From Cohnella sp. OV330 (GTDB lineage: Bacteria; Bacillota; Bacilli; Paenibacillales; Paenibacillaceae), in assembly GCF_900112065.1 (NCBI RefSeq), contig NZ_FOKE01000003.1:238052-302051 (forward strand): a DNA stretch of 64,000 nt, given 5' to 3'. Under the pieces are notes generated by a model, which saw nothing but the letters and a program-made list of their open reading frames with translations, was not told the DNA's origin and did no database searches. Below are positions 1 through 64,000 of the stretch, piece by piece. Each line of letters opens with the position of its first letter. Position 1 is the first letter of the stretch. The position numbers were made by a program, and so were the translations under genes.

Positions 1-414
1 AAGCATTGAATAGGAACTATTCGATGCAAAGGCAGAAACACCGGAAAGACATGCAATCCAAGCTTTGGGATTAAGCCACTGCATGAGAAAACCGTGATAA
101 AAGCGTGGCAGCTGTTCCTCTTTTAATTCGATTTCTGTATGTGCAATCATAACTTTGTAGCCAATATAACTCATATATCCTGCCCCTATATATCTTAGCA
201 CTTCATAGAATATAGGGGCTTGCGCTACGATATTTGATATCCCTAAACCCACAGCGGTAAGCAAGCATGTAAACCCGATTGTTGAACCGGATACGAAAGG
301 TAATGAGTGCTTAAAACCATAATTGACTCCAGAAGAAAGAATTGTTATGTTCACTGGGCCTGGAGAGATCGACATGGATAATGAAAATAAGCACATGGCA
401 ATGAAAATAGACAT
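1..414 (-). CDS. LysE/RhtB-family amino-acid exporter, C-terminus cut by window edge
   Basis: An open minus-strand frame runs from an ATG at 414 to the left edge (138 codons seen; the family is about 200 residues). The N-terminal hydrophobic segment carries the family's SPGP motif (residues 17-20), and a QWLNPKAW motif lies near residue 118; both are typical of LysE/RhtB exporters of amino acids or their derivatives. At least three membrane segments are visible. It is divergent from a LysR-type regulator that starts 137 bp away, a common arrangement in which the LysR protein controls the exporter. The substrate cannot be read from the sequence. Family assignment is firm; the rest of the gene lies outside the window. 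Confidence 0.85.
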   Translation of the reverse strand, partial: MSIFIAMCLFSLSMSISPGPVNITILSSGVNYGFKHSLPFVSGSTIGFTCLLTAVGLGISNIVAQAPIFYEVLRYIGAGYMSYIGYKVMIAHTEIELKEEQLPRFYHGFLMQWLNPKAWIACLSGVSAFASNSSYSML

Positions 415-550
415 CAGGGTAACTCCTTATATCATTTATCTGGGTTTACTATAGCTCAGCATAATTAAAACCGTCCAATTTCATGTTCTGATCGGACCCA
501 TCGGGAAAACGAAATGCTTCATGCAAACGCATCTGAGGAGGTTTAGATCG

Positions 551-1465
551 TTGGAGCTTTATCAATTGAAAACCTTTATAGAAATTGCCCGAACTGGCAA
601 CTTGACCGAAGCGGCAGCGTATCTTAACACAAGTCAGCCGGCTGCAAGTGCACACATCAAAACTTTGGAGAAGGAAGTTGGTTTTCCTCTCTTTTATCGA
701 ACTTCCAAAGGAATGACGATTACAGAAAAAGGTTCGAAAATGTTGTTGGAAGCACAGAAAATACTCAACTCCCTAGATGATTTCTATCTGAAGGCGAGTG
801 ACTTGAAGGCAGATTCAGACACCATTCGGATCGGGTTAAATACAAACGAGCAGCTTCTTCGAATAGAGAAATTGATCAGGATGATTTCGGAATGCATGCC
901 GCAGGTAGAATTGCATTTTATCGATATTAAAAGCGAAGATTTCACCCAGGGTTTGACCAGCGAGAAAATAAGCGCGGGTTTTTATTATGGGAATGTCGCA
1001 CATCCGTCCGTATGCTCCATCAAACTCCATACCTTCAAGATGGTTGTGGTCTATCCCAATAGTTGGGATAGACCGCCGAAGAATAGGTTGTCTCTGGAGT
1101 ATTTTGCAGAGAAGCCGTGGATTTGGACAACACAGGGTTGCCCCTTCTATAAGCAATCCATCAATTACTTCCTGAAACAGGATATTGTTCCACAAAAAAT
1201 CATGTATGTCGATGACGAATCCCTGATAGGGAAATTGGTTCAAGGAGAACTTGGTTGTTCATTGCTGGCGGAACCAATAGCTATGCGGTTTGCTCATGAA
1301 AACATGTTGCAGATCTGGGAGGGTATCGATCTCAATATTGATCTGCATTTTGGTTATCTTAAGGATAAAAAGAGCGATCCTTTGTTCCTTGAAATAGGCT
1401 CAATAGTAGATAGGATATGGAACGCGGATGGGATCTCGATAGTAAACAATTGTTTGTTGGATTAG
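551..1465 (+). CDS. LysR-family transcriptional regulator
   Basis: The N-terminal 60 residues form a LysR winged helix-turn-helix (LYQLKTFIEIA..GNLTEAA..L..SQPAASAHIKTLE), followed by a periplasmic-binding-like effector domain; about 304 residues in total, normal for the family. I prefer the TTG at 551 because a perfect AGGAGGT (536-542) sits 8 nt upstream; an ATG at 521 would leave that site inside the gene and add ten residues the family lacks. It is divergent from the LysE-type exporter and probably regulates it. The GC content here is visibly lower than in the right half of the window. Confidence 0.88.
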   Translation: MELYQLKTFIEIARTGNLTEAAAYLNTSQPAASAHIKTLEKEVGFPLFYRTSKGMTITEKGSKMLLEAQKILNSLDDFYLKASDLKADSDTIRIGLNTNEQLLRIEKLIRMISECMPQVELHFIDIKSEDFTQGLTSEKISAGFYYGNVAHPSVCSIKLHTFKMVVVYPNSWDRPPKNRLSLEYFAEKPWIWTTQGCPFYKQSINYFLKQDIVPQKIMYVDDESLIGKLVQGELGCSLLAEPIAMRFAHENMLQIWEGIDLNIDLHFGYLKDKKSDPLFLEIGSIVDRIWNADGISIVNNCLLD

Positions 1466-1546
1466 GATGAGATTCGAGTTTAGGTATAATAGAACCAATA
1501 ACCAATTTCAAAGAGAATCAATCGCGTATTACGGTGAGGTGCTAAT

Positions 1547-1681
1547 GAGCTAATTCAAACAGGTTTTAAAATTGAAAAGGTAGTTGAAGATGTTGTCATC
1601 CAAGAGGAATTTAAATCGGGAGATCCGGCAGTGTGGTACACACATAAGAAGGCATCATTAATTCCTCCTGCTTTTATATAA
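1547..1681 (+). pseudogene. C-terminal remnant of a class I SAM-dependent methyltransferase
   Basis: A 44-codon stretch ending at the TAA of 1679-1681 reads ELIQTGFKIEKVVED and ends WYTHKKASLIPPAFI, which I recognise as the tail of Bacillus/Paenibacillus class I methyltransferases. No usable start exists: the frame is closed upstream by a TGA at 1535-1537, and a possible continuation (YYGEVL) lies in another frame, so the fragment is truncated and probably frameshifted. It has no ribosome binding site. The assignment rests on memory of family tails. Confidence 0.5.
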
Positions 1682-1707
1682 AGTGCACTAAATAAAGCGC
1701 CACGTTT

Positions 1708-1785
1708 AACTAACGGAAGACGTTAGTTCAATAAACCAGCGGCAGTCTAGGACTTATTTTTCAGGTTCCAGAATGCCGTTGTTTT
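1708..1785. repeat. Two-hairpin palindromic element, copy 1
   Basis: A perfect 8-bp hairpin (AACTAACG / CGTTAGTT, arms 1708-1715 and 1721-1728) is followed by an imperfect long hairpin whose left arm starts AACCAGCGGCAGTCTAGGA (1735-1753) and whose right arm ends ATGCCGTTG. The left arm and loop recur at 12495-12545. It sits 27 bp behind the stop of the methyltransferase remnant. It could be a terminator or a small mobile palindrome. Confidence 0.55.
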
Positions 1786-1833
1786 ATATTTGGATCATTC
1801 TAAAACAAAAAGTGATCGGCGCACCGCCTGCTT

Positions 1834-2015
1834 GCAGATCATGGATAGCTCATCCGGATCCGCGCTCGAGAGCCGACCAGCGGAACAGCTGCAGCTCGCG
1901 CTCCTGGTTCGCGCGCCGCCGGCACGGTCGCCTGCAGATCATGGCCAGCTCATCCGGATCCGCCCTCGAGCGCCGGTCGGCGAAGCGGCTACAGCTTTCC
2001 CTCCTGGTTCGCGCG
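1834..2015. repeat. Tandem duplication with a 100-bp period, two diverged copies
   Basis: The segment from 1834 (GCAGATCATGG) recurs at 1934 with an exact 100-bp offset, and similarity continues to CTCCTGGTTCGCGCG at 1901-1915 and 2001-2015. The copies differ at roughly one fifth of positions, so the duplication is not recent. GC content is far above the flanks. Open frames through it encode no recognisable protein. Confidence 0.7.
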
Positions 2016-2106
2016 ACGTCGCACAGCGATCGGTGGGAGCTGTAAAGCCGATTATCCGCTTAACAGCCCCTTTAACTCCTCATAATTCAGCCGATCAAAT
2101 TGCAAA

Positions 2107-3642
2107 CTAGTTGACGCGCACCATAGGTAGTTTATCAAGTCCGCCAAATCCGGTATCGTCCGCTGTGTTGCCGGAATACACGGTGCCGATGTCTTCGTGA
2201 CTACGGATTCCGCCGCCATTTCCAGGGCCTGATCCGGTTTCGGATGCGTTCCCGTCACCCATGCCTTCATTCGAGCTTCCGGGAGCTGCCGCTGTTCCTA
2301 TTGAGCCTTGAGTATCATAACTAGGCTCGAACAGGTTGGTGCCGCCGCCTACATGGTTTGCGCTATTGGTATTGGAACTGGAGTTCGAGCTGCTGGAGCC
2401 ATTGTACGAATCGCCGTCGTTCTTACCCCATCCAGGAAGGTGGACTCCGATCTGTTCGAGTTTCCCGCCTAGACCGTTATCGGTACCGCTGCCTTCTTCG
2501 GGATTAGGTGTCCCGCCGGTGATTGGGCGTCCTTCGTCGTCAAGTTCCCACCTGCCTATCACTTGCCCTGTTTCAGCGTCATATATGGTTACGTAATGTG
2601 CGGTATCATCGGATTTATCGTCGTCTCCTTTGCCTTCTCCGTGATAATCATTAGAGGAATGCCCTTCTCCCTCACCAGAAGTTCCTCCTTTTGACGGGCC
2701 CTCCGTTTGCGTGCCAGATGAACCTGGTGCGCCTACAGTGCCTGGTGTAACTTGCGAACTTCCCGTACCTTTGGGAAGGCTCCCAATATCAATGCCGATT
2801 GTTCCCCCTGAACCTCCGATTGTTATCTTGCCTGCTAAGGTATCCTTGATATCCTTGATTTCGCCGCCAATAACAGCCTTCAAAATATCTTTATCCGCGC
2901 CTTCAACACCTACAGTAATGAGATAAACATCGATGAGGCCGCCTGTAAGGTCGTCTGCGAATGATTTGCCTGGATCTTTGCCTGTTGCACCATTTAGAAT
3001 CGTATCCGCGGCCGTTTTTACGGTCGTCTTGATTATGGATTTGGCAACAACGTCGGCAAGCTTGGAGCTTTCACCCGGAAGCGCCTGCCCTATAATTTCC
3101 GTAATTGCAGCACTAGCCGTACCGCGGTCAACCGCGCTAATAATACTGACCTTCTTGCCGTTATCCGAGTCGGCGAGCGCTTCGCCAAAGTTGACAGCAC
3201 CAGCCGCAGCGGTTGCACCGAGCACCGATGCCGCTCCTTTACCGATTTCCGGTGTAGCAACAACCGTAATAATCACTTTAGTAGCTGCAGAGACTGTATC
3301 CTTGATAGTATTGTAGCTGTCAGCAATGTCGGTATAAGTATCGCTAGGCACCCAACCTTTGCCGGGGACATATTCACCACCCAGTCCAGCTTCCCAATTG
3401 TCAGCATCTTGAAGTACGCCGCCACCAGTGGTTGTAATCGTTGTTCCATCTGTATTGGTCTTATCTGCTGCCCAGTTCCAGAAAATTCCGATAGGGGAAA
3501 TTCTATTCCCTGTACTAGCTTGGTTGCTGCCAGCCCGTGCTGTATCAGCCGCAAAGCTGATGTTTGCAAAGCTGGTACTTAATATAACGCCAAGAATACT
3601 TCCGACAAACGCGACTTTCAGTGGTTTAAAATTCATTTTCAT
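2107..3642 (-). CDS. Secreted Gly/Ser-rich protein of unknown function
   Basis: About 511 residues. The N-terminus is a classic Sec signal (MKMNFKPLKVAF, hydrophobic core, probable cleavage after ISFA), followed by an Ala/Thr/Val-rich globular-looking region and, from about residue 300, a Gly/Ser/Asn/Asp-rich low-complexity tail. No LPXTG motif, lipobox or catalytic motif is visible. A GGAGGG lies 4 nt upstream of the ATG at 3642; a second ATG at 3636 fits the spacing about as well. It is monocistronic with a long 5' region. A cell-surface or matrix role is a guess; I do not recognise a family. Confidence 0.75.
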   Translation of the reverse strand: MKMNFKPLKVAFVGSILGVILSTSFANISFAADTARAGSNQASTGNRISPIGIFWNWAADKTNTDGTTITTTGGGVLQDADNWEAGLGGEYVPGKGWVPSDTYTDIADSYNTIKDTVSAATKVIITVVATPEIGKGAASVLGATAAAGAVNFGEALADSDNGKKVSIISAVDRGTASAAITEIIGQALPGESSKLADVVAKSIIKTTVKTAADTILNGATGKDPGKSFADDLTGGLIDVYLITVGVEGADKDILKAVIGGEIKDIKDTLAGKITIGGSGGTIGIDIGSLPKGTGSSQVTPGTVGAPGSSGTQTEGPSKGGTSGEGEGHSSNDYHGEGKGDDDKSDDTAHYVTIYDAETGQVIGRWELDDEGRPITGGTPNPEEGSGTDNGLGGKLEQIGVHLPGWGKNDGDSYNGSSSSNSSSNTNSANHVGGGTNLFEPSYDTQGSIGTAAAPGSSNEGMGDGNASETGSGPGNGGGIRSHEDIGTVYSGNTADDTGFGGLDKLPMVRVN

Positions 3643-3816
3643 AATTCCCTCCAAGTTTTTAATTAAAATTTATCCTGCCTAGGCTAGGGCGCTGCACTAT
3701 TTTCTAACAACTGCCTCCTTTGTATAACTTCGAACACTTTGCGTATTGTGCAAACCCGAATTTCCATGGCCTGAGGTTGATAGGATTATCTTAATCCAGG
3801 TCTAAGCAATTCAATA

Positions 3817-3834
3817 TACTCGAATATTTGAGTA
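3817..3834. promoter_or_regulatory. Near-palindromic operator candidate upstream of the secreted-protein gene
   Basis: TACTCGAATATTTGAGTA is an 18-bp inverted repeat with a single mismatched pair. It lies about 175 bp upstream of the secreted Gly/Ser-rich gene (minus strand) and downstream of the GH85 gene. Its size and AT-rich centre fit a dimeric repressor site, but no partner regulator can be named. Confidence 0.35.
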
Positions 3835-3930
3835 GTATCCATTTTTGTTGTTTGACCTATTTACTGGATGGCAAGACATTGGAAGCGCCGATTAAATAGA
3901 CACTAGCTCGCTCGGAACGCCAAAGGCAAA

Positions 3931-3976
3931 AACCCGCAAGAAGGCGGCGAAAGCGCGCCTCTTGCGGGTTTTTTCG
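3931..3976 (-). terminator. Intrinsic terminator of the GH85 gene
   Basis: Arms AACCCGCAAG (3931-3940) and CTTGCGGGTT (3961-3970) form a long GC-rich stem. The A-run before the left arm gives a U-tract on minus-strand transcripts, and a T-run follows the right arm, so it can act in both directions. It begins just past the GH85 stop codon. Confidence 0.85.
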
Positions 3977-3988
3977 GCAATCGTTCGG

Positions 3989-6781
3989 TTAGATGTCGCC
4001 TCTAAGAACGACCGGCTCCGAGCGGTTGCCTGCGTAATCCTCGAGAATGACATACACGTTCTCCGCCGTCGAGGAGAAGGCAAGGCTTGCCTTCGTGCTC
4101 CGTCCGCGGATGATCCGGTCTTTGTCCCCGACGCCGTAGGTGGTCGGGAAGGACCGCAATACCCCATCCTCATACACGTACAGGTATCGCCAATCTCTCG
4201 TCTCCGGCATCGGCAGATGGAGCGTATCGCCCTCCCAGTACCATTTCTCCGCATATGGCTCCGCGACCGTATCGATAAACGAGCCGCTTACCGCCACCGC
4301 GTCCGCTCGTTTAGGGGAGATCGTCACCACGTATTCATCCCCGTTGACCGGCATCTTATCGAAGGTGACGGAGGTGGTGTCTTCAGATACGACTTTATTG
4401 AGCTTTACCGGGTTTTTGGACGTCACCGCGTTGACCGAATCGACGTTTATTTTCAGATTGCCTGCGGGCTTGGACGGGTTGGTCCAGCGGACCGTCAGCT
4501 TGCCGTTTGCCGTGGAGTCGACCCGCACGTCCGACACCGTATTCGTCAGGTTGAACGGAAGAACGGCGGCATCGCCCTCCAGCCCGTCGGCTCCTACCGG
4601 AACCACTTTAATCGTGCCGGATCGAGCCGGGAGATTCTTGATGTAGAAGACCTCGTCATACTTGCCGCCGACGAACGTGTCGTTGACGTAGACATTGTAC
4701 TGCTTGACCTCTCCGTAGTTAGCGTTCATCTTCCAACGGATGTTCATCTCCCCGGTGTCGGCGAACGCCTCCGCGATCGCCAGACCCGACGGCGCCTTAG
4801 GGCGGACGGCGGAGCCGTCATGAATCCGGATTTCTCCTACGTTCATCTGGTACGAACCGATCTCTTCCTCTCCCGGAGCGAAGACGAGGCCGAAGGCCGC
4901 GATCGACCGGCCTGCATAGGCGCCAAGGTCCAACTCAGCCGTGCGCCAGCCCTTCGTCGCTTCGCCGCTATCCGGAACGGGAATCTTCACGACTTCCTCC
5001 GTACGATCCGCGAAGATAAGCCCGATCTGCATCGAGGAAGCATCCGCAGCCGGTTTGTTGAATGCGATCGACAGCTTGGCGTTCTTGTTGACGTTCAGGT
5101 CGGTCTCATAGAGATGCAGGAACGTCTCCGCATCCAGCTTGCCGCTGACGACGAGGGAGCTTCCTCCGTCGTATGCGCCGATCTGTTCGTACGTCTGACG
5201 GCCCGAATCGCCCAAGTCGTAATCCGGACCATAATCGAAGTCGACGGCAAGACGGCTGCCGGACGTATCCTGCCACCATTGCCAAGTGACCGGCACGTCC
5301 TGCAGGCTCATGTTCGACCATTCGTCCTCGTTCGATACCGCTCCGTCGCGATAGAAGGAGAGACCGTGCCCTGTGTTGAAGTCGGTGTAGAAGTTCGTGC
5401 CCCCGACGACCGAGCGCTCGGCGATGACCGAAGAGATGCCAGGCCAGTACCGGTTGTCGGCGTACGCGTCGGCGACCGTATTCGTGGCGGAGGTAGCCGT
5501 ATTCTTCGGATCGACGTTCGGGCCGGACCACCAGAGCTGTTCGCGCAGGCCGGTCATCCACTGGTACGCATTTTCCGAGCGGCGCTGGACCGGCCAGCTC
5601 AGGTTCATATCCTCGTCCAGTCCCGCGTGCACGAAGTCGGCGCCTAGCGTCGCCAAGCTCAGACGAGGCAGGCCGTTTGCATCCAGCTTGTTTTTCAGCG
5701 CGGTGCCGTTGACGCTCTTGAACCGGTCGCGCCCGGCTTCAAGGCCCGCGAAACCGACCTTTTTCAGGTCGAAGTCCGTACCATATTGGGCGTTCAGGTT
5801 GCTCAGGTAAGAGGCTGCCGCGTTAATCTGGCTGTTCCCCATTCCATAGTCGAAGAAGAAAGACTGGGAAACTTGTTCGCCCGTCGCTTTGTCGTATAGG
5901 AACGAGACGTTGTTGTCTCTAATCGTCCGGGCGAACGTATTGGCGCCGGTCGCGGTATTCAGCGAGTCGTACCATTGAACGTACAGCCCGCCCTTCTGGA
6001 GCGTTTTCATAAACCCTACGTAGTCGGGAATGTCCGCCACGGCCACGTTGGGATTCTGCTCCTCCTGGTTAATAAAGTAACCGTCATAACCGAAATATTC
6101 TGCCATCTCGATCAATTTCTCAGCGACGGGGTAGTTGCCATTCTTATCCTTTACGATCATCTGCTTGTAAGTCTGCTGGCCGCGATCGTTATTGGAGGAG
6201 AAAATGCCGGCCAGCGACATCACGCCGTTCTTGTGCGCCGCGTCCGTGTAAGTCGGGTTCGGGATATTCAGCATGCCGAATTCGAACCACTTCTGCTGCC
6301 AATCCTTCTGGGCCAGCTCGTCGTAATACTCGGAAGGGGTGTAGGCCGTGGCGGTACCGTGCCAAGGAGACCAGTAATCGACATACTGCCAGAAATTAAA
6401 GTGATACTGGGCGAACTTGTTGGTGTAAGGCGCGTTCTCGATAAACGCATTCCCGTAGTCGCCGCTGACGTTCGTCATTTGGACGTTCGGGTTCAGATTC
6501 GGGTTGGCTTGCGTAGAGGCAAGAGGGGCGATCCGCCGTTGTAGCGGAACGCGGGAGCGGAGCAGAGCCGCATCGGGGTCGCGTTCGGGGCTCCAGTCGG
6601 CAATATGGCCGCTCGTGTAGCCATGTACGCTCGGTTGGTTGGCGCCGTGCGCCTGCTCCCCCGTGAAAGGCCACGTGTCCCCGGCCGCCGCCGTAAACGG
6701 GAAGCTTGCTGTGAATAGGGCTGTCGAAACGCTGAGCACGGTGAACTTGGACCAGGATTTCTTCTTGCCGAGAATCTTCAA
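3989..6781 (-). CDS. Secreted GH85 endo-beta-N-acetylglucosaminidase
   Basis: About 930 residues. The signal peptide (KKKSWSKFTVLSVSTALFTASF, ending near AAAGD) is followed by a GH85 catalytic domain: HGYTSGHIADW, WQYVDYW, and the diagnostic GYDGYFINQE, whose Asn and Glu two residues apart are the substrate-assisted catalytic pair that cleaves the chitobiose core of N-glycans. The C-terminal 400 residues look like beta-sandwich and fibronectin-III-like modules. The TTG at 6781 has AAGGAG nine bases upstream and gives a compact signal peptide; a GTG at 6811 is the alternative start. The enzyme should act outside the cell on glycoproteins. No wall anchor is seen. Confidence 0.88.
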   Translation of the reverse strand: MKILGKKKSWSKFTVLSVSTALFTASFPFTAAAGDTWPFTGEQAHGANQPSVHGYTSGHIADWSPERDPDAALLRSRVPLQRRIAPLASTQANPNLNPNVQMTNVSGDYGNAFIENAPYTNKFAQYHFNFWQYVDYWSPWHGTATAYTPSEYYDELAQKDWQQKWFEFGMLNIPNPTYTDAAHKNGVMSLAGIFSSNNDRGQQTYKQMIVKDKNGNYPVAEKLIEMAEYFGYDGYFINQEEQNPNVAVADIPDYVGFMKTLQKGGLYVQWYDSLNTATGANTFARTIRDNNVSFLYDKATGEQVSQSFFFDYGMGNSQINAAASYLSNLNAQYGTDFDLKKVGFAGLEAGRDRFKSVNGTALKNKLDANGLPRLSLATLGADFVHAGLDEDMNLSWPVQRRSENAYQWMTGLREQLWWSGPNVDPKNTATSATNTVADAYADNRYWPGISSVIAERSVVGGTNFYTDFNTGHGLSFYRDGAVSNEDEWSNMSLQDVPVTWQWWQDTSGSRLAVDFDYGPDYDLGDSGRQTYEQIGAYDGGSSLVVSGKLDAETFLHLYETDLNVNKNAKLSIAFNKPAADASSMQIGLIFADRTEEVVKIPVPDSGEATKGWRTAELDLGAYAGRSIAAFGLVFAPGEEEIGSYQMNVGEIRIHDGSAVRPKAPSGLAIAEAFADTGEMNIRWKMNANYGEVKQYNVYVNDTFVGGKYDEVFYIKNLPARSGTIKVVPVGADGLEGDAAVLPFNLTNTVSDVRVDSTANGKLTVRWTNPSKPAGNLKINVDSVNAVTSKNPVKLNKVVSEDTTSVTFDKMPVNGDEYVVTISPKRADAVAVSGSFIDTVAEPYAEKWYWEGDTLHLPMPETRDWRYLYVYEDGVLRSFPTTYGVGDKDRIIRGRSTKASLAFSSTAENVYVILEDYAGNRSEPVVLRGDI

Positions 6782-7058
6782 TCCATCCATCTCCTTTTCC
6801 GCTTTTTCCACATGAGAGCGTCATTCCGTCGTAACCGCTAGCCTCCTTTTCTTAAACGGTATCATTTTGAATCCCTACTACTCTATAATATGAAACCCCT
6901 TACAAATAGGGTTCGAATTAAAGGTTTAAGGGAGAAACTAAAGAAATAGTTAGCGCATTTGGGATGGACTTGGATTTGATCCACGTTATGAATCATAAGC
7001 AGGGCAGATGCGTAAATAATCAAAGGCATAAATCGACCGTTGGAAGGAGCGGATCCGG

Positions 7059-7802
7059 ATGGACTACGAGGAAAAGGTCCGGCAGGAGCTGGGAAATTGG
7101 GAGAACAGTCTTTACAAGACACCCGGCCTGCTTGAGAAAGCATCGAAGAAGGTCGGAGACAAAATCAATGCCATCATTCCTGCCAAAGTGCAGAACACGA
7201 TAACGGGAACCGTAAAAGCGATTGTCCGGACGACGCTTTTCGGAGCTGAATATACGCCTAAGAGAATGGTTGAGCGTTCGCTTACGTTGGAGCAGGCCGA
7301 CGAGCAGGCGAGACAGGTCATCTCCCTCTATCAAAAGATCGCCGCAGCCGAAGGCGCCGGTACAGGCGCAGGCGGAATTCTGTTCAACGCGGTTGATTTT
7401 CCGGCGCTTATCGCGATCAAAATGAAGCTGCTTTTCGAGCTTGCGCATGTGTACGGCTATTCGACCAACGTTTTCTCCGAGAGAATCTTTATCCTATCGC
7501 TATTCCAGTTGACCTACTCGGAGAATAGGAAACGCCGCACGATGCTGAATCGGTTCAAGGACTGGAACAACGAAAAGCTTCAATGGTCGTCGGATGCAGA
7601 ATATTACAAAGATCTGGACTGGGAAACCTTCCAGAAGGAATACAGGGACGCGATCGACTTCCGCAAAATGCTGCAGTTGGTGCCCGGTATCGGTGCGGTC
7701 GCCGGAGCTTGGGCCAACTACAGCATCGTGGAGGAACTTGGCAGGTTCGCGATTAACGGCTACCGGATACGGAGATTGGCGGACAACGCTCATCCCTTAT
7801 AA
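7059..7802 (+). CDS. EcsC family protein
   Basis: 247 residues with an EcsC-type pattern: N-terminal YEEKVRQELGNWE, an amphipathic middle (AGGILFNAVDFPALIAIKMKLLFELAHVYGY) and a small-residue-rich C-terminal stretch (LVPGIGAVAGAWANY). AAGGAG lies ten bases before the ATG. B. subtilis EcsC belongs to an ABC exporter operon, but here the gene stands alone between a divergent GH85 gene and a TetR gene, so any partner is unknown. Membrane association is likely. Function is not established for the family. Confidence 0.85.
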   Translation: MDYEEKVRQELGNWENSLYKTPGLLEKASKKVGDKINAIIPAKVQNTITGTVKAIVRTTLFGAEYTPKRMVERSLTLEQADEQARQVISLYQKIAAAEGAGTGAGGILFNAVDFPALIAIKMKLLFELAHVYGYSTNVFSERIFILSLFQLTYSENRKRRTMLNRFKDWNNEKLQWSSDAEYYKDLDWETFQKEYRDAIDFRKMLQLVPGIGAVAGAWANYSIVEELGRFAINGYRIRRLADNAHPL

Positions 7803-7936
7803 GGATAGTAGAATCGGGGGAATGATCATGAATTAATCGATATATACGAATTATATTTAATTTGTATTTAGTGTATTTGATGTATGCGTGGTAATTGACT
7901 ATAATGGGATTTGATTCTGCAGGAAGGGGGCTCGAC

Positions 7937-8605
7937 ATGAATAAAGCCATAGAGGATCAACAGTCTCAGGCGAAAAATAAATTACTAAAAAAATTAATCT
8001 CGTCCGTTATGAAAGACGGATTTCAACAATTGCGGATGGACGATATTGCCAAAGCGATGGATGTAAGCCGGGCAACGATGTATAAGCATTTTTCTTCTAA
8101 AGAGGAAGTCATCGAAGGCGTCGTACACGTATTCGTTGATTATATAAATCGCCTGGAAGCCCGGGCCTCCGACCAGGATGAAGAATCCTTTGCCGTATGG
8201 TTCCAGCAATTATTTGAACAGTCGGTTTCGCTGGTAGGCAATATAACGGACGTGTTTTTGAAGGACTTGCAGACGGCCTTTCCGGATCTGTACGACGAAC
8301 TGAAAAGCGCGTTAAACAAACGCGAGCAAGAATCTTTGGCATTTTACCGCGAAGGCAAGGCCAGAGGCATCTTCAATCCGATAAACGAAAAATTCATTTT
8401 ACTTCAAGACGATCTTCTTCTCCGGGAGATTGTCAACGTAAAGTATTTGCTTCATAACCAAGTCTCTATTCAACAAGTGCTTCATGATTTTTATCAATTC
8501 AAAAAGATCCAACTGTTTAAAGCAGATAAAATAACATTCGTTGACGACTCGAAAATGGATCCGGTCATTGAACATATCGTCGACAAATTCAATCGTTCCT
8601 TGTAG
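7937..8605 (+). CDS. TetR/AcrR-family transcriptional regulator
   Basis: 222 residues from the ATG at 7937, chosen because GGAAGGGGG lies just upstream; earlier in-frame starts have no such site. Residues 20-65 are a TetR helix-turn-helix (DGFQQLRMDDIAKAMDVSRATMYKHFSSKEEVIEGVV). The remaining helices form a ligand-binding domain of unknown specificity. It ends at a strong terminator shared with the convergent SDR gene. No obvious target lies next to it apart from EcsC upstream, so it may act at its own promoter or elsewhere. Confidence 0.88.
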   Translation: MNKAIEDQQSQAKNKLLKKLISSVMKDGFQQLRMDDIAKAMDVSRATMYKHFSSKEEVIEGVVHVFVDYINRLEARASDQDEESFAVWFQQLFEQSVSLVGNITDVFLKDLQTAFPDLYDELKSALNKREQESLAFYREGKARGIFNPINEKFILLQDDLLLREIVNVKYLLHNQVSIQQVLHDFYQFKKIQLFKADKITFVDDSKMDPVIEHIVDKFNRSL

Positions 8606-8614
8606 CGAAATAAT

Positions 8615-8652
8615 AACCCGAACCTTATCCGGTTCGGGTTGTTTGTTTTTAA
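8615..8652. terminator. Bidirectional intrinsic terminator between TetR and SDR genes
   Basis: AACCCGAACC (8615-8624) pairs perfectly with GGTTCGGGTT (8631-8640), followed by a T-rich tract. It lies between two convergent stop codons. Confidence 0.9.
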
Positions 8653-8666
8653 TGCTTCATCTTTAT

Positions 8667-9467
8667 TTAAAATGCACCCCGAATCAAACCGCCGTCCACC
8701 CGAATCGTCGCGCCGCTGATATATTCAGCATATTCGCTTGCCAGGTACGCCACGGCAGATGCAATCTCGTCAGGATAGCCGAACCGTTCCCTGTCATTAG
8801 GAATGAGCGAATTCACGGCGTTCGGCATTATTTCTTCCCAAGTTTCTCCCCAGCCCCGGGAAGGACCGATGTGTTCGACCAGATCCTTAACTGCCTCTAC
8901 GAGAATCGCTCCCGGGGAGACGATGTTGGAGGTAATGCGAGTCCCCTTCAGCTCGCGAGCCAAGGAGACCGCCAGATTGTGTCGAGCCGCCAGGGTCGCA
9001 TTGTACTGAGGGTGCGTATTCATGGGTTGAAGCGCGAGACCTCCCCCGATCGTAATGACACGCCCCCAATTGCGTTCGCGCATTTGCGGAACCAGGCGTT
9101 GAATCATCCGGACACCCGATACTACGTTGATATTATACGTCTCCGCCCATTCGTCCGCCGATGCATCCGTCCAAGACAAGTGACGATAGAATCCAGCGTT
9201 GTTGACCAAAATGTCTACAGGGCCGCCTGCCAGCGCAGCCGATGCAACCGCGTCCGCACCTGAATCCGTGGATAGATCGCCCAATGCGACAACTGCATGG
9301 CCTCCATCTGCACGAATGGATTCGGCTACAGCATTTGTACGAGCCTCGTCGCGGCCGTGTACAATTACTTCGGCGCCTTCCGAAGCGAGCAATCTAATCG
9401 TAGCCGCTCCCAGTCCGTTGCTAGATCCAGTAACAAGTGCACGTTTACCCTTGAGTTTCAAATCCAT
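8667..9467 (-). CDS. SDR-family oxidoreductase lacking the usual catalytic Lys
   Basis: 266 residues with a classical SDR nucleotide-binding signature (TGSSNGLG at 13-20), NNAG at 89-92 and a C-terminal DGGLIRGAF. In the active-site segment Tyr155 is present (QYNATLAARHNL), but the Lys expected four residues on is Leu159, and the catalytic Ser position falls in ITIGGGLAL with no Ser. It therefore resembles an SDR subgroup with a modified active site; NAD(P) binding seems intact. A near-consensus promoter reads towards it from 9531. The substrate is unknown. Confidence 0.85.
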   Translation of the reverse strand: MDLKLKGKRALVTGSSNGLGAATIRLLASEGAEVIVHGRDEARTNAVAESIRADGGHAVVALGDLSTDSGADAVASAALAGGPVDILVNNAGFYRHLSWTDASADEWAETYNINVVSGVRMIQRLVPQMRERNWGRVITIGGGLALQPMNTHPQYNATLAARHNLAVSLARELKGTRITSNIVSPGAILVEAVKDLVEHIGPSRGWGETWEEIMPNAVNSLIPNDRERFGYPDEIASAVAYLASEYAEYISGATIRVDGGLIRGAF

Positions 9468-9502
9468 AACCTGGCACCACGCTTTCGAATCAGAATAAAC
9501 AC

Positions 9503-9531
9503 ATCATAGCATGGTTTTTATACAAAGTAAA
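9503..9531 (-). promoter_or_regulatory. SigA-type promoter for the SDR gene
   Basis: On the minus strand TTTACT and TATGAT are separated by 17 bp (forward positions 9526-9531 and 9503-9508), about 35 bp before the SDR start. The surrounding AT-rich, partly palindromic sequence may hold an operator. Confidence 0.55.
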
Positions 9532-9612
9532 CAAAATCAATAAAAAGTGTCTATATTGTACATTTTGTTTGTGCATAATAAAATTCGCTCATGTCATGGA
9601 CAACGGCCTCTC

Positions 9613-11919
9613 TCAGGGCGTCGTGCCGTAAACCTGCAGCTCGACGAATTGATTGTACGGGTCGGTATGGCTCCCGCCGATCCAGAACCTCGCGTACCTC
9701 GCCAATATCGGCTGAAAGTTGACGGTTTTCCCGCTGGCGCCCTCTGTGTATTCTGCGTCCACGCCATAGCCTTGGCCGGCGCTGTTATCCTTATCGTTAT
9801 TGAATACGGTCGTTACGTAGCTGCTGAAGTCTGCGGTCTGGGACAGTTGGACGATAACGTCCTTGTACGTTCTCCCCAAGAAGTGCCACATCTTCACTTT
9901 GCTGACATCGTAGAGAGCGCCCAGATCGATTTGCGCATAGACTTTCTCATAGGCATCGCCTACGCCGACATAGTAAGTCGTAGCGCCATCCGTCACTGTC
10001 GACGGCGAGGTCTCGTAGATTACATAGCTGCTGCTGTACGATGGCGTTCGGCCTGCCGATAGATTGGAGGGAGCTGCCGCCCCTTGCTGAATGGCGCCGA
10101 TGCTCGGGGTCGTCGAATGCCACGGCTTGCCGTAGAAGTCGACGAAGCCGCTGCCTAGCGCTGCCGCATAAGCATTCGTGCCGGACGCTTTAATAAGCGA
10201 GCTGGCGCTTAACCGGAAGTCGCGGTTGGCATAGTCGACGAATCCCGGGTCATTTACTTTTACGTTCGCATCGCACGTGTCCGGCGTCGTATTCGGACAT
10301 GCGTTAAGCCCGTTGATGTCATACAGGACGGATCTTGAAGGATCCTTGAAGCGAGCGACGTTCGAGCTGGAATCCCAGAATGCGTTGTTATTCAAGTATA
10401 GCGTACCCGTCACTGCGTCCGAGACATCGAGCGCGACTTCCCCAATCGCCCCATTCGGGTTGTCGTTGTAGCCATACTGTCCGAAAATATTATTGGCGAT
10501 CACATTATTCGTCACGTTGCTTGGAGCGGCATTGTAGTCTGTCACCTGTATGGAAAAGTGGTCGGTATTGAGAAACGTATTGTTTACGATATACAGGTCT
10601 CGGGCTTCCATCGATCCCCAGGGAGCGATGTCGAGCGCGTAAGGCTGTTGGCTGTGTAGAGGTTGAGGAGTCAGTTTCACCCCCGCAAAAATATTGCTGT
10701 AAAAATGGTTGTCGCTTCCTCCGGCATGACTCACGCTCGTGAAATCATGAAAGTAGTTCCGTCTGACAATATTGTCGGTGGTCTCGCCGGGAAGCCCGTA
10801 AACGCCGAAGGCGTGCATGTAACCGGAATCGCCTGCCGAAACGTCGTTTTGCTCGACAATGACATGGTGGACGCCATGATAGCTCGTCGACACAGTGGAG
10901 GCTAGCTCTATGCCGCTGTGACCGAAATTAACGATTTTATTGCCGCGTATAAGTCCATCCTCTACCGCATCGTGCATATAGATCCCGTCTCCGTATAACT
11001 GGATAGCCGGATCGTTCTCATACGTCGTCCACACCTTGTCGATCACATTGTTCGTAATCGTTATATTTGAAACGTGCGCGCTGAAGTTGGCGAGGTTGTT
11101 CGTGCCGCTGTTATAAACCCGGATGCCGGTCTGATTGGATTGCCGGATCGTATTGTTATCGATTGCGATATGTGCGCTCGGCGAATCCACGCTGACGACG
11201 CCGCCTTTGATGTCGAGGTTTTGAATCGTCACATATTCCGTATTTCCCATCGAGACGGGCGCCGTGTTAGAGGCAAGTATCATCTCTACGTTTTTCGGTC
11301 CGACCGAAGAAGAACCGGAATTGGCATAGACCCAACCGGTCGTGGGATTGATGTACCACTCGTAGGTCTGATCGACATGCGTCTCGTTCGCGCCCGAATT
11401 GGTCGTAGTGACCAAGTATTTGGAAACGCCGTTTACGAACAAACGCAAAGCGTAGGTATTGATAGGCACCGCGTGCTTCCAACGGTTGCTGCTACCGTCG
11501 TAGATCCAACCCGCGTCGTCCAAGAGGTGTGTAGTCGCAATCATCGGCTTCGCTCCGCTGCCATACGCCCCGATCGTGATGGGGTTGGCACTGGTCCCTT
11601 TTCTACCGTAAAGAATGAGAGGGCCTCCGATATTCGCTCCGGTGCCGTTTACACTGTTCGAATACCAAGCGTCCCCGCGTTTGAAAAGCACGGTATTCCC
11701 TGCCGACATCAGCGCGTTCGCGGCTGAGATGGATTGTTTCGGCGTCGAGGCGGACGTCCCGTTATTGGCATCGTTTCCATTCGTAGAAAAATAATAGGTC
11801 GTTCCGGCTGCCGAGACAAGTTTCGGCTGTGGCACGGCAATAGAACCTAATCCGCTGGCCAGCAGCAGGAAAGCAAGACAAACCGACCTCCATCTTAAAA
11901 CGCTACGAGCAGTAAACAT
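9613..11919 (-). CDS. Secreted right-handed beta-helix protein with C-terminal discoidin-like domain
   Basis: 768 residues from the ATG at 11919, chosen for GGGAGGAG seven bases upstream and because it gives a clean signal peptide (CLAFLLLASGLGSIAV..VSAAG). The body opens with a DUF1565-like TYYFSTNGNDANNGTSASTPKQSI and then repeats Asn-rich beta-helix turns (ITNNVIDKV, IEQNDVSAG, IVNNTFLNT, NNVIANNIF), a fold shared by polysaccharide lyases and some hydrolases. The last 140 residues resemble an F5/8-type carbohydrate-binding domain (YAQIDLGALYDVSKVKMW). Likely an extracellular polysaccharide-active or binding protein; catalytic residues cannot be assigned. It is monocistronic. Confidence 0.8.
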   Translation of the reverse strand: MFTARSVLRWRSVCLAFLLLASGLGSIAVPQPKLVSAAGTTYYFSTNGNDANNGTSASTPKQSISAANALMSAGNTVLFKRGDAWYSNSVNGTGANIGGPLILYGRKGTSANPITIGAYGSGAKPMIATTHLLDDAGWIYDGSSNRWKHAVPINTYALRLFVNGVSKYLVTTTNSGANETHVDQTYEWYINPTTGWVYANSGSSSVGPKNVEMILASNTAPVSMGNTEYVTIQNLDIKGGVVSVDSPSAHIAIDNNTIRQSNQTGIRVYNSGTNNLANFSAHVSNITITNNVIDKVWTTYENDPAIQLYGDGIYMHDAVEDGLIRGNKIVNFGHSGIELASTVSTSYHGVHHVIVEQNDVSAGDSGYMHAFGVYGLPGETTDNIVRRNYFHDFTSVSHAGGSDNHFYSNIFAGVKLTPQPLHSQQPYALDIAPWGSMEARDLYIVNNTFLNTDHFSIQVTDYNAAPSNVTNNVIANNIFGQYGYNDNPNGAIGEVALDVSDAVTGTLYLNNNAFWDSSSNVARFKDPSRSVLYDINGLNACPNTTPDTCDANVKVNDPGFVDYANRDFRLSASSLIKASGTNAYAAALGSGFVDFYGKPWHSTTPSIGAIQQGAAAPSNLSAGRTPSYSSSYVIYETSPSTVTDGATTYYVGVGDAYEKVYAQIDLGALYDVSKVKMWHFLGRTYKDVIVQLSQTADFSSYVTTVFNNDKDNSAGQGYGVDAEYTEGASGKTVNFQPILARYARFWIGGSHTDPYNQFVELQVYGTTP

Positions 11920-11949
11920 CAAATCACTCCTCCCAAAATGTTCGTTCAT

Positions 11950-12291
11950 GGAACTTAAGTGGGTGCGGACGGTTAACAGCCATCAGGAAGCAATTTGGTA
12001 CCGCTTGCAAAAGTGGCGATCACCTGCCTTGACGAGTATCTCAAGCCAACCTCGCCGTTCTTGCTCATGGAAGCGAGCAAGCGGGGGAGGAGGCGGGATC
12101 TAAATAATATGCGAATGCACCGTATTTGAAAATCAACGATATTGCAGGAAATTAAAACTTTTCTCAGAAACCGGGTAATCGCTCAAATTCTGCGAAAACG
12201 ACCATCGCGGTTCAACCTGAAAGAAAGTAGTTGACTGCTAACACCGCATTATTTATTAATCAATAAATAATCCTGAAGGAGATGAAGTTTA
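11950..12291. other. Intergenic region with palindromic operator candidate
   Basis: No gene seen in 340 bp. CTTGCTC (12060-12066) and GAGCAAG (12075-12081) can form a short hairpin. At 12249-12270 the 9-bp arms TTATTTATT and AATAAATAA flank AATC, a perfect palindrome of TetR/MarR operator size just before an AAGGAG ribosome binding site for the broken DUF4188 gene. The beta-helix promoter must also lie here but I cannot place it. Confidence 0.5.
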
Positions 12292-12478
12292 ATGGTGAAA
12301 GTCATTTCGGGAAGATATTCAGCTCGTATGGATGGGGATTTCGTCGTCTTTATCATAGGGATGCGCGGCTTGGAGGAATTTTAATCGCCAGGTCGGAACG
12401 GATGGAACCGTGGGAATCTACCGCCGTATGGGAGGGGAGAGCGAGCCCGCCGTACCGACGCCGACAAACCCTCATTAA
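12292..12478 (+). pseudogene. Internally deleted DUF4188 (monooxygenase-like) gene
   Basis: With a good AAGGAG site, the ATG at 12292 opens MVKVISGRYSARMDGDFVVFIIGMR, the typical start of DUF4188 proteins, but the frame leaves the family and stops at 12382-12384. In another frame, 12389-12478 reads QVGTDGTVGIYRRMGGE to a TAA, matching the family's C-terminal GTVGIYHET region. The roughly 100 residues between are missing, so this is a deleted, frameshifted relic. The intact upstream palindrome and ribosome binding site suggest recent loss. Confidence 0.65.
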
Positions 12479-12494
12479 TCGTTTATCGTCAATT

Positions 12495-12545
12495 AACCAG
12501 CGGCAGTCTAGGAATTTATTTTCCAGTCCTCGAGAGCCGCTGGTA
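12495..12545. repeat. Palindromic element, copy 2
   Basis: Starts AACCAGCGGCAGTCTAGGA like the element at 1735 and closes with GCCGCTGGT, giving a long stem (AACCAGCGGC / GCCGCTGGT with TCTAGGA / TCCTCGAGA inside). The shared left arm is 19 bases with no mismatch. It begins 17 bp after the stop of the DUF4188 relic. Confidence 0.6.
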
Positions 12546-12579
12546 ATGTTGGGCTCAGTGTCCGGCTTGCTCGTCTAAC

Positions 12580-13014
12580 TCAACCATGCACCAAAGCTGC
12601 CCGCAATGTCGTAATACCGTGTTCCAGGTAGCCTTTGAGGCAGGTCAACATATACACCCAGCCTTCTTTATTGCCTACGAGCATCGGGATCAAATTCTCG
12701 TTTTCCTCAAAACCCTCCTCGTTCACTTCCACAATGGTGCTCATCTTGTCCGTTTGCGTGAATGTGATGGTCACCAGGTGGATATTGCCGTAATCCCATT
12801 CGAAGGCGATTTTTTGGTCTTTCACGATTTCTTTAACCGTGATTTCGCCCTCCGCGTTGTATTCTTCATAGCGCAGCTTGATCGTCTTGCCCGTTTCCCA
12901 TCGTTCGGAACTGGAGGAGAACCAAAAGTTTCCGATTTTTGCGGGGTCGACGAAGGCCTCAAACACCTCATGAGCCGGCTTCGCAATGATAAGCTTCGTC
13001 CTGTTATTCATCAT
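12580..13014 (-). CDS. SRPBCC (AHSA1-like) family protein
   Basis: 144 residues with a START/Bet v1-like pattern: MNNRTKLIIAKPAHEVFEAFVDPAKIGNFWFSSSSERWETGKTI, then WDYGNIHLVTITFTQ and a C-terminal helix (GWVYMLTCLKGYLEHG). Such proteins bind small hydrophobic ligands or assist other proteins. GAGGGAT precedes tandem ATGs (13014 and 13011). It is the last gene of an ArsR-SRPBCC-SRPBCC operon, with 26 bp between it and the gene before. The ligand is unknown. Confidence 0.85.
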   Translation of the reverse strand: MMNNRTKLIIAKPAHEVFEAFVDPAKIGNFWFSSSSERWETGKTIKLRYEEYNAEGEITVKEIVKDQKIAFEWDYGNIHLVTITFTQTDKMSTIVEVNEEGFEENENLIPMLVGNKEGWVYMLTCLKGYLEHGITTLRAALVHG

Positions 13015-13040
13015 ATCCCTCTTTCATTCAGTTAGTTATT

Positions 13041-13574
13041 CTAATCGGCGAGCGTATCGTCAGCTTCGAAAAGCTTCGCATACTGGTCGTGCAGTTCTTT
13101 CCAGCCGTAGCGGAATGCGTGGCTTCCTGTCATCGAAGGCATCTGCTCGCCCGCGAGAATACCTGTTAAACCTTTCAGGCAAAGATGCCATCCGGCCGCG
13201 TAAGAAGGGGCCATCTGATAATCGGTGAAGCGATGGCGCAAAATGAGGATCGTGTGGCTCCCGATCGCGCTTAGTTCCCAGCGGAGAATGTCTTTGCCCC
13301 ATCTGAAAACGAGAAGGCGAGGCGCTTCTACAGTCAGTACTTCGCCTTGCCTCTGCTCATCTTCTTCGGGATAGTTCATATGCTTCAATTGTACCGGTCC
13401 GACCTCTGTTAGATCCCGATCCGTGGCAAAGGGACCCCAAGCGGGCAACTGCCCGGATTGGGTCAGGGCGGCCCACACCTCTTCGATCGGATTCGCAAGC
13501 GTTCGCTCAAGCACGAGCTCCCATTTCTCATCGACACGTGTAAGGCTTGGCTGATTCGTATCAGTCGGATTCAT
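13041..13574 (-). CDS. SRPBCC family protein, ArsR-coupled
   Basis: 177 residues from the ATG at 13574 (GGGAGG six bases upstream; the frame extends further but without a better start). SRPBCC features are RTLANPIEEVWAALTQSGQLPAWGPFA and a C-terminal AGWHLCLKGL..helix. The start lies inside the last codons of the ArsR gene (14-bp overlap), so the two are translationally coupled. ArsR-SRPBCC pairs are common in Firmicutes and are often self-regulated. The ligand is unknown. Confidence 0.85.
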   Translation of the reverse strand: MNPTDTNQPSLTRVDEKWELVLERTLANPIEEVWAALTQSGQLPAWGPFATDRDLTEVGPVQLKHMNYPEEDEQRQGEVLTVEAPRLLVFRWGKDILRWELSAIGSHTILILRHRFTDYQMAPSYAAGWHLCLKGLTGILAGEQMPSMTGSHAFRYGWKELHDQYAKLFEADDTLAD

Positions 13575-13905
13575 TTTTTTCCTCCCGTAACCGTTTTTGC
13601 CGGTCGAGATGCGCTTCCAGCGCGTCGACATGTCGGTTCCATCGTTCGCGATAAGCGCTCAACCAATCGTCCACCCCAGCTAGAGGACCTGCATCCAGTG
13701 AATAGATACGACGTTGGGCCACTGCTTTGACACGGACCAGCCCGCTCTCGCGCAACAAGCGCAGATGGCTGGAGATCAGCGGCTGCGACAGGCCTAGCTC
13801 TTCGGTCAAATCTTTGACGGTGGAATCAGAACGCAGCAATCGATCCAGAATGCGCCGGCGGGAAGGCTCTGCGATTACAGCATATATGTCGGACAGGGCA
13901 ATCAC
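13561..13905 (-). CDS. ArsR-family winged-helix repressor
   Basis: 114 residues; the GTG at 13905 has only a weak ribosome binding site. The fold is evident from IYAVIAEPSRRRILDRLL, STVKDLTEELGLSQPLISSHLRLLRESGLV and RIYSLDAGPL. There is no Cys-rich metal site (no ELCVCD motif), so it is probably not metal-sensing and belongs to the class paired with SRPBCC proteins. It heads the operon and faces a palindromic operator at 13915-13947, consistent with autorepression. Confidence 0.88.
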   Translation of the reverse strand: MIALSDIYAVIAEPSRRRILDRLLRSDSTVKDLTEELGLSQPLISSHLRLLRESGLVRVKAVAQRRIYSLDAGPLAGVDDWLSAYRERWNRHVDALEAHLDRQKRLREEKNESD

Positions 13906-13914
13906 CTCACATTC

Positions 13915-13947
13915 GCATTTATTATAAGTATTCGTTTATATAAATGC
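13915..13947. promoter_or_regulatory. Palindromic operator for the ArsR operon
   Basis: The arms GCATTTATTATAA (13915-13927) and TTATATAAATGC (13936-13947) are inverted repeats differing by one base, located 10 bp upstream of the ArsR start. ArsR proteins typically bind such AT-rich palindromes at their own promoters. Confidence 0.6.
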
Positions 13948-14131
13948 AAATTTATGAAAGAGGGGGCGGAAAGTGGCTCGCGATCTCCGGCCGGATTGAT
14001 GCGAATTGGCAGATTTACAAAAATTACTTTTTGTGATTATATTGGAACGAGGTGGAATTTGTGGCGCTGTTTTATTCTTCCCAACGGATAACGGACATAC
14101 AGTAGCGTAGCGAAGCAGGAGGAGGAGTGGA

Positions 14132-14575
14132 ATGCGACTAATAAAAGGAATGTATGTATTCACGACGCTAAGTATCGCCCTTACGCTATTTGCCGGGTCT
14201 GCTTACGCGAGCTGGGCTTATTCGTTTGTTGTTTATCACGGAAATACATATGTCGTTACGGATGAACGAGTCGAGCCAAGCCAAATTGGTTCGAGAATCG
14301 GCAAAGTCACCAAGTACTCGGACGATGAGGGCACCTACTCGGGCAATTTTTCGAATCAATATCCAAAGGGAACGAAGTATTACCATATCATTGGCGTTAA
14401 AGTTCGTGATGCTATCGCGGTTAAAGAGGCTGAAGACCTATACGTAAAAGCAACATATCGCGGTAAATATGCAGGCGGCAAAAATAGGGCGGTGGACGGC
14501 TGGCCCATTGTTCTAATCGCCCTACTCGTATTGTTGCTCGCTGGTTATTACAGAAAGAAGAAATCGATTCGATAG
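14132..14575 (+). CDS. Small exported protein with C-terminal membrane anchor, unknown function
   Basis: 147 residues behind an excellent AGGAGGAGGAG site. The N-terminus is a signal peptide (YVFTTLSIALTLFAGSAYAS), the middle is a beta-rich domain (SFVVYHGNTYVVTDERVE, GKVTKYSDDEGTYSGNFSNQ), and the end is a transmembrane segment (WPIVLIALLVLLLAGYY) followed by KKKSIR, a stop-transfer. So the domain is presented outside, tethered at its C-terminus. No family recognised; it is monocistronic between a divergent ArsR operon and a terminator. Confidence 0.7.
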   Translation: MRLIKGMYVFTTLSIALTLFAGSAYASWAYSFVVYHGNTYVVTDERVEPSQIGSRIGKVTKYSDDEGTYSGNFSNQYPKGTKYYHIIGVKVRDAIAVKEAEDLYVKATYRGKYAGGKNRAVDGWPIVLIALLVLLLAGYYRKKKSIR

Positions 14576-14639
14576 CTCAAATTCGCAACGGGAACGAAAG
14601 GAAGCAATCCTATTTATAGAATGGATGGAGAAACAAAGA

Positions 14640-14671
14640 CGGCAGTCCCCCAGTGGGGGGCTGCCGTTTTT
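14640..14671. terminator. Bidirectional terminator
   Basis: CGGCAGTCCCCC and GGGGGGCTGCCG form a strong hairpin (14640-14666) followed by TTTTT. It separates the anchored small protein from the convergent VOC gene. Confidence 0.85.
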
Positions 14672-14678
14672 CGTTCAG

Positions 14679-15083
14679 TTAAGATCGTTCTTTGAACCTC
14701 TTCAACGCATCCTCGGTAACCGGAGCGAAGAGGTTGACCAGGTTGCCGTCGGGGTCGCGAAGCAGTGCGGACCGATTTCCCCAAGGCATCGTGGTCGGTT
14801 CCTGTACCCATTCGTCGACGAGCGGCTTCAGCCGCGCATACTCGACATCGACGTCTTGCACGCGAAACTCGATAATGAGGCTGCTGTTGTGGGCCGCGCG
14901 CGCGGAACCCGCACCGAAAAGCGACACGGTCTGTGAGTGACCGATCGCCAGCGTACAAGAGGGCAGAACAAATTCAGCAAAGACAGGCGCGGGACGCAGA
15001 GCCGATACTCCCGTCACTTTTTCATAGAATGCGATCAGTCCATCCAGGTCATCGGTAATGATTCTTACGGATGCAAAATTCAT
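14679..15083 (-). CDS. VOC-family (glyoxalase/bleomycin-resistance-like) protein
   Basis: 134 residues with a vicinal oxygen chelate pattern: MNFASVRIITDDLDGLIAFYEKVTGV, a central IIEFRVQDVDVEYARLKPLV, and the C-terminal LLRDPDGNLVNLFAPV, which includes the family's DPDGN turn. AAAGGATG precedes the ATG. The metal-binding set is incomplete, so the reaction is uncertain. Monocistronic. Confidence 0.85.
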   Translation of the reverse strand: MNFASVRIITDDLDGLIAFYEKVTGVSALRPAPVFAEFVLPSCTLAIGHSQTVSLFGAGSARAAHNSSLIIEFRVQDVDVEYARLKPLVDEWVQEPTTMPWGNRSALLRDPDGNLVNLFAPVTEDALKRFKERS

Positions 15084-15148
15084 TCAAAATCATCCTTTCC
15101 GCTCCAACGAATTTACTTCTTAAGGGTTGATTCCGATTATAAGGAGAC

Positions 15149-15174
15149 ACTCCTGACAACGTCATGTCAGGAGT
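15149..15174. promoter_or_regulatory. Perfect inverted repeat, operator candidate
   Basis: ACTCCTGACA (15149-15158) and TGTCAGGAGT (15165-15174) are perfect 10-bp arms separated by 6 bp, between the divergent VOC and RibD/DHFR-like genes. There is no T-run, so an operator is more likely than a terminator. The rest of 15084-15341 is AT-rich promoter sequence with no gene seen. Confidence 0.45.
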
Positions 15175-15341
15175 AAATCGTAAACTTAACTGATTAACAT
15201 TGGCGTCTGCAAAAAATTCAGATTCCCCCCTTGTACCTTACGTAACGTAATGATTTATAGTAAGGTTATCAGCAGGACAAAACACAGGACATCGGCCAAA
15301 AAATCGAACAAGATAAATTCGAAATCGGAGGAGAAACGGAC

Positions 15342-15911
15342 ATGAGAAAACTCGTATTGTTCATGCATGTTTCGCTGGATGGGTATGCGTCGGATTCGAA
15401 CGGAGGACTGGGTTGGATTCCGTACAACGAGGAATTCGAGAAATACGCCGAAGAAGTCGTAGCCGAAGTCGGATCTCCCGTTTACGGACGTACGACGTAT
15501 CGGATGATGGAGAGCTACTGGCCCACGGTGCTGGATGATCCGGACGCGTCGAGGCACGATAAGGAGCATGCTGAATGGGTGCAGGACGTGAAGAAGATCG
15601 TCATTTCCGGCACGATGGACAAGGCGGAATGGAATAATACGATGGTGATCAAGGACAATATCGCAGAGGAAATCAATGCGCTCAAGGAGCAGCCTGGCAA
15701 AAATCTCGTTATCTTCGGCAGCCCGGGAGCTGCGAAGACGTTGGTTGAGCTCGGCCTGGTCGACGAATTCCTGCTGACGATTTGTCCGGTCGTCCTGGGC
15801 GGCGGAAAATCGGCATTCGACGGCGTCGTCGAGAAAACGAAGCTCAAGCTGCTGTCCAGCCGAACGTTCAATTCGGGCATTATCGCAACCCGTTATGCGT
15901 TGGAGAAATAG
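15342..15911 (+). CDS. Dihydrofolate reductase-like (RibD C-terminal domain) protein
   Basis: 189 residues: RKLVLFMHVSLDGYASDSNGGLGW at the start, VYGRTTYRMMESYW in the middle and NLVIFGSPGAAKTLVELGLVDEFLLTICPVVLGGGKSAF near the end, the hallmark of the RibD_C/DfrA-like NADPH-dependent family. GGAGGAG is nine bases before the ATG. Family members are mostly uncharacterised reductases and are not the housekeeping DHFR. Monocistronic. Confidence 0.88.
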   Translation: MRKLVLFMHVSLDGYASDSNGGLGWIPYNEEFEKYAEEVVAEVGSPVYGRTTYRMMESYWPTVLDDPDASRHDKEHAEWVQDVKKIVISGTMDKAEWNNTMVIKDNIAEEINALKEQPGKNLVIFGSPGAAKTLVELGLVDEFLLTICPVVLGGGKSAFDGVVEKTKLKLLSSRTFNSGIIATRYALEK

Positions 15912-15959
15912 TCGCGCCATCCAAGGTGTTTCGCTTTAACGGGGAACGTTACTTTAGTA

Positions 15960-15989
15960 AACAGCCTGCCGGCGTGACGGCGGGCTGTT
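15960..15989 (+). terminator. Probable terminator hairpin after the DHFR-like gene
   Basis: AACAGCC (15960-15966) and GGCTGTT (15983-15989), with GCCG / CGGC inside, form a long stem; only a short T-rich tract follows, so termination may be inefficient. Confidence 0.55.
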
Positions 15990-16075
15990 CTGATTTCGAG
16001 CATCTTTGCTTAATGAAATTATGTTAAACTTACTCCTACATCGTAAACCATATATTAATAGGGAGGAGTTGAAGG

Positions 16076-16447
16076 TTGGAGATGAGAAATTGGAAAAACA
16101 TCGAGGCCGTTAGTTTCGGCGGCGGAGAAACAGATGAGGGATGGAACTTCTGGGAAGTGAATATTTTCGGTGATAACGATGCCCCTGATGACGAGGATGC
16201 TAACGACCTCACCGAGCTCGGGATCGTCCGCGTCGTTGCCATCGAAAAAAAAGACGTTTTCGAATTCGTAACGCATTTTATTTACAAGGCTCCAGAAGCA
16301 GAAGCATACGAGCCGGTAAGCTCGAAAGTTAAAGCCATCATGCTTGAGGAAAAAGAAAAATTGCTCGAAAGAGCCGCCTACGATATTGAACACGCGGGGG
16401 ACCAAAAACACGACACTTTATGTGTCGACATCGATGACGTGATTTAA
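16076..16447 (+). CDS. Small acidic cytosolic protein, unknown function
   Basis: 123 residues, strongly acidic around residues 35-50 (DNDAPDDEDANDLTE), with no signal or membrane segment. GGGAGGAG lies eight bases before a TTG at 16076; an ATG at 16082 is the alternative. The next gene starts 23 bp on, so the two may form an operon. Coding is supported by the start context and a single clean frame, but I recognise no family. Confidence 0.65.
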   Translation: MEMRNWKNIEAVSFGGGETDEGWNFWEVNIFGDNDAPDDEDANDLTELGIVRVVAIEKKDVFEFVTHFIYKAPEAEAYEPVSSKVKAIMLEEKEKLLERAAYDIEHAGDQKHDTLCVDIDDVI

Positions 16448-16470
16448 GCCCTAAACATAAGGAGAGGATT

Positions 16471-16860
16471 ATGATTATGGTCAGTAAAGAAATAAGGAAC
16501 GTCATTGAAAAATATCTCGAAGCATACAATTCTTTTGAAATTGAAAGAATGGTTGAACTCTTGCATAAGGACATCCTATTCAGGAATATTTCCAATGGAG
16601 AAACCACAACGGAGACCAGAGGAATACAAGCTTTTAGGGAGTTGGCAGAACAGTCGTCAACGATGTTCTCCAGCCGTCGCCAGACAATTACCGATTACAA
16701 TGTTACAAATGACAAAGTAGAGGTCGGAATCGATTATGAAGGTATTCTTGCCATGGATTTTCCAAATGGGTTAAAGCGTGGGGATAAGCTGCAATTAAAA
16801 GGAAAGTCAACGTTCGGAATGAAGGAAGGAAAAATTTTATTGATTGAAGATTACAGTTGA
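16471..16860 (+). CDS. NTF2-like/SnoaL-like family protein
   Basis: 129 residues with an NTF2-like cone fold pattern: VIEKYLEAYNSFEIERMVELLHKDILFRNISNGETTTETRGIQAFRELAEQ, ending GKILLIEDYS. AGGAG precedes the ATG. Such proteins range from isomerases to ligand binders; no catalytic pair is clear. It probably shares a transcript with the acidic protein upstream. Confidence 0.8.
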   Translation: MIMVSKEIRNVIEKYLEAYNSFEIERMVELLHKDILFRNISNGETTTETRGIQAFRELAEQSSTMFSSRRQTITDYNVTNDKVEVGIDYEGILAMDFPNGLKRGDKLQLKGKSTFGMKEGKILLIEDYS

Positions 16861-16933
16861 AGTGACGGCCTGCACCTTTCAACGGCGTTTATTCCTCGAA
16901 GGGCATATCATATAAATTGGAGAATGACACCGC

Positions 16934-17317
16934 ATGATTCAACGAATTAAAGCGTGGGCTAAAGCGCTTAAAAGAAAGGTTTTTGTCCTTTATTTTGCAT
17001 ATAGGGATGACCGTTCGCCTTGGTACGCGAAGTTGTTCGCGATATGCGTAGTCGCTTATGCCTTTAGTCCGATCGACCTGATACCGGACTTCGTGCCTGT
17101 ACTGGGCTACCTTGACGATGTGATTCTCGTTCCGCTTGGCGTCGCGCTTGCTTTGAAAATGATACCCCATGCAGTGATCCAGGAATGTTCTTTAAAAGCC
17201 GAGGACCGATTAAAGAGCGGCAAACCGAAAAACTGGCTGGTCGGAAGCTTGATTATCTTGTTGTGGATCGCGGCTTTCCTATGGATTTCTTTTGCTGCCT
17301 ATCGCTATTTTTCATAA
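16934..17317 (+). CDS. YkvA-family (DUF1232) membrane protein
   Basis: 127 residues containing the DUF1232 signature YAFSPIDLIPDFVPVLGYLDDVILVPLG (residues 42-69) and a C-terminal transmembrane segment (LVGSLIILLWIAAFLWISFA). The DUF1232 family is widespread and of unknown function. No strong Shine-Dalgarno is seen, though GGAG lies 14 bases upstream. Confidence 0.85.
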   Translation: MIQRIKAWAKALKRKVFVLYFAYRDDRSPWYAKLFAICVVAYAFSPIDLIPDFVPVLGYLDDVILVPLGVALALKMIPHAVIQECSLKAEDRLKSGKPKNWLVGSLIILLWIAAFLWISFAAYRYFS

Positions 17318-17346
17318 TTGAACATGAATAATCAAAAGAGCTTCTA

Positions 17347-17469
17347 TTATTGATCTGACAAGCCCGGTTGCCCTCCCTCGCTTTGCGACCATAGATGGGC
17401 TTTTTGGATAATATCCCAGATGATCGGTCCTTTGCCCTCGACATATGCGATTCTCCATTGGCTGTCCAT
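17347..17469 (-). CDS. Small open reading frame downstream of the YnfA-type gene
   Basis: A 40-residue frame (MDSQWRIAYVEGKGPIIWDI.., ending SEGGQPGLSDQ) begins 35 bp after the YnfA stop. GAAGGAG lies 13 bases upstream, a little far. Composition looks protein-like but no family is recognised. It could be a real small protein cotranscribed with the YnfA gene, or a remnant. Confidence 0.3.
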   Translation of the reverse strand: MDSQWRIAYVEGKGPIIWDIIQKAHLWSQSEGGQPGLSDQ

Positions 17470-17504
17470 CGTCCGTAGCTTGCTCCTTCGATAAAAATCT
17501 AGCG

Positions 17505-17834
17505 CTATCCGCTTCTCGGCGCCCACAGCATGACCGATACGCCTATGAGGCAGATCGCGGCCCCGATCCAGTCGTACATATCGGGCGCTTTCTTGTCGAC
17601 GAGCCATCCCCATAAGACGGCCAGGACGACGAACACGCCCCCATAAGCCGCGTACACCCGTCCGAACGAAGGGAAGCTTTGGAGCGTCGGAATAATGCCG
17701 TACGCGATGAGTACGAGACTCCCGACGATGCCATACCAAAGCGGCCTCGATTCCCGCAGCCACAGCCAGACCATATAGCCCCCGCCGATCTCGGCCAATC
17801 CCGCGAGCACGAATATAAAAACAGCGAACAGCAA
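17505..17834 (-). CDS. YnfA/UPF0060-family small membrane protein
   Basis: 109 residues from a TTG at 17834, chosen because AAAGGGG lies upstream and because the family begins exactly at [27 protein letters not shown]; the open frame extends another 20 codons upstream. Four transmembrane helices, with the family's GYGIIPTLQ-like and YGGVF motifs. It belongs to the drug/metabolite transporter superfamily; the function is unknown. Confidence 0.88.
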
Positions 17835-17995
17835 GAAGCAAAGCCCCTTTCGAACAAACGCCCAGTAGAACAAGTTTAGCACGCCGGCAGCCATCTGTAT
17901 TGTGCATTGGCGATCTTTGTCTGGTTCTTTTCCATGAAATGAGACTGCATGTTAGGTATTAGGATGGATATGCGTGTCGTAATCCAAATTAGTGC

Positions 17996-18023
17996 TTGAA
18001 ATCCATCGGATATGTGTTATATT
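17996..18023 (+). promoter_or_regulatory. Promoter of the first riboswitch unit
   Basis: TTGAAA (17996-18001) and TATATT (18018-18023) are spaced by 16 bp and lie about 70 bp upstream of the riboswitch aptamer. Nothing else on the plus strand between 17895 and this promoter was recognised. Confidence 0.6.
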
Positions 18024-18092
18024 AACTAACATAAAAGTTTGAATCGCTTTATTTCTTGTCAGATAACCTGTTAAATCCAACTGCATACGAAT

Positions 18093-18225
18093 TGTTTTCT
18101 AGGGTTCCGCGGCAGCTTTCATGCCGGTCTGGTCCGAGAGAAGACGCACGGCATAGCGGCCGTGTCCACGGAGGGATAAAAGCCCGGGAGGATATATTAC
18201 ATATCTTCCCGCGGCTTTTATTTTT
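18093..18225 (+). promoter_or_regulatory. Guanidine-I (ykkC) riboswitch with terminator platform
   Basis: The conserved ykkC blocks appear in order: TCTAGGGTTCCG (18098), CTGGTCCGAGAG (18129), then CACGGAGGGATAAAAGCCCG and GGGAGGAT. An overlapping terminator follows: AAAAGCCCGGGAGGATAT (18178-18195) pairs with ATATCTTCCC-CGGCTTTT and runs into a T-rich tract. Known mechanism: guanidine binding stabilises the aptamer and prevents terminator formation, turning the gene on. The downstream gene is an APC permease, and a second copy of the motif drives guanidine-degrading enzymes, which supports the guanidine class rather than the ppGpp or PRPP variants. Confidence 0.93.
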
Positions 18226-18258
18226 TTGTTTTTTGAGACAGGGAAGGGGAGCTAAGGG

Positions 18259-19602
18259 ATGAAACAAGAGGTTACGCTACGCCAAACGCTTACGCTGGTT
18301 CAAGTTGTCGCGCTGGGTTTGGCCTGGATGACGCCGATGATTTACTTCTCCGTGTTCGGCATCGCGTACGACGCGTCGAAGGGAATGATCACCGAAGCTT
18401 ACTCGCTGTCGGTCGTGGCGATTTTCTTCACGGCATACAGCTACAGCATCATGGCGAAAGTTTTCCCCGGCTCCGGCTCGTCGTACACGTACGTGAAGAA
18501 GTCGATGCACCCGATTCCGGGCTTCACGGTCGGCTGGGCGATCCTGCTGGACTATCTGTTCTCGCCGATCATCGCATGCCTGACGTTCGGTATCTACCTG
18601 CACGCCCAGTTCCCGGCCGTTCCGGCCTTTGTCTGGATCATTCTGCTCAACATCGTGCTGGCCGTCGTCAATATCGCGGGCATCCAGTTTTCCGCCAGCC
18701 TCAGCAAGCTGTTCGTCTTGTTCCAGATCATATTCATCGCTCTGTTCTGCGCCTACTTGATCAAGGGCTTCCATGGGTTCGAGGGCGCCGCGCAGCCCTT
18801 CGCGAACCTCGATGTCGGCCTGCCGACCATCCTTGCGGGCGCCTCGATCATCTGCTTTTCCTTCCTTGGCTTCGATACGGTGTCGACCTTGGCGGAGGAA
18901 ACCATACAACCCAAGAAAACGATCCCCCGGGCGATTATGCTCATCATTCTGATCGCCAGCGTGCTCTACGTGGTTACTTCGTACCTCATCCAGGTCTCGT
19001 ATCCGCATCTGACGTTCGTCAACCTGGATTCCGCCGGCTTCGAGCTGATGAAGATGGCGGGCGGGGCGACGCTGGGCGCGATTTTCACGACCGTCCTGAT
19101 CTTCGCGATCTTCACGCAGGGGCTGACGTCGGTGACGAGCGTCTCCCGGCTGCTGTACGTGCTCGGACGCGATTCGATATTGCCCAAAGGCTTTTTCGGC
19201 AAGATTCATCCGAAGTACCGGACGCCGGTGAACAATATCGTGCTGGTCACCATCGTCTCGCTGCTGGCCCTGGTGATCAGCCTCGATATGGCCGTGAAAT
19301 TCGTCAGCTTCGGCGCATTGACCTCGTTCGCCTTTGTCAATCTATCTGTCATCGCGGAGTGCTATATCAAGCGCAGACAGCGGTCTTTGAAGCAGACGTT
19401 CCAGTACTTGATCTTCCCGCTGGCCGGCGCTTCGTTCATCGTGTGGCTGATCACGCTGCTGGACGCGAACGCGCTGACGCTCGGCTGCATCTGGCTTGCG
19501 GCGGGCCTGGCCTATTATCTGTTCCGCACCAGAAAGTCGCGCTCGTTCAGCGCTTCGGCGAACCTGTTCGAGGGCGCGCCTGCCGCGATCAAAAGCGAAT
19601 AA
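18259..19602 (+). CDS. APC-superfamily permease under guanidine riboswitch control
   Basis: 447 residues, about 12 transmembrane helices. The APC signature is clear: TLVQVVALGLAWMTPM in helix 1, FPGSGSSYTYVKKSM, ICFSFLGFDTVSTLAEET in helix 6 and GRDSILPKGFFGKIHPKYRTP after helix 8. It starts at the ATG of 18259 with AAGGGGAG upstream. Family members import amino acids or polyamines. Here the upstream guanidine-I riboswitch and the neighbouring guanidine-carboxylase operon suggest that it imports guanidine or a guanidino compound; that substrate is inferred. It is monocistronic, the next operon having its own promoter and riboswitch. Confidence 0.9.
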   Translation: MKQEVTLRQTLTLVQVVALGLAWMTPMIYFSVFGIAYDASKGMITEAYSLSVVAIFFTAYSYSIMAKVFPGSGSSYTYVKKSMHPIPGFTVGWAILLDYLFSPIIACLTFGIYLHAQFPAVPAFVWIILLNIVLAVVNIAGIQFSASLSKLFVLFQIIFIALFCAYLIKGFHGFEGAAQPFANLDVGLPTILAGASIICFSFLGFDTVSTLAEETIQPKKTIPRAIMLIILIASVLYVVTSYLIQVSYPHLTFVNLDSAGFELMKMAGGATLGAIFTTVLIFAIFTQGLTSVTSVSRLLYVLGRDSILPKGFFGKIHPKYRTPVNNIVLVTIVSLLALVISLDMAVKFVSFGALTSFAFVNLSVIAECYIKRRQRSLKQTFQYLIFPLAGASFIVWLITLLDANALTLGCIWLAAGLAYYLFRTRKSRSFSASANLFEGAPAAIKSE

Positions 19603-19620
19603 ATAATTATGTTATGTATA

Positions 19621-19650
19621 TTGACATCGAACGGCGAACGGATTTATACT
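19621..19650 (+). promoter_or_regulatory. Promoter of the guanidine-carboxylase operon
   Basis: Consensus TTGACA (19621-19626) and TATACT (19645-19650) with an 18-bp spacer, about 75 bp before the second riboswitch. Confidence 0.7.
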
Positions 19651-19720
19651 AACCGCATGTTAGAAAACGTGACAATTAAATCAAGGTTCTTGCAAGCAGC
19701 ACATCGTCAAGAACGAAAAA

Positions 19721-19885
19721 GCGGTCTAGGGTTCCGTTGATGCTTCTCGCATCAAGACTGGTCCAAGAGACGGCGTATGGCGGCGCGGCCGGCGCAGATC
19801 GAGCAGATCATGCGGATCGGCAGGGCGATCCGCCATATGACACGGAAGGATAAAAGCCTGGGAGATGACTCTCCCGGGCTTTTTG
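19721..19885 (+). promoter_or_regulatory. Second guanidine-I (ykkC) riboswitch with terminator platform
   Basis: TCTAGGGTTCCG (19725), CTGGTCCAAGAG (19760) and ACACGGAAGGATAAAAGCC (19840) reproduce the ykkC consensus. The last block overlaps a terminator, AAAGCCTGGGAG / CTCCCGGGCTTT, followed by TTTGT (19853-19884). Compared with the copy at 18093 the stem between the second and third blocks is about 50 nt longer and GC-rich. It precedes the two DUF1989 genes, the carboxylase and the allophanate hydrolase, the classical regulon of this riboswitch. Confidence 0.93.
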
Positions 19886-19942
19886 TCGTTCGGACGACGC
19901 ATCGCTAACCATCGAATTCAGCGGGAAAGAGAGAGGATCAGG

Positions 19943-20647
19943 ATGTTGAACACCGTTATCGGCGCAGGGGGGAAATGGTCGGGCCGCATCGGCCGCGGCA
20001 AGCTGCTTCGCTTCACGGCACTCGAGGCGGGGGCGAACTTGTCGATGATGCTTTTTCACGCGCACGATCTGACCGAGCGCTACAACATGCCGGATACGTT
20101 GAAGGCCCAATATACGGCGCATCTGACGACGGGGCACACGCTCATGAGCGACAACGGCCGGGTGCTTGCCAGCATCGTGCAAGACGACCTCGGCTGGCAC
20201 GATCCGATGGGCGGCTATACGACGAGGACGCTTACGGACGAACGGTACGGCCGCACGACCTACCAGGCGCTGCGCAACGATTGGCTGCGCAGCGGGCAGG
20301 AAAACTTCGCGGTCGAGCTGACCCGCCACGGTATGGGCATGCGGGACATGATGCCGGTCGTCAACCTGTTTTCCAAAGTGTACTGCGACGAGAACGGCGC
20401 GATGCACTACGCGAAGGACCACTGCCCGGCTGGATCGTCGGTGACGCTTCGCACGGAGATGGACGTCATTCTGGTACTGTCGAATACGCCGAATCCGCTG
20501 GACGGGCGCGCGTCTTACCCTTCGGTTCCCGTAAGGCTGGAAGTAACGCAAGCGGAGCCGGTTCGCGAGGACGACGTCTGCGTCAACCACCGCGGCGAGA
20601 ACCGCCGCGCTTTCGAGAATACATGGACCTATTATTCGCTTATCTAG
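19943..20647 (+). CDS. DUF1989 protein UAAP1, carboxyguanidine deiminase subunit
   Basis: 234 residues from the ATG at 19943 (GAGAGAGGA upstream); the frame stays open upstream through the riboswitch terminator, so earlier starts are unlikely. It matches urea-amidolyase-associated protein 1: GRGKLLRFTALEAGANLSMMLFHAHDLTERYNMPDTLKAQ, LTTGHTLMSDNGRVLASI and CYDENG-like SKVYCDENG. Published work on guanidine carboxylase operons shows that the two DUF1989 proteins form carboxyguanidine deiminase (CgdAB), which turns carboxyguanidine into allophanate plus ammonia. The next gene is its partner, 23 bp on. Which subunit letter applies is not asserted. Confidence 0.88.
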   Translation: MLNTVIGAGGKWSGRIGRGKLLRFTALEAGANLSMMLFHAHDLTERYNMPDTLKAQYTAHLTTGHTLMSDNGRVLASIVQDDLGWHDPMGGYTTRTLTDERYGRTTYQALRNDWLRSGQENFAVELTRHGMGMRDMMPVVNLFSKVYCDENGAMHYAKDHCPAGSSVTLRTEMDVILVLSNTPNPLDGRASYPSVPVRLEVTQAEPVREDDVCVNHRGENRRAFENTWTYYSLI

Positions 20648-20670
20648 TCTAGCAACGGGAGGTAAAAGAT

Positions 20671-21321
20671 ATGGGCGCGTTTCACCGAGTCGAGAGTCCG
20701 CGCAAGCCGGAGCAGGCGGTCTATGACGACATCATTCTGGCCGGAGACGGATGGATGCGCGATCTGGAGCCCGGACAGGTGCTGCGGATCGTCGATCTGG
20801 AAGGCAACCAAGCCGCGGACACGCTGTTTTACGATGCCGATCATCCGGAGGATCATTATGCGGCGGCCGCGACGATCGCCAGGCAGGGCAATATTTACCT
20901 CACGACGGGATCGGTCCTGGTAGCGGAGTCCGGGAAGGCGCTGCTCACGATCGTCGCCGACACCTGCGGCAGGCATGACACATTAGGCGGCTCCTGCTCG
21001 GCGCAGAGCAACACCGTCCGCTACGCGCACGAGAAGGAACACATGCATAATTGCCGCGACACGTTCATGCTCCAGCTGGCCAAGCGGGGCGGCGACTACG
21101 GCAAGCGGGATCTCGCGCCGAACATCAACTTTTTCATGAACGTACCGGTCACGCCCCAAGGGGGGCTGAAGTTCGACGACGGCGTCTCGTCGCCGGGGGC
21201 TTACGTGGAGCTGCAGTCCCACGGCCGGACGACGGCGCTCATCAGCAACTGCCCGCAATTGAACAATCCGTGCAACGCCTACAATCCGACGCCGATCCGC
21301 GTCCTGATCTGGAACGAGTAA
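20671..21321 (+). CDS. DUF1989 protein UAAP2, carboxyguanidine deiminase subunit
   Basis: 216 residues with GGGAGGT ahead of the ATG. UAAP2 features: [40 protein letters not shown], a His/Cys-rich [23 protein letters not shown] and [18 protein letters not shown]. The conserved Cys and His residues are candidates for a metal site. It is homologous to the gene before it and, as its partner, forms the deiminase that follows guanidine carboxylation. The carboxylase starts 47 bp downstream in the same operon. Confidence 0.9.
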
Positions 21322-21368
21322 CGACGAGCGAACATCAAGAGCCTTGAGGGAAAAAGGAGAGGAACGCC

Positions 21369-24300
21369 ATGTTCACCAAAGTACTGATCGCCAACCGGGG
21401 CGCGATCGCCGTCCGGATCGAGCGCACGCTGCGCAAGCTGGGAATCGCGTCCGTCGCCGTCTACACGACCGCCGATCAAGATAGCCTGCACGTCGATCTC
21501 GCCGACGAAGCGGTGCTGATCGGGGACGGTCCCGCCAAGGAAAGCTACCTGAACGCGGAGCTCATCCTCCGCATCGCAAAGGAGCGCCGCGTTGACGCGA
21601 TCCACCCGGGGTACGGCTTCCTGAGCGAAAATGCCGACTTCGCCCGGGCCTGCCAGGAGAGCGGCATCGTTTTCATCGGACCATCGCCGGCGCAGATGGA
21701 GGCTTTCGGGCTGAAGCATTCAGCCCGGGAGCTCGCGATGAAGGCGAATGTGCCGCTCCTGCCAGGCACGCCGCTCATCACTGAGCCGGACGAAGCGATC
21801 GTGCATGCGGATGCCATCGGCTATCCGGTCATCTTGAAGAGCACCGCCGGCGGAGGCGGCATCGGCATGCGCGTCTGCGCGGACGAAGAGGCGCTGCGCG
21901 CGGCGTTCGACAGCGTGCGCCGCCTGGCGGAGACGAACTTCAAGAACGGCGGCGTGTTCCTGGAAAAGTATATCGCCAAGGCGCGCCATGTCGAGGTTCA
22001 AATCTTCGGCAACCGGTTCGGCGAAGTCGTCGCGCTCGGCGAGCGCGATTGCTCGGTGCAGCGCCGCAACCAGAAGGTCGTCGAAGAGAGCCCGGCGCCG
22101 AGCTTCCCGGCCGACGTTAGAGCCGAGATGCTCGCCAGCGCGCGGCGGTTGGCGGCCGAAGCCGGCTACCGGAGCGCCGGCACCGTCGAATTCCTGTACG
22201 ATCCGGCCAGCCTCCGCTTTTATTTCCTCGAGGTCAACACGCGCCTTCAGGTCGAGCACGGCGTCACCGAAGAGGTGCTCGGCATCGATCTCGTCGAATG
22301 GATGATCCGCGAGGCGGCCGACGAGCTGCAAGGCCTGGAGACGCTGTTCGCGGAGCCGGCCGGTCACAGCATTCAAGCGCGCGTCTACGCCGAAGACTGC
22401 CTGCAGCAGTTCCGACCGAGCGCGGGACAGCTCGATCAAGTGCGCCTCTCCGAGCGCGCGCGCAACGAGACGTGGGTGCGTGACGGCATCACGGTGACGA
22501 CGTTGTACGATCCGATGCTCGCCAAGGTCATCGTGCACGGGACGGACCGCGCCGATGCGATCGCGAAGCTGAAGCGGGCGCTATCGGAGACGCGCTTCTA
22601 CGGCATTACGACGAACCTGCAGTACGTCGAGGCGCTGCTGGACGAACCGGCCTTCGCGGACGGCGACGTGTTCACGCAGTTGCTCGGCGACTTCGCCCCG
22701 AGCGAGTCGGCGATCGAAGTGCTGGACGGCGGCGTGCAGACGACCGTGCAGGATTGGCCGGGCCGCGTCGGCTACTGGGATGTCGGCGTGCCGCCTTGCG
22801 GGCCGATGGACCCGCTCGCCTTCCGCACGGGAAACGCGCTGCTCGGCAACCCCGAGGACGCGAGCGGCCTCGAGCTGACGCTGCGAGGCGGCGCTTATAA
22901 GTTCCGCGAAGGCATGTGGCTGTGCATCACCGGCGCGAACATGAATCCGGCGCTCGACGATGCGCCGGTCCCGATGTACGAGCCGGTGCGGGCGGAGCGC
23001 GGGCAGGTGCTGTCCTTCGGCGAAGCGGGCGAAGGCCTTCGCGCCTACCTGCTCGTCGCCGGCGGCTTCGATATGCCGCTTACGCTGGGCAGCGCGTCGA
23101 CCTTCACGCTCGGCGGCTTCGGCGGACACGGCGGCCGCGCGCTGCGGGCCGGCGACGTGCTGAACGTGCGCCGGGGAGGCAACGCGTGCCAGCCGCAAGG
23201 CGGGCTGCCCGAAGCGTATCGCCCCGCGATCGCGCGGGAATGGACGATCGGCGTCATCCCCGGTCCGCACTGCACGGGCGAGTTCCTGCAGCCGGAATAT
23301 TTGCGGCAGCTCGCGGACACGCGCTTCGAAGTCCACTTCAACAGCTCCCGCACGGGCGTCCGGCTCGTCGGTCCGGCGCCGCTCTGGGCGCGCGAGGACG
23401 GGGGAGAGGCGGGGCTGCATCCGTCTAATATTCACGACAACGCTTATGCGATCGGCACGCTCGACCTGACCGGCGACATGCCGATTCTGCTCGGCCCGGA
23501 CGGACCGAGTCTCGGCGGCTTCGTCTGTCCCGTGACGACCGCATCGGCGGAGTTCTGGAAGCTCGGCCAGCTGCATGCCGGAGACGCGGTCCGCTTTCGC
23601 CTCGTCACGCTGGAGCAGGCGGAGGAAATGCGGCGCGTCCAGGAGGCGCAGCTTCAGGCGATCGCAGGCGGCGCTCGCGAAGCGCTGCCGGTCGCGGCGC
23701 CGTCGCGGGACGTCGTCGCGTTCACGCCCGAATATCCGATCCTGCACAGCGAGTCCGAGGGGCGGAACTTCAGGATGACGATCCGCTGCAGCGGCGACGA
23801 GAACCTGCTGGTCGAATACGGCTCGCTCGAGCTCGATCTGCTGCTGCGCTTCCAGGTGCACGCGCTGATCGAAGCCATTCGCGCGCAGGACGGCATGCCC
23901 GTGCTCGACCTGACGCCGGGCGTTCGATCCGTGCAGGTGCGCATCGATCCGAAGCGCACGACGGTCGGCCGCGTAGCGAAGCAGCTGCTGGAGCTGGACG
24001 CCGCGCTGCCGCCGCTCGCCTCCATTCAGGTGCCGTCCCGCATCGTCCGCCTGCCGCTGTCCTGGGACGATCCGGCGACGCAGCTCGCGATCGACCGTTA
24101 CCAGCAGAACGTTCGCCCGGACGCCCCGTGGTGTCCGAGCAACCTGGAGTTCATCCGCAGGGTGAACGGGCTGGGCAGCATCGACGACGTGCAGCGCATC
24201 GTGTTCGACGCCAGTTATCTCGTGCTCGGCCTCGGCGACGTGTATCTGGGCGCGCCGCTCGCCACGCCGCTCGATCCGCGGCACAGGCTCGTGACGACCA

Positions 24301-25010
24301 AGTACAATCCGGCCCGCACCTGGACGCCGGAAAACGCGGTCGGCATCGGCGGCGCCTACATGTGCGTCTACGGGATGGAAGGGCCGGGCGGATACCAATT
24401 CGTCGGCCGCACGATCCAGATGTGGAACAAGCTGCGCACGACGGCCAGCTTCGTGTCCGGCAAGCCTTGGCTGCTCCGGTTTTTCGACCAGATCCAGTTC
24501 TACCCGGTCAGCGCCGAGGAGCTGCTCGTCCTGCGGGAGGACTTCCTCCGCGGCCGCTTCGAGGCGGACATCACCGAGACGACGTTCGATCTGGGCGAGT
24601 ATCTGCAGTTCCTTTCTTCGATAGAAGAGAGCGCCGGGCTGTTCCGCGCGCAGCAGCAGCAGGCGTTCCGCGAGGAACGCGAGGACTGGAAGGCGCGGGG
24701 GCTGGCGGAATACGTGTCCGAACAAGAGCCGAGCAAGGCCGCAAGCGACGACGAGCTGCCGGACGAGGTCGACGCGATCCGCTGCTCGATGCCGGGCAGC
24801 ATGTGGAAGGTGCAGGTGTCGCCGGGAGAGCGGGTGCGGAAGGGCGATACGCTGTTCATCGTCGAGTCGATGAAAATGGAGTTTTCCCAGAACGCGCCGT
24901 TCGACGGCATCGTTCATTCGGTTCACGCGAAGCCGGGGGATACGGTGCACGCCGGGCAACTGGTCGTCGGCATCGCCAAGTCGGAGGAGAAGGAGCTGGC
25001 GGCCGTATGA
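21369..25010 (+). CDS. Biotin-dependent guanidine/urea carboxylase
   Basis: 1213 residues, full length for a stand-alone urea carboxylase. The N-terminal biotin carboxylase domain (about 1-450) has HPGYGFLSENADFA, the ATP-grasp loop STAGGGGIGMRV and EVNTRLQVEH. The carboxyltransferase follows as a KipA-like (about 460-780) and a KipI-like (about 800-1010) half with KYNPARTWTPENAVGIGGAY and GMEGPGGYQFVGRTIQMW. A biotinyl domain ends the protein, with biotin-lysine in VESMKMEF (Lys1169). It uses ATP and bicarbonate to carboxylate urea or guanidine. The riboswitch and the two DUF1989 partners point to guanidine; the discriminating Asp/Asn in the carboxyltransferase must be checked by alignment. 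Confidence 0.92.
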   Translation: MFTKVLIANRGAIAVRIERTLRKLGIASVAVYTTADQDSLHVDLADEAVLIGDGPAKESYLNAELILRIAKERRVDAIHPGYGFLSENADFARACQESGIVFIGPSPAQMEAFGLKHSARELAMKANVPLLPGTPLITEPDEAIVHADAIGYPVILKSTAGGGGIGMRVCADEEALRAAFDSVRRLAETNFKNGGVFLEKYIAKARHVEVQIFGNRFGEVVALGERDCSVQRRNQKVVEESPAPSFPADVRAEMLASARRLAAEAGYRSAGTVEFLYDPASLRFYFLEVNTRLQVEHGVTEEVLGIDLVEWMIREAADELQGLETLFAEPAGHSIQARVYAEDCLQQFRPSAGQLDQVRLSERARNETWVRDGITVTTLYDPMLAKVIVHGTDRADAIAKLKRALSETRFYGITTNLQYVEALLDEPAFADGDVFTQLLGDFAPSESAIEVLDGGVQTTVQDWPGRVGYWDVGVPPCGPMDPLAFRTGNALLGNPEDASGLELTLRGGAYKFREGMWLCITGANMNPALDDAPVPMYEPVRAERGQVLSFGEAGEGLRAYLLVAGGFDMPLTLGSASTFTLGGFGGHGGRALRAGDVLNVRRGGNACQPQGGLPEAYRPAIAREWTIGVIPGPHCTGEFLQPEYLRQLADTRFEVHFNSSRTGVRLVGPAPLWAREDGGEAGLHPSNIHDNAYAIGTLDLTGDMPILLGPDGPSLGGFVCPVTTASAEFWKLGQLHAGDAVRFRLVTLEQAEEMRRVQEAQLQAIAGGAREALPVAAPSRDVVAFTPEYPILHSESEGRNFRMTIRCSGDENLLVEYGSLELDLLLRFQVHALIEAIRAQDGMPVLDLTPGVRSVQVRIDPKRTTVGRVAKQLLELDAALPPLASIQVPSRIVRLPLSWDDPATQLAIDRYQQNVRPDAPWCPSNLEFIRRVNGLGSIDDVQRIVFDASYLVLGLGDVYLGAPLATPLDPRHRLVTTKYNPARTWTPENAVGIGGAYMCVYGMEGPGGYQFVGRTIQMWNKLRTTASFVSGKPWLLRFFDQIQFYPVSAEELLVLREDFLRGRFEADITETTFDLGEYLQFLSSIEESAGLFRAQQQQAFREEREDWKARGLAEYVSEQEPSKAASDDELPDEVDAIRCSMPGSMWKVQVSPGERVRKGDTLFIVESMKMEFSQNAPFDGIVHSVHAKPGDTVHAGQLVVGIAKSEEKELAAV

Positions 25011-26869
25011 GCGACACTGCGTTCGAATTCGCGGATCGACTGACGGTGGACTGGTTAAAAACGCAATACGCGAGCGGCCGGTTGACGCCGCGCGAAGCGG
25101 TGCTCGAGATCGTGCGGCGCGCCGAAGCGGATCGGGACATGAACATCTGGATCAGTCCGCCGACCCTGGCGGCGATCGAGCCTTACCTTGCGCGGCTCGG
25201 CGAGCTGGATCCGAAGCGGGCGCCGCTGTGGGGCATTCCGTTCGCCGTCAAGGACAACATCGACGTGGCGCACGTGCCGACGACGTCCGGCTGCGCGGAC
25301 TATGCGTACGTGCCGTCCGCGCATGCGACGGTCGTGCGGCGGTTGGTCGAGGCGGGCGCCATCCCCGTCGGCAAGACGAACCTCGACCAGTTCGCGACCG
25401 GACTGGTCGGCATGCGCAGCCCATACGGCGAGGCGCATAACGCGCTGCGGCCGGAGCTGATCAGCGGCGGCTCGAGCTCCGGCTCTGCGGTGGCGGTGGC
25501 CCGGGGCCAGGCGGTCTTCGCGCTCGGCACCGATACGGCCGGTTCGGGCCGCGTGCCCGCGGCGTTGAACGGGCTCGTCGGCTGGAAGCCGAGCGTCGGC
25601 GCGTGGCCGGCGGACGGGATGGTGCCGGCCTGCGAGAGCCTGGACTGCATTACCGTTTTCGCCCATCGGCTTGACGATGCCGATCTGGTCGACCGGACCG
25701 TTCGCGGCCTGGCGCCGGACGACCCCTGGTCGAAAGACATCTCGCGCCGGCAGGGCTCGGAGCGAAGTCTCCCTGCCAGGGTTTATCTCCCAAGCGATCC
25801 GCCGGCGTTCTACGGTCCGTTCGCCGAAGGCTATCGTCTCGCCTGGGAGCGCGCCAAAGCGCAGCTCGAGCAGCTCGGCGTCGCGGTCGAATACGCGGAC
25901 ATGGCGTTGTTCGAAGAGGCCGCCGCGCTCTTATACGAAGGGCCGTGGGTCGCCGAACGTTGGGCGGCGCTCGGCGAATTCGTCGAGTCGCATCCGGGCA
26001 GCGCGTTTCCCGTGACGGAGCGGATTCTGCGGACGGGCGCAGATCCGGCGCACCATGCCGCGGACCTGTTCAAAGCGCAGCATCGGCTGCAGGCATTGAA
26101 GCGAAAGGCGCAGCAGCTGCTATCGGACGGTGCGCTCGTCCTGCCGACGGCCGGCGGGACCTGGACGCGCGACGAAGCAAGGCAAGAGCCGATCGCGACG
26201 AATCGCGCCATGGGACTGTACACGAACCATTGCAATCTGCTCGACCTGTGCACCGTTGCCGTCCCCGCCGGACTCGCGGGCGAGCGGCTTCCGTTCGGCA
26301 TTACGCTGTTCGCGTTGTCCGGACAGGAGGATCTGCTGGTCGGGCTTGCGGATCTGTATGGAGACGGTCGATCGCATGCCCAAGCGCAGACTGCGCCGGA
26401 ACTTCAATCTGAAACGCGGCGTGAGCCAATGTTGGCGTCGGCGACTCAACCGATTTCGCAGCCGACCGCCGAGTCCGCGACGCTCGTCGCCGTCTGCGGC
26501 CTTCATATGCGGGGCTTCCCGCTGGAAGCGCAGATGAAGGCGCACGGCTCGACGTTTATCCGCGAAGCGCATACGGCCGCCAAGTACAAGCTGGTGAGGC
26601 TGCCCACGCAGCCGGCCAAGCCGGGCCTGCTGAAGCAAACGGCCGGCGGCGCCGCCATCGCGCTCGAGCTGTGGGAGATGCCGCTCGACCGTTTCGGATC
26701 CTTCGCGGCGGCGATACCGGCACCGCTCGGGATCGGCAAGGTGGAGCTGTCCGACGGGACCGAGGTGCCCGGCTTCATCTGCGAAGGCTGGGCGGAGCGG
26801 GAAGCCGCGGACATTACGGCATTCGGAGGCTGGCGGTCGGCGATGCTGAGCGAGGTCTCGGCCAAGTAG
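25007..26869 (+). CDS. atzF: Allophanate hydrolase
   Basis: 620 residues; the ATG overlaps the carboxylase stop (ATGA), so the two are translationally coupled. The amidase-signature domain has the Ser-cisSer-Lys triad: Lys82 in FAVKDNID, Ser156 in SGGSSSGSAVAV and Ser180 in DTAGSGRVPA. The C-terminal 120 residues (from LVAVCGLHMRGFPLEAQM) are the typical AtzF C-terminal domain, which removes the second carboxylate. The enzyme turns allophanate into two CO2 and two ammonia and completes guanidine breakdown. The product is cytosolic; this is the last gene of the operon. Confidence 0.93.
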   Translation: MSDTAFEFADRLTVDWLKTQYASGRLTPREAVLEIVRRAEADRDMNIWISPPTLAAIEPYLARLGELDPKRAPLWGIPFAVKDNIDVAHVPTTSGCADYAYVPSAHATVVRRLVEAGAIPVGKTNLDQFATGLVGMRSPYGEAHNALRPELISGGSSSGSAVAVARGQAVFALGTDTAGSGRVPAALNGLVGWKPSVGAWPADGMVPACESLDCITVFAHRLDDADLVDRTVRGLAPDDPWSKDISRRQGSERSLPARVYLPSDPPAFYGPFAEGYRLAWERAKAQLEQLGVAVEYADMALFEEAAALLYEGPWVAERWAALGEFVESHPGSAFPVTERILRTGADPAHHAADLFKAQHRLQALKRKAQQLLSDGALVLPTAGGTWTRDEARQEPIATNRAMGLYTNHCNLLDLCTVAVPAGLAGERLPFGITLFALSGQEDLLVGLADLYGDGRSHAQAQTAPELQSETRREPMLASATQPISQPTAESATLVAVCGLHMRGFPLEAQMKAHGSTFIREAHTAAKYKLVRLPTQPAKPGLLKQTAGGAAIALELWEMPLDRFGSFAAAIPAPLGIGKVELSDGTEVPGFICEGWAEREAADITAFGGWRSAMLSEVSAK

Positions 26870-26950
26870 GTTCAACGAATCGACTGCAGCTAAAATACCT
26901 CCTTTGGAAGGGCGGGCCGTTCGGCAGCGCTTCTGGAAAAGTTCCATCTA

Positions 26951-27278
26951 TTGACATCCCGGTATGCGCCAGGTAAGATTTACTTTACTGGATATGAACG
27001 GAGGGGTTACGTGTGTTGAACTAATTCTTCGATACGCTAGCGCAAATGAATCAAGCCTCGACTAAGGCTTTTTTGCGTGCATCGTAATCGAAGAATGGTT
27101 TGCCTTCACGGAACCCAGCATCGTCTATTTGCGATGGAGATAGAGAGCCGCTCAGGTCTCTCTACCTCTGGGCCGCATTAGACTGGATTTGAGTGAATTC
27201 AAATCCTTTTTTCGATTACAGGATGCACAGGCCCGAGGCCTGTGTTTTTTATTTTTAAAATGCGATGGAGGATTCTCT
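26951..27278 (+). promoter_or_regulatory. Promoter and long hairpin-rich leader before the alpha/beta hydrolase
   Basis: A near-consensus promoter (TTGACA 26951-26956, 17-bp spacer, TAAGAT 26974-26979) starts a leader of nearly 300 nt with no convincing ORF. It contains a 10-bp stem, ATTCTTCGAT / ATCGAAGAAT (27024-27033, 27087-27096), enclosing a small terminator-like hairpin AAGCCT / AGGCTT plus T-run (27053-27074). Two further hairpins with T-tracts follow: GGATTTGA / TCAAATCC (27185-27212) and ACAGGCC / GGCCTGT (27227-27256). Some may terminate upstream transcription, but their number and the outer stem suggest an RNA regulator or small RNA. I recognise no known riboswitch class. Confidence 0.5.
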
Positions 27279-28133
27279 ATGAACGAACGATTGATCCAAA
27301 CGGACGGCATCCAAATATGCGCAGAAAGCTTCGGAGACCCGCGTGACCCCGCCCTTTTGCTAATTATGGGCGCTCAATCCTCGTTGATCTGGTGGGAAGA
27401 GCCGTTTTGCCGGCGTTTAGCCGAGGGCGGCCGGTTCGTCATTCGTTACGATAATCGCGATGTCGGTCGCTCGACGACTTATGAGCCGGGAAACCCGGAT
27501 TATACGTTCGAGGATATGGCGGACGATGCGATTCGCGTATTGGATGCTTATCAAATCGAGCAAGCCCACATCGTGGGAATGTCCATGGGAGGCATGTTGG
27601 CCCAAATGATCGCGCTGCGGCATCCGCGAAGAACGACGTCCCTCACCCTCGTATCCACGTCTAATTTTGCCGAGCATCTCCCCCCGATGGAAGAAGAGGT
27701 GATGGCGTTTTTCTCGAAAATGGGGACGATCGATTGGACGAGCCGACAGTCGGTAGCTGAATTTGCCGTACAAAGATCCAAAGTATTGGCAGGCTCCAAA
27801 CATTTTTTTGATCGGAAAAAAACGAGCATGCTGGCCGAACTGGAGTTTGCGAGAAGCGCCAATATGGCCAGTATGGGCAATCACGCCTTGTTGGCCGGCG
27901 GCGAATCGTACCTGGCCAGGACGAACGAGATCGGCGTACCCGCGCTGATCATTCACGGCACCGAAGATCCGATTATCCCCTATGAGCACGGAAAACATCT
28001 TGCCGACATTATTCCGGACGCTGTTTTGTTGGCTTTGGAAGGTACCGGGCATGAGCTTCCCGAGGGCGACTGGGACCAGGTCGTCCAAGCGATTTTGGCG
28101 CACACCGCTACAACGCCTTCTGACCGACGATAG
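27279..28133 (+). CDS. Alpha/beta-fold hydrolase
   Basis: 284 residues from the ATG at 27279 (GATGGAGG upstream). The fold is shown by LLIMGAQSSLIWWEEPFCRRL, RYDNRDVGRS, the nucleophile elbow GMSMGGMLAQ, an acid in HGTEDPIIP and the catalytic His in GTGHELPEGDW. It resembles the RdmC/enol-lactonase branch of cofactor-free esterases. The substrate cannot be inferred. It lies behind the hairpin-rich leader and ends at a terminator shared with an AraC gene. Confidence 0.88.
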   Translation: MNERLIQTDGIQICAESFGDPRDPALLLIMGAQSSLIWWEEPFCRRLAEGGRFVIRYDNRDVGRSTTYEPGNPDYTFEDMADDAIRVLDAYQIEQAHIVGMSMGGMLAQMIALRHPRRTTSLTLVSTSNFAEHLPPMEEEVMAFFSKMGTIDWTSRQSVAEFAVQRSKVLAGSKHFFDRKKTSMLAELEFARSANMASMGNHALLAGGESYLARTNEIGVPALIIHGTEDPIIPYEHGKHLADIIPDAVLLALEGTGHELPEGDWDQVVQAILAHTATTPSDRR

Positions 28134-28144
28134 GTCTCAATTCG

Positions 28145-28184
28145 ACAACCGGCCGCCTGCATTTAATGAGGCGGCCGTTTTTTT
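28145..28184. terminator. Convergent terminator
   Basis: CGGCCGCCT and AGGCGGCCG arms are followed by T7; it lies between the hydrolase and the AraC gene and overlaps the AraC stop codon. Confidence 0.85.
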
Positions 28185-29134
28185 AACGCTCCTGGACTTC
28201 CTTTCCGATATTCGCTCGGACTCATTCCCATCCGGCTTCGGAACACTTGGCGAAAGTACGCCAGGTCCCGATAGCCCGTCATCATCGCGATGCTGGAAAC
28301 TTTGTGCTCGCTCTCGAGCAGCAGCCTGCAAGCGGATTCGATTCGCCGGAGCTGTACGTACGCAGAGAAGGTGACGCCCGCGTAGGCTTGAAATTTTCGT
28401 ATAAAATGCCGATTGCTCATGCCGGCTTGCGAGGCCAGGTCGTCCACGGTAAGCGGTTCGGCGGCATGAAGGTCGATATAGGCGAATATCGCAGCCATCT
28501 CGATGCGGCCCGAATCGGCCGGCTTCGCGTCATACCCATGAACGGCGTCTTCCTGCAGCAGCCTTGCGAGTTCGACCGTCAGCTCCATCACTCCCGCGAA
28601 CAAGCTCGCTTCATAACCGAGCCGCCGCGCCGTATATTCGCGATGCAGGCGTTCGAACAGCTGGCCGAGCCGCATACCCCGATCCTTTAACGAGAGATAA
28701 GAGGCGTGAAGGCCGTCAAAAAGAGCGTGCGCGTCGCCGCTCGTCGCGTACGGCGCCAGCCAGCCGTTTATCGTCTTCACGAACGCCGGACGAATGCAGA
28801 GGTTGTAAACGACGAGCTTCCGTCCGGCCGAAGCGTCCTTCGGGCGCAGCATATGCGAGGTGCCGACCGGCAGCAAGTAAAGGCAGCCTTTGTTCGTGCG
28901 TTCGATGCGATCGCCGACGTAGTGGAAACCCTCTCCCGACATGACGTAGACGATCTCCAGGTAGGCGTGGTCATGCTCCTTGAGCGCGAAGCCTTCCTCC
29001 CAGCGATTGACGAAGATCGGGAAGTCGCCCTGAAAGTGCTCCGAGATTTCCGAACGGTAGACGGGGGCGCGCGGGGCTCTTTGCGCGTCGCCGGACCGCG
29101 GCGCGAAGTCATTAATGTCCATCATTGTTGTCAC
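28163..29134 (-). CDS. AraC-family transcriptional regulator, cupin type
   Basis: 323 residues. The N-terminal half is an AraC-type cupin (EGFALKEHDHAYLEIVYVMSGEGFHYVGDR..GCLYLLPVGTSHML) and the last 100 residues carry two helix-turn-helices (LTVDDLASQAGMSNRHFIRKFQAYAGVTFSAYVQ, SSIAMMTGYRDLAYFRQVFRSRMGMSPSEYRK). The GTG at 29134 follows a G-rich ribosome binding site; ATGs three and four codons on are alternatives. It is divergent, by 71 bp, from the rhamnosidase-like gene, which it probably activates in response to a sugar. Confidence 0.9.
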   Translation of the reverse strand: MTTMMDINDFAPRSGDAQRAPRAPVYRSEISEHFQGDFPIFVNRWEEGFALKEHDHAYLEIVYVMSGEGFHYVGDRIERTNKGCLYLLPVGTSHMLRPKDASAGRKLVVYNLCIRPAFVKTINGWLAPYATSGDAHALFDGLHASYLSLKDRGMRLGQLFERLHREYTARRLGYEASLFAGVMELTVELARLLQEDAVHGYDAKPADSGRIEMAAIFAYIDLHAAEPLTVDDLASQAGMSNRHFIRKFQAYAGVTFSAYVQLRRIESACRLLLESEHKVSSIAMMTGYRDLAYFRQVFRSRMGMSPSEYRKGSPGALKKRPPH

Positions 29135-29205
29135 AACCCCCCGCCTTACAGGATGTGCGTTTAGTATACAATGTGGCTTAACGACAGGGAAGGAGCGATT
29201 CGGCC

Positions 29206-31263
29206 ATGACGATGCAAGACACGATACAAGAAACGCCGCAGACCGCGACCTGGATCTGGTATCCGGGCGACTTCGAGATTCGGCTGCACGAAAAAATGTC
29301 CGTGAAACGGAGGACGCGCGGGGTTCCGTACCCGGCTTACTGGCGGCTGGACCGGCATTATTCGAATGTGAAGTTCCGGTACGTTTACGACCTGCCTCGC
29401 GAGGAGCAAGTCGCGATCAAGGCCGAAGGAGCCTTCTCCCTCTATCTAGACGGGAAGGACAACGACCGCACTGACGAGCCCGTCATCATGCTGCCGGCGG
29501 GCAAGCACGAGATCAGCGTCAGCGTCTTTAACGACGTCGAGATGCCCGCGCTGTACATCGAAGGCCCCAACATCCGGACGGATGCGTCCTGGGAGGCGAC
29601 CTCGTACCAGAACGACTGGGTACCGGCCGGAATGTGGACGTTCGATTCGCCGTCCGCCCCGCCGTCCGCCTTCCGCCTGGCGGTCGAGCCGCAGGAGCCG
29701 GCGTCAGCCGAAGAGGTTCAAGGGCATCCGCTGCTTGATTTCGGCCGCGAGACGTTCGGCTACTTGCGCTTCCACAATCTCCAAGGCACGGGCAAGGTCC
29801 GGATCTACTACGGCGAATCGAGGGCGGAGGCGCTCTCGACTGCGGAGTGCTACAGCGTGGACCGATTCGATGCCGGAGAAGCGGCGAGGCTGGCCGAAGA
29901 CGGCGTTTATACGCTGGGGGACGCGAAGGCCTTCCGTTATGCATGGATTCATGCCGACGCAGGCGTCAGCTGGGACCGCGTATCGATGCTGTACGAATAC
30001 GTGCCCGTCACCTATCGCAGCGCGTTCGCGTGCTCGGACCCGAAGCTGAACGAGATCTACGAGATGAGCCTCTACACGCTTCATCTGAACGCCAGGGAGT
30101 TTTTCCTCGACGGCATCAAGCGAGACCGCTGGGTCTGGTCGGGCGACGCCTACCAGGCGTTTCTGATGAACTACTACAGCTTCTTCGATCTGAACGTGAC
30201 GCGCCGGACGCTGATCGCGCTGCGCGGCAAGGATCCGCTGGTCATGCATTTCAACACCATTCTGGATTATTCGTTGTATTGGTTCGTATCGCTGTCCGAC
30301 TATTATTTGTACACGGGGGATATTGCGTTCATCCGGCAGTATTACGACCGGGCGGTGTCGCTGATGGACTTCTGCCTCGCGCAGCGCAATGAAGAAGGGT
30401 TGGTCGAGGGCAGGCAGCAGGATTGGGTATTCGTCGATTGGGCGGATCTGGACAACAGCGGCGCCGTCAGCACGATCCAGATCCTGCTCGCGCGCGGGCT
30501 CGAAGCGATGAGCGCTTTCGCCGCCGAGCTGGGCGATGCCGCCGCGTCTAAGACGTACCTGTCGCTTGCCGACGACCTCAAGGCCAAGACGCTGTGCCTG
30601 TTCTGGGACGAAGAGAGAGGCGGGCTGCTGCACCATCGCGTGGACGGCGCCACGCAGCCGATGCTGACGAAGCATGCCAACATGTTCGCAATGACCTTCG
30701 GCTATTTGAGTCCCGCGCAGCAAGAGCGCGTGATTCAAAGCGTGATGCTGAATCCGGACGTGCCGCGGATCCGGACGCCGTACATGCGGTTCCACGAGAT
30801 GGCGGCGCTGTGCGAGAGCAGGCAGCACGATTATGTCCTGCAGGAGGTTCGCGCTTACTGGGGCGGCATGATCGAGCTCGGCGCGACGACGTTCTGGGAG
30901 GAATACGACCCGTCTCTCGCGGACGACGCCCACTACGGCATGTACGGGGTAACGTTCGGAAAAAGCCTGTGCCATGCATGGGGAGCGGGTCCGATCTACT
31001 TGTTCGGGAAATACTTCCTCGGCGTCAAACCGCTTAGCGCGGGCTATGAGACTTTTGTCGTCGAGCCGCAGCTTGGCGGGCTGGCCTGGATGAAGGGGAC
31101 CGTCCCGAACTCCGCCGGCGAAGTCGAGGTGGACATGGACGCATCGCGCATCCGCGTCCGGGCGACCCACGGTCATGGGGTGCTGAGATTCACGAGGGAC
31201 GGCGAGACGGTCGAGGTGCCGATCCCGGCGGACGGCAGCTGGCTGGAAGCTAGCCTTCTTTAA
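29206..31263 (+). CDS. GH78-like alpha-L-rhamnosidase, intracellular
   Basis: 685 residues, no signal peptide. A beta-sandwich N-terminal region (to about 270) is followed by an (alpha/alpha)6 barrel with GH78 landmarks: REFFLDGIKRDRWVWSGDAYQAFLMNYYSFFD, the segment DWVFVDWADLD, RTPYMRFHEMAALCE, GATTFWEEYDPS and SLCHAWGAGPIYLFGKYFLGVKP. The acidic residues DGIKRDRWVWSGD and WEEYD fit the family's inverting active site. AAGGAG lies upstream of the ATG. It probably cleaves terminal rhamnose from imported oligosaccharides or glycosides. The divergent AraC is the likely regulator; no transporter is adjacent. Confidence 0.85.
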   Translation: MTMQDTIQETPQTATWIWYPGDFEIRLHEKMSVKRRTRGVPYPAYWRLDRHYSNVKFRYVYDLPREEQVAIKAEGAFSLYLDGKDNDRTDEPVIMLPAGKHEISVSVFNDVEMPALYIEGPNIRTDASWEATSYQNDWVPAGMWTFDSPSAPPSAFRLAVEPQEPASAEEVQGHPLLDFGRETFGYLRFHNLQGTGKVRIYYGESRAEALSTAECYSVDRFDAGEAARLAEDGVYTLGDAKAFRYAWIHADAGVSWDRVSMLYEYVPVTYRSAFACSDPKLNEIYEMSLYTLHLNAREFFLDGIKRDRWVWSGDAYQAFLMNYYSFFDLNVTRRTLIALRGKDPLVMHFNTILDYSLYWFVSLSDYYLYTGDIAFIRQYYDRAVSLMDFCLAQRNEEGLVEGRQQDWVFVDWADLDNSGAVSTIQILLARGLEAMSAFAAELGDAAASKTYLSLADDLKAKTLCLFWDEERGGLLHHRVDGATQPMLTKHANMFAMTFGYLSPAQQERVIQSVMLNPDVPRIRTPYMRFHEMAALCESRQHDYVLQEVRAYWGGMIELGATTFWEEYDPSLADDAHYGMYGVTFGKSLCHAWGAGPIYLFGKYFLGVKPLSAGYETFVVEPQLGGLAWMKGTVPNSAGEVEVDMDASRIRVRATHGHGVLRFTRDGETVEVPIPADGSWLEASLL

Positions 31264-31362
31264 TACCGTTCCTGCGGCGATTTTTCAGCAGCGGCACCTT
31301 GCTCGGGAGCGAGAAGGAGTAACCACTATATAATGAAGCAAAAAAATTAGCCTGAGAAAAAG

Positions 31363-31396
31363 CGGCGCGGTCGATTCCCCGATCTCGCCGTTTTTG
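31363..31396 (+). terminator. Terminator after the rhamnosidase-like gene
   Basis: CGGCGCGGTCG and CGATCTCGCCG form an imperfect GC stem followed by TTTTT. The remainder of 31264-31525 shows GCGCGTTTTTGCGCG repeats and no gene. Confidence 0.6.
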
Positions 31397-31525
31397 CGCG
31401 TTTTTGCGCGCGCTTGTCATAAATTGTTGTCGGAATTCGCGCGCGATTATGGTAGGATGGACTGGCCTTCAAATTGAGGCAATTACAGACACAGATAAAG
31501 ATCAGGATTAGGAGATTGCCAACGT

Positions 31526-32731
31526 ATGTCCAACAAGAACAATGCGCATGTCGTCAGACAAGCGCTTTTGCTCGGGCTGTTTTCGACGCTCGGGCCGTTT
31601 ACGATCGATATGTACCTGCCGGCGTTTCCGGAGATCGTGGAGCGATTCGGCACGACCGCTTCGCTGGTACAGCTCAGCCTTACCGCCTGCCTGCTCGGAC
31701 TCGGCATCGGCCAGCTTGTGATGGGCTCGCTCAGCGACGTCCACGGCAGACGCACGCCGCTGCTCATCTCGATGGCCGTCTATGTCGTCGCCTCGTTGGG
31801 CTGCGCGTTTTCGCCCCATATCGGCGTATTGATCGCCTGCCGGTTCGTGCAGGGCTTCGCCGCGTCGGCGGGGATCGTAATCTCCCGCGCGATCGCGCGC
31901 GACCTGTACGAAGGTCACGAGCTCACCCGCTTCTTCTCGCTGCTCCTGCTGGTCGGCAACCTGGGGCCGCTCGTCGCGCCGGTCGCCGGCAGCGGCATTC
32001 TGTCGTTCTCCTCCTGGATCGGCGTGTTCGTCGCGTTATCGCTGCTCGGCATCTACCTGTGGATCATGACCAAGTGGCGCCTGAAGGAGACGCTCCCGAT
32101 GGAACGGCGCAGTCCGAGCAACTTCAAGCAGCAGCTGCGAAACTACGGCTCGCTCCTGCGCGACCGCCAGTTCGTCGGCTACATGCTGGCCCAGGGCATC
32201 ATGATCGCCGGCGTGTTCGCGTACGTCTCGGGAACGCCGTTTATTTATCAAAATATATACGGCGCTTCGCCGACCTTGTTCGCGCTGCTGTTCGGCTCGA
32301 ACGGCATCAGCCTGATCATCGGCTCCCAGATCGTCGGGCGGGCGTCGCACCGCGTATCCGAACGCGCCTTCCTGCTGTTCGGCCTCTGGATGGCCCTATT
32401 CGCCAGCGTCGCCGTCCTGATCGTGGCCTACGTCCACGGTCCGCTGTTCACGCTCGTCATCCCGCTGTTCGTGTTCGTCGCGTCCATCGGCATGACCTCC
32501 ACGGCGGCTTTCCCGCTGGCCATGGAGAGCCAGGCGAATATGGCGGGCAGCGCCGCCGCGCTGCTCGGCGTTATCCCGTTCCTGCTGGGCGCGGTCGTCT
32601 CGCCGCTCGTCGGCATCGCCGGCGAAGACACCGCCGTTCCGCTCGGCGTCATCATCCTGGCGACGAGCGCGGCCGCGATGCTCGCTTATTTCCTGCTGGT
32701 GAGGAGAGGACGCGCGGCTGAGCAAGCTTAA
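31526..32731 (+). CDS. Bcr/CflA-type MFS multidrug exporter
   Basis: 401 residues, 12 transmembrane helices. Diagnostic segments: LGPFTIDMYLPAFPEI in helix 1 (the Bcr/CflA DMYLPA motif), GQLVMGSLSDVHGRRTPLL between helices 2 and 3, and CRFVQGFAASAGIVISRAIARDLY in helix 4. AGGAG precedes the ATG. Such proteins expel bicyclomycin, chloramphenicol or sulfonamides by proton antiport; the substrate here is unknown. Monocistronic. Confidence 0.92.
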   Translation: MSNKNNAHVVRQALLLGLFSTLGPFTIDMYLPAFPEIVERFGTTASLVQLSLTACLLGLGIGQLVMGSLSDVHGRRTPLLISMAVYVVASLGCAFSPHIGVLIACRFVQGFAASAGIVISRAIARDLYEGHELTRFFSLLLLVGNLGPLVAPVAGSGILSFSSWIGVFVALSLLGIYLWIMTKWRLKETLPMERRSPSNFKQQLRNYGSLLRDRQFVGYMLAQGIMIAGVFAYVSGTPFIYQNIYGASPTLFALLFGSNGISLIIGSQIVGRASHRVSERAFLLFGLWMALFASVAVLIVAYVHGPLFTLVIPLFVFVASIGMTSTAAFPLAMESQANMAGSAAALLGVIPFLLGAVVSPLVGIAGEDTAVPLGVIILATSAAAMLAYFLLVRRGRAAEQA

Positions 32732-32789
32732 GCTTGATGCAGTCGGCCCGTATCGCTTTTTGCCGCATTACCCTATCGGAGGTGCTCCT

Positions 32790-33095
32790 ATGACCGTTAA
32801 CCCGAAGCTGCAGCAATGGTTGGCCGAAGAAGGCGTCAAGTTTTCGGCTTTGGATATTTTTAATCAGGCATTCGATAAAGGACGCATGATGTCGCGGCGC
32901 TATGATGCCGATCAAGTGGACGCGTTTTTGGACCAGGTCGTGAAGGATTACGAAAAGCTGTACAAAATGCTGGGCGACACGCAGGTCGAGATCGAGGCGT
33001 TCCGCGAGTCCATCACGAACAAGGCTGAAATGTCCGTCGAGCATCTGCACGTACGGCTGAGGAAGATCGAGCACTATTTGCAAAGCAACCGTTAA
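32790..33095 (+). CDS. DivIVA/GpsB-like short coiled-coil protein
   Basis: 101 residues from the ATG at 32790 (CGGAGGT six bases upstream; an earlier in-frame ATG at 32760 has no site). The N-terminal domain reads VKFSALDIFNQAFDKGRMMSRRYDADQVDAFLDQVVKDYEKLY, which is the DivIVA membrane-binding/coiled-coil motif, and the short C-terminus is like GpsB. GpsB coordinates cell-wall synthesis and division. The spacing of the motif and total length fit GpsB better than full-length DivIVA, but a paralogue is possible. Confidence 0.85.
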   Translation: MTVNPKLQQWLAEEGVKFSALDIFNQAFDKGRMMSRRYDADQVDAFLDQVVKDYEKLYKMLGDTQVEIEAFRESITNKAEMSVEHLHVRLRKIEHYLQSNR

Positions 33096-33226
33096 AAGAG
33101 ATCCATACAAAAATGAAAACATCCGACCAGGTGCCTATCGTTCATAAAACTGCACATTGTTGAGTTGTGCCGCCCTGCTGCCGCGCTTACCATGAGGCTA
33201 CATTCCGACGAGGAAGGAAGTTTGTC

Positions 33227-36169
33227 ATGGAAAACGCAAGCAAACTCAAGCAGCTCGATGAGGCAGGACCCGCCTGGCCCGCGGAACTGATGGCGAACGC
33301 CAATCTCCCGTTCCGGCCGACGGATGCGCTCGTGACGACGCAAAATCCGCCCGACTTCGATTGGCCCTTCGTCCCGGGCGCGGACCGGTACCGGCTGGAG
33401 CTCGCGCGCGATGCCGCTATGGACGGCGGCGCGATCGCGGCCGCGGAGCCGGCGATCAACTTTTACAACTTTCCCGAAACGTTAGAAGAGGGAACCTGGT
33501 TTTGGCGCGTGCGGTACCATACGCCCGAGGCCGGCTGGTCCGCCTGGAGCGAGGTACGCAGATTCCGGATCGCGGAGGGCAGCGTGCCGTTCCCCGTACC
33601 GTCGATCGACGAGATGCTCGCGCGCATGGAGACCGGCCACCCGCGGGTCTGGACGAACCCGCGCGAGCTCGAGGCTTTTCGCGAGCGACGCCTGCACGGC
33701 GTCCCCAAATCCGTGTTCGAGCGCGCACGCGCGTCGGTGCAGGCGCATATGGACGATCCGCTGCCGCCGGATCCGACCTTCCCGTACATGGACAGATCCA
33801 TTTCCAGCGTATCGCCGGAGTGGGTCAAAGCGCTGCAGGACCTGCGCAAATACGCCGACACGACTCTCGACCATTTGCTCAAAGCCGCCTTCGTCTATCT
33901 GATCTCGGGAGACCGCGCGATCGGCGAGTATGCCAAGACCCATCTGCTGAACTTCGCCTCCTGGGACCCGGAAGCGGCGACGCGGTTCGATATCAACGAC
34001 CAGGTCCATCGCGCCGTCGCGTATCGCTCCACCATCGCCTACGACTGGCTGTACGATCTGCTGTCTCCCGAGGAGCGGCAGGCCGTCCAGGACATGGTCC
34101 GCACGCGCATCGCCGTGTTGATCGAGCATTATCTGGACCGCCAGCCGATCTATCAGTATCCGTTCGACTCCCACGGCTGGACGATCGCGGGCTACATCGG
34201 ACTGATGGGCACGATCATGCTGCACGACATTCCCGAAGCCGAGATTTGGGTGCGCCGCGCCGTACCTGCGTTTATCAATCTGCTCCCGCCATGGGGCGGA
34301 GAAGACGGCTCCTGGTCGCAGGGCACCGGCTACTGGCAGTGGTCGTCCGGTTCCAACAAGGAGCTGATGGACGTGCTGCTGAGCGCGGGCGCCATCGACG
34401 CGTACGCCAAAGCTTTCTCGAGACACGAGGGGCTGTATCCGATCTACATGTTCCCGCATGGCAGCCCGACCGGCGTGTTCGGCAACGACAGCCACTACCT
34501 GCCGGATTGGCCCAGCATCGGCCTGTTGAACCGGCTGGCGCAGGCGTACGGCGATCCGCGCATGCAGTGGGCGGCGGAGGCGATCGGCGAGCGGACGGCC
34601 GAGGGACTGCAGGATTATTTCTACGGCGACGAGCGCATCGCGCCGCGGCCGCCGGCCGACCTGCCGAAGGCGAAGTGGTTCCCGACGACGGGCCTCGTCG
34701 CCATGCACAGCGACCTGACCGATCCGGAGCGGATATCGCTCTACTTCAAGTCCAGCCCGTATGGCAGCTACAGCCATAGCCAAGCCGACCAGAACGGCTT
34801 CATCATCCATGCGTTCGGCGAGACGCTGGCGCTCAAGAGCGGGTACTACGATTATTACAACAGCGTGCACCATCGCGGCTATACCAAGCGGACTTACTCC
34901 GCGAACGCGATTACGTTCGACGGGCGGCAGGGCCAACCGATCGACGATTTCGACGCCAAGGGCCGCATGGTCGGCTTCGCGTCCCACCCGGCTTTCGACG
35001 CGGCGACGGGCGACGCGATCGCGGCCTATCGGGGCGGCGAGCTCTCTCGCGCGCTCAGGCATATCGTCTACATGAAGCCGTCCGTATTCGTCGTCATCGA
35101 CGATCTGGCAGCATCCGGTCCGGAAGGCGTCTCCTTCGAGTGGAATCTGCATGCCGACGAGCGCCTGACGCTCGAACCTGAGAGCGGCGGCGCCACGATC
35201 GAGAAGGGCAAAGCCGGGCTGCAGATCCGTTTGCACGGCGCGGATTCGCGCGGCAGCAAGGCATCGATCGAGACCCGGTTCCTCGATCCCGAGGGGGCGG
35301 AGGCACTGCCGGTCGCCTGGGCTGCCGGCAAGTCGCAGGTGCATGCGTCGTTCGCGACGCCGAAGACGGATGCCGCGGTGCTGGTCGCGACGCTGGCGCC
35401 TTACCGGCTGGACGGCGTCGCGCCGGCGGCTGTCGCATCGACCGAGCATGACGGCTATGTCCGGCTGTCGTTCGAAGGGGACGCCGCGCTCTACGTTCGT
35501 ACGACGCATGCGGGCATGGTCGATACCGGTGCCGACGGCTACCGCTTTGAAGGCGCGGCGCTGGCCGTCGCCGGCGATTCGCTGCTGCTCGTGCACGGCA
35601 CGCGGATCGAGCGCGACGGGGGCGTCGTCTTCGAGAGCGACGCGCCGATGACGGTCGCGTGGGGCGACGGACGGCTGTCGGCGTCAGCCGACCGCGATGT
35701 CGCTCTCTCCCTGGCGGTGCCGCCTGGCGATGTCGCGCTGCGCGAGCTCGTCACCGGCCGCGAGCTGCCGGCGGACGGCGATCCGGCGGCACGGCTTGGC
35801 GGCCGGGGCGTGTACTGGACGGCGATGCCCGGGCGCTTGGCGCTCCGGCTGGAGCGGGGCCAGCACGCCTTCCGGCTGGACGACGCGCCGCTGCCGGGGC
35901 CGCTCGCGCCGGTGACGCTGCCGACCGAGATCGACGGCGTCGCCGGCGAGACGGCGCTCGAAGCCTGGCGCGACGTCGACGGCGACCGCCTCGCTTGGGG
36001 ACGGCTCGCGCTCGAGGCCGGCGACTACGAGTTGCTCGAGGCGCACGCGGGCTTTACGTTCGCGCGGCACGGGCGCATCGGGCGCGGCGCGCTTGGTTCG
36101 AGCGAGCCGGTGCTGCTGCGCGGCGAGCCGGGCTTGCTCCGGCTGCGGCGGGTGGGCGAATCGCGCTGA
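33227..36169 (+). CDS. DUF4962/heparinase II-III-like polysaccharide lyase
   Basis: 980 residues from the ATG at 33227 (AGGAAGGAAG upstream). The N-terminal fibronectin-like DUF4962 segment (PPDFDWPFVPGADRYRLELA, GTWFWRVRYHTP) leads into an (alpha/alpha) toroid (FDINDQVHRAVAYRSTIAYDWLYDLLS, SHGWTIAGYIGLMGTIMLHD, GGEDGSWSQGTGYWQWSSG) and a heparinase II/III C-terminal beta-sheet domain with YGSYSHSQADQNGFIIHAFGETLALKSGYYDYYN, the region that carries catalytic Tyr/His in PL12/15/17/21 relatives. No signal peptide is present, so it probably acts on imported uronate oligosaccharides in the cytosol. The last 200 residues become Ala/Gly/Arg-rich and extremely GC-rich. Confidence 0.85.
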   Translation: MENASKLKQLDEAGPAWPAELMANANLPFRPTDALVTTQNPPDFDWPFVPGADRYRLELARDAAMDGGAIAAAEPAINFYNFPETLEEGTWFWRVRYHTPEAGWSAWSEVRRFRIAEGSVPFPVPSIDEMLARMETGHPRVWTNPRELEAFRERRLHGVPKSVFERARASVQAHMDDPLPPDPTFPYMDRSISSVSPEWVKALQDLRKYADTTLDHLLKAAFVYLISGDRAIGEYAKTHLLNFASWDPEAATRFDINDQVHRAVAYRSTIAYDWLYDLLSPEERQAVQDMVRTRIAVLIEHYLDRQPIYQYPFDSHGWTIAGYIGLMGTIMLHDIPEAEIWVRRAVPAFINLLPPWGGEDGSWSQGTGYWQWSSGSNKELMDVLLSAGAIDAYAKAFSRHEGLYPIYMFPHGSPTGVFGNDSHYLPDWPSIGLLNRLAQAYGDPRMQWAAEAIGERTAEGLQDYFYGDERIAPRPPADLPKAKWFPTTGLVAMHSDLTDPERISLYFKSSPYGSYSHSQADQNGFIIHAFGETLALKSGYYDYYNSVHHRGYTKRTYSANAITFDGRQGQPIDDFDAKGRMVGFASHPAFDAATGDAIAAYRGGELSRALRHIVYMKPSVFVVIDDLAASGPEGVSFEWNLHADERLTLEPESGGATIEKGKAGLQIRLHGADSRGSKASIETRFLDPEGAEALPVAWAAGKSQVHASFATPKTDAAVLVATLAPYRLDGVAPAAVASTEHDGYVRLSFEGDAALYVRTTHAGMVDTGADGYRFEGAALAVAGDSLLLVHGTRIERDGGVVFESDAPMTVAWGDGRLSASADRDVALSLAVPPGDVALRELVTGRELPADGDPAARLGGRGVYWTAMPGRLALRLERGQHAFRLDDAPLPGPLAPVTLPTEIDGVAGETALEAWRDVDGDRLAWGRLALEAGDYELLEAHAGFTFARHGRIGRGALGSSEPVLLRGEPGLLRLRRVGESR

Positions 36170-36198
36170 GCCGCATCGCGAGTGCGGTGCGTGCTTAG

Positions 36199-36442
36199 GA
36201 GAATAGCGCAGTTTTGCGCTATTCCGCGTGCTGCGCAAGCACCGGGTGTGCGAATGCAAGGCGTGCGTACGAGAATAGCGCATTTTTGCGCTATTCCGCG
36301 TGCTGCGCAAGCGCCGGGTGTGCGAATGCAAGGCGAGCGTACGAGAATAGCGCAGTTTTGCGCTATTCCGCGTGCTGCGCAAGCACCGGGGTGTGCGAAT
36401 GCAGGGCGTGCAAACGAGAATAGCGCATTTTTGCGCTATTTT
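36199..36442. repeat. 72-bp tandem repeat with perfect 9-bp stem-loops, about 3.3 copies
   Basis: Units begin at 36201, 36273, 36345 and 36418. Each starts GAATAGCGCA, then TTTT, then TGCGCTATT: 9-bp perfect arms around a T-rich loop, followed by a spacer CCGCGTGCTGCGCAAGC.. that is also conserved. The loop alternates G and T at one position between units. Identity is above 90 percent, so the array is young. Confidence 0.9.
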
Positions 36443-36479
36443 GAGTATCGAGAGAGTAACCCGCATACGCAACAAACGC

Positions 36480-36518
36480 AAACGGGACGAAGCAGGTCAT
36501 CTCTGCTTCGTCCCGTTT
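36480..36518. terminator. Strong terminator-like hairpin
   Basis: AAACGGGACGAAGCAG (36480-36495) pairs perfectly with CTGCTTCGTCCCGTTT (36503-36518). It lies after the repeat array and ends the lyase transcript or the relics on the other strand. Confidence 0.75.
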
Positions 36519-36561
36519 GGCTATTTCGGCTTGCTCGACTTCGGAGGGCTTTTGAGCCGCG

Positions 36562-36713
36562 TTAAGCCCGAATATAAAAATACAGCTCGCGTCCGTTTTT
36601 CTCGTGCTCGCGCTCCAGGATGTAGCCGTGCTTGACACTTCCTCCGGAACGTTGCGCTGCGAGGCGGGGCAGTCGGCCACGACCTGCAACAGCTGTCCTT
36701 TTTGACCGGGCGC
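36562..36713 (-). pseudogene. Truncated, frameshifted TusA-family sulfurtransferase
   Basis: On the minus strand one frame reads GQKGQLLQVVADCPASQRNVPEEV and, after a one-base shift, another reads KHGYILEREHEKNGRELYFYIRA to a TAA at 36562. Together they match the C-terminal two thirds of TusA-like proteins (LLxVxADCPAS..DIPxxxxxxGH..). The N-terminal half with the catalytic CPxP Cys is absent. Decayed relic. Confidence 0.6.
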
Positions 36714-36717
36714 TGTC

Positions 36718-36894
36718 TTATGATCGCGATTGCATATTTTCCAGAGGGACCAGCGAAGCGACTACGAACAGCAGCTGCTCCGGGCCGAACGGCTTGGCGG
36801 TGCCAACCGATAGAAAGGTGTCGCCCCGCTGCAGATACCAGGCGGCGGTGCCGGCCGTTTCGATCCAATAGGCCGGGCCGTCCTGCAACACGAC
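36718..36894 (-). pseudogene. C-terminal relic of a DUF4367-like protein
   Basis: The frame reads VLQDGPAYWIETAGTAAWYLQRGDTFLSVGT.. and GPEQLLFVVASLVPLE to a TAA at 36718-36720, like the end of DUF4367 lipoprotein or anti-sigma-type domains (W..G..Y.L.G..L..EELL.IA.SL). A TGA closes the frame immediately upstream and no start is available. The family call is tentative. Confidence 0.4.
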
Positions 36895-37064
36895 CGATCA
36901 ATTATTTATCAATTGGACGGGATGACCGGAGAAAGGGTTAACGGCGTTGCGTTTTCCGAGCAGGCAACCCTTGCAAAGTGAGCAATTCGTAAGAAACGAG
37001 GGAAGAATGGCTATGTTACTTTGAAGGAGGAACTTTAAAAAAAGAATCGGGACGGAGGCGTATC

Positions 37065-37457
37065 ATGGGCACGTTGAAGCCGTTCATCCAGTCGGAGGAC
37101 GCTAGAGCGCAGGCCGACTTCTACCTGCAGGCGCTCGGGGGCAAGCTAATGTCTGTCGGCACGCACGGCGAGCTGACGGGCGCGCAAAATGAATTCAAGG
37201 ACAAAGTCATGCATATGTGCATCGCCGTCTCCGGGGAGAACTACGTTTTTCTGGCGGATGCGATCGAGCCGGTCGGTTCCGGCGCAGCCGTCGCGCTGTC
37301 GATCGGCTACGCGACGCAGGACGAAGCGCGCGAAGCCTTCGGGAAGCTGGCGGAGGGCGGGCATGTCAAGCATCCGATCGAGATGCAGCCGTTCGGCCTG
37401 TACTATGGCGAGCTGACGGACAAGTTCGGCATCCGGTGGATGATTACCGCCGGCTAG
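37065..37457 (+). CDS. VOC-family protein, PhnB-like
   Basis: 130 residues: MGTLKPFIQSEDARAQADFYLQALGGKLMSV, KVMHMCIAVSGENYVFLAD, and the C-terminal YGELTDKFGIRWMITAG typical of PhnB/YjdN-like VOC proteins (DxFG..W). GACGGAGG precedes the ATG. Function is usually unknown. Monocistronic, with a terminator 40 bp downstream. Confidence 0.88.
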   Translation: MGTLKPFIQSEDARAQADFYLQALGGKLMSVGTHGELTGAQNEFKDKVMHMCIAVSGENYVFLADAIEPVGSGAAVALSIGYATQDEAREAFGKLAEGGHVKHPIEMQPFGLYYGELTDKFGIRWMITAG

Positions 37458-37497
37458 ATTTTCGCTATCGCTAATAAAACTGCAAGCTGCCTCGAAC

Positions 37498-37528
37498 GCG
37501 AACCGCCTGCCAGACTGGGGCGGTTTTT
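37498..37528 (+). terminator. Terminator after the PhnB-like gene
   Basis: GAACCGCC and GGGCGGTT(T) form a stem around TGCCAGACTG, followed by a T-run. Confidence 0.7.
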
Positions 37529-37637
37529 GCATTTGCCTTGGAATGGAGGAACCGCCGCTCTAGCACCACAATGCCGGGAGAAACGGCGTAACTCCGCACA
37601 AGCAACCGCAGTAAAACCACTGCCCTGTTCCTAGCTT

Positions 37638-37837
37638 TGCCGATAAGTGCAAAAGGGAGCTAGCTCCGCCTCCGAGGCGATTCGGGCTGTGCCGATAAGC
37701 GCATAAGGGAGCTATCGCCTCCTCAGGAAAGCTTTGAGCGGAGCCGGTAAGCGCGTAAGGGAGCTAACTCAGCCTCAAAGGTGCTTCGGGCTGTGCCGAT
37801 AAGCGCATAAGGGAGCTAACGCGGCCGCCAAGGCCGC
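37638..37837. repeat. 52-bp tandem repeat array A, four diverged units
   Basis: Units start at 37641, 37693, 37745 and 37797, each with CGATAAGCGCATAAGGGAGCTA or a close variant, giving an exact 52-bp period. Identity between units is moderate, best between the second and fourth. No ORF of note crosses it. It leads directly into array B with the same period. Confidence 0.8.
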
Positions 37838-38290
37838 CGTTAACCGAAAAAACCGGCTATCTCAAGCTCGTCCCACCCGTCAAAGCCACCATTAACCGAA
37901 AAAACCGGCTATCTCAAGCTCGTCGCACCCGCCAAAGCCATCGTTAACCGAAAAAACCGGCTATCTCAAGCTCGGCCCACCCGTCAAAGCCACCATTAAC
38001 CGAAAAAACCGGCTATCTCAAGCTCGTCGCACCCGCCAAAGCCATCGTTAACCGAAAAAACCGGCTATCTCAAGCTCGGCCCACCCGTCAAAGCCACCAT
38101 TAACCGAAAAAACCGGCTATCTCAAGCTCGTCCCACCCGCCAAAGCCATCGTTAACCGAAAAAATCGGCTATCTCAAGCTCGTCCCACCCGCCAAAGCCC
38201 CCGTTAACCGAAAAAAACCGGCTATCCCAAGCTCGGCCCACCCGCCAAAGCCCCCGTTAACCGAAAAAACCGGTTATCTCAAGCTCGCTC
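37838..38290. repeat. 52-bp tandem repeat array B, nine units with 104-bp higher-order pattern
   Basis: TTAACCGAAAAAACCGGCTA recurs at 37840, 37892, 37944, 37996, 38048, 38100, 38152, 38204 and 38257, eight steps of 52 bp with one of 53. The linker alternates between a GTCAAAGCCACCA form and a GCCAAAGCCATCG form in the middle units, so a 104-bp dimer has itself been amplified. The last unit has TAACCG / CGGTTA as a perfect 6-bp hairpin; the others pair through a G.U on the minus strand. Confidence 0.9.
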
Positions 38291-38339
38291 TTCCGTGCCG
38301 CCAAGGCTACCGTCACATGGCGACGTTTTCTTTATTTAC

Positions 38340-38358
38340 ATATACCTATTAGGTATAT
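38340..38358. promoter_or_regulatory. PadR operator, perfect palindrome overlapping the promoter
   Basis: ATATACCTATTAGGTATAT is a perfect 9+1+9 palindrome 43 bp before the PadR start; TATTATACT just behind it looks like a -10 element. PadR proteins typically bind such sites to repress themselves. Confidence 0.75.
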
Positions 38359-38401
38359 TATACTGAGGCCATCTATCCGCGCGACCGGAGGTGGCACGAC
38401 G

Positions 38402-38950
38402 ATGGAATTCGTCATTTTAGGCTTGCTCTTGCTCCGCGATCTCACGCAATACGAGATCAAATCCATTCTCGAGCGGAAAGTGTCTCCGTTCTATAGCGCA
38501 AGTCTCGGCAGCATACAAGCCGCGTTAAAGAAGCTGGAGAGCGGCGGTCATGCGGACCGGCAGGAGGTCTTGCAAGGCGGCAGAAGGAAGCTCGTCTACG
38601 CCATATCGGACGAAGGGAAGCGCCGTTTCCTGGAATGGATGAAGGCGGACGTCCCCCTCAAGCAGCTGGACAAAGAGGTCACGACGAGGCTGTTCTTTCT
38701 CGGACTGCTCGCCGCCGAAGATCGGATCCGCGTCGTCGAAGCCGTGATCGGCACGCTGGAGGCAGGAATTCGCGACTTCGAAGCCGCGGGCGTCGCAGCC
38801 GGCAGCGTCCAGGTACCTGCCGACTTGACGGCGATCGCCAAGTATCAGTTCAAGACGCTGGAGCTCGGGCTGCATTTTCACCGCTCGATGCTGTCCTGGT
38901 TCCAAACGCTGCTGCGGGAAATCAAGGAGGAGGAGGAGGGACTCGCATGA
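38402..38950 (+). CDS. PadR-family transcriptional regulator
   Basis: 182 residues. The winged helix is clear (EFVILGLLLLRDLTQYEIKSILE.. SPFYSASLGSIQAALKKLESGGHADRQEV..GGRRKLVYAISDEGKRRFLEWM), followed by a C-terminal helical dimer domain. CGGAGGT precedes the ATG. A perfect palindrome at its promoter implies autorepression. Its stop overlaps the start of a small membrane protein gene (ATGA), the likely controlled function. Confidence 0.9.
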   Translation: MEFVILGLLLLRDLTQYEIKSILERKVSPFYSASLGSIQAALKKLESGGHADRQEVLQGGRRKLVYAISDEGKRRFLEWMKADVPLKQLDKEVTTRLFFLGLLAAEDRIRVVEAVIGTLEAGIRDFEAAGVAAGSVQVPADLTAIAKYQFKTLELGLHFHRSMLSWFQTLLREIKEEEEGLA

Positions 38951-39348
38951 ACGAATCGGTCGTCCAGGCTGCCGCCATCATCGGCGCGGCTATCGCGCTG
39001 CTGATCGCGGTATTTCACGTGCTTCTCCTGGCAGGTTTGCCGCTGGGCGCCTATAGCTGGGGAGGCAAGTATACGGGCGTGCTGCCGCCGCGCGTCCGAT
39101 GGGCGAGCTTGCCCTCGGCCATCGTGCTGATTTTGATCGCTTTGATGTTGCTTATATATTCGGACGTGATCCCAACGCGTACCGGCAAAGGCGCCATCAT
39201 CCTAATTTGGGTCGTGACCGCGTTTTTCGGACTGAATACGCTTGGCAATCTCGCATCGAAGAGCAAGCGGGAAAAAGCCGTCATGACGCCTGCGGCCGGC
39301 GTCGCCTTCCTCTGCTGCCTCATAGTCGCGATCTGGGGCGGCTCCTAG
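38947..39348 (+). CDS. Four-helix membrane protein coupled to PadR, unknown function
   Basis: 133 residues, four transmembrane segments (IIGAAIALLIAVFHVLLLAG, LPSAIVLILIALMLLIYSD, GAIILIWVVTAFFGLNTLG, GVAFLCCLIVAIWGG). The ATG overlaps the PadR stop and an AGGAGGAGGAG run in the PadR tail serves as ribosome binding site. PadR regulators are often cotranscribed with small membrane or transport proteins. No named family is recognised. Confidence 0.75.
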   Translation: MNESVVQAAAIIGAAIALLIAVFHVLLLAGLPLGAYSWGGKYTGVLPPRVRWASLPSAIVLILIALMLLIYSDVIPTRTGKGAIILIWVVTAFFGLNTLGNLASKSKREKAVMTPAAGVAFLCCLIVAIWGGS

Positions 39349-39415
39349 TTTGTACCAAGTCGTTTGCGATGATATGCTTGATGCATATCTACGTAGGCAG
39401 AGGAGCGATGATGGG

Positions 39416-39922
39416 ATGTATCAATCGATCGAACAAGTCGTGAACGACTGGAACCAGGAAGCGGCGCTGACGCTTAAGGTACTCGAGGCGATGACCGACG
39501 CGTCTCTGAAGCAAGCCGTGTCCGCGACCCGCCCAAGGACGCTTGGCGATCTGGCCTGGCATGTGGCCAGCGCGCCCGTCGGCATCCTTGGCAGCGCAGG
39601 GCTTCAGATCGCAGGACCGGATTTCAAACGGCCCGTTCCCGCGAACGCAGCGGAGATCGTCGAAGCATACCGCGGCATGAGCGCCGCCGTGGCCGAAGCG
39701 ATCAAAGCCAAATGGACGGACGCGCGATTGTCCGAGAGCTTGCTCTTGTTCGGCGCGATGAACATGACATACGACGGCGTGGTTACGTTGGTCGTTCGCC
39801 ATCAGATCCACCACCGCGGTCAGATGACCATCCTCATGCGGCAGGCCGACGCGGTTCCTCCGGGCGTATACGGTCCGAACGAGGAAGAAGGCGCCGCGAT
39901 CAGAGCCGCGCGCGGCCAGTAA
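39416..39922 (+). CDS. DinB-family protein
   Basis: 168 residues from the ATG at 39416 (AGAGGAG ten bases upstream). DinB-like four-helix bundle: YQSIEQVVNDWNQEAALTLKVLEAM, TLGDLAWHVASAPVGILG and VRHQIHHRGQMTILMRQA. The three metal-ligand His positions are present (WHV, HQIHHRGQ). DinB/YfiT proteins are putative thiol-dependent transferases; the substrate is unknown. Confidence 0.88.
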   Translation: MYQSIEQVVNDWNQEAALTLKVLEAMTDASLKQAVSATRPRTLGDLAWHVASAPVGILGSAGLQIAGPDFKRPVPANAAEIVEAYRGMSAAVAEAIKAKWTDARLSESLLLFGAMNMTYDGVVTLVVRHQIHHRGQMTILMRQADAVPPGVYGPNEEEGAAIRAARGQ

Positions 39923-39950
39923 TTCAATCAGACATACCTAAATTCCAAAG

Positions 39951-39982
39951 ACGGAGACCTCCGCAGAGGCTCCGTTTTTTTC
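39951..39982 (+). terminator. Terminator after the DinB gene
   Basis: ACGGAGACCTC and GAGGCTCCGT pair around CGCA (39951-39975), followed by T6. Confidence 0.85.
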
Positions 39983-40159
39983 GTTCCGAGCGTCTGAATC
40001 CGCAGCCCTGCTAGCTGTCGCTCCCACCGTTTCCAATGATAGGGAACGGGGGCGGCTCGGTTTCACGGACGGCAAGGCCATGGTACAATAGAGCGATATG
40101 TAAGCGTTTGTACCCATGTCAATCCGATACGATCGCCGCATTCGAAAGGGGCGCACCAC

Positions 40160-42412
40160 TTGCAGCAAAGCTGGTTTCGACGTCTGCTGTTATCCTACTT
40201 CCCCATTTTTCTGATTACCATCACGATCATCGTCTTTCTCTCGTTCTTGATGGTCAACGAAATCTCCCGCAAAGAAACGGCCAAGGCGGACGCCGTCTCC
40301 ACCCGGTTCATCATGGAAAACCTGGAGCGGTCCGTGAACGATATCGAGATGAGCGTGCTCAAGGAAATGGAGACGAACGGAAGCTATTCGGCTTACCTGA
40401 ATCGATCGTCCGGCGACGATGAATCGTTAATCTATTCGTTGGCGCCTCGTCTTCGCGCGCTGAACGAGAATAGCGAGCTGATCGAATCGGTCTATCTGTA
40501 CCGGGACGCCGACAAGACCGTCCTTACGGAGAGAGGGAGGAGCGAGCTGTCCGCCTTTCCGGACCGAAGTTTCATCGAACAAGCGCTGCAGAAGCCCGAT
40601 TACCGCGGCTGGTCGGACGTGCGAAGCTTGCGGGAGGTCGGCAGCACCGCCCCGATTCGGGTCATCTCGATGTACAAGCGTCTGCCGCTCCCGTTCGGCA
40701 GCCAGGGTATGCTGGTCATTAACGTCAGCATGTACCCGCTCGAGCAGATCGTGAACGCGATGACCAACGACAGCATTTCCTTCTTAATCATCAAGGACGA
40801 AGCGGGCGAGCCGATCTTCGAAGCGCACAAAGCCGAAGGCGTGGGCGGCTCCGCTTCGGGCGGCAAGGAGCTCACTACGCTGCACTCCGACCGGCTGGGC
40901 TGGACGTTCGAGAGCGGCATCCGTACCGGGCAGCTGTACGCATGGGTATCCGTCATCTCGTATGTTTGGATCGCGATCGGCATTCTGACGGTGCTGCTTG
41001 CCGTCGTCTATATCGTGTACATCACGCGCAAAAACTATCGCCCGATCCAACTGGTCATGAACCGTCTGCAATCGATCCAGCTGCGCACCGACGCGCCGCC
41101 TTCCAAGAAGGACGAGCTGGCGATGATCGACAACGCGTTGACCAGCCTGATCTCGAGATCCATGGATTACGAAAAGCAGTATCACGAAAACCTGACGCTC
41201 CAGCGCAGCCAGCTGTTCATCGACCTGGTCGGCGGGCACAAGCTTGGAGGCGATCTGGCCGACAAGATGCGCAAGCTCAGTCCGCTGCCGCAAGACGCGG
41301 AGACCCGATGCTACGCGATCGCGGTCGCCGAGATCGACGAATATCCGTTGTTTCAGAGCCAGTACTCGGCCAAGGACCAGAACGTGCTGAAGTTCGCCCT
41401 GATGAACGTCTTCCAGGAGCTCGCCCGCAATGAAAACCTGCATAGCTGGGCGGAGTGGATCGCCGGCGACCGCGTCGCCGTCCTGATCGCGCTGCCCGAA
41501 GGCGAAGGGTCGAGAAGCACGGAGGATCTGCGAGGCATCGCGGATCAGTGCCGCGTCTGGGTCGAGGACAAGCTGCGCATTCCGCTGCGCTTCGGCATCG
41601 GCGTGGCCGTGCGGCGCCTCGAGGAGGTCGAGCATTCGTTCCGCGCGGCGACCGAGGCGCTCAGGCATAAGCTCTCGCATGGCAAGGGCACGATATTGTT
41701 CGGCGAAGAGATGACGAGCGGCGATCTGAGTCCGGTGCTGCCGTACCTCGGGACGATCTCGGAGCTGGTCAAGGACTTCCGCATGAACAACGAGGCTTGG
41801 AGAGACGGCCTGCAGGACATGTTCGACCGCTTCCGCAAGGACAGGCTCAAGGACGATGCGATCCGGTCGCTGCTGCAGACGATGATGCGGATGCTCGGAC
41901 ACGAGCTCGATATCTTCTCCGAGGAGCTGAGAGACAGGCTGTCCGGCGATCAAGGAGAGAGCTGGCAGCGCATTCTCGACGCGTCGAGATCGCTTGACGA
42001 GCTCGAGGCCGGGATCGGCGAGTTCCTCAGCGAGACCTATCGTTCCTACGTCGTCGTCAGCAAGACGAATACGTACCGCGCGATGATTAACGAGATGAAG
42101 AGTTATATCGAGGAGCATTTTTCGGATCCCGACCTGTCCCTGAAGCATCTGAGCGATCGCTTCCAGATCTCCGGGAAGTACGCGAGCTATTTGTTCAAAA
42201 CGGAGTTCGATATGAAGTTCGTCGACTTTCTCGTGCATCTGCGGATGGAGCGGGCCGAGAAGCTGCTGCTCGAGACGAAGCTGCCGATTCAGGACATCGC
42301 CCTGCAGATCGGCTACGCGAATTCGATCACTTTCGGCCGCGTCTTCAAGCGGACCTACGGCGTCGCGCCGGGAGACTACCGCAAGCTGAAGCTGCGTTCG
42401 TCGGGCGAATAA
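40160..42412 (+). CDS. Membrane-bound AraC-family sensor-regulator
   Basis: 750 residues. The TTG at 40160 has AAAGGGG eight bases upstream. A first membrane segment (LLLSYFPIFLITITIIVFLSFLMV), an extracellular sensor of about 240 residues, a second membrane segment (VISYVWIAIGILTVLLAVVYIVYI), a cytosolic linker with a degenerate cyclase-like region (RFGIGVAVRRLEEVEHSFRAATEAL) and a C-terminal AraC domain (LKHLSDRFQISGKYASYLFKTEF, IQDIALQIGYANSITFGRVFKRTYGVAPGDYRK). This architecture is common in Paenibacillus beside LplB/YtcP transporters. It probably senses an extracellular saccharide and activates the operon that starts 480 bp downstream. Confidence 0.9.
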   Translation: MQQSWFRRLLLSYFPIFLITITIIVFLSFLMVNEISRKETAKADAVSTRFIMENLERSVNDIEMSVLKEMETNGSYSAYLNRSSGDDESLIYSLAPRLRALNENSELIESVYLYRDADKTVLTERGRSELSAFPDRSFIEQALQKPDYRGWSDVRSLREVGSTAPIRVISMYKRLPLPFGSQGMLVINVSMYPLEQIVNAMTNDSISFLIIKDEAGEPIFEAHKAEGVGGSASGGKELTTLHSDRLGWTFESGIRTGQLYAWVSVISYVWIAIGILTVLLAVVYIVYITRKNYRPIQLVMNRLQSIQLRTDAPPSKKDELAMIDNALTSLISRSMDYEKQYHENLTLQRSQLFIDLVGGHKLGGDLADKMRKLSPLPQDAETRCYAIAVAEIDEYPLFQSQYSAKDQNVLKFALMNVFQELARNENLHSWAEWIAGDRVAVLIALPEGEGSRSTEDLRGIADQCRVWVEDKLRIPLRFGIGVAVRRLEEVEHSFRAATEALRHKLSHGKGTILFGEEMTSGDLSPVLPYLGTISELVKDFRMNNEAWRDGLQDMFDRFRKDRLKDDAIRSLLQTMMRMLGHELDIFSEELRDRLSGDQGESWQRILDASRSLDELEAGIGEFLSETYRSYVVVSKTNTYRAMINEMKSYIEEHFSDPDLSLKHLSDRFQISGKYASYLFKTEFDMKFVDFLVHLRMERAEKLLLETKLPIQDIALQIGYANSITFGRVFKRTYGVAPGDYRKLKLRSSGE

Positions 42413-42890
42413 TCGCGCCAGCCGCGGCGCGACAAGGGAAATACGCATCGAATTCCGTTAAAGTTTACTTCGGGAATTCGGTTTACTCTTCAAGATTTTG
42501 GTTGCGAAATGGGTGCGAGCTTCCGGATCGGAGCGCACTCGTTTCGTTTTTTTAATTCGGGAATGGCGTTCCGGTACGGTGCGGACGCCGGAATCCGGTG
42601 ACGGTCGAACCGGCCGAACGCAGCTGCGAAGGGAGCGTACGGGCGTACCGGAATTCGGTTTAGTTCGGGAAAACGGTGCGCCTTGCCTGTCGTATCCCCG
42701 CGGGATGCCCGTAAGATAGCGGTCTCGCGTCTCCCGAATTTAGTTTATTGTCCCCGTGCGGGACCTGAGGGCATACTGGGGACATCCCGATCGAAGCGCT
42801 TTCAAGCGGCGGAGCACGCAGCGTTCATGGCGACTCCCCCAAGCGGCGGCGAAATGGGCGAACCTATTCATAAGATAAGGGGTTGTGACA
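42413..42890. other. Regulatory intergenic region of the inositol/ABC operon
   Basis: No gene is evident in 480 bp. TCGCGCC / GGCGCGA form a hairpin just after the AraC stop. GAATTCGGTTTA occurs at about 42474 and 42650 and a variant GAATTTAGTTTA at 42733, possible binding sites for the upstream AraC regulator. At 42791-42804 the minus strand reads TGAAAGCGCTTCGA, one mismatch from a CcpA cre consensus. The start site of transcription is not identified. Confidence 0.45.
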
Positions 42891-44528
42891 ATGGCACCAA
42901 AGATGACGAAGGCAGCAAGCCTGTCGCTGGCAGCCGTACTCGCAAGCATGAGCCTGCTGAGCGCATGTTCATCCAATTCGAATTCGAACGCAGGGAACGC
43001 CGGAAACGGCGGAGGATCGGCTTCGGCCGGCACCGCATCCTCGCCTGCCGCCTCGGGCAAGCAGGTCACGCTTAAGGTCGAACTGTTCGACCGCGGCAAT
43101 TCGCCGAGTCCTTACACCATCACGAACAGCTATCTGACGAAATACATTCAAGACAACTTCGGCACGCCGAACAACATTAAGATGGAATTCGTGCCCGTGC
43201 CCCGCTCCGAAGAGATCAAGAAGCTGAACGTGCTCATGGCGAGCGGCAGCGACGTGCCGGATATCGTCTTCACCTACGACTCGGCCACGTTCAACCGCTA
43301 CGCCCAGCAGGGCGGGCTGACCGACCTGACGGACCTTCTGAACCAATACGGCTCCAACCTGAAGACGTTCCTCGGCGACGACGCGCTCGAATACGGCGTC
43401 TATGACGGCAAGCAGCTCGCGATTCCCGGCAAGCGTTCGATCCTCGGCAAGTACGCCTCGTTCATCCGCACCGACTGGCTGGACGCGCTCGGCATGAAGG
43501 CGCCGACGACGACGCAGGAGCTGTACGATACGCTGGTCGCGTTCAAGCAGAAGGATCCGGGCAAGACGGGCGGCAAGGTGATCCCTTACGGCATGTCGAT
43601 CGAGCCGGCGCAGTACGATCCGCTCATCTGGTCGTTCATTCAGCCGATGACCGACGAGCAGCGGTTCACGCTGACGCAGAAGCTCGGCTCCAACGAGTAT
43701 CCGACGCTGCTGCCGGGCTTCAAGGACGCGCTGCAATTCTACAACAAGCTGTACAACGAAGGGCTGATCAGCAAGGACTTCGGTCTCGACAAGGACAAGA
43801 AGCAGATGACGCAGGACGTCCAGAACGGCCTGGTCGGATTCCTGACCGAGGATTATCCGAACCTGTACTACGCGGACGGCACGTACGAGAATCTGCTCAA
43901 GACGGTGCCGACGGCGAAGCTCGATCCGATCGACGCGTTCACCAATTCCGAAGGCAAGCACGCGAAGCCGGCGTACGCGCCGAACGGCATGTACATCATG
44001 ATCCCCAAGTCGAGCGAGCGCGCGGCCGAAGCGGTCAAGTATCTGGACTGGATGGCGCAGACGGACAATATGCTGGCGCTGCAAAACGGCGTAGTAGGCG
44101 AGAACTACGAGATGAAGGACGGCATTCCGATCGTGAAGACGGACGCGCCGCAGGACGTGATCGACCGCATTTACAATTATGGCGACATCGTCATCCTAGC
44201 GAACGGCAAGTTCACCGGCGACGAAGAGAAAAACAAGCAAGCGTTCGCGGCAGGCTTCCCGCCGGCGTACCAGGAAAATCTCCGCAAGGCGCTCGACATC
44301 TCGGTCACCGATACGTTCGCGCCGCTCCTGATCGATCGTCCGATCGAGGCGGAGTCCAAATACGGCACGGCGCTGCAGGATAAGTACGAAGAGTTCATCG
44401 TCAAGGCCGCGACGGCCAAGCCGGCCAACTTCGAGAGCGCGTACGAGTCCGCCTTGAAGGACTACATGCAGAGCGGCGGCCAGGCGATCCTCGACGAGCG
44501 CACGAAGCTCTACCAAGAGAAGAAATAA
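42891..44528 (+). CDS. ABC transporter substrate-binding lipoprotein (LplA-like)
   Basis: 545 residues from the ATG at 42891 (AAGGGG eight bases upstream). Lipoprotein signal with lipobox LLSAC, Cys26 being the lipidated residue, then a Ser/Asn/Gly-rich tether. The mature part is a family-1 carbohydrate-binding protein of the long Paenibacillus type (ASGSDVPDIVFTYDSATFNRYAQQGGLTDLTDLL, YDGKQLAIPG, IRTDWLDALGMKAPTTTQELYDTLVAFK). It delivers an oligosaccharide or glycoside to the two permeases that follow. A stable hairpin behind it probably boosts its level over the permeases. Confidence 0.92.
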   Translation: MAPKMTKAASLSLAAVLASMSLLSACSSNSNSNAGNAGNGGGSASAGTASSPAASGKQVTLKVELFDRGNSPSPYTITNSYLTKYIQDNFGTPNNIKMEFVPVPRSEEIKKLNVLMASGSDVPDIVFTYDSATFNRYAQQGGLTDLTDLLNQYGSNLKTFLGDDALEYGVYDGKQLAIPGKRSILGKYASFIRTDWLDALGMKAPTTTQELYDTLVAFKQKDPGKTGGKVIPYGMSIEPAQYDPLIWSFIQPMTDEQRFTLTQKLGSNEYPTLLPGFKDALQFYNKLYNEGLISKDFGLDKDKKQMTQDVQNGLVGFLTEDYPNLYYADGTYENLLKTVPTAKLDPIDAFTNSEGKHAKPAYAPNGMYIMIPKSSERAAEAVKYLDWMAQTDNMLALQNGVVGENYEMKDGIPIVKTDAPQDVIDRIYNYGDIVILANGKFTGDEEKNKQAFAAGFPPAYQENLRKALDISVTDTFAPLLIDRPIEAESKYGTALQDKYEEFIVKAATAKPANFESAYESALKDYMQSGGQAILDERTKLYQEKK

Positions 44529-44565
44529 GCCTAAACATCGGGCACGAGACAAACAAGGGAGAAGC

Positions 44566-44585
44566 GGCGGCCCCGCGGGGCCGCC
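44566..44585 (+). terminator. Hairpin between binding protein and permeases
   Basis: GGCGGCCCC-GC-GGGGCCGCC is a perfect 20-bp palindrome followed by a weak T-rich stretch. Such hairpins protect the binding-protein mRNA and partially terminate, which explains excess binding protein over permease. Confidence 0.7.
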
Positions 44586-44621
44586 CTTTACTTCCAGCCT
44601 CAGGAGAGGAGACCGGCAATC

Positions 44622-45524
44622 ATGAGAGGAACCGTTTACTTTCGCCGTTATTGGCAGCTGTACGCTTTGCTCGTCCTGCCTCTCGCCTATTTTATCGTCT
44701 TCAAGTACGGCCCCATGTGGGGCGTGCAGATCGCGTTCAAGGACTTTAACTTTTTTCAAGGCATCATGGGCAGCGAATGGATCGGACTGGACGCGTTCCG
44801 CGAGGTGTTCCATTCCCATGATTTCTTCAATACGCTCCGCAATACGCTTATGCTGAACATCCTGGACCTCATCGTATCCTTCCCGGCTCCGCTCATCCTG
44901 GCGATCATGCTGTTCGAGGTCAAGTTCCAGTGGTTCAAGCGGCTGTCCCAAACGATATTGTACATTCCCCACTTTATCTCCTGGGTTATCATAGGCGGCA
45001 TCGTGTATCAGGTTTTCGGCACGCAGTCCGGACTCGTCAACAACTTCCTCGCTGCGCTCGGGCTCGGTCCGGTGCCGTTCCTGTCGGACAAACACTATTG
45101 GCTGTTCACTTACCTGGCGACGGGCGTGTGGCAAAGCGCGGGCTGGGGCACGATTCTGTATCTGGCCGCCCTTACCGGCATCAATCGCGATCTGTTCGAA
45201 GCGGCCGAAGTGGACGGCGCCGGCCGGCTCAAGCGGATCTGGCATATCACGCTGCCCGGACTGAAGACGACGATCGCCACCCTGCTCATCATCAATCTCG
45301 GCAATATGATCGCGATCGGCTTCGACCGCCCGTTCGTCATCGGCAACAAGATGGTCATGGATTATTCCGACGTGCTCAGCACCTACGTGTACCGTACGGG
45401 TCTGGAGTCCGGCCAATATACGCTGGCGACGGTCGTCGGGCTGTTCCAGGCGGTCGTCGGACTGGTATTCGTCCTCGGCGCCAACTATGCGTCCAAGAAG
45501 CTGACCGACGAAGGAATTTTATAA
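44622..45524 (+). CDS. ABC transporter permease, LplB type
   Basis: 300 residues, six transmembrane helices. MalF/LplB-like start (YWQLYALLVLPLAYFIVFKYGPMWGVQIAFKDFNFFQGI) and the EAA loop INRDLFEAAEVDGAGRLKRIWHITLPGLK, which docks a shared ATPase. AGGAGAGGAG is near the ATG. No ATPase gene is in this operon, so it probably uses a multitasking ATPase (MsmX type) encoded elsewhere. Confidence 0.93.
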   Translation: MRGTVYFRRYWQLYALLVLPLAYFIVFKYGPMWGVQIAFKDFNFFQGIMGSEWIGLDAFREVFHSHDFFNTLRNTLMLNILDLIVSFPAPLILAIMLFEVKFQWFKRLSQTILYIPHFISWVIIGGIVYQVFGTQSGLVNNFLAALGLGPVPFLSDKHYWLFTYLATGVWQSAGWGTILYLAALTGINRDLFEAAEVDGAGRLKRIWHITLPGLKTTIATLLIINLGNMIAIGFDRPFVIGNKMVMDYSDVLSTYVYRTGLESGQYTLATVVGLFQAVVGLVFVLGANYASKKLTDEGIL

Positions 45525-45551
45525 GCTATCTACCGAAAGGAGCGGGCTACC

Positions 45552-46424
45552 GTGACCGAGCGTACGTCCAACCGCATCTTCGATACCGTCAACGTCATTC
45601 TCCTTACGATTTTCGTCCTCATCTGCCTGGCGCCTTTCTTTCACATCGCCGCGATCTCCCTCAGCTCCACCCGCGCGGTCGTATCGGGCGCCGTCACGCT
45701 GCTGCCGATCGATCTGGATCTAAGAGCGTATCGCAGCGTCCTGTCGGATATGTCGATGATCCATTCGCTTGGCTTCACCGTCTTTCTGACCGCGCTGACG
45801 ACCGTGCTTTGCATGATTATGACGGTCGCGGCCGCTTACCCCCTGACGCATACCAAGCTGAAGGGCCGCAAGGTGTTCATGTTCATTATCGTCGTCACGA
45901 TGTTCTTTAGCGGCGGCATCATCCCGGAGTACATCCTGGTTCAGAATTTGCATCTGCTTAATACGGTGTGGGCGCTCGTTTTGCCGGGCTTGATTAGCCC
46001 ATTTTATCTGATTATTCTGATTTCTTTCTTCAACGGAATTCCGAACAGCCTCGTCGAGGCCGCCGAGATCGACGGCGCGACCCAGTTCGGCACCCTCTTC
46101 AAGATCATCCTGCCGCTCTCGCTGCCGGTCATCGCGACGCTCAGTCTGTTCTATGCGGTCGGGCGGTGGAACGGCTTCCAGGATTCGCTCCTCTATATCA
46201 CCAAGACCGAGCTCTATCCGCTGCAGCTGAAGCTGTACCAGCTGGTGCAGAACAGCATGATCTCGGACGTGACGCGCAACGAGGGGCCCGGCGTCCTCCA
46301 CTCCACGCCCGAGAGCCTGAAGGCGGCGAGCGTCGTGTTCGCCACCGTACCGATCCTGCTCGTCTATCCGTGGCTGCAGCGTTACTTCGTCAGCGGCGTC
46401 ATGCTGGGAGCGGTCAAGGGATGA
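45552..46424 (+). CDS. ABC transporter permease, YtcP type
   Basis: 290 residues, six transmembrane helices; GTG start with AAAGGAG nine bases upstream. Typical of the YtcP/MalG half: VNVILLTIFVLICLAPFFHIAAISLSS, IVVTMFFSGGIIPEYILVQNLHLLNT and the EAA loop NSLVEAAEIDGATQFGTLFKIILPLSLP, ending LLVYPWLQRYFVSGVMLGAVKG. It pairs with the LplB-type permease 27 bp upstream. Its stop overlaps the next gene's ATG. Confidence 0.93.
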   Translation: MTERTSNRIFDTVNVILLTIFVLICLAPFFHIAAISLSSTRAVVSGAVTLLPIDLDLRAYRSVLSDMSMIHSLGFTVFLTALTTVLCMIMTVAAAYPLTHTKLKGRKVFMFIIVVTMFFSGGIIPEYILVQNLHLLNTVWALVLPGLISPFYLIILISFFNGIPNSLVEAAEIDGATQFGTLFKIILPLSLPVIATLSLFYAVGRWNGFQDSLLYITKTELYPLQLKLYQLVQNSMISDVTRNEGPGVLHSTPESLKAASVVFATVPILLVYPWLQRYFVSGVMLGAVKG

Positions 46425-47428
46425 GCGGCTTGGACAAGGCATTGGATAAAGCGGACTATTCCTTCTCGACCTGCTGGAATATCAAGCGCCATACGCGGGG
46501 CAGCGACATGATCCAGGAGATCCGCGGTCTCGGCTTCCGTCAGGTCGAGTTGAATTACAACGTGACCGAGGAACTTCTGACGACGATCGAACCGATGATC
46601 GAGCGCGGCGAGATCGGCGTGTCGAGCGTGCACAACACGTTCCCGCACGTCGCGGATCCCGACTATGGCACGGACTCGGTGCTGCTCGGCTTCGAGGACG
46701 AGGAGAAGCGCCGCCGGGCGGTCGATCTGCTCGTCCACTCCGCCGAATACGCCCATCGCTATGGGGCGAAGGCCGTCGTCGTGCATCCGGGCGAGGTGCC
46801 TTTCCCCTACGATATCAGCCGCAGGCTCCAAGAGATTTACCGCGAGCAAGGACCGGACGCGGAGGCGTACCGGACCTTGTGGGACGAGATGCTGGAGCGG
46901 CGCCAAGCGCTGGCCGGCGGCTATCTCGCGCGTATCCGCGACAGTCTGGAGCAAGCGTCGGAGACATTGGCCGCTAGAGGGTACGACCTGATCCTCGGCA
47001 TCGAGACGCGCTCGCGCTGCAATCAGATCCCGACGCTCGCCGAAGCCAGATGGCTGATCGACCAGCTGAAGGGCTCGCCGGTTAAATTGTGGTTCGACAT
47101 CGGGCACGGGATGATGATGGAGCGGATGGGGCTGTACGACAACGCGGTCGAGCTGCCGGGGTTGATCGACGACATCGGCGGACTGCACATCCACGAGACG
47201 ATCGGGCTGTCCGATCACTGGTGTCCGTACGTTCACAGCGGCGACGGCGAGACGTTCGACCTGTTCCTCGAGGCGATCGACCGCGTCCCGCTTAAAGTAT
47301 ACGAGCTCAAAGCGGCCTGCGAGCCGGAGGCGATTCACCGCAGTCATGGGATATTGCAGCAAAAGCTGGCGGCGCGAAAGGGATCACCCGCTTCGAAGCC
47401 GGCGGCGGACGGAGGGATTCAAGCGTGA
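46421..47428 (+). CDS. TIM-barrel sugar phosphate isomerase/epimerase-like protein
   Basis: 335 residues; ATG overlaps the permease stop (ATGA). AP-endonuclease-2/xylose-isomerase-like fold: FSTCWNIKRHTRG, VSSVHNTFPH, AKAVVVHPGE, LILGIETRSRCNQIPT, VKLWFDIGHGMMMERMG and GLHIHETIGLSDHWCPYVHSGDG, giving the Glu/Asp/His metal ligands of the family. It is a paralogue in fold of IolE and IolI. Given its place before an iol operon it could be an inosose or keto-sugar isomerase, but the substrate is not determined. Confidence 0.85.
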   Translation: MSGLDKALDKADYSFSTCWNIKRHTRGSDMIQEIRGLGFRQVELNYNVTEELLTTIEPMIERGEIGVSSVHNTFPHVADPDYGTDSVLLGFEDEEKRRRAVDLLVHSAEYAHRYGAKAVVVHPGEVPFPYDISRRLQEIYREQGPDAEAYRTLWDEMLERRQALAGGYLARIRDSLEQASETLAARGYDLILGIETRSRCNQIPTLAEARWLIDQLKGSPVKLWFDIGHGMMMERMGLYDNAVELPGLIDDIGGLHIHETIGLSDHWCPYVHSGDGETFDLFLEAIDRVPLKVYELKAACEPEAIHRSHGILQQKLAARKGSPASKPAADGGIQA

Positions 47429-49179
47429 AAAGCGCCTATCGGAACGTGTTCGAGATCAACGACAATTGGGTGCGGGAGGGCATGGACCGCCAGGACCTGG
47501 ATGAAAAGAGCCGCAGCTACGGCGGCATCGTAAGCGCCGAGTACGGCCTCGCATCGCCGAACCACTCCACCGGAACGCCCATGACGATGGCCATCTGGGC
47601 GGCTTCGCTGCGCAATCCGGACTCGCCCTATTACCGGGACGAGGCGCTGGCGGCTAGATTCGCGCTGGCCGCCCGCTACATGGTCGGCGCGCAGCACGAG
47701 GACGGCACGATCTCGCCGGGCTGGACCAACTTCCACTCGCCGCCGGATACGGCGTTCGTCGTCGTCGGCTATGCGCAGGTGTACCAGCTGCTCGCGCAGG
47801 ACGACTGGGCGCCGCTTGGCGAGGCGGCGGCCGACGTCCGCCTGTTCCTCGAGCGGACGATTCCGGCGCTCGTCACGGGCGGCGTCCATACGCCGAACCA
47901 CCGCTGGGTCGTCAGCGCGGCGCTAGGATTCCTGCATGAGCTGTTCGGCGCGCCGGATACGCTGCATCGGGCGGAGCAGTGGATCGCAGAAGGCATGGAC
48001 ATCACGCCGGACGGCGAATGGACCGAGCGGAGCAACGGCATCTACAACGCCGTGAGCGACATCATGCTCGTCCACGCGGCGCGTCTGCTCGGGAAGCCCG
48101 AGCTGCTCGCGCCCGTCCGCGCCAACCTGCGCATGATGCTCTATCTCGTCCATCCGAACGGCGACGTCGTGACGGATTATTCCGGCCGCCAAGATTTTGG
48201 ACACAAGCACGACCTATCCTCTTATTATCTGCCCTACGCCATGATGGCGCATCTCGACGGGGACGCCGAGTTCCAGGCGGCCGCCGATCTCGCCTATGGA
48301 CAGCTGCGGCATCCCGGCAGCTGCCCGACGAACGCCGCGGTCCGGCTGCTGCTCGATCCCTCGCTGCAGTCGCAGGCCGTTCAGCCGGCCGCACTGCCGA
48401 CCGAATACCGCAAGGTACTGCATGCGGACTTCCCGCGGCAGCAATACCTGGCGGCGATGGAAAGCGCGGGCCATAACGGCCGAATCTATCACAGCCGTCT
48501 GCATCCGGACTTCGGCGCCGCCGTCGCCCGGGTGCGCAAAGGGGACGAGAGCGTCACGATCAGCGCGGAGACGCCGTCGTTCTTCGCCTTGCGGCATGGC
48601 GCCGCGCGGCTGCTCGGCGTTCAGGTCGCGACCTACTTCGCGCCGGGCTTCGTTCCGATGAACAGCCTGGCCGAAGATGGCGGCGGATACCGCCTCGCAG
48701 GGGAGCAGCACAAAGGCTACTACGGCCCGGTGGCAGCCGGGCACCTGCCGGCGACGGCGGGCGAGGCGACCAGCCCGTGGTACCTGCTGCCTCACCATGT
48801 GCGCGAGGAAACGCACGTGCAGCGGCTTCGCGTCGAAGTCGACGCGCTGGAAACGGCGGACGGCTGGGAGCTCGTCATCCGTGCGAGCGAGCCTGAAGAA
48901 GCGATGTCGCAGATCTCCGTCATTCTGGCCGCGGACGGCGAGCTGTCCGGCGGCGAGCTGGCCCCTGCGGGCGCGGGCAAGCAGTTCTGGAAGTCCGGCA
49001 CGCTGCGGTACGAAGCGGGCGGGGACGTGCTTGAACTGAGCGGCGGCGCGTTCGCGCATACGGCCGGCTTCGTCCGCGAGGCGAACCTGCCATTCGACTG
49101 CCAAACGCTGCTGCTGAACGTCGTCACGCCGTTCGAGACGCGGATCCGCATCCGGACCGTGCCGCGCGCGGAAGCTTGA
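47425..49179 (+). CDS. Large cytosolic alpha-helical protein, probable carbohydrate enzyme
   Basis: 584 residues; the GTG overlaps the preceding stop (GTGA). The first 320 residues look like an (alpha/alpha)n toroid (GLASPNHSTGTPMTMAIWAASL, MVGAQHEDGTISPGWTNFHSPPDTAFVVVGY, TPNHRWVVSAALGFLHELFG, GIYNAVSDIMLVHAARLLG), and the remainder is beta-rich, as in heparinase-type lyases and related hydrolases. I cannot assign a CAZy family. No signal peptide. It lies between the isomerase and the GH105-like gene, so it probably acts on the same imported saccharide. Confidence 0.75.
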   Translation: MKSAYRNVFEINDNWVREGMDRQDLDEKSRSYGGIVSAEYGLASPNHSTGTPMTMAIWAASLRNPDSPYYRDEALAARFALAARYMVGAQHEDGTISPGWTNFHSPPDTAFVVVGYAQVYQLLAQDDWAPLGEAAADVRLFLERTIPALVTGGVHTPNHRWVVSAALGFLHELFGAPDTLHRAEQWIAEGMDITPDGEWTERSNGIYNAVSDIMLVHAARLLGKPELLAPVRANLRMMLYLVHPNGDVVTDYSGRQDFGHKHDLSSYYLPYAMMAHLDGDAEFQAAADLAYGQLRHPGSCPTNAAVRLLLDPSLQSQAVQPAALPTEYRKVLHADFPRQQYLAAMESAGHNGRIYHSRLHPDFGAAVARVRKGDESVTISAETPSFFALRHGAARLLGVQVATYFAPGFVPMNSLAEDGGGYRLAGEQHKGYYGPVAAGHLPATAGEATSPWYLLPHHVREETHVQRLRVEVDALETADGWELVIRASEPEEAMSQISVILAADGELSGGELAPAGAGKQFWKSGTLRYEAGGDVLELSGGAFAHTAGFVREANLPFDCQTLLLNVVTPFETRIRIRTVPRAEA

Positions 49180-49214
49180 TTTCAATTTGCTTAATGAGCC
49201 TGGGGTGATCATCC

Positions 49215-51512
49215 ATGACCGAATATATCGAACGGCGCGAGAGCATCGGCTATTGGCTGGGCGAGGACGCCGCCGGCATCCTCGGCGCGGTGGCCGGACG
49301 CTACCTGGGCGCGAATCCCGAGATTCCCTTCGCGCTTCGCGCATTTTCTGCGGACGGCATTCTCCAGACCGATGAAGGCTATTACGACTTCGATCTGGCA
49401 AGGCGGCTGCCGGAAACGCGGCACGGAGAGATCGCTTATGCGTGCGGACTCGTATGGAGCGACGACGAGCGCTCGCTGGACGCGGGGATCATGCCGTTCA
49501 GTCCGGTTCGTTTCTACCTGAACGAAGCGCTGCTGTACCGCTCCGGCGCGGTCGACGAGATGAAGCCCGACGCCAAGGCGGTCGTCCCGCTCCTGCTGCG
49601 CAAGGGCTGGAATACGCTCTTGCTCGAAATGCGCAAGACGGAAGCGGGCTTCGGTTGCCGCTTCGGCGCGGAGGAAGGCAAAGTGCGCATCCTGCAGGTG
49701 CTGGCGCCGTTCGCCGAGCGCCGGGAGACCGCAGGCTGGGCGTATACCGGCGCGCTGCCGGACGCGCTGTACGGCGAAGGACTCGGGTTCCCCGACTTCG
49801 GCGGGAAGGAAGCGGACACCGGCATCGCCTGGCTGCCGGCGCGCGAGTGGCCGGCGGCTGCGGCAGCGCGGCCGAACTTCGAGCGCATCTTCGGCGTTCA
49901 GCAGGGCGCTGCCGCGGGCTATGCCTGGAGCAAGCTGCCGCCGACGTCGCGAGGCGCGAGCAGCGTATGGCGGGGCTGGGCTTACGGCCCGCTGACCGTC
50001 TGGCTGGACGGCCAGCCGATCATCGAGCTGGCCGAGGCGGGCGCGTTCAAGCGCGAGCTGCCGCTGGCGTTCGCGGACGGCCATGTGCTGGTCCGCGCAG
50101 CGACGGGCGAGCAAGGCTGGGGATTCGAGCTGGCCGTGTCCGCGGCGTCCGGCGGTCCGGTGCGCTTTGAGCTGCCGGCGCCGGTCCATGGCGCAGGCGT
50201 GGCCGGCGGCTGGCTGTACGCAGGGCCGCTGCCGGCGGATCATAATGAGGCGCCTGCCGCCGTGCAATCGGTCAAGCGGCTGTTCAAGCTGGCCGAAGGC
50301 GCGGGCTCGGCGGGGGCCGGCGGCATGACCGGCTGGGCGCTGGACGGCCCGGGTTTCCGGCTGCGTCCTTATTATGAGAACGCGATGCTGAGCAACCGCT
50401 GGACGGCGGGCGCCGCGACCAATTTCGGCCGCTGGGACTACCCGCTCGGCGTGACGATGTATGGCCTGCTGCAGACCGCCCGCGAGCTCGGTCGACCCGA
50501 GATCGCGGAATATGCCCGCGCCCATATCGACAGCTGCACCGAGTGGTACGAATATTCTCTCTGGGACAAGGCTGCCTACGGCTTTCCTTCGATTAACCAC
50601 CAGCTCGTGCTGATGAAAATGCTGGACAACTGCGGCTCGTTCGGCTCGGCGATGCTGGAGGCGTATCCGTCCGAAGGCAGCGAAGACTATCTGGCGATCG
50701 CGAACGTCATCGCGGACTTTATCGCGAATCGGCTGGAGCGGCGCGAAGACGGCGCTTATTACCGCCTGTGCGTCGGCGAATATTCCGCCGACACCATGTG
50801 GGCGGACGATTTGTACATGAGCGCGCCGTTCCTGAGCCGATATGCGGGGATCACTGGAGACCAGCGCTATCTGGATGACGCGGCAAGCCAGTTCCTGCAT
50901 TACCGGCGCTACCTGTACATGGAGGACCGCGGCGTCATGAGCCATGTATACGACTTCAAATACGGCAAGGCGACGCGCATTCCGTGGGGCAGAGGCAACG
51001 GCTGGACGCTGTTCTCGCTGTCGGAGCTGCTGGAGCGGCTGCCTTTGGCGCACAAGGACCGGCCGGCGCTTCTCGCGTTTTTCCGCGAGCTGTGCGCGGG
51101 CATCGCGGCGCAGCAGGGCGAGTCCGGCCTGTGGCGACAGGTGCTGACCGATCCGGACGCGTACGAGGAAGCCTCCTGCACGGCGATGTTCGCCTACGCG
51201 TTCGCGCGGGGCGTCCGCTTCGGATGGCTGGAGGGCGCCGCTCGCTATACCGACGCGGCACTTCGCGGCTGGCGGGGGCTTGCGACGAAGGCGATCGACC
51301 GCAACGGCAACGTGCACGGCGTATGCAGCGGCTCGCGTTATTCTTTTACCGAGGACTACTACAAGTACGATCTGCTCACCGTCGTCAACGACAATCATGG
51401 GACCGGCATCATGATGCTGGCGGGCGTGGAGATCTGCCGCCTTGAGAAGTTCCTGCGCGAGCGGGATTCGTCGGGGGCGTCGTCGGCCGCGCAGGCCGGC
51501 GCCGGCGCGTGA
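49215..51512 (+). CDS. GH105-like unsaturated uronyl hydrolase with N-terminal extension
   Basis: 765 residues, no signal peptide; GGGGTGATC precedes the ATG. The first 370 residues are a beta-rich domain with no clear family; the C-terminal 390 form an (alpha/alpha)6 barrel of the GH88/GH105 type: NFGRWDYPLGVTMYGLLQTARELG, TMWADDLYMSAPFLSRYAGITGD, IPWGRGNGWTLFSLSELLERLP, SCTAMFAYAFARGVRFGW and NGNVHGVCSGS. The Asp of WADD is the expected catalytic acid. Such enzymes hydrate and release unsaturated uronic acids left by lyases. The N-terminal half doubles the usual length. Confidence 0.85.
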   Translation: MTEYIERRESIGYWLGEDAAGILGAVAGRYLGANPEIPFALRAFSADGILQTDEGYYDFDLARRLPETRHGEIAYACGLVWSDDERSLDAGIMPFSPVRFYLNEALLYRSGAVDEMKPDAKAVVPLLLRKGWNTLLLEMRKTEAGFGCRFGAEEGKVRILQVLAPFAERRETAGWAYTGALPDALYGEGLGFPDFGGKEADTGIAWLPAREWPAAAAARPNFERIFGVQQGAAAGYAWSKLPPTSRGASSVWRGWAYGPLTVWLDGQPIIELAEAGAFKRELPLAFADGHVLVRAATGEQGWGFELAVSAASGGPVRFELPAPVHGAGVAGGWLYAGPLPADHNEAPAAVQSVKRLFKLAEGAGSAGAGGMTGWALDGPGFRLRPYYENAMLSNRWTAGAATNFGRWDYPLGVTMYGLLQTARELGRPEIAEYARAHIDSCTEWYEYSLWDKAAYGFPSINHQLVLMKMLDNCGSFGSAMLEAYPSEGSEDYLAIANVIADFIANRLERREDGAYYRLCVGEYSADTMWADDLYMSAPFLSRYAGITGDQRYLDDAASQFLHYRRYLYMEDRGVMSHVYDFKYGKATRIPWGRGNGWTLFSLSELLERLPLAHKDRPALLAFFRELCAGIAAQQGESGLWRQVLTDPDAYEEASCTAMFAYAFARGVRFGWLEGAARYTDAALRGWRGLATKAIDRNGNVHGVCSGSRYSFTEDYYKYDLLTVVNDNHGTGIMMLAGVEICRLEKFLRERDSSGASSAAQAGAGA

Positions 51513-51549
51513 ACGACTGGCCGGGGAGCGGCCGAGAGGAGAGAGTGAA

Positions 51550-53412
51550 TTGACCCTACGATTAACGATGGCCCAGGCGCTGCTGAAGTTTCTGGACAAC
51601 CAATATATATCGGTAGACGGCGTGGAGACGAAGTTCGTGCAAGGCGTGATGGGGATCTTCGGCCACGGCAACGTGACCGGCATCGGCGAGGCGCTCGAGC
51701 GAAGCGCGGGCGAGCTCGTCTACGTGCAGGGCAAAAACGAGCAGGGCATGGTTCATGCGGCCGCCGCCTATGCGAAGCAGAAAAACCGCCGGCAGATCTG
51801 GGCGTGCACGTCGTCCATCGGCCCGGGCGCGCTCAATATGGTGACGGCTGCGGCGACCGCGACCGTCAACCGGATCCCGGTGCTGCTGCTGCCCGGCGAC
51901 AACTTCGCCGGCCGCCAGCCGGACCCGGTGCTGCAGCAGCTGGAGGTGGCGTCCGACTACAACGTCTCCGCGGCGGACGCCTTCAAGCCGGTCAGCCGCT
52001 ACTGGGACCGCATCGTTCGTCCCGAACAGCTGATGGCGGCGGCGCTGCAGGCGATGCGGGTGCTGACCGATGCCGCCGAGACGGGCGCGGTGACGCTGGC
52101 GCTGCCGCAGGACGTGCAGGCTGAAGCGTACGACTATCCGGACGCATTTTTCGTGAAACGCGTGCACGTCGTCGACCGCCGTCCGCCGTCGACCGCGGCC
52201 GTAGAGCGGGCGACGATGCTGATCGCCGGCGCCAAGAGGCCGCTCGTCATTGCCGGCGGAGGCGTGCTGTACGCGGACGCGACGGCCGAGCTGGCGGCGT
52301 TCGCGGAGCGCTTCGGCATCCCCGTGGCGGAGACGCAGGCGGGCAAGAGCGCGCTGCCCTGGGACCATCCGCTGAATCTGGGCGCCATCGGCGTGACCGG
52401 CTCGCTGGCCGCCAACCGGATCGCGGCGGAGGCGGATCTCATTATCGGGATCGGTACGCGGTACTCGGACTTCACGACGGCGTCGAAGCGGGCTTTCCGG
52501 GGCGAAGGCGTGAAGTTCGTGAACCTGAACGTGCAAGCTGCGGACGCGGCGAAACTGGAAGGAACCGCGCTTGTCGCGGACGCGAAAACAGGGCTGATCG
52601 CCCTGCAGGCTGCATTGAATGCGGCTGACTATCGCAGCGCGTATGCCGAGGGCGAGCTTGCGGCGCTGAAGGCGGAGTGGGATCGCGAGGTCGACCGTCT
52701 CTTCGCGGCGGAGCATGCGGACGGCCTGGCGCAGACGCGGGCGCTCGGCGTTATCCAGGAGACGATCGACCCGTCGTCGGTCGTCGTCTGCGCGGCGGGC
52801 AGCCTGCCCGGGGACCTGCATCGCCTATGGCGTCCAGCGCAGCCCAAGACGTACCACATGGAATACGGCTTCTCCTGCATGGGTTACGAAGTAGCGGGCG
52901 CTTTCGGCGCCGCGCTGGCTGAGCCTGAGCGCGAAGTGTACGCGTTCGTGGGCGACGGCAGCTACCTGATGATGCATTCGGAGCTGGTCACGAGCCTGCA
53001 GGAAGGCCGCAAGATTACGATCCTTCTTTTCGACAACCATGGCTTCCAATGCATTCACAACCTGCAGCGCGCGAACGGCAGCGACGGCTTCGGCAATGAA
53101 TTCCGCTACCGCAGCGTCGATACGGGCCGCTTGACCGGCGCGCCTCTGCCGATCGACTTCGCCGCGCATGCCCGCAGCCTGGGGGCTGTCGCTTACACCG
53201 CACGGACGCCGGAAGAACTCCGCGAGGCGCTTGCGCAGGCCAAACGGGAGACGACGACCACGCTGATCGAGATTCCGGTCGTGCCCGGCACGAACACGGA
53301 CGGCTACGAATCGTGGTGGCGCGTCGAGGTGCCGGAAGTGTCCGTCTCGCCGAAGGTCGGCGCGGCGCAGCGGGAGATGGCGGCGAGGACGGCGGAAGCG
53401 AAGCCTTACTAA
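51550..53412 (+). CDS. iolD: 3D-trihydroxycyclohexane-1,2-dione hydrolase
   Basis: 620 residues from the TTG at 51550, chosen because AGGAGAGAG lies upstream and the product then begins like B. subtilis IolD (RLTxAQAL.KFL). ThDP-enzyme features: FGHGNVTGIGEAL, the catalytic Glu in YVQGKNEQGMVHAAAAYAKQ, VSRYWDRIVRPEQLM, and the ThDP/Mg motif GDGSYLMMHSELVTS..NHGFQCIHNLQ. It opens the ring of the diketone made by IolE to give 5-deoxy-D-glucuronate. First gene of the iolDECAGB set; it follows GH105 by 37 bp. Confidence 0.95.
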   Translation: MTLRLTMAQALLKFLDNQYISVDGVETKFVQGVMGIFGHGNVTGIGEALERSAGELVYVQGKNEQGMVHAAAAYAKQKNRRQIWACTSSIGPGALNMVTAAATATVNRIPVLLLPGDNFAGRQPDPVLQQLEVASDYNVSAADAFKPVSRYWDRIVRPEQLMAAALQAMRVLTDAAETGAVTLALPQDVQAEAYDYPDAFFVKRVHVVDRRPPSTAAVERATMLIAGAKRPLVIAGGGVLYADATAELAAFAERFGIPVAETQAGKSALPWDHPLNLGAIGVTGSLAANRIAAEADLIIGIGTRYSDFTTASKRAFRGEGVKFVNLNVQAADAAKLEGTALVADAKTGLIALQAALNAADYRSAYAEGELAALKAEWDREVDRLFAAEHADGLAQTRALGVIQETIDPSSVVVCAAGSLPGDLHRLWRPAQPKTYHMEYGFSCMGYEVAGAFGAALAEPEREVYAFVGDGSYLMMHSELVTSLQEGRKITILLFDNHGFQCIHNLQRANGSDGFGNEFRYRSVDTGRLTGAPLPIDFAAHARSLGAVAYTARTPEELREALAQAKRETTTTLIEIPVVPGTNTDGYESWWRVEVPEVSVSPKVGAAQREMAARTAEAKPY

Positions 53413-53451
53413 TAACGGCGCCTTATTAATATAGAGGAAGAGGTGAGCCGC

Positions 53452-54369
53452 ATGGCCGATCGGCCGTTCAAACTAGGCATCCATCCGATCAACTGGGTGG
53501 GCGAAGACGTGTCTGAGCACGGCGCGCACACGACGTTCGAGACCATCGTGGACGATATCGCGTCCCTCGGCCTGACCGGAACGGAGATGGGGCGCAAGTT
53601 TCCGAAGGATCCGGCCGTGCTGAAGCGGGAGCTCGATGCCCGCGGCATCCGGCTCGTGTCCCAGTGGAAGTCCGTGCTGTTCTCCGATCCGGCGTACCTC
53701 GAACGGGAGCTGGAAGATTACCGCCGTCATGCGGCGTTTCTGGCCGAGTTCGGCAGCACGGTCATCAGCACGGCGGAGGTCGGAGGCTCCCTGCACTTCG
53801 ACCCCCGGCGCACGCCTGCGGAGAAAACGGTGCTGAGGTTGGACGAGGCAGGCTGGGACAGTCTCGCAAAGGGACTGAACGCGGCCGGCGAGATTGCGCG
53901 GAGCTTCGGCATGAAGCTGGCGTACCACCATCACGGCGGCACGGTCGTCGAGCAGCCGGAAGAGATCGACGAGCTGCTCCGCCGGACCGACCCTGCGCTC
54001 GTTCACCTGCTGTACGATACGGGCCACGCCTTTTACGGCGGCTCCGATCCGCTGGCGCTGCTGCGCAAACATTACGAAAGAGTCGCTTATATCCACCTGA
54101 AGGATATTCGGCCCAAGGTGCTCGCCGAAGCCCGGACGGAAGACGCCGACTTCGTCACCTGCATCCGCAAGGGCGTGTTTACTGTCCCGGGCGACGGATG
54201 CATCGATTTTGGACCGATCGTGCGCGAGCTGCTGGCGCGCGGCTACGACGGCTGGGCGATGCTGGAGGGCGAGCAGGATCCGGCGCTCCACCAGCCCCGC
54301 GAATACGCGCGCAGGGCGATCGTTTATCTCGACGCGATCCTGGACAGGTTCAAGGGACTGCCGACATAA
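53452..54369 (+). CDS. iolE: myo-Inosose-2 dehydratase
   Basis: 305 residues; the ATG at 53452 has GAGGTGAG upstream, a GTG three codons earlier being less likely. TIM-barrel dehydratase with LGIHPINWVGEDVSEHG, TEMGRKFPKD, KLAYHHHGGTVVEQPEEIDELL, LLYDTGHAFYGG and GYDGWAMLEGEQDPA, all as in known IolE proteins; the metal-binding Glu, Asp and His residues are visible. It removes water from 2-keto-myo-inositol. 39 bp after iolD, 16 bp before iolC. Confidence 0.95.
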   Translation: MADRPFKLGIHPINWVGEDVSEHGAHTTFETIVDDIASLGLTGTEMGRKFPKDPAVLKRELDARGIRLVSQWKSVLFSDPAYLERELEDYRRHAAFLAEFGSTVISTAEVGGSLHFDPRRTPAEKTVLRLDEAGWDSLAKGLNAAGEIARSFGMKLAYHHHGGTVVEQPEEIDELLRRTDPALVHLLYDTGHAFYGGSDPLALLRKHYERVAYIHLKDIRPKVLAEARTEDADFVTCIRKGVFTVPGDGCIDFGPIVRELLARGYDGWAMLEGEQDPALHQPREYARRAIVYLDAILDRFKGLPT

Positions 54370-54385
54370 GGGAGGCTTAACAGCG

Positions 54386-55399
54386 ATGGGAATCATCGAT
54401 TTTAACGCGGATAAAAAGCTCGACTTCGCGGCCATCGGTCGCCTGTGCATCGACCTCAACGCCAACGAGATCAACAGGCCGATGGAGGAGACGCTCACGT
54501 TCACCAAATACGTAGGCGGCTCTCCGGCCAATATTTGCATCGGCATGTCCCGCCTCGGCCTCGCCACCGGCTTCATCGGCAAGGTGGCGAACGACCAGAT
54601 GGGCCGATTTATTGCGCAATATCTCGCCAAAGAAGGCATCGACTCGTCGAGCGTGTCGATCGACCGCACGGGCGCGACGACGGGACTCGCATTCACCGAG
54701 ATCAAGAGCCCGACCGATTGCAGCATCCTGATGTACCGCGACAATGCCGCCGACCTCCTGTTGACGCCGGACGAAGTTAGCGAGGCGCTCGTCGCGGACG
54801 CCAAGATGCTGCTGATCTCCGGGACGGCGCTCGCGGCCAGTCCGTCGCGGGAAGCGGTGTTCCTCGCGCTCGACTACGCGAAGCGCCACGGCGCGGTCAT
54901 CGCGTTCGATCTCGACTACCGGCCCTATACGTGGCGCTCGGAGCAGGAGACGGCCGTCTACTATAACCTCGCCGCAGAGAAATGCGACATCATTCTCGGC
55001 ACGCGCGAGGAGTTCGACATGATGGAGCGCTTCGAACGCAATCCGGACCGCGACGACCGCGTCACGGCATCCAAGTGGTTCGCGTACAGCGCGCAGCTCG
55101 TCGTTATCAAGCACGGCAAAGAAGGCTCCGTCGCCTATACGAAGGACGGGGCGGCGCACACGGCCCGCAGCTTCCCGGCCAAGGTCGTCAAGACTTTCGG
55201 CGCCGGCGACTCGTATGCGGCGGGCTTCCTGTACGGTCTGCTGCAGGGGTGGGAGGTCGAGCGCTGCATGGAATTCGGTAGCGCCGCGGCCTGCATCGTC
55301 ATCTCCAGCCACAGCTGCTCGGACGCGATGCCGACGACAGGCGCCGTCCACGACTATATCGAGCGCTGCAACCGCGGCGAGATTACGGCAAACAGCTAA
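54386..55399 (+). CDS. iolC: 5-Dehydro-2-deoxygluconokinase
   Basis: 337 residues with GGGAGG before the ATG. PfkB family: AAIGRLCIDLNANEINRP, YVGGSPANICIGMSRLGL, FDLDYRPYTW and the ATP/catalytic motif VKTFGAGDSYAAGFLYGLL, whose Asp is the general base. It phosphorylates 5-dehydro-2-deoxy-D-gluconate. IolC usually feeds the aldolase IolJ, which is not in this window. Confidence 0.95.
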   Translation: MGIIDFNADKKLDFAAIGRLCIDLNANEINRPMEETLTFTKYVGGSPANICIGMSRLGLATGFIGKVANDQMGRFIAQYLAKEGIDSSSVSIDRTGATTGLAFTEIKSPTDCSILMYRDNAADLLLTPDEVSEALVADAKMLLISGTALAASPSREAVFLALDYAKRHGAVIAFDLDYRPYTWRSEQETAVYYNLAAEKCDIILGTREEFDMMERFERNPDRDDRVTASKWFAYSAQLVVIKHGKEGSVAYTKDGAAHTARSFPAKVVKTFGAGDSYAAGFLYGLLQGWEVERCMEFGSAAACIVISSHSCSDAMPTTGAVHDYIERCNRGEITANS

Positions 55400-55444
55400 T
55401 TACTAGAACCTATCAGATGGACATCGGAAAGGGGCAATCACGCC

Positions 55445-56911
55445 ATGACGAATCGAATCGACGCCGCGGTGGGGACGCTGAGCAACCGGATCGGAGGCAA
55501 GCAGGTGCCGTCCGCCTCCGGGAAGGTAGAACCGGTGTACAATCCGGCCACCGAAGAGGTGATCGCCTACGTCCCGCTGTCGAGCAAAGCGGACGTGGAC
55601 GCGGCCGTTCAAGCGGCCGCCGAAGCGGGACGCGCATGGGCGAAGACGGCGGTGCCCCGCCGCGCCCGGATCCTGTTCAAATACCAGCAGCTGCTCGTCG
55701 AACGCTGGGAAGAGCTGGCGAAACTCATCACGATCGAAAACGGCAAGAGCTATGCGGAAGCGTACGGCGAAGTACAGCGGGGCATCGAGTGCGTGGAGTT
55801 CGCCGCCGGCGCGCCTTCCCTCATGATGGGCAAGCAGCTGCCCGATATCGCGACGAACCTCGAGTCGGGCATGTACCGTTACCCGGTCGGCGTCGCGGCA
55901 GGCATCACGCCGTTCAATTTCCCGATGATGGTGCCTTGCTGGATGTTCCCGCTCGCGATCGCCTGCGGCAACGCGTTCGTGCTCAAGCCTTCGGAGCGCA
56001 CCCCGCTCCTGGCGCAGCGGCTCGCCGAGCTGTTCGACGAAGCCGGGCTGCCGCCGGGCGTGCTGAACATCGTGCACGGCGCGCATGACGCGGTTAACGG
56101 CATCCTCGAACATCCCGGCATCGCGGCCGTCTCCTTCGTCGGCTCGCAGCCGGTGGCCGAGTACGTGTACAAGACCGCTTCGGCGCACGGCAAGCGCGTC
56201 CAGGCGCTGGCCGGCGCCAAAAACCACAGCATCGTCATGCCGGACGCCGACCTCGACGCGGCGGTCACCCAGATCGTCGCCGCCGCCTTCGGCTCCGCGG
56301 GCGAGCGCTGCATGGCCTGCTCCGTCGTCGTGGCGGTCGGCGACATCGGCGACGCGCTGGTGGAAAAGCTGAAGCAGGCCGCGGACGCGATCTCGATCGG
56401 CAACGGCCTGGAAGAAGGCGTCTTCCTCGGCCCGGTCATCCGCGATTCGCACAAAGCCCGCACGCTCGGTTATATCGAAGCCGGCGAGAAGGAAGGCGCG
56501 AAGCTCGTGCGCGACGGACGCCAGGACGCGGCGGCGGACGGCAAGGGCTACTTCGTCGGGCCGACGATCTTCGACGACGTCGCCTGCGAGATGAAGATCT
56601 GGCGGGACGAGATATTCGCGCCGGTGCTGGCCGTCATGCGTGCCGCCACGCTGGGCGAAGCGATCGAGATCGCCAACCGCTCCGAATTCGCGAACGGCGC
56701 CTGCCTGTTCACGGACAGCGGCAGCGCCGTGCGCCAGTTCCGCGAGACGATCGACGCCGGCATGCTCGGCATCAATTTGGGCGTGCCGGCGCCAATGGCG
56801 TTTTTCCCGTTCTCGGGCTGGAAGAAGTCGTTCTACGGCGACCTCCACGCGAACGGCACGGACGGCGTCGAATTCTATACGCGCAAAAAAATGGTGACGG
56901 CGCGGTGGTAA
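55445..56911 (+). CDS. iolA: Methylmalonate-semialdehyde dehydrogenase (CoA-acylating)
   Basis: 488 residues. ALDH family: [67 protein letters not shown], and the catalytic Cys in [15 protein letters not shown], the MMSDH signature. GGAAAGGGG precedes the ATG. It oxidises malonate semialdehyde from the IolJ step to acetyl-CoA with CO2 release, linking inositol breakdown to central metabolism. 45 bp after iolC. Confidence 0.95.
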
Positions 56912-56975
56912 GCGGGTTCGGAAACAAGCAAACGGCGGATGGCCGGTTCACGGAATCAGCAGGGAGGAACCTACG

Positions 56976-58025
56976 TTGAGCAACACTTTGAAAACGATCG
57001 GCATCGGCATCGTCGGCGCCGGCCGGATCGGCAAGATCCATGCGGACAATCTGCTCCGCATGCCCGGCGTCAAGGTCGCGGCGATCGCGGATCCGTTCGC
57101 GGGCGAAGCGCTCGCGGCATGGGCCGCGGAGCGCGGCATCGCCCGGGTGACGGCCGATGCGAGAGAGATTTTGACGGATCCCGCAGTCGAGGCGGTCGTC
57201 ATCTGCTCGCCCACCGACACTCACGTCCCGTTGATCGTGGAGGCGGCCGCGAACGGCAAGGCGATTTTCTGCGAGAAGCCCGTCAGCATGAGCGTCGAAG
57301 GGACGCGCGAGGCGCTGCGCGCGGTTGCGGTTGCGGGCGTCAGCCTGCAAATCGGCTTCAACCGGCGGTTCGACCATAACTTCCGGCGCGTGAAGGAGAT
57401 CGTAGGGGAGGGCAGAGTCGGCGAGCCGCATCTGATTAAGATCACTTCCCGCGATCCGAGCCCGCCGCCGATCGAGTACGTCAAGGTATCCGGCGGCCTG
57501 TTCATGGACATGGCGATCCACGACTTCGACATCGCCCGCTTCCTCTCGGGCAGCGAGGTGGAGGAGGTATTCGCGCAAGGCGCGGTGCTGGTCGATCCGT
57601 CCATCGGCGAAGCCGGCGACATCGATACGGCGATCACGACGCTGAAGTTCGCCAGCGGGGCGCTCGGCGTCATCGACAACAGCCGGCGAGCCGTCTACGG
57701 CTACGACCAGCGGGTCGAGGTGTTCGGCTCCGGCGGCAGCGTGTCGATCGGCAACGACTATCCGAACACGGCGGTCGTGAGCGGACCGGAAGCAATTACG
57801 CGGGATAAGCCGCTGCACTTTTTTCTGGAGCGGTATACGGAAGCTTATCGGGACGAGATGCGCCAGTTCGTCGACAGCGTGCGAACGGGGCGGCCTGTGC
57901 CTGTGAGCGGCCAAGACGGCCTGCAGGCGGAGCTGATCGCCCTGGCGGCGAAGCGCTCGCTCGAGACGGGACGCCCGGTCAAGCTGGCCGAGCTCGCCGA
58001 CGCCGGCCTGGCCTTGGAAGCATAA
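56976..58025 (+). CDS. iolG: Inositol 2-dehydrogenase
   Basis: 349 residues, TTG start with AGGGAGGAA eight bases upstream. Gfo/Idh/MocA family: IGIVGAGRIGKIHADNLLRMPGV (NAD site), FCEKPVSM with the catalytic Lys, GFNRRFDHNFRRVKEIV and GGLFMDMAIHDFDIARFLSGSEVEEV with catalytic Asp/His. It oxidises myo-inositol to 2-keto-myo-inositol, the first pathway step, even though the gene sits near the end of the operon. Confidence 0.93.
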   Translation: MSNTLKTIGIGIVGAGRIGKIHADNLLRMPGVKVAAIADPFAGEALAAWAAERGIARVTADAREILTDPAVEAVVICSPTDTHVPLIVEAAANGKAIFCEKPVSMSVEGTREALRAVAVAGVSLQIGFNRRFDHNFRRVKEIVGEGRVGEPHLIKITSRDPSPPPIEYVKVSGGLFMDMAIHDFDIARFLSGSEVEEVFAQGAVLVDPSIGEAGDIDTAITTLKFASGALGVIDNSRRAVYGYDQRVEVFGSGGSVSIGNDYPNTAVVSGPEAITRDKPLHFFLERYTEAYRDEMRQFVDSVRTGRPVPVSGQDGLQAELIALAAKRSLETGRPVKLAELADAGLALEA

Positions 58026-58041
58026 GAGAGGGGGAGCATGC

Positions 58042-58851
58042 ATGGGCATGTCCGAGTTGATCGTACCTTCGCGCGCGGTTCCCGACGAACGGGGCTGCGT
58101 GCTGTCCGTCACGCCGGAGAGCGCCGGATGGACGTATGTCGGCTTCGAGGTGTTCCGGCTCGCGGCCGGGGACAAGCTCGGCCGGGAGACCGGCGGCCAG
58201 GAGGCGGCGCTTGTGCTGCTGTCCGGCCGTGCGGACGTGAGCGCCGGCGATCAGACGTGGCGGGGCGTCGGCAAGCGCATGAGCGTGTTCGAAAAGACGC
58301 CGCCCTACACCGTCTATGTGCCGTCGGGCGACCAATGGGATCTGGAGGCGCTGACCGAAGTGGAGCTGGCGGTCTGCCTGGCGCCCGGTCGCTGCGGCCA
58401 TGCGGCGCGGCTGATCGCCCCGGAAGACGTCGGCGTGGAGCACCGGGGGAGCGGCAGCATGTCGCGCCTCGTGCACAACATCCTTCCGGAGAGCGAGCCG
58501 GCGGACAGCTTGCTCGTCGTCGAAGTGTTCACCCCGGCCGGGCACTGGTCGAGCTATCCGCCGCACAAGCACGACACGGACAATCTGCCGAACGAGTCGC
58601 TGCTGGAGGAGACGTATTACTTCCGCGTGCAGCCCGAGCAGGGCTTCGCGGTGCAGCGCGTCTACACCGACGACCGCTCGCTCGACGAGACGCTCGCCGT
58701 CAAGGACCGCGAAGCGGTGCTCGTGCCCCGGGGCTACCACCCTGTATCCGCGCCGCCGGGCTACGACGTCTATTACTTGAACGTCATGGCAGGACCGACG
58801 CGCACTTGGCGCTTCCACAACGATCCCGACCACGCTTGGCTGATGCGATGA
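58042..58851 (+). CDS. iolB: 5-Deoxy-glucuronate isomerase
   Basis: 269 residues; GAGGGGGAG precedes the ATG at 58042. Bicupin fold with the metal-binding YPPHKHDTDNLPNESLLEETYYFRVQPEQGFAVQRVYTDD and RGYHPVSAPPGYDVYYLNVMAGP, as in IolB/KduI-like isomerases. It converts 5-deoxy-D-glucuronate to 5-dehydro-2-deoxygluconate. 16 bp after iolG; last gene before a strong terminator. Confidence 0.95.
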   Translation: MGMSELIVPSRAVPDERGCVLSVTPESAGWTYVGFEVFRLAAGDKLGRETGGQEAALVLLSGRADVSAGDQTWRGVGKRMSVFEKTPPYTVYVPSGDQWDLEALTEVELAVCLAPGRCGHAARLIAPEDVGVEHRGSGSMSRLVHNILPESEPADSLLVVEVFTPAGHWSSYPPHKHDTDNLPNESLLEETYYFRVQPEQGFAVQRVYTDDRSLDETLAVKDREAVLVPRGYHPVSAPPGYDVYYLNVMAGPTRTWRFHNDPDHAWLMR

Positions 58852-58885
58852 TGCCCTGACGCTTTTAACCGAACCACCCGAAAGA

Positions 58886-58913
58886 AACCGCGCCTAACCG
58901 GCGCGGTTTTTTT
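58886..58913 (+). terminator. Terminator of the iol operon
   Basis: AACCGCGCC and GGCGCGGTT (58886-58894, 58900-58908) followed by TTTTT. Confidence 0.92.
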
Positions 58914-58989
58914 GCTGGAGCAGAACGACATGGCCCCCAAATAAGCATAATCGCAGGCTGCGGTAGAGGCCGGCAGGCTGGAGCGAGAC

Positions 58990-59185
58990 GATAAGTGTTA
59001 AATAGCATCTATTTTCGTCCAGCGTGACCAGACGCGCCTATTAAGTGTTAAAAAGCAGTTTAACTCTCTCATTTCGCGCCGTTGCGGCGTTTTGGGAGAG
59101 AATAGCTGCTTTTCAGCAGTTATTTCTATATGAACGGGCTAGTTTTACCGGAATAAATGCTCTTTAGCAACTATTTCGGCGAGGC
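58990..59185. repeat. Degenerate stem-loop array with a period of about 50 bp
   Basis: Four units at about 59001, 59051, 59101 and 59152. The first two share AAGTGTTAAA (58993 and 59043); the third is AATAGCTGC-TTTTC-AGCAGTTATT and the fourth AATAAATGC-TCTTT-AGCAACTATT. Each can form a short hairpin with a T-rich loop, resembling the arrays at 36199 and 37838 but much more decayed. No gene is seen in 58914-59258. Confidence 0.6.
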
Positions 59186-59306
59186 CGAGGGCGGGAACCT
59201 TTACACAAATTTGTTTTTTCGGACATACTGCTCGAACATTTCAGCTTTAAATTAATAGATGTGGGATCGTTCCCATACCATGGCATTTAAAAGAGGGAGT
59301 CCTGTC

Positions 59307-59783
59307 ATGCTGATCGATATTCAAGCGAACGCGACCCCTGAAGACTCCCGTACGCATGTCCGCTTCCCCTTTAAGCTGAACGAACCGGCGTGCGCGATCG
59401 GCATTCATTTTGAATATTCGCCTAAACGTTTGGACGACGACAGCAGGGCGCGCGAGCTGCTGGAACAGAGCTTTGAACAATACGTCTTGCCCGAGCGGCT
59501 GGCGCTCGCCAAGGAGAGGACGGACCGGTATCTGCCGCTCCAGAATCTTATTACGTTATCGGTGGACGATCCGGACGGCTACCGCGGCGCCTGTCACCGC
59601 CACGATCCGGTCCAGTCCTTATGGATCTCCGAGCACGACGCTTCTCCGGGCTTAATGAAAGGCAAGATCGCGGCGGGGGAATGGACGATCACGCTTAGCC
59701 TGCATGCCATCGTCACCGAGCGCTGCGCCTATCGTCTGCAAGTATGGGCGGCGGACGAGGAAGAGAGGGGGGAGCGGCCATGA
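59307..59783 (+). CDS. Small protein coupled to the PHP hydrolase, unknown function
   Basis: 158 residues from the ATG at 59307 (GGGAG upstream; ATGs further up have no site). Predominantly beta, with RVPFKLNEPA-like FPFKLNEPACAIGIHFEYSPKRLDDD, NLITLSVDDPDGYRGACHRHDP, WISEHDASPGLMKGKIAAGEWTITLSLHAIV. No known domain is recognised by eye. The stop overlaps the ATG of the PHP hydrolase, implying coupled translation; it may be a separated accessory domain of that enzyme. Confidence 0.7.
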   Translation: MLIDIQANATPEDSRTHVRFPFKLNEPACAIGIHFEYSPKRLDDDSRARELLEQSFEQYVLPERLALAKERTDRYLPLQNLITLSVDDPDGYRGACHRHDPVQSLWISEHDASPGLMKGKIAAGEWTITLSLHAIVTERCAYRLQVWAADEEERGERP

Positions 59784-60769
59784 GATGGTTGGCATGCGAG
59801 CTGCACGCCCATACGCTTCATAGCGACGGGAAGATGACGCTGATGGAGCTCGCGTCGGCGGCGGCGAAGCTCGGCTTCGAGTGCGTGGCGCTCACCGATC
59901 ACAATACGATGTCGGGCTTGGCGGACAAGGAAGCGGCGGAGCGCCGGACGGGGATCGCGATATTGCCCGGCATGGAGTGGACGACGTTCCACGGGCACAT
60001 GGTCACCGTCGGCCTGGCGGAATACGTCGATTGGCGGGAAGCGAACACCCGCAATATTCATGAAGGCGTGTCCGCCGTTCATGCGCGCGGAGGCGCTGCC
60101 GGGCTCGCGCACCCGTTCCGCATCGGAAGTCCCGCTTGCACGGGGTGTTACTGGGAGTACGAGGTGGACGATTGGAACGACTTCGATTATATCGAAGCCT
60201 GGTCGGGCACGTTCGCGCCGATCAAGACGGACAATGCGCGCGCGTTCTCGCTGTGGACGGACAAGCTGAACGAGGGCTACCGCCTGGCGGCTACGTCCGG
60301 ACGCGATTGGCACGACGCTGCGGAGACGGACGAACCGATCTCGGTGACCTATCTCCGCCTAGAAGACGAGTCTAGACCGATCGGCGAAGAGGCGATAGAG
60401 GCGCTGCGACGGGGACGGGTGTCAGTGACGATCGGTCCGCTGGTCACGCTGGAGGCCGAGACGGCGGGCGCCAGGTACGGGATCGGAGACGTCGTTCCGG
60501 TCGGCGAACGCGCGGCGACCGTCCGCATCGGGATCGATTTCTCCGTCCGTCAAGGGCTGTGGACGCTTGACGATCCCGCATGCCGCATACGCTTGTCCGG
60601 CAACAAGGGCGTATGGGAAGAAAGCGCGATTCGGGAAACGGAGGGGACGCAGGAATTCCGCATGTCCGTGGAAACGGAAGGCCTGTTATGGATGCGTGCC
60701 GAATTGTGGGGGATCGTCCGGGGCGTGACGACCATGATCGCGTTTACCAACGCCATTTATTTCGATTAG
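59780..60769 (+). CDS. CehA/McbA-family PHP-domain metallohydrolase
   Basis: 329 residues. PHP metal-binding motifs in order: ELHAHTLHSDGKMTLMEL, VALTDHNTMSGL, LPGMEWTTFHGHM, GLAHPF and ATSGRDWHDA, the pattern of CehA/McbA proteins, which hydrolyse esters, carbamates or phosphodiesters. No signal peptide. It sits 12 bp before a GDPD-like gene and is coupled to the small protein upstream, so a phosphodiester substrate is plausible. Confidence 0.88.
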   Translation: MRWLACELHAHTLHSDGKMTLMELASAAAKLGFECVALTDHNTMSGLADKEAAERRTGIAILPGMEWTTFHGHMVTVGLAEYVDWREANTRNIHEGVSAVHARGGAAGLAHPFRIGSPACTGCYWEYEVDDWNDFDYIEAWSGTFAPIKTDNARAFSLWTDKLNEGYRLAATSGRDWHDAAETDEPISVTYLRLEDESRPIGEEAIEALRRGRVSVTIGPLVTLEAETAGARYGIGDVVPVGERAATVRIGIDFSVRQGLWTLDDPACRIRLSGNKGVWEESAIRETEGTQEFRMSVETEGLLWMRAELWGIVRGVTTMIAFTNAIYFD

Positions 60770-60781
60770 GAGCCGAAGCCG

Positions 60782-61528
60782 ATGAACGATTTTCCGCTTA
60801 TCACCGCGCATACCGGATGCATGGGCACGCCGGACAATTCCGTCGAGTCCGCCCGTGCGGGGCTGTCTCTTGGAGCGGACATCATCGAAGACGACATTCG
60901 AGTGACCCGCGACGGCGTCCTCGTGCTGAGCCATGACGATCGCGTCGTGCTGGCGGACGGACGGATCGCAAGCTTGTCCCGATTGACGCTTCAAGAGCTG
61001 AACGAAGGGCTGGCGGCGCCGATCGTCCGGCTCGAGACGGTGCTCGATCTGCTGGTCGGCGGCGCCGGTCAAGCCAGAATGAATCTGGATCTCAAGACGG
61101 ACGATTGCGTCGAGCCCGTCATGGCCCTCATACGGAGGCGGGACATCGCCGATCGGGTGCTGCTGACCGGCTGCGAATACGGCAGAGCCGTTCGGGCGAA
61201 CGACGCGGACGGCGGGATCGCGAAGCTTCTGAACGTCGATATCGGCAGGTTCCGGACGTCCGTCTACGCCGAAGCGGCGAGGACGGCCTGCGAAGAAGCG
61301 CTGCACGCCGGCTGCTTCGGTCTCAACGTGCCCTATCAGCTCGCGCTGCCGGAGCTCCTGGCACTCGCTTCCGATCGCGGACTGTCGGTATTCGTCTGGA
61401 CCGTCGGCGAGGCGCAGGAGATGAGGAAATACGCGGAACTGGGCGTCCGGTCCATCACGACGCGGGACGTCGCGACGCTGCTGCGCGTCAAACAAGGCTG
61501 GCACGATGAGGGAGCAAAGCGGATATGA
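60782..61528 (+). CDS. Glycerophosphodiester phosphodiesterase-like protein
   Basis: 248 residues, a GDPD TIM barrel: ITAHTGCMGTPDNSVESARAGLSLGADIIEDDIRVTRDGVLVLSHDDRV, RMNLDLKT and VFVWTVGEAQEMRKYAELGVRSITT. Both His of the catalytic pair are present, but the usual HRG and PEN(T/S) motifs read HTG and PDN(S), so the phosphate-binding Arg and metal-binding Glu are changed (Arg to Thr, Glu to Asp). The substrate may differ from ordinary glycerophosphodiesters. The stop overlaps the LacI start. Confidence 0.85.
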   Translation: MNDFPLITAHTGCMGTPDNSVESARAGLSLGADIIEDDIRVTRDGVLVLSHDDRVVLADGRIASLSRLTLQELNEGLAAPIVRLETVLDLLVGGAGQARMNLDLKTDDCVEPVMALIRRRDIADRVLLTGCEYGRAVRANDADGGIAKLLNVDIGRFRTSVYAEAARTACEEALHAGCFGLNVPYQLALPELLALASDRGLSVFVWTVGEAQEMRKYAELGVRSITTRDVATLLRVKQGWHDEGAKRI

Positions 61529-62529
61529 CCTATAACATCAAGGAAATCGCTTCGCTCGCCGGCGTATCCAAGTCGACGGCGTCGAGAGTCATATCCGGCA
61601 ACGGGTATGCGAGCCCCGAAGCCAGAGCGCGCGTGCTCGAAGTGGTCGAGCAATTGCAGTACAAGCCGAATGCGGTGGCGAGGGCGATGGTCGCCAAGCG
61701 GACGAACAACATCGGCGTGATCGTGTTCCGCGAGCGGCAGCCGATCGTCTCCCATCCGCTGTACGGCAAGCTGATCGACGCGATCCTCGAAGCGGCCGAA
61801 GGGCTGGGCTACTCGGTGCTGCTGAAGACCGACCGGGAGATGTCGGTGCGCTCGGCGGATCACATGCTGGAGCGGCGCGTCGACGGCCTCATTCTGATCA
61901 GCAGATTGCGGAAAAACGTCGTCGATCACGTCAAGAAGTACAACCTTCCTTACCTGATGGTGAACGGTTCGACCGACGATCCGGACGTCATCCATCTCGT
62001 CAGCAACGACGAGGAGGGCGGCGCCAAGGCGGCCGCTTACCTGCACGGTCTCGGGCACCGGCGGTTTTTCGTCATCGCGGGACCTCAGGAGCACCGAAGC
62101 CACCATCACCGGCTGGAGGGGTTCAGACAAGGACTGATGCGGCTCGGCGTCCAGGCGTCGGACCTGTCCGTCGTCCTGTCGCCGGAGTCGAACCTCGAGC
62201 TGGGCGCACGTCTCATGGCGGAGCACTTCGAGGCGTTCATCGGCGGCGGCTATACCGTGCTGTTCACCACGAACGACATGCTGGCGCTCGGCGCCATGAA
62301 GGTGCTGCTGCAACGATCGGTCCGCATACCCGGCCAAGCGGCGGTGATGGGCTTCGACGACATCGACTTCGCGGCGGCGTACTCGCCGGCGCTGACGACG
62401 GTCAAGGTAGACACGAACCGGATGGGGCATGACGCCGTCGCCTTGCTCGACCGTCTTATTCATCAAGAAGAGGTCCTGTCTAAAAAGAACGAATCCGCCA
62501 GCGAAATCCTGATTCGCGAGTCGACTTGA
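61525..62529 (+). CDS. LacI-family transcriptional regulator
   Basis: 334 residues; ATGA overlap with the GDPD gene. N-terminal LacI helix-turn-helix and hinge (NIKEIASLAGVSKSTASRVISGNGYASPEARARVLEVVEQLQYKPNAVARAM) and a periplasmic-binding-type effector domain (NIGVIVFRE, DGLILISR, GHRRFFVIAGP, FTTNDMLALGAMKVL, GFDDIDFAAAYSPALTTV). It is embedded in the operon and probably controls it and the ABC transporter that follows, responding to the imported compound. Confidence 0.92.
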   Translation: MTYNIKEIASLAGVSKSTASRVISGNGYASPEARARVLEVVEQLQYKPNAVARAMVAKRTNNIGVIVFRERQPIVSHPLYGKLIDAILEAAEGLGYSVLLKTDREMSVRSADHMLERRVDGLILISRLRKNVVDHVKKYNLPYLMVNGSTDDPDVIHLVSNDEEGGAKAAAYLHGLGHRRFFVIAGPQEHRSHHHRLEGFRQGLMRLGVQASDLSVVLSPESNLELGARLMAEHFEAFIGGGYTVLFTTNDMLALGAMKVLLQRSVRIPGQAAVMGFDDIDFAAAYSPALTTVKVDTNRMGHDAVALLDRLIHQEEVLSKKNESASEILIREST

Positions 62530-62548
62530 GAAAGGAGGAGCGAGCCTA

Positions 62549-63373
62549 GTGGGATGGTACTTTAAAGCCATCGGCAGACGAAGGATCATCGAGTTTGTCC
62601 TATTGACGGTTTTCGCCGTATTTTTCGCGGGGCCCTTGCTAAATCTGGTCGTGCTGGCCTTTAGCGGCCAATGGACGTATCCTGACCTGCTGCCGCATCA
62701 ATGGTCGTTCAAATGGTGGAAGTTCGTGTTTAGCCAGGACGACGTCGCGAAGTCGATCGGGCTGTCCTTCCTGATCGCGACGATCGTCACCGCCCTGTCC
62801 ATCGTTCTCTGCATTCCGGCGGCCTACGCGTTCGCCCGTATCCGTTTCCCTTTCAAAAAAGTGTTTCTGTTTTCGTTCCTGCTGACGCATGCCTTTCCGA
62901 AAATGGGCCTCTACGTATCGATCGCCGTGCTGTTCTACAAAGTGGGACTCATGAACACGATGCTCGGCGTCGTCCTCGTGCACATGATCAACGTCCTCAT
63001 GTTCATGACCTGGATACCGACGGCGGCCTTCCGCAACATTCAAGCCGCCCAGGAGGAGTCGGCCCGGGACGTCGGCGCGACGCCGCTGCGGGTATTCCGC
63101 AGCATCACGCTGCCGATGGCGATGCCGGGAATCATGGTCGCCTCCGTATTTACGTTCCTCAATTCGCTCGACGAAGCGCAAGGGACTTTCCTGGTCGGCA
63201 TCCCCGACATCAAGACGATGCCGATCATCATGTACTCGATCATATCGGACTTTCCGAGCAGCGCCGGCGCGGTATTCTCGATCATCCTGACGGCGCCGAC
63301 CATCATTCTGCTGGTGGCCGCCCAGCGGCTCATCAGCGCGGACGTGATGGCCAGCGGATTCCAAGTGAAATAA
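62549..63373 (+). CDS. ABC transporter permease (PotC/spermidine-putrescine/iron type)
   Basis: 274 residues, six transmembrane helices; GTG start with AAAGGAGGAG upstream. The loop NIQAAQEESARDVGATPLRVFRSITLPMAMPGIM is the EAA motif, with the ARDLGA form typical of polyamine, iron, phosphonate and glycerophosphodiester importers, distinct from the LplB/YtcP pair at 44,600. The second permease and binding protein presumably lie beyond the right edge. 22 bp before the ATPase gene. Confidence 0.9.
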   Translation: MGWYFKAIGRRRIIEFVLLTVFAVFFAGPLLNLVVLAFSGQWTYPDLLPHQWSFKWWKFVFSQDDVAKSIGLSFLIATIVTALSIVLCIPAAYAFARIRFPFKKVFLFSFLLTHAFPKMGLYVSIAVLFYKVGLMNTMLGVVLVHMINVLMFMTWIPTAAFRNIQAAQEESARDVGATPLRVFRSITLPMAMPGIMVASVFTFLNSLDEAQGTFLVGIPDIKTMPIIMYSIISDFPSSAGAVFSIILTAPTIILLVAAQRLISADVMASGFQVK

Positions 63374-63395
63374 CGAGAAGGAGGGGATCGACGAG

Positions 63396-64000
63396 ATGAG
63401 CGTCCAATTGGCCGTCCGGGGCCTGACCAAACGCTACAAGACGGGCGAGGGCGTCACCGGCATTAACCTCGAGGTGAACAAAGGCGAGCTCGTGACGCTG
63501 CTCGGGCCGTCCGGCTGCGGCAAAACGACCGTGCTCCGCGGCATCGGGGGATTCCTCGAGCCGGATGCGGGAGAGATTTTGATCGAGGGCCGGAGCGTAA
63601 CCAAACTGCCGCCGGAGAAGCGTCCGACCTCGATGGTGTTCCAAAGCTACAATCTATGGCCCCATATGTCCGTCTTCGATAACCTGGCGTTCGGACTCAA
63701 GATTCGCGGCATGCCCAAAGCCGACATCAAGAGCGCTGTCTCGGACGTTCTGCGGCTCGTGCGGCTGCCGGGCGCGGAGAAGAAATATCCGACCCAGCTG
63801 TCGGGCGGCCAGCAGCAGCGCGTCGCGCTCGCCCGGTCGCTGCTGCTGAAGCCGGCCGTGCTGCTCCTGGACGAGCCCTTCTCGGCGCTCGACGCCAAGC
63901 TGAGGCACGAGATGCGCGAAGAGCTGAGGGACATCCAGACGCAGACGGGCCTCACAATGGTGTTTGTCACCCACGATCAGGAAGAAGCGCTCTCCCTGTC
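63396..64000 (+). CDS. ABC transporter ATPase, cut by window edge
   Basis: The open frame from ATG 63396 (AAGGAGGGG upstream) runs to the end of the window, about 201 codons. Walker A ([14 protein letters not shown]), the Q loop ([14 protein letters not shown]), the signature ([17 protein letters not shown]), Walker B ([13 protein letters not shown]) and the H loop ([13 protein letters not shown]) are all present. PotA/FbpC/UgpC type, matching the permease before it. The C-terminal regulatory domain is not in the window. Confidence 0.93.

Follow-up and report, generated by a model that had tools for sequence, protein, structure and literature searches.

For nitrifiers, the predicted guanidine importer is an APC permease controlled by a guanidine-I riboswitch (Palatinszky et al. 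2024, PMC11410670; review PMC12186494), and, within the available text of these sources, the idea of an APC permease as guanidine importer is already published. The initial annotation of the 64-kb stretch of Cohnella sp. OV330 DNA analyzed here (hereafter, the window) had presented such a permease as a less familiar partner of guanidine-degrading enzymes, a view that this prediction does not support; NCBIfam also lists an APC permease family, TIGR03428, for "urea carboxylase" systems. From the features collected in Table 1, we consider it likely that the window encodes a nitrogen-scavenging guanidine regulon, in which a permease imports guanidine, a pathway degrades it, and GlnR/TnrA and riboswitch control act in series.

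Table 1. Features of the two riboswitch-controlled units, in window coordinates.
Feature	Position	Strand	Basis
Permease-unit promoter, TTGAAA-N16-TATATT, TG before second hexamer	17996..18023	+	sigma-70-like, 10/12, consensus match only
GlnR/TnrA-type operator, exact TGTNA-N7-TNACA, over permease-unit -10 hexamer	18015..18031	+	consensus match
Guanidine-I riboswitch aptamer 1	18088..18192	+	RF00442, 94.2 bits
Intrinsic terminator stretch of riboswitch 1, 5' arm shared with aptamer 3' part	18176..18231	+	-27.6 kcal/mol
APC permease, PuuP/PlaP-like, 447 aa, candidate guanidinium importer	18259..19602	+	profiles, tree, predicted fold
GlnR/TnrA-type operator I of enzyme promoter, overlapping -35 hexamer	19610..19626	+	consensus match
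Enzyme-unit promoter, TTGACA-N18-TATACT	19621..19650	+	sigma-70-like, 11/12, consensus match only
GlnR/TnrA-type operator II, just 3' of enzyme-unit -10 hexamer	19658..19674	+	consensus match
Guanidine-I riboswitch aptamer 2, one enlarged hairpin	19715..19866	+	RF00442, 76.9 bits
Intrinsic terminator stretch of riboswitch 2, 5' arm shared with aptamer	19849..19891	+	-25.9 kcal/mol
CgdA (UAAP1), DUF1989, carboxyguanidine deiminase subunit	19943..20647	+	TIGR03425, 298.4 bits (cut-off 205.95)
CgdB (UAAP2), DUF1989, carboxyguanidine deiminase subunit	20671..21321	+	TIGR03424, 304.9 bits (cut-off 284.7)
Guanidine carboxylase, 1213 aa, Asp699 and Asp957	21369..25010	+	TIGR02712, 1715 bits (cut-off 1303.85)
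Allophanate hydrolase AtzF	25007..26869	+	TIGR02713, 636.5 bits (cut-off 511.05)

Rfam searches of the window at gathering thresholds (63 bits for RF00442) returned exactly two matches, both to RF00442 and both full-length (positions 1-107 of 107), with starts 1,627 nt apart. In both riboswitches the conserved 3' strand of the aptamer doubles as the 5' arm of the terminator, a shared-arm layout which is, as judged from the sequence, that of a ligand-ON attenuator. All four enzymes passed their NCBIfam cut-offs, which makes the guanidine carboxylase pathway complete; CgdAB is identified by two adjacent DUF1989 proteins, one of UAAP1 and one of UAAP2 type, both above cut-off, and AtzF (scanned as 24989-26869) starts at an ATG overlapping the carboxylase stop. 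According to the available text of PMC11410670, Asp at the equivalent of Kluyveromyces lactis residue 1330 separates guanidine carboxylase from urea carboxylase, with Asp at 1584 a further criterion. The window carboxylase aligns Asp699 with K. lactis Asn1330 and Asp957 with K. lactis Asp1584, and Asp occupies both positions in all 51 carboxylases read in loci L006-L066 and in 20 of 20 from other loci. The initial annotation had named Asn at the specificity position beforehand as evidence against its assignment; Asp stands there instead. Its proposal of a guanidine-utilization regulon with two riboswitches is supported, and its coordinates agree with our gene and riboswitch calls.

Exact GlnR/TnrA-type sites, which the initial annotation had missed, are a new element of this locus. 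Promoter matches alone are weak, with three promoter-like sites between 17900 and 20000 against 1.6 expected. By comparison, the 17-bp GlnR/TnrA consensus TGTNA-N7-TNACA (as given in the available text of PMC6191146) occurs exactly three times in 64 kb, each time at one of the two riboswitch-unit promoters, against 0.21 expected; three such sites were reached in none of 100 shuffles. The genome also encodes a GlnR homologue, and the same type of site precedes an amt gene and a nirB-like gene there.

A P3 base pair considered as a target-specific aptamer signature was dropped: in paired loci it is G-C in 56/56 permease-side aptamers and A-U in 53/53 aptamers before CgdA (excluding the truncated aptamer of L041), but the wider set shows it to follow lineage: in a divergent clade it is G-C before CgdA in 9/9 cases, and before SMR and ABC genes it is mixed.

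Across loci, an exact site lies within 140 nt 5' of all 56 permease-side aptamers and 5' of all 55 enzyme-side aptamers, a class defined by the A-U P3 pair and comprising 53 aptamers before CgdA together with those of L044 (at the locus edge) and L046 (at 7965). These 111 sites in 111 aptamers, at variable spacings of -25 to -139, compare with backgrounds of 0.4% in shuffles and 3-4% in GC-matched stretches from the same loci. Sites were also present in 17/17 Bacillota ABC importer units, but in none of 38 SMR-side units, 16 of them from genomes or clusters also holding the permease, and in none of five proteobacterial units; Proteobacteria are not known to have a GlnR/TnrA regulator. These counts exclude the truncated aptamer of L041, the loci L191 and L192 (in which our pattern did not recognize the aptamer's 5' part) and, for the SMR units, L188, with 112 nt upstream only. 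A GlnR-type site is not in itself diagnostic of guanidine, as 8 of the 34 permeases without linkage also have one upstream. With the site in permease, enzyme and ABC units but not in SMR units, assimilation seems to be controlled by nitrogen plus guanidine and detoxification by guanidine alone, a distribution that would place the permease with import.

The permease matches Pfam PF00324 (AA_permease) at 137.1 bits, and its predicted model (pLDDT 82.7) resembles CAT4 (Z 41.3) and AdiC (Z 39.2), such that profile and fold together assign it to the APC family; the fold search is used in support of the APC fold only, and we argue no absence from it. The nearest characterized relatives found were PuuP (41.9% identity) and PlaP (41.2%, both over 422 columns), annotated as putrescine:H+ symporters; these are putrescine importers and not amino-acid transporters. 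The check proposed by the initial annotation, namely whether riboswitch-linked permeases form one clade, gave a positive answer: guanidine-linked permeases constitute a single Bacillota clade of 35 rows (bootstrap 100, SH-aLRT 99) that excludes PuuP and PlaP (100/99), leaving the window permease outside the clade of characterized putrescine importers. A quick-mode tree with very distant outgroups also gave one clade; the support values are those of a careful-mode tree from which PotE, AdiC, GabP and a number of near-identical rows had been dropped, and in which some long rows remain. A pseudogene (L038) was left out of both. Residues fixed in the clade differ from PuuP/PlaP at positions 23, 28, 102, 106 and 287 (Gln287 in the permease), and Asp98 of the permease is shared with PuuP (D109). 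When the neighbor of a sister permease (L144) was compared with solved ureohydrolases, agmatinases and related amidinohydrolases ranked first (6 sequences, E <= 1e-30).

Besides the window, an aptamer lies less than 450 nt 5' of the permease in 55 of 60 orthologous loci, and CgdA is encoded within the fetched stretch in 54 of the 60 (L065, at 23% identity not an ortholog, is not among them). As the linked loci are relatives of one another, these counts are not independent. Linkage of permease and guanidine genes is conserved across Paenibacillaceae and Bacillaceae, and CgdA, CgdB or carboxylase was found in the fetched stretches of 0/34 unlinked permease relatives. For one clade member, L143, the fetched stretch shows no riboswitch, guanidine enzymes or GlnR-type site. 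An ABC guanidine-binding protein was not found in the window's genome (one query, E <= 1e-20), making the permease the only importer candidate found there; it is not always the sole route, since in 14 of 37 permease genomes an ABC binding protein also stands behind a riboswitch of its own. A third Guanidine-I riboswitch elsewhere in the genome, likewise missed by the initial annotation, precedes two SMR genes. The core pattern was recognized in 26 of the 29 best-scoring other Guanidine-I loci of our phylum sample (the exceptions being L098-L100), and 22 of the 26 have an SMR gene downstream.

The sequence shows the genes with their aptamers and terminators, the operator sites, the specificity residues, and the clade and its linkage; the mechanism that we infer from them extends to the substrate, transport direction and coupling ion of the permease, to operator occupancy, and to switching. 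The permease, whose clade stands apart within the PuuP/PlaP-like APC family, would bring guanidinium inside, by homology most likely with protons, and the carboxylase, CgdA/CgdB deiminase and allophanate hydrolase would convert it to CO2 and three ammonia. GlnR/TnrA would set the promoter of each unit by nitrogen state, and the riboswitch would pass the transcript of each unit only when guanidine is bound. Very probably, the gene set takes up guanidine and degrades it for nitrogen, and its expression appears to require both guanidine and a shortage of better nitrogen sources.

That the permease might import another guanidino compound or an amine (methylguanidine, agmatine, guanylurea or putrescine), with free guanidine sensed as a breakdown product, is suggested by its putrescine-carrying relatives, by the sister permease L144 (45% identity), which lies near an agmatinase-family gene, and by the guanidine operon of V. 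boliviensis, which in the available text of PMC12508155 also handles methylguanidine. We find this unlikely, given that neither unit showed an enzyme that would liberate guanidine from something larger, that CgdA of the free-guanidine pathway accompanies most orthologous loci, and that the clade has fixed Ser102 and Ala106, near the shared Asp98, where PuuP-like proteins have Leu/Ala and Asn. The conserved linkage and the permease's own riboswitch make it scarcely credible that an ordinary amino-acid permease came to lie here by chance, despite the AA_permease label and fold matches that include arginine transporters. The TM1 Gly-Ser-Gly motif of AdiC and PotE, which binds carboxylate, is also absent from the permease, a lead only, as residues were mapped to AdiC at 27% identity.

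An exporting permease, serving as a detoxification gene beside the pathway, would fit the frequency of SMR genes behind other Guanidine-I riboswitches and would avoid the positive feedback of an importer induced by its own substrate. It is nevertheless very improbable in light of the operators shared with ABC importer but not SMR units, the SMR pair that this genome already holds behind its own riboswitch, and the symporter annotation of PuuP and PlaP; moreover, the only inactivated permease gene encountered, the pseudogene L038 of Cohnella thermotolerans, sits in a genome with an ABC binding protein. As the operators are consensus matches only, they might be inert and leave the regulon to the riboswitch alone, which we judge distinctly unlikely against their occurrence at every one of the 111 aptamers, far above either background, and their absence from all SMR and proteobacterial units.

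Returning to the nitrogen-scavenging reading, we favor, with some reserve and from sequence comparison, a wider proposal: that Guanidine-I riboswitches of Bacillota may serve two regulons, GlnR/TnrA AND-gated assimilation and guanidine-only SMR export, with the operator telling importers from exporters, and that the PuuP-like clade may be dedicated to guanidinium:proton import and have been recruited separately from actinobacterial TIGR03428-type permeases. If so, the operator would provide a sequence test for importer versus exporter among riboswitch-linked transporters. The clade is a compact, single-gene importer candidate in Paenibacillaceae and Bacillaceae. The operator pattern suggests that one ligand may drive opposite programs, keep and eat or expel, as decided by nitrogen state, and opens to direct test whether guanidine serves as nutrient or poison.

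The arrangement resembles that described, in the available text of PMC11410670, for a comammox Nitrospira unit and for the APC permeases next to guanidine genes in ammonia-oxidizing bacteria, in that a Guanidine-I riboswitch immediately precedes an APC permease (predicted importer) adjoining guanidine-degrading genes; Nitrospira, however, belongs to another phylum and uses a guanidinase, whereas the window has the carboxylase route, a second riboswitch and GlnR/TnrA-type sites. For Nitrospira, PMC12342949 lists CUQ66147.1 as an APC query. Operons of Raoultella, Klebsiella and V. boliviensis share the enzymes and Guanidine-I control but, as far as covered in PMC12186494 and PMC12508155, have an ABC importer instead of an APC permease and a Guanidine-II switch within; we saw this switch in ABC-importer guanidine carboxylase operons (L129, L131 and L132). 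Our comparison with Proteobacteria and Actinomycetota draws on plasmid records. The "urea carboxylase" system permease of TIGR03428 (Tsukamurella, L200) is also an APC permease beside CgdA/CgdB, but shares only 21% identity with the window permease, which is not a TIGR03428 member (46.8 bits, cut-off 740.45); the Streptomyces permease (L197) also scores below this cut-off, and Rfam at gathering threshold gave no match in L197 or L200. At E <= 1e-100, TIGR03428 was found in 0 genomes of the 398-genome phylum sample, where controls were silent too, such that absence from Bacillota does not follow. With Escherichia coli PuuP and PlaP (42 and 41% identity), the window permease shares the Asp and the overall family, yet belongs to a separate, guanidine-linked clade. 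Finally, in the Paenibacillus polymyxa nif promoter, as presented in the available text of PMC6191146, two GlnR sites flank the promoter, as at 19610-19674; there site I lies 58 bp upstream of the -35 hexamer, whereas here it overlaps the -35 hexamer and a riboswitch occupies the leader.

Both of the Guanidine-I riboswitches that the initial annotation had placed before the permease and the enzymes were recovered with RF00442, and at Rfam gathering thresholds these were the only matches in the 64-kb window. Each aptamer is preceded by a promoter-like hexamer pair and followed by a strong terminator that takes its 5' arm from the final segment of the aptamer; as judged from sequence, both units have the usual ON-switch layout based on transcription attenuation. 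Within the enzyme unit, the start of the allophanate hydrolase was read as overlapping the carboxylase stop.

Features of the guanidine regulon (window coordinates)
Feature	Position	Strand	Remarks
GlnR/TnrA-type site	18015-18031		Exact consensus match; over -10 of permease promoter
Guanidine-I aptamer 1	18088-18192	+	Rfam RF00442; precedes APC permease
APC permease, 447 residues	18259-19602	+	Behind aptamer 1
GlnR/TnrA-type sites	19610-19626, 19658-19674		Exact consensus matches; flank enzyme promoter on both sides
Guanidine-I aptamer 2	19715-19866	+	Rfam RF00442; precedes CgdA, CgdB, carboxylase, allophanate hydrolase
CgdA-CgdB-carboxylase-allophanate hydrolase unit	19943-26869	+	All above NCBIfam cut-offs

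Also present near the regulon is an alpha-L-rhamnosidase-like glycoside hydrolase (29206-31263, +; Pfam). An alpha/beta hydrolase (27189-28133, +; likely start 27281 by eye) matched the NF052610 macrolide esterase model (444.4 bits, cut-off 420) and has a long leader in which hairpins followed by T runs were seen by eye at 27020-27260. Leaders of this kind occur in drug-inducible attenuated resistance genes.

When the carboxylase was aligned to K. lactis 5i8i with HMMER, its Asp699 fell opposite Asn1330 and its Asp957 opposite Asp1584; Asp at both positions is the guanidine carboxylase criterion of Palatinszky et al., as excerpted from PMC11410670. Both residues were found in 51/51 carboxylases read in loci L006-L066 and in all 20 from elsewhere, of which ten come from additional permease loci. 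The guanidine-type assignment, for which Asn had been named beforehand as the refuting residue, is thus upheld.

The closest characterised relatives found for the window permease were E. coli PuuP and PlaP (41.9% and 41.2% identity, 422 columns); identity to PotE, AdiC and GabP was 25-27% (330-347 columns), and PuuP-/PlaP-annotated proteins were among the best 40 of 1,234 records in a plasmid-wide tblastn search. Membership of TIGR03428, the APC permease of ‘urea carboxylase’ systems, was rejected (46.8 bits, cut-off 740.45). The AlphaFold model (pLDDT 82.7) has a predicted APC fold, with Z scores of 39-41 to CAT4, ApcT, GkApcT and AdiC. In a quick tree of 110 rows, the 71 permeases carrying the guanidine-linked label grouped together (SH-aLRT 99) to the exclusion of 34 unlinked relatives, PuuP and PlaP; 57 of the 71 have a riboswitch of their own, and for the other 14 it lies farther off or on a divergent enzyme unit. 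A careful tree with 73 rows, for which two proteins of the TIGR03428 type (one scoring below that model's cut-off) served as root, also gave the single clade sought for riboswitch-linked APC permeases, there with 35 linked rows (bootstrap 100, SH-aLRT 99, 100% of 200 bootstrap trees). For one labelled member, L143, the 11.5 kb fetched contained no riboswitch and none of the enzymes, and its genome had no RF00442 match. CgdA, CgdB and carboxylase were detected beside 0/34 unlinked permeases (fetched 7-19 kb); similarity to the hydrolase in two of these loci (L108, L121) was weak and of the amidase type. Residues that set the linked permeases apart from PuuP-like proteins include Trp23, Ile28, Ser102, Ala106 and Gln287, each fixed in 71/71, and Asp98 is one that they share with PuuP and PlaP. 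In the AdiC alignment, permease positions 98/99 match AdiC 96/97, which we take to adjoin the guanidinium group of bound arginine, and the permease lacks the TM1 Gly-Ser-Gly of AdiC and PotE.

A peptide-pattern scan of genome contigs, restricted to one genome per species among close relatives, gave 61 loci, from which L065 (23% identity) was dropped as not orthologous. The remaining 60 permeases (53-91% identity) derive from Paenibacillus, Cohnella, Ammoniphilus, Neobacillus, Bacillus, Mesobacillus, Rummeliibacillus and Terrilactibacillus. Using a model built in this analysis, we identified an aptamer <450 nt upstream of the permease in 55/60 loci as well as the window, and CgdA lay within the fetched stretch in 54/60. 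Elsewhere the aptamer was on the divergent enzyme unit only (L038, L040), about 10 kb from the permease (L041, L044) or 1.9 kb upstream (L046, Terrilactibacillus). At L046 7965-10001, a frame resembling, by eye, a group-II-intron reverse transcriptase separates riboswitch and permease. Whole-genome searches placed RF00442 above cut-off in 36/36 tested genomes of permease loci. Sampling of the window's GTDB family identified a permease (at least 54% identity) in 56/295 genomes, one with in-frame stops. An even phylum-wide sample gave 18 more distant matches (<45%, 15 genomes); a search of the stretches fetched around them (L102-L119) with model R1, at E up to 1, found no aptamer. The riboswitch itself is common in that sample (RF00442 above cut-off in 65/398 genomes). 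At L144 4903-8224 (genome G457, same genus), a sister permease (45%) has a regulator of the MerR type and a gene of the agmatinase family as neighbours, with no riboswitch nearby; its substrate could be agmatine or guanidine.

One P3 pair was G-C in 56/56 permease-side and A-U in 53/53 enzyme-side aptamers of the window and its relatives. This consistent difference suggests that the two switches are old separate lineages and not a recent duplication; in the wider aptamer set, the pair was no predictor of target gene.

Three exact matches to the GlnR/TnrA consensus (TGTNA-N7-TNACA, from an excerpt of PMC6191146) were identified in the window, all at the regulon's two promoters (0.21 expected). 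The 7.47-Mb genome holds 38 exact sites versus 14 of the reversed pattern; among 15 whose neighbours were viewed, one lies 27 nt before an ammonium transporter and one 170 nt before a nirB-like frame that runs off the end of the locus. GlnR/TnrA-type targets include ammonium transport and nitrite reduction, according to excerpts of PMC6191146 and PMC3412718. A GlnR homologue is also present (70% over 77 residues to a B. subtilis query sequence).

As the window sites prompted the operator test, its test set is the other 109 aptamers. Scanning 140 nt upstream of each aptamer, we found an exact site, at variable spacing (-25 to -139), for 56/56 permease-side and 55/55 A-U-type, enzyme-side aptamers, window included, 53 of the latter directly before CgdA. 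As controls, GC-matched stretches drawn from these loci had a site in 15/474 and 28/636 cases, some of them perhaps genuine sites belonging to the neighbouring unit, and shuffled sequences had one in 0.4%. Sites were also found in Bacillota ABC importer units (17/17), divergent-clade enzyme units (9/9), other enzyme units (3/4, the miss being L082 from a genome outside the class) and further permease units (3/3, including L190 and L193, which duplicate L054 and L055). SMR exporter units had none (0/38; 16 from genomes or clusters also holding the permease, 22 from the phylum sample), nor did Proteobacteria units (0/5), and unclassified units had 1/6. One riboswitch with a site at -18 (L184, genome G015) preceded no gene recognised among the queries used. 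In a single Niallia taxi cluster with three riboswitches (L120), sites occur at the permease and enzymes and not at the SMR pair. Permeases without their own riboswitch had a site within 400 nt in L038, L040, L041 and L044 and none within that range in L046 and L143, while divergent permease/enzyme pairs had one in the intergenic stretch in 9/9 cases (two in seven). Among unlinked permeases, 8/34 also showed a site at a distance of up to 300 nt, and three of these eight (L145-L147) belong to the sister group. Overall, the site separates assimilation from export among riboswitch-linked units and is no mark of guanidine itself.

Using an Enterococcus raffinosus guanidine-type binding protein (L128) as query, no ABC guanidine-binding protein was matched at E <= 1e-20 in the window's genome or genomes G001-G008. 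Such a protein (at least 45%) was present in 14/37 permease genomes, two with in-frame stops, and all 16 loci fetched from these 14 genomes had an aptamer upstream (two hold a weaker copy). On these counts, APC and ABC systems are either alternatives or partners. The sole decayed permease seen, in Cohnella thermotolerans (L038 10001-11332), is interrupted by in-frame stops and lacks its own riboswitch; the genome holds a riboswitch-linked ABC binding protein. In Paenibacillus cellulosilyticus (L127 6017-8153), a binding protein and ABC permease between riboswitch and CgdA form an ABC version of the enzyme unit. The third Guanidine-I riboswitch of the window's genome (G000:C18:305473-305582, locus L003) precedes two tandem SMR genes (PF00893), with no GlnR/TnrA-type site, compared with one before the permease and two before the enzymes.

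In the mechanism we propose, nitrogen shortage would open the promoters via GlnR/TnrA and guanidine would open the leaders via the riboswitches; the permease, whose substrate, transport direction and coupling we infer, would bring in guanidinium, the carboxylase route would release CO2 and three ammonia, and excess guanidine would be exported by the separate riboswitch unit without nitrogen control.

Within the open-licence literature, we found reports neither of the PuuP-type clade of Bacillota nor of joint control by GlnR/TnrA and a guanidine riboswitch, and by term counts PMC3412718, which covers the Bacilli GlnR regulon, has no mention of guanidine, ykkC or urea carboxylase. From excerpts, PMC12452182 deals with T-box elements alongside guanidine switches and with CodY, which is a separate subject, and PMC12625717, PMC9800807 and PMC12342949 have no bearing on this importer. 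APC permeases under guanidine-I riboswitches have already been proposed as importers in nitrifiers, according to excerpts of PMC11410670 and PMC12186494. In Actinomycetota, a different APC subfamily adjoins CgdAB (TIGR03428, 822 bits in Tsukamurella and 646 in Streptomyces, the latter below the cut-off of 740), and these loci gave no Rfam match. The presence of this separate subfamily suggests that APC permeases have been recruited to the pathway more than once.
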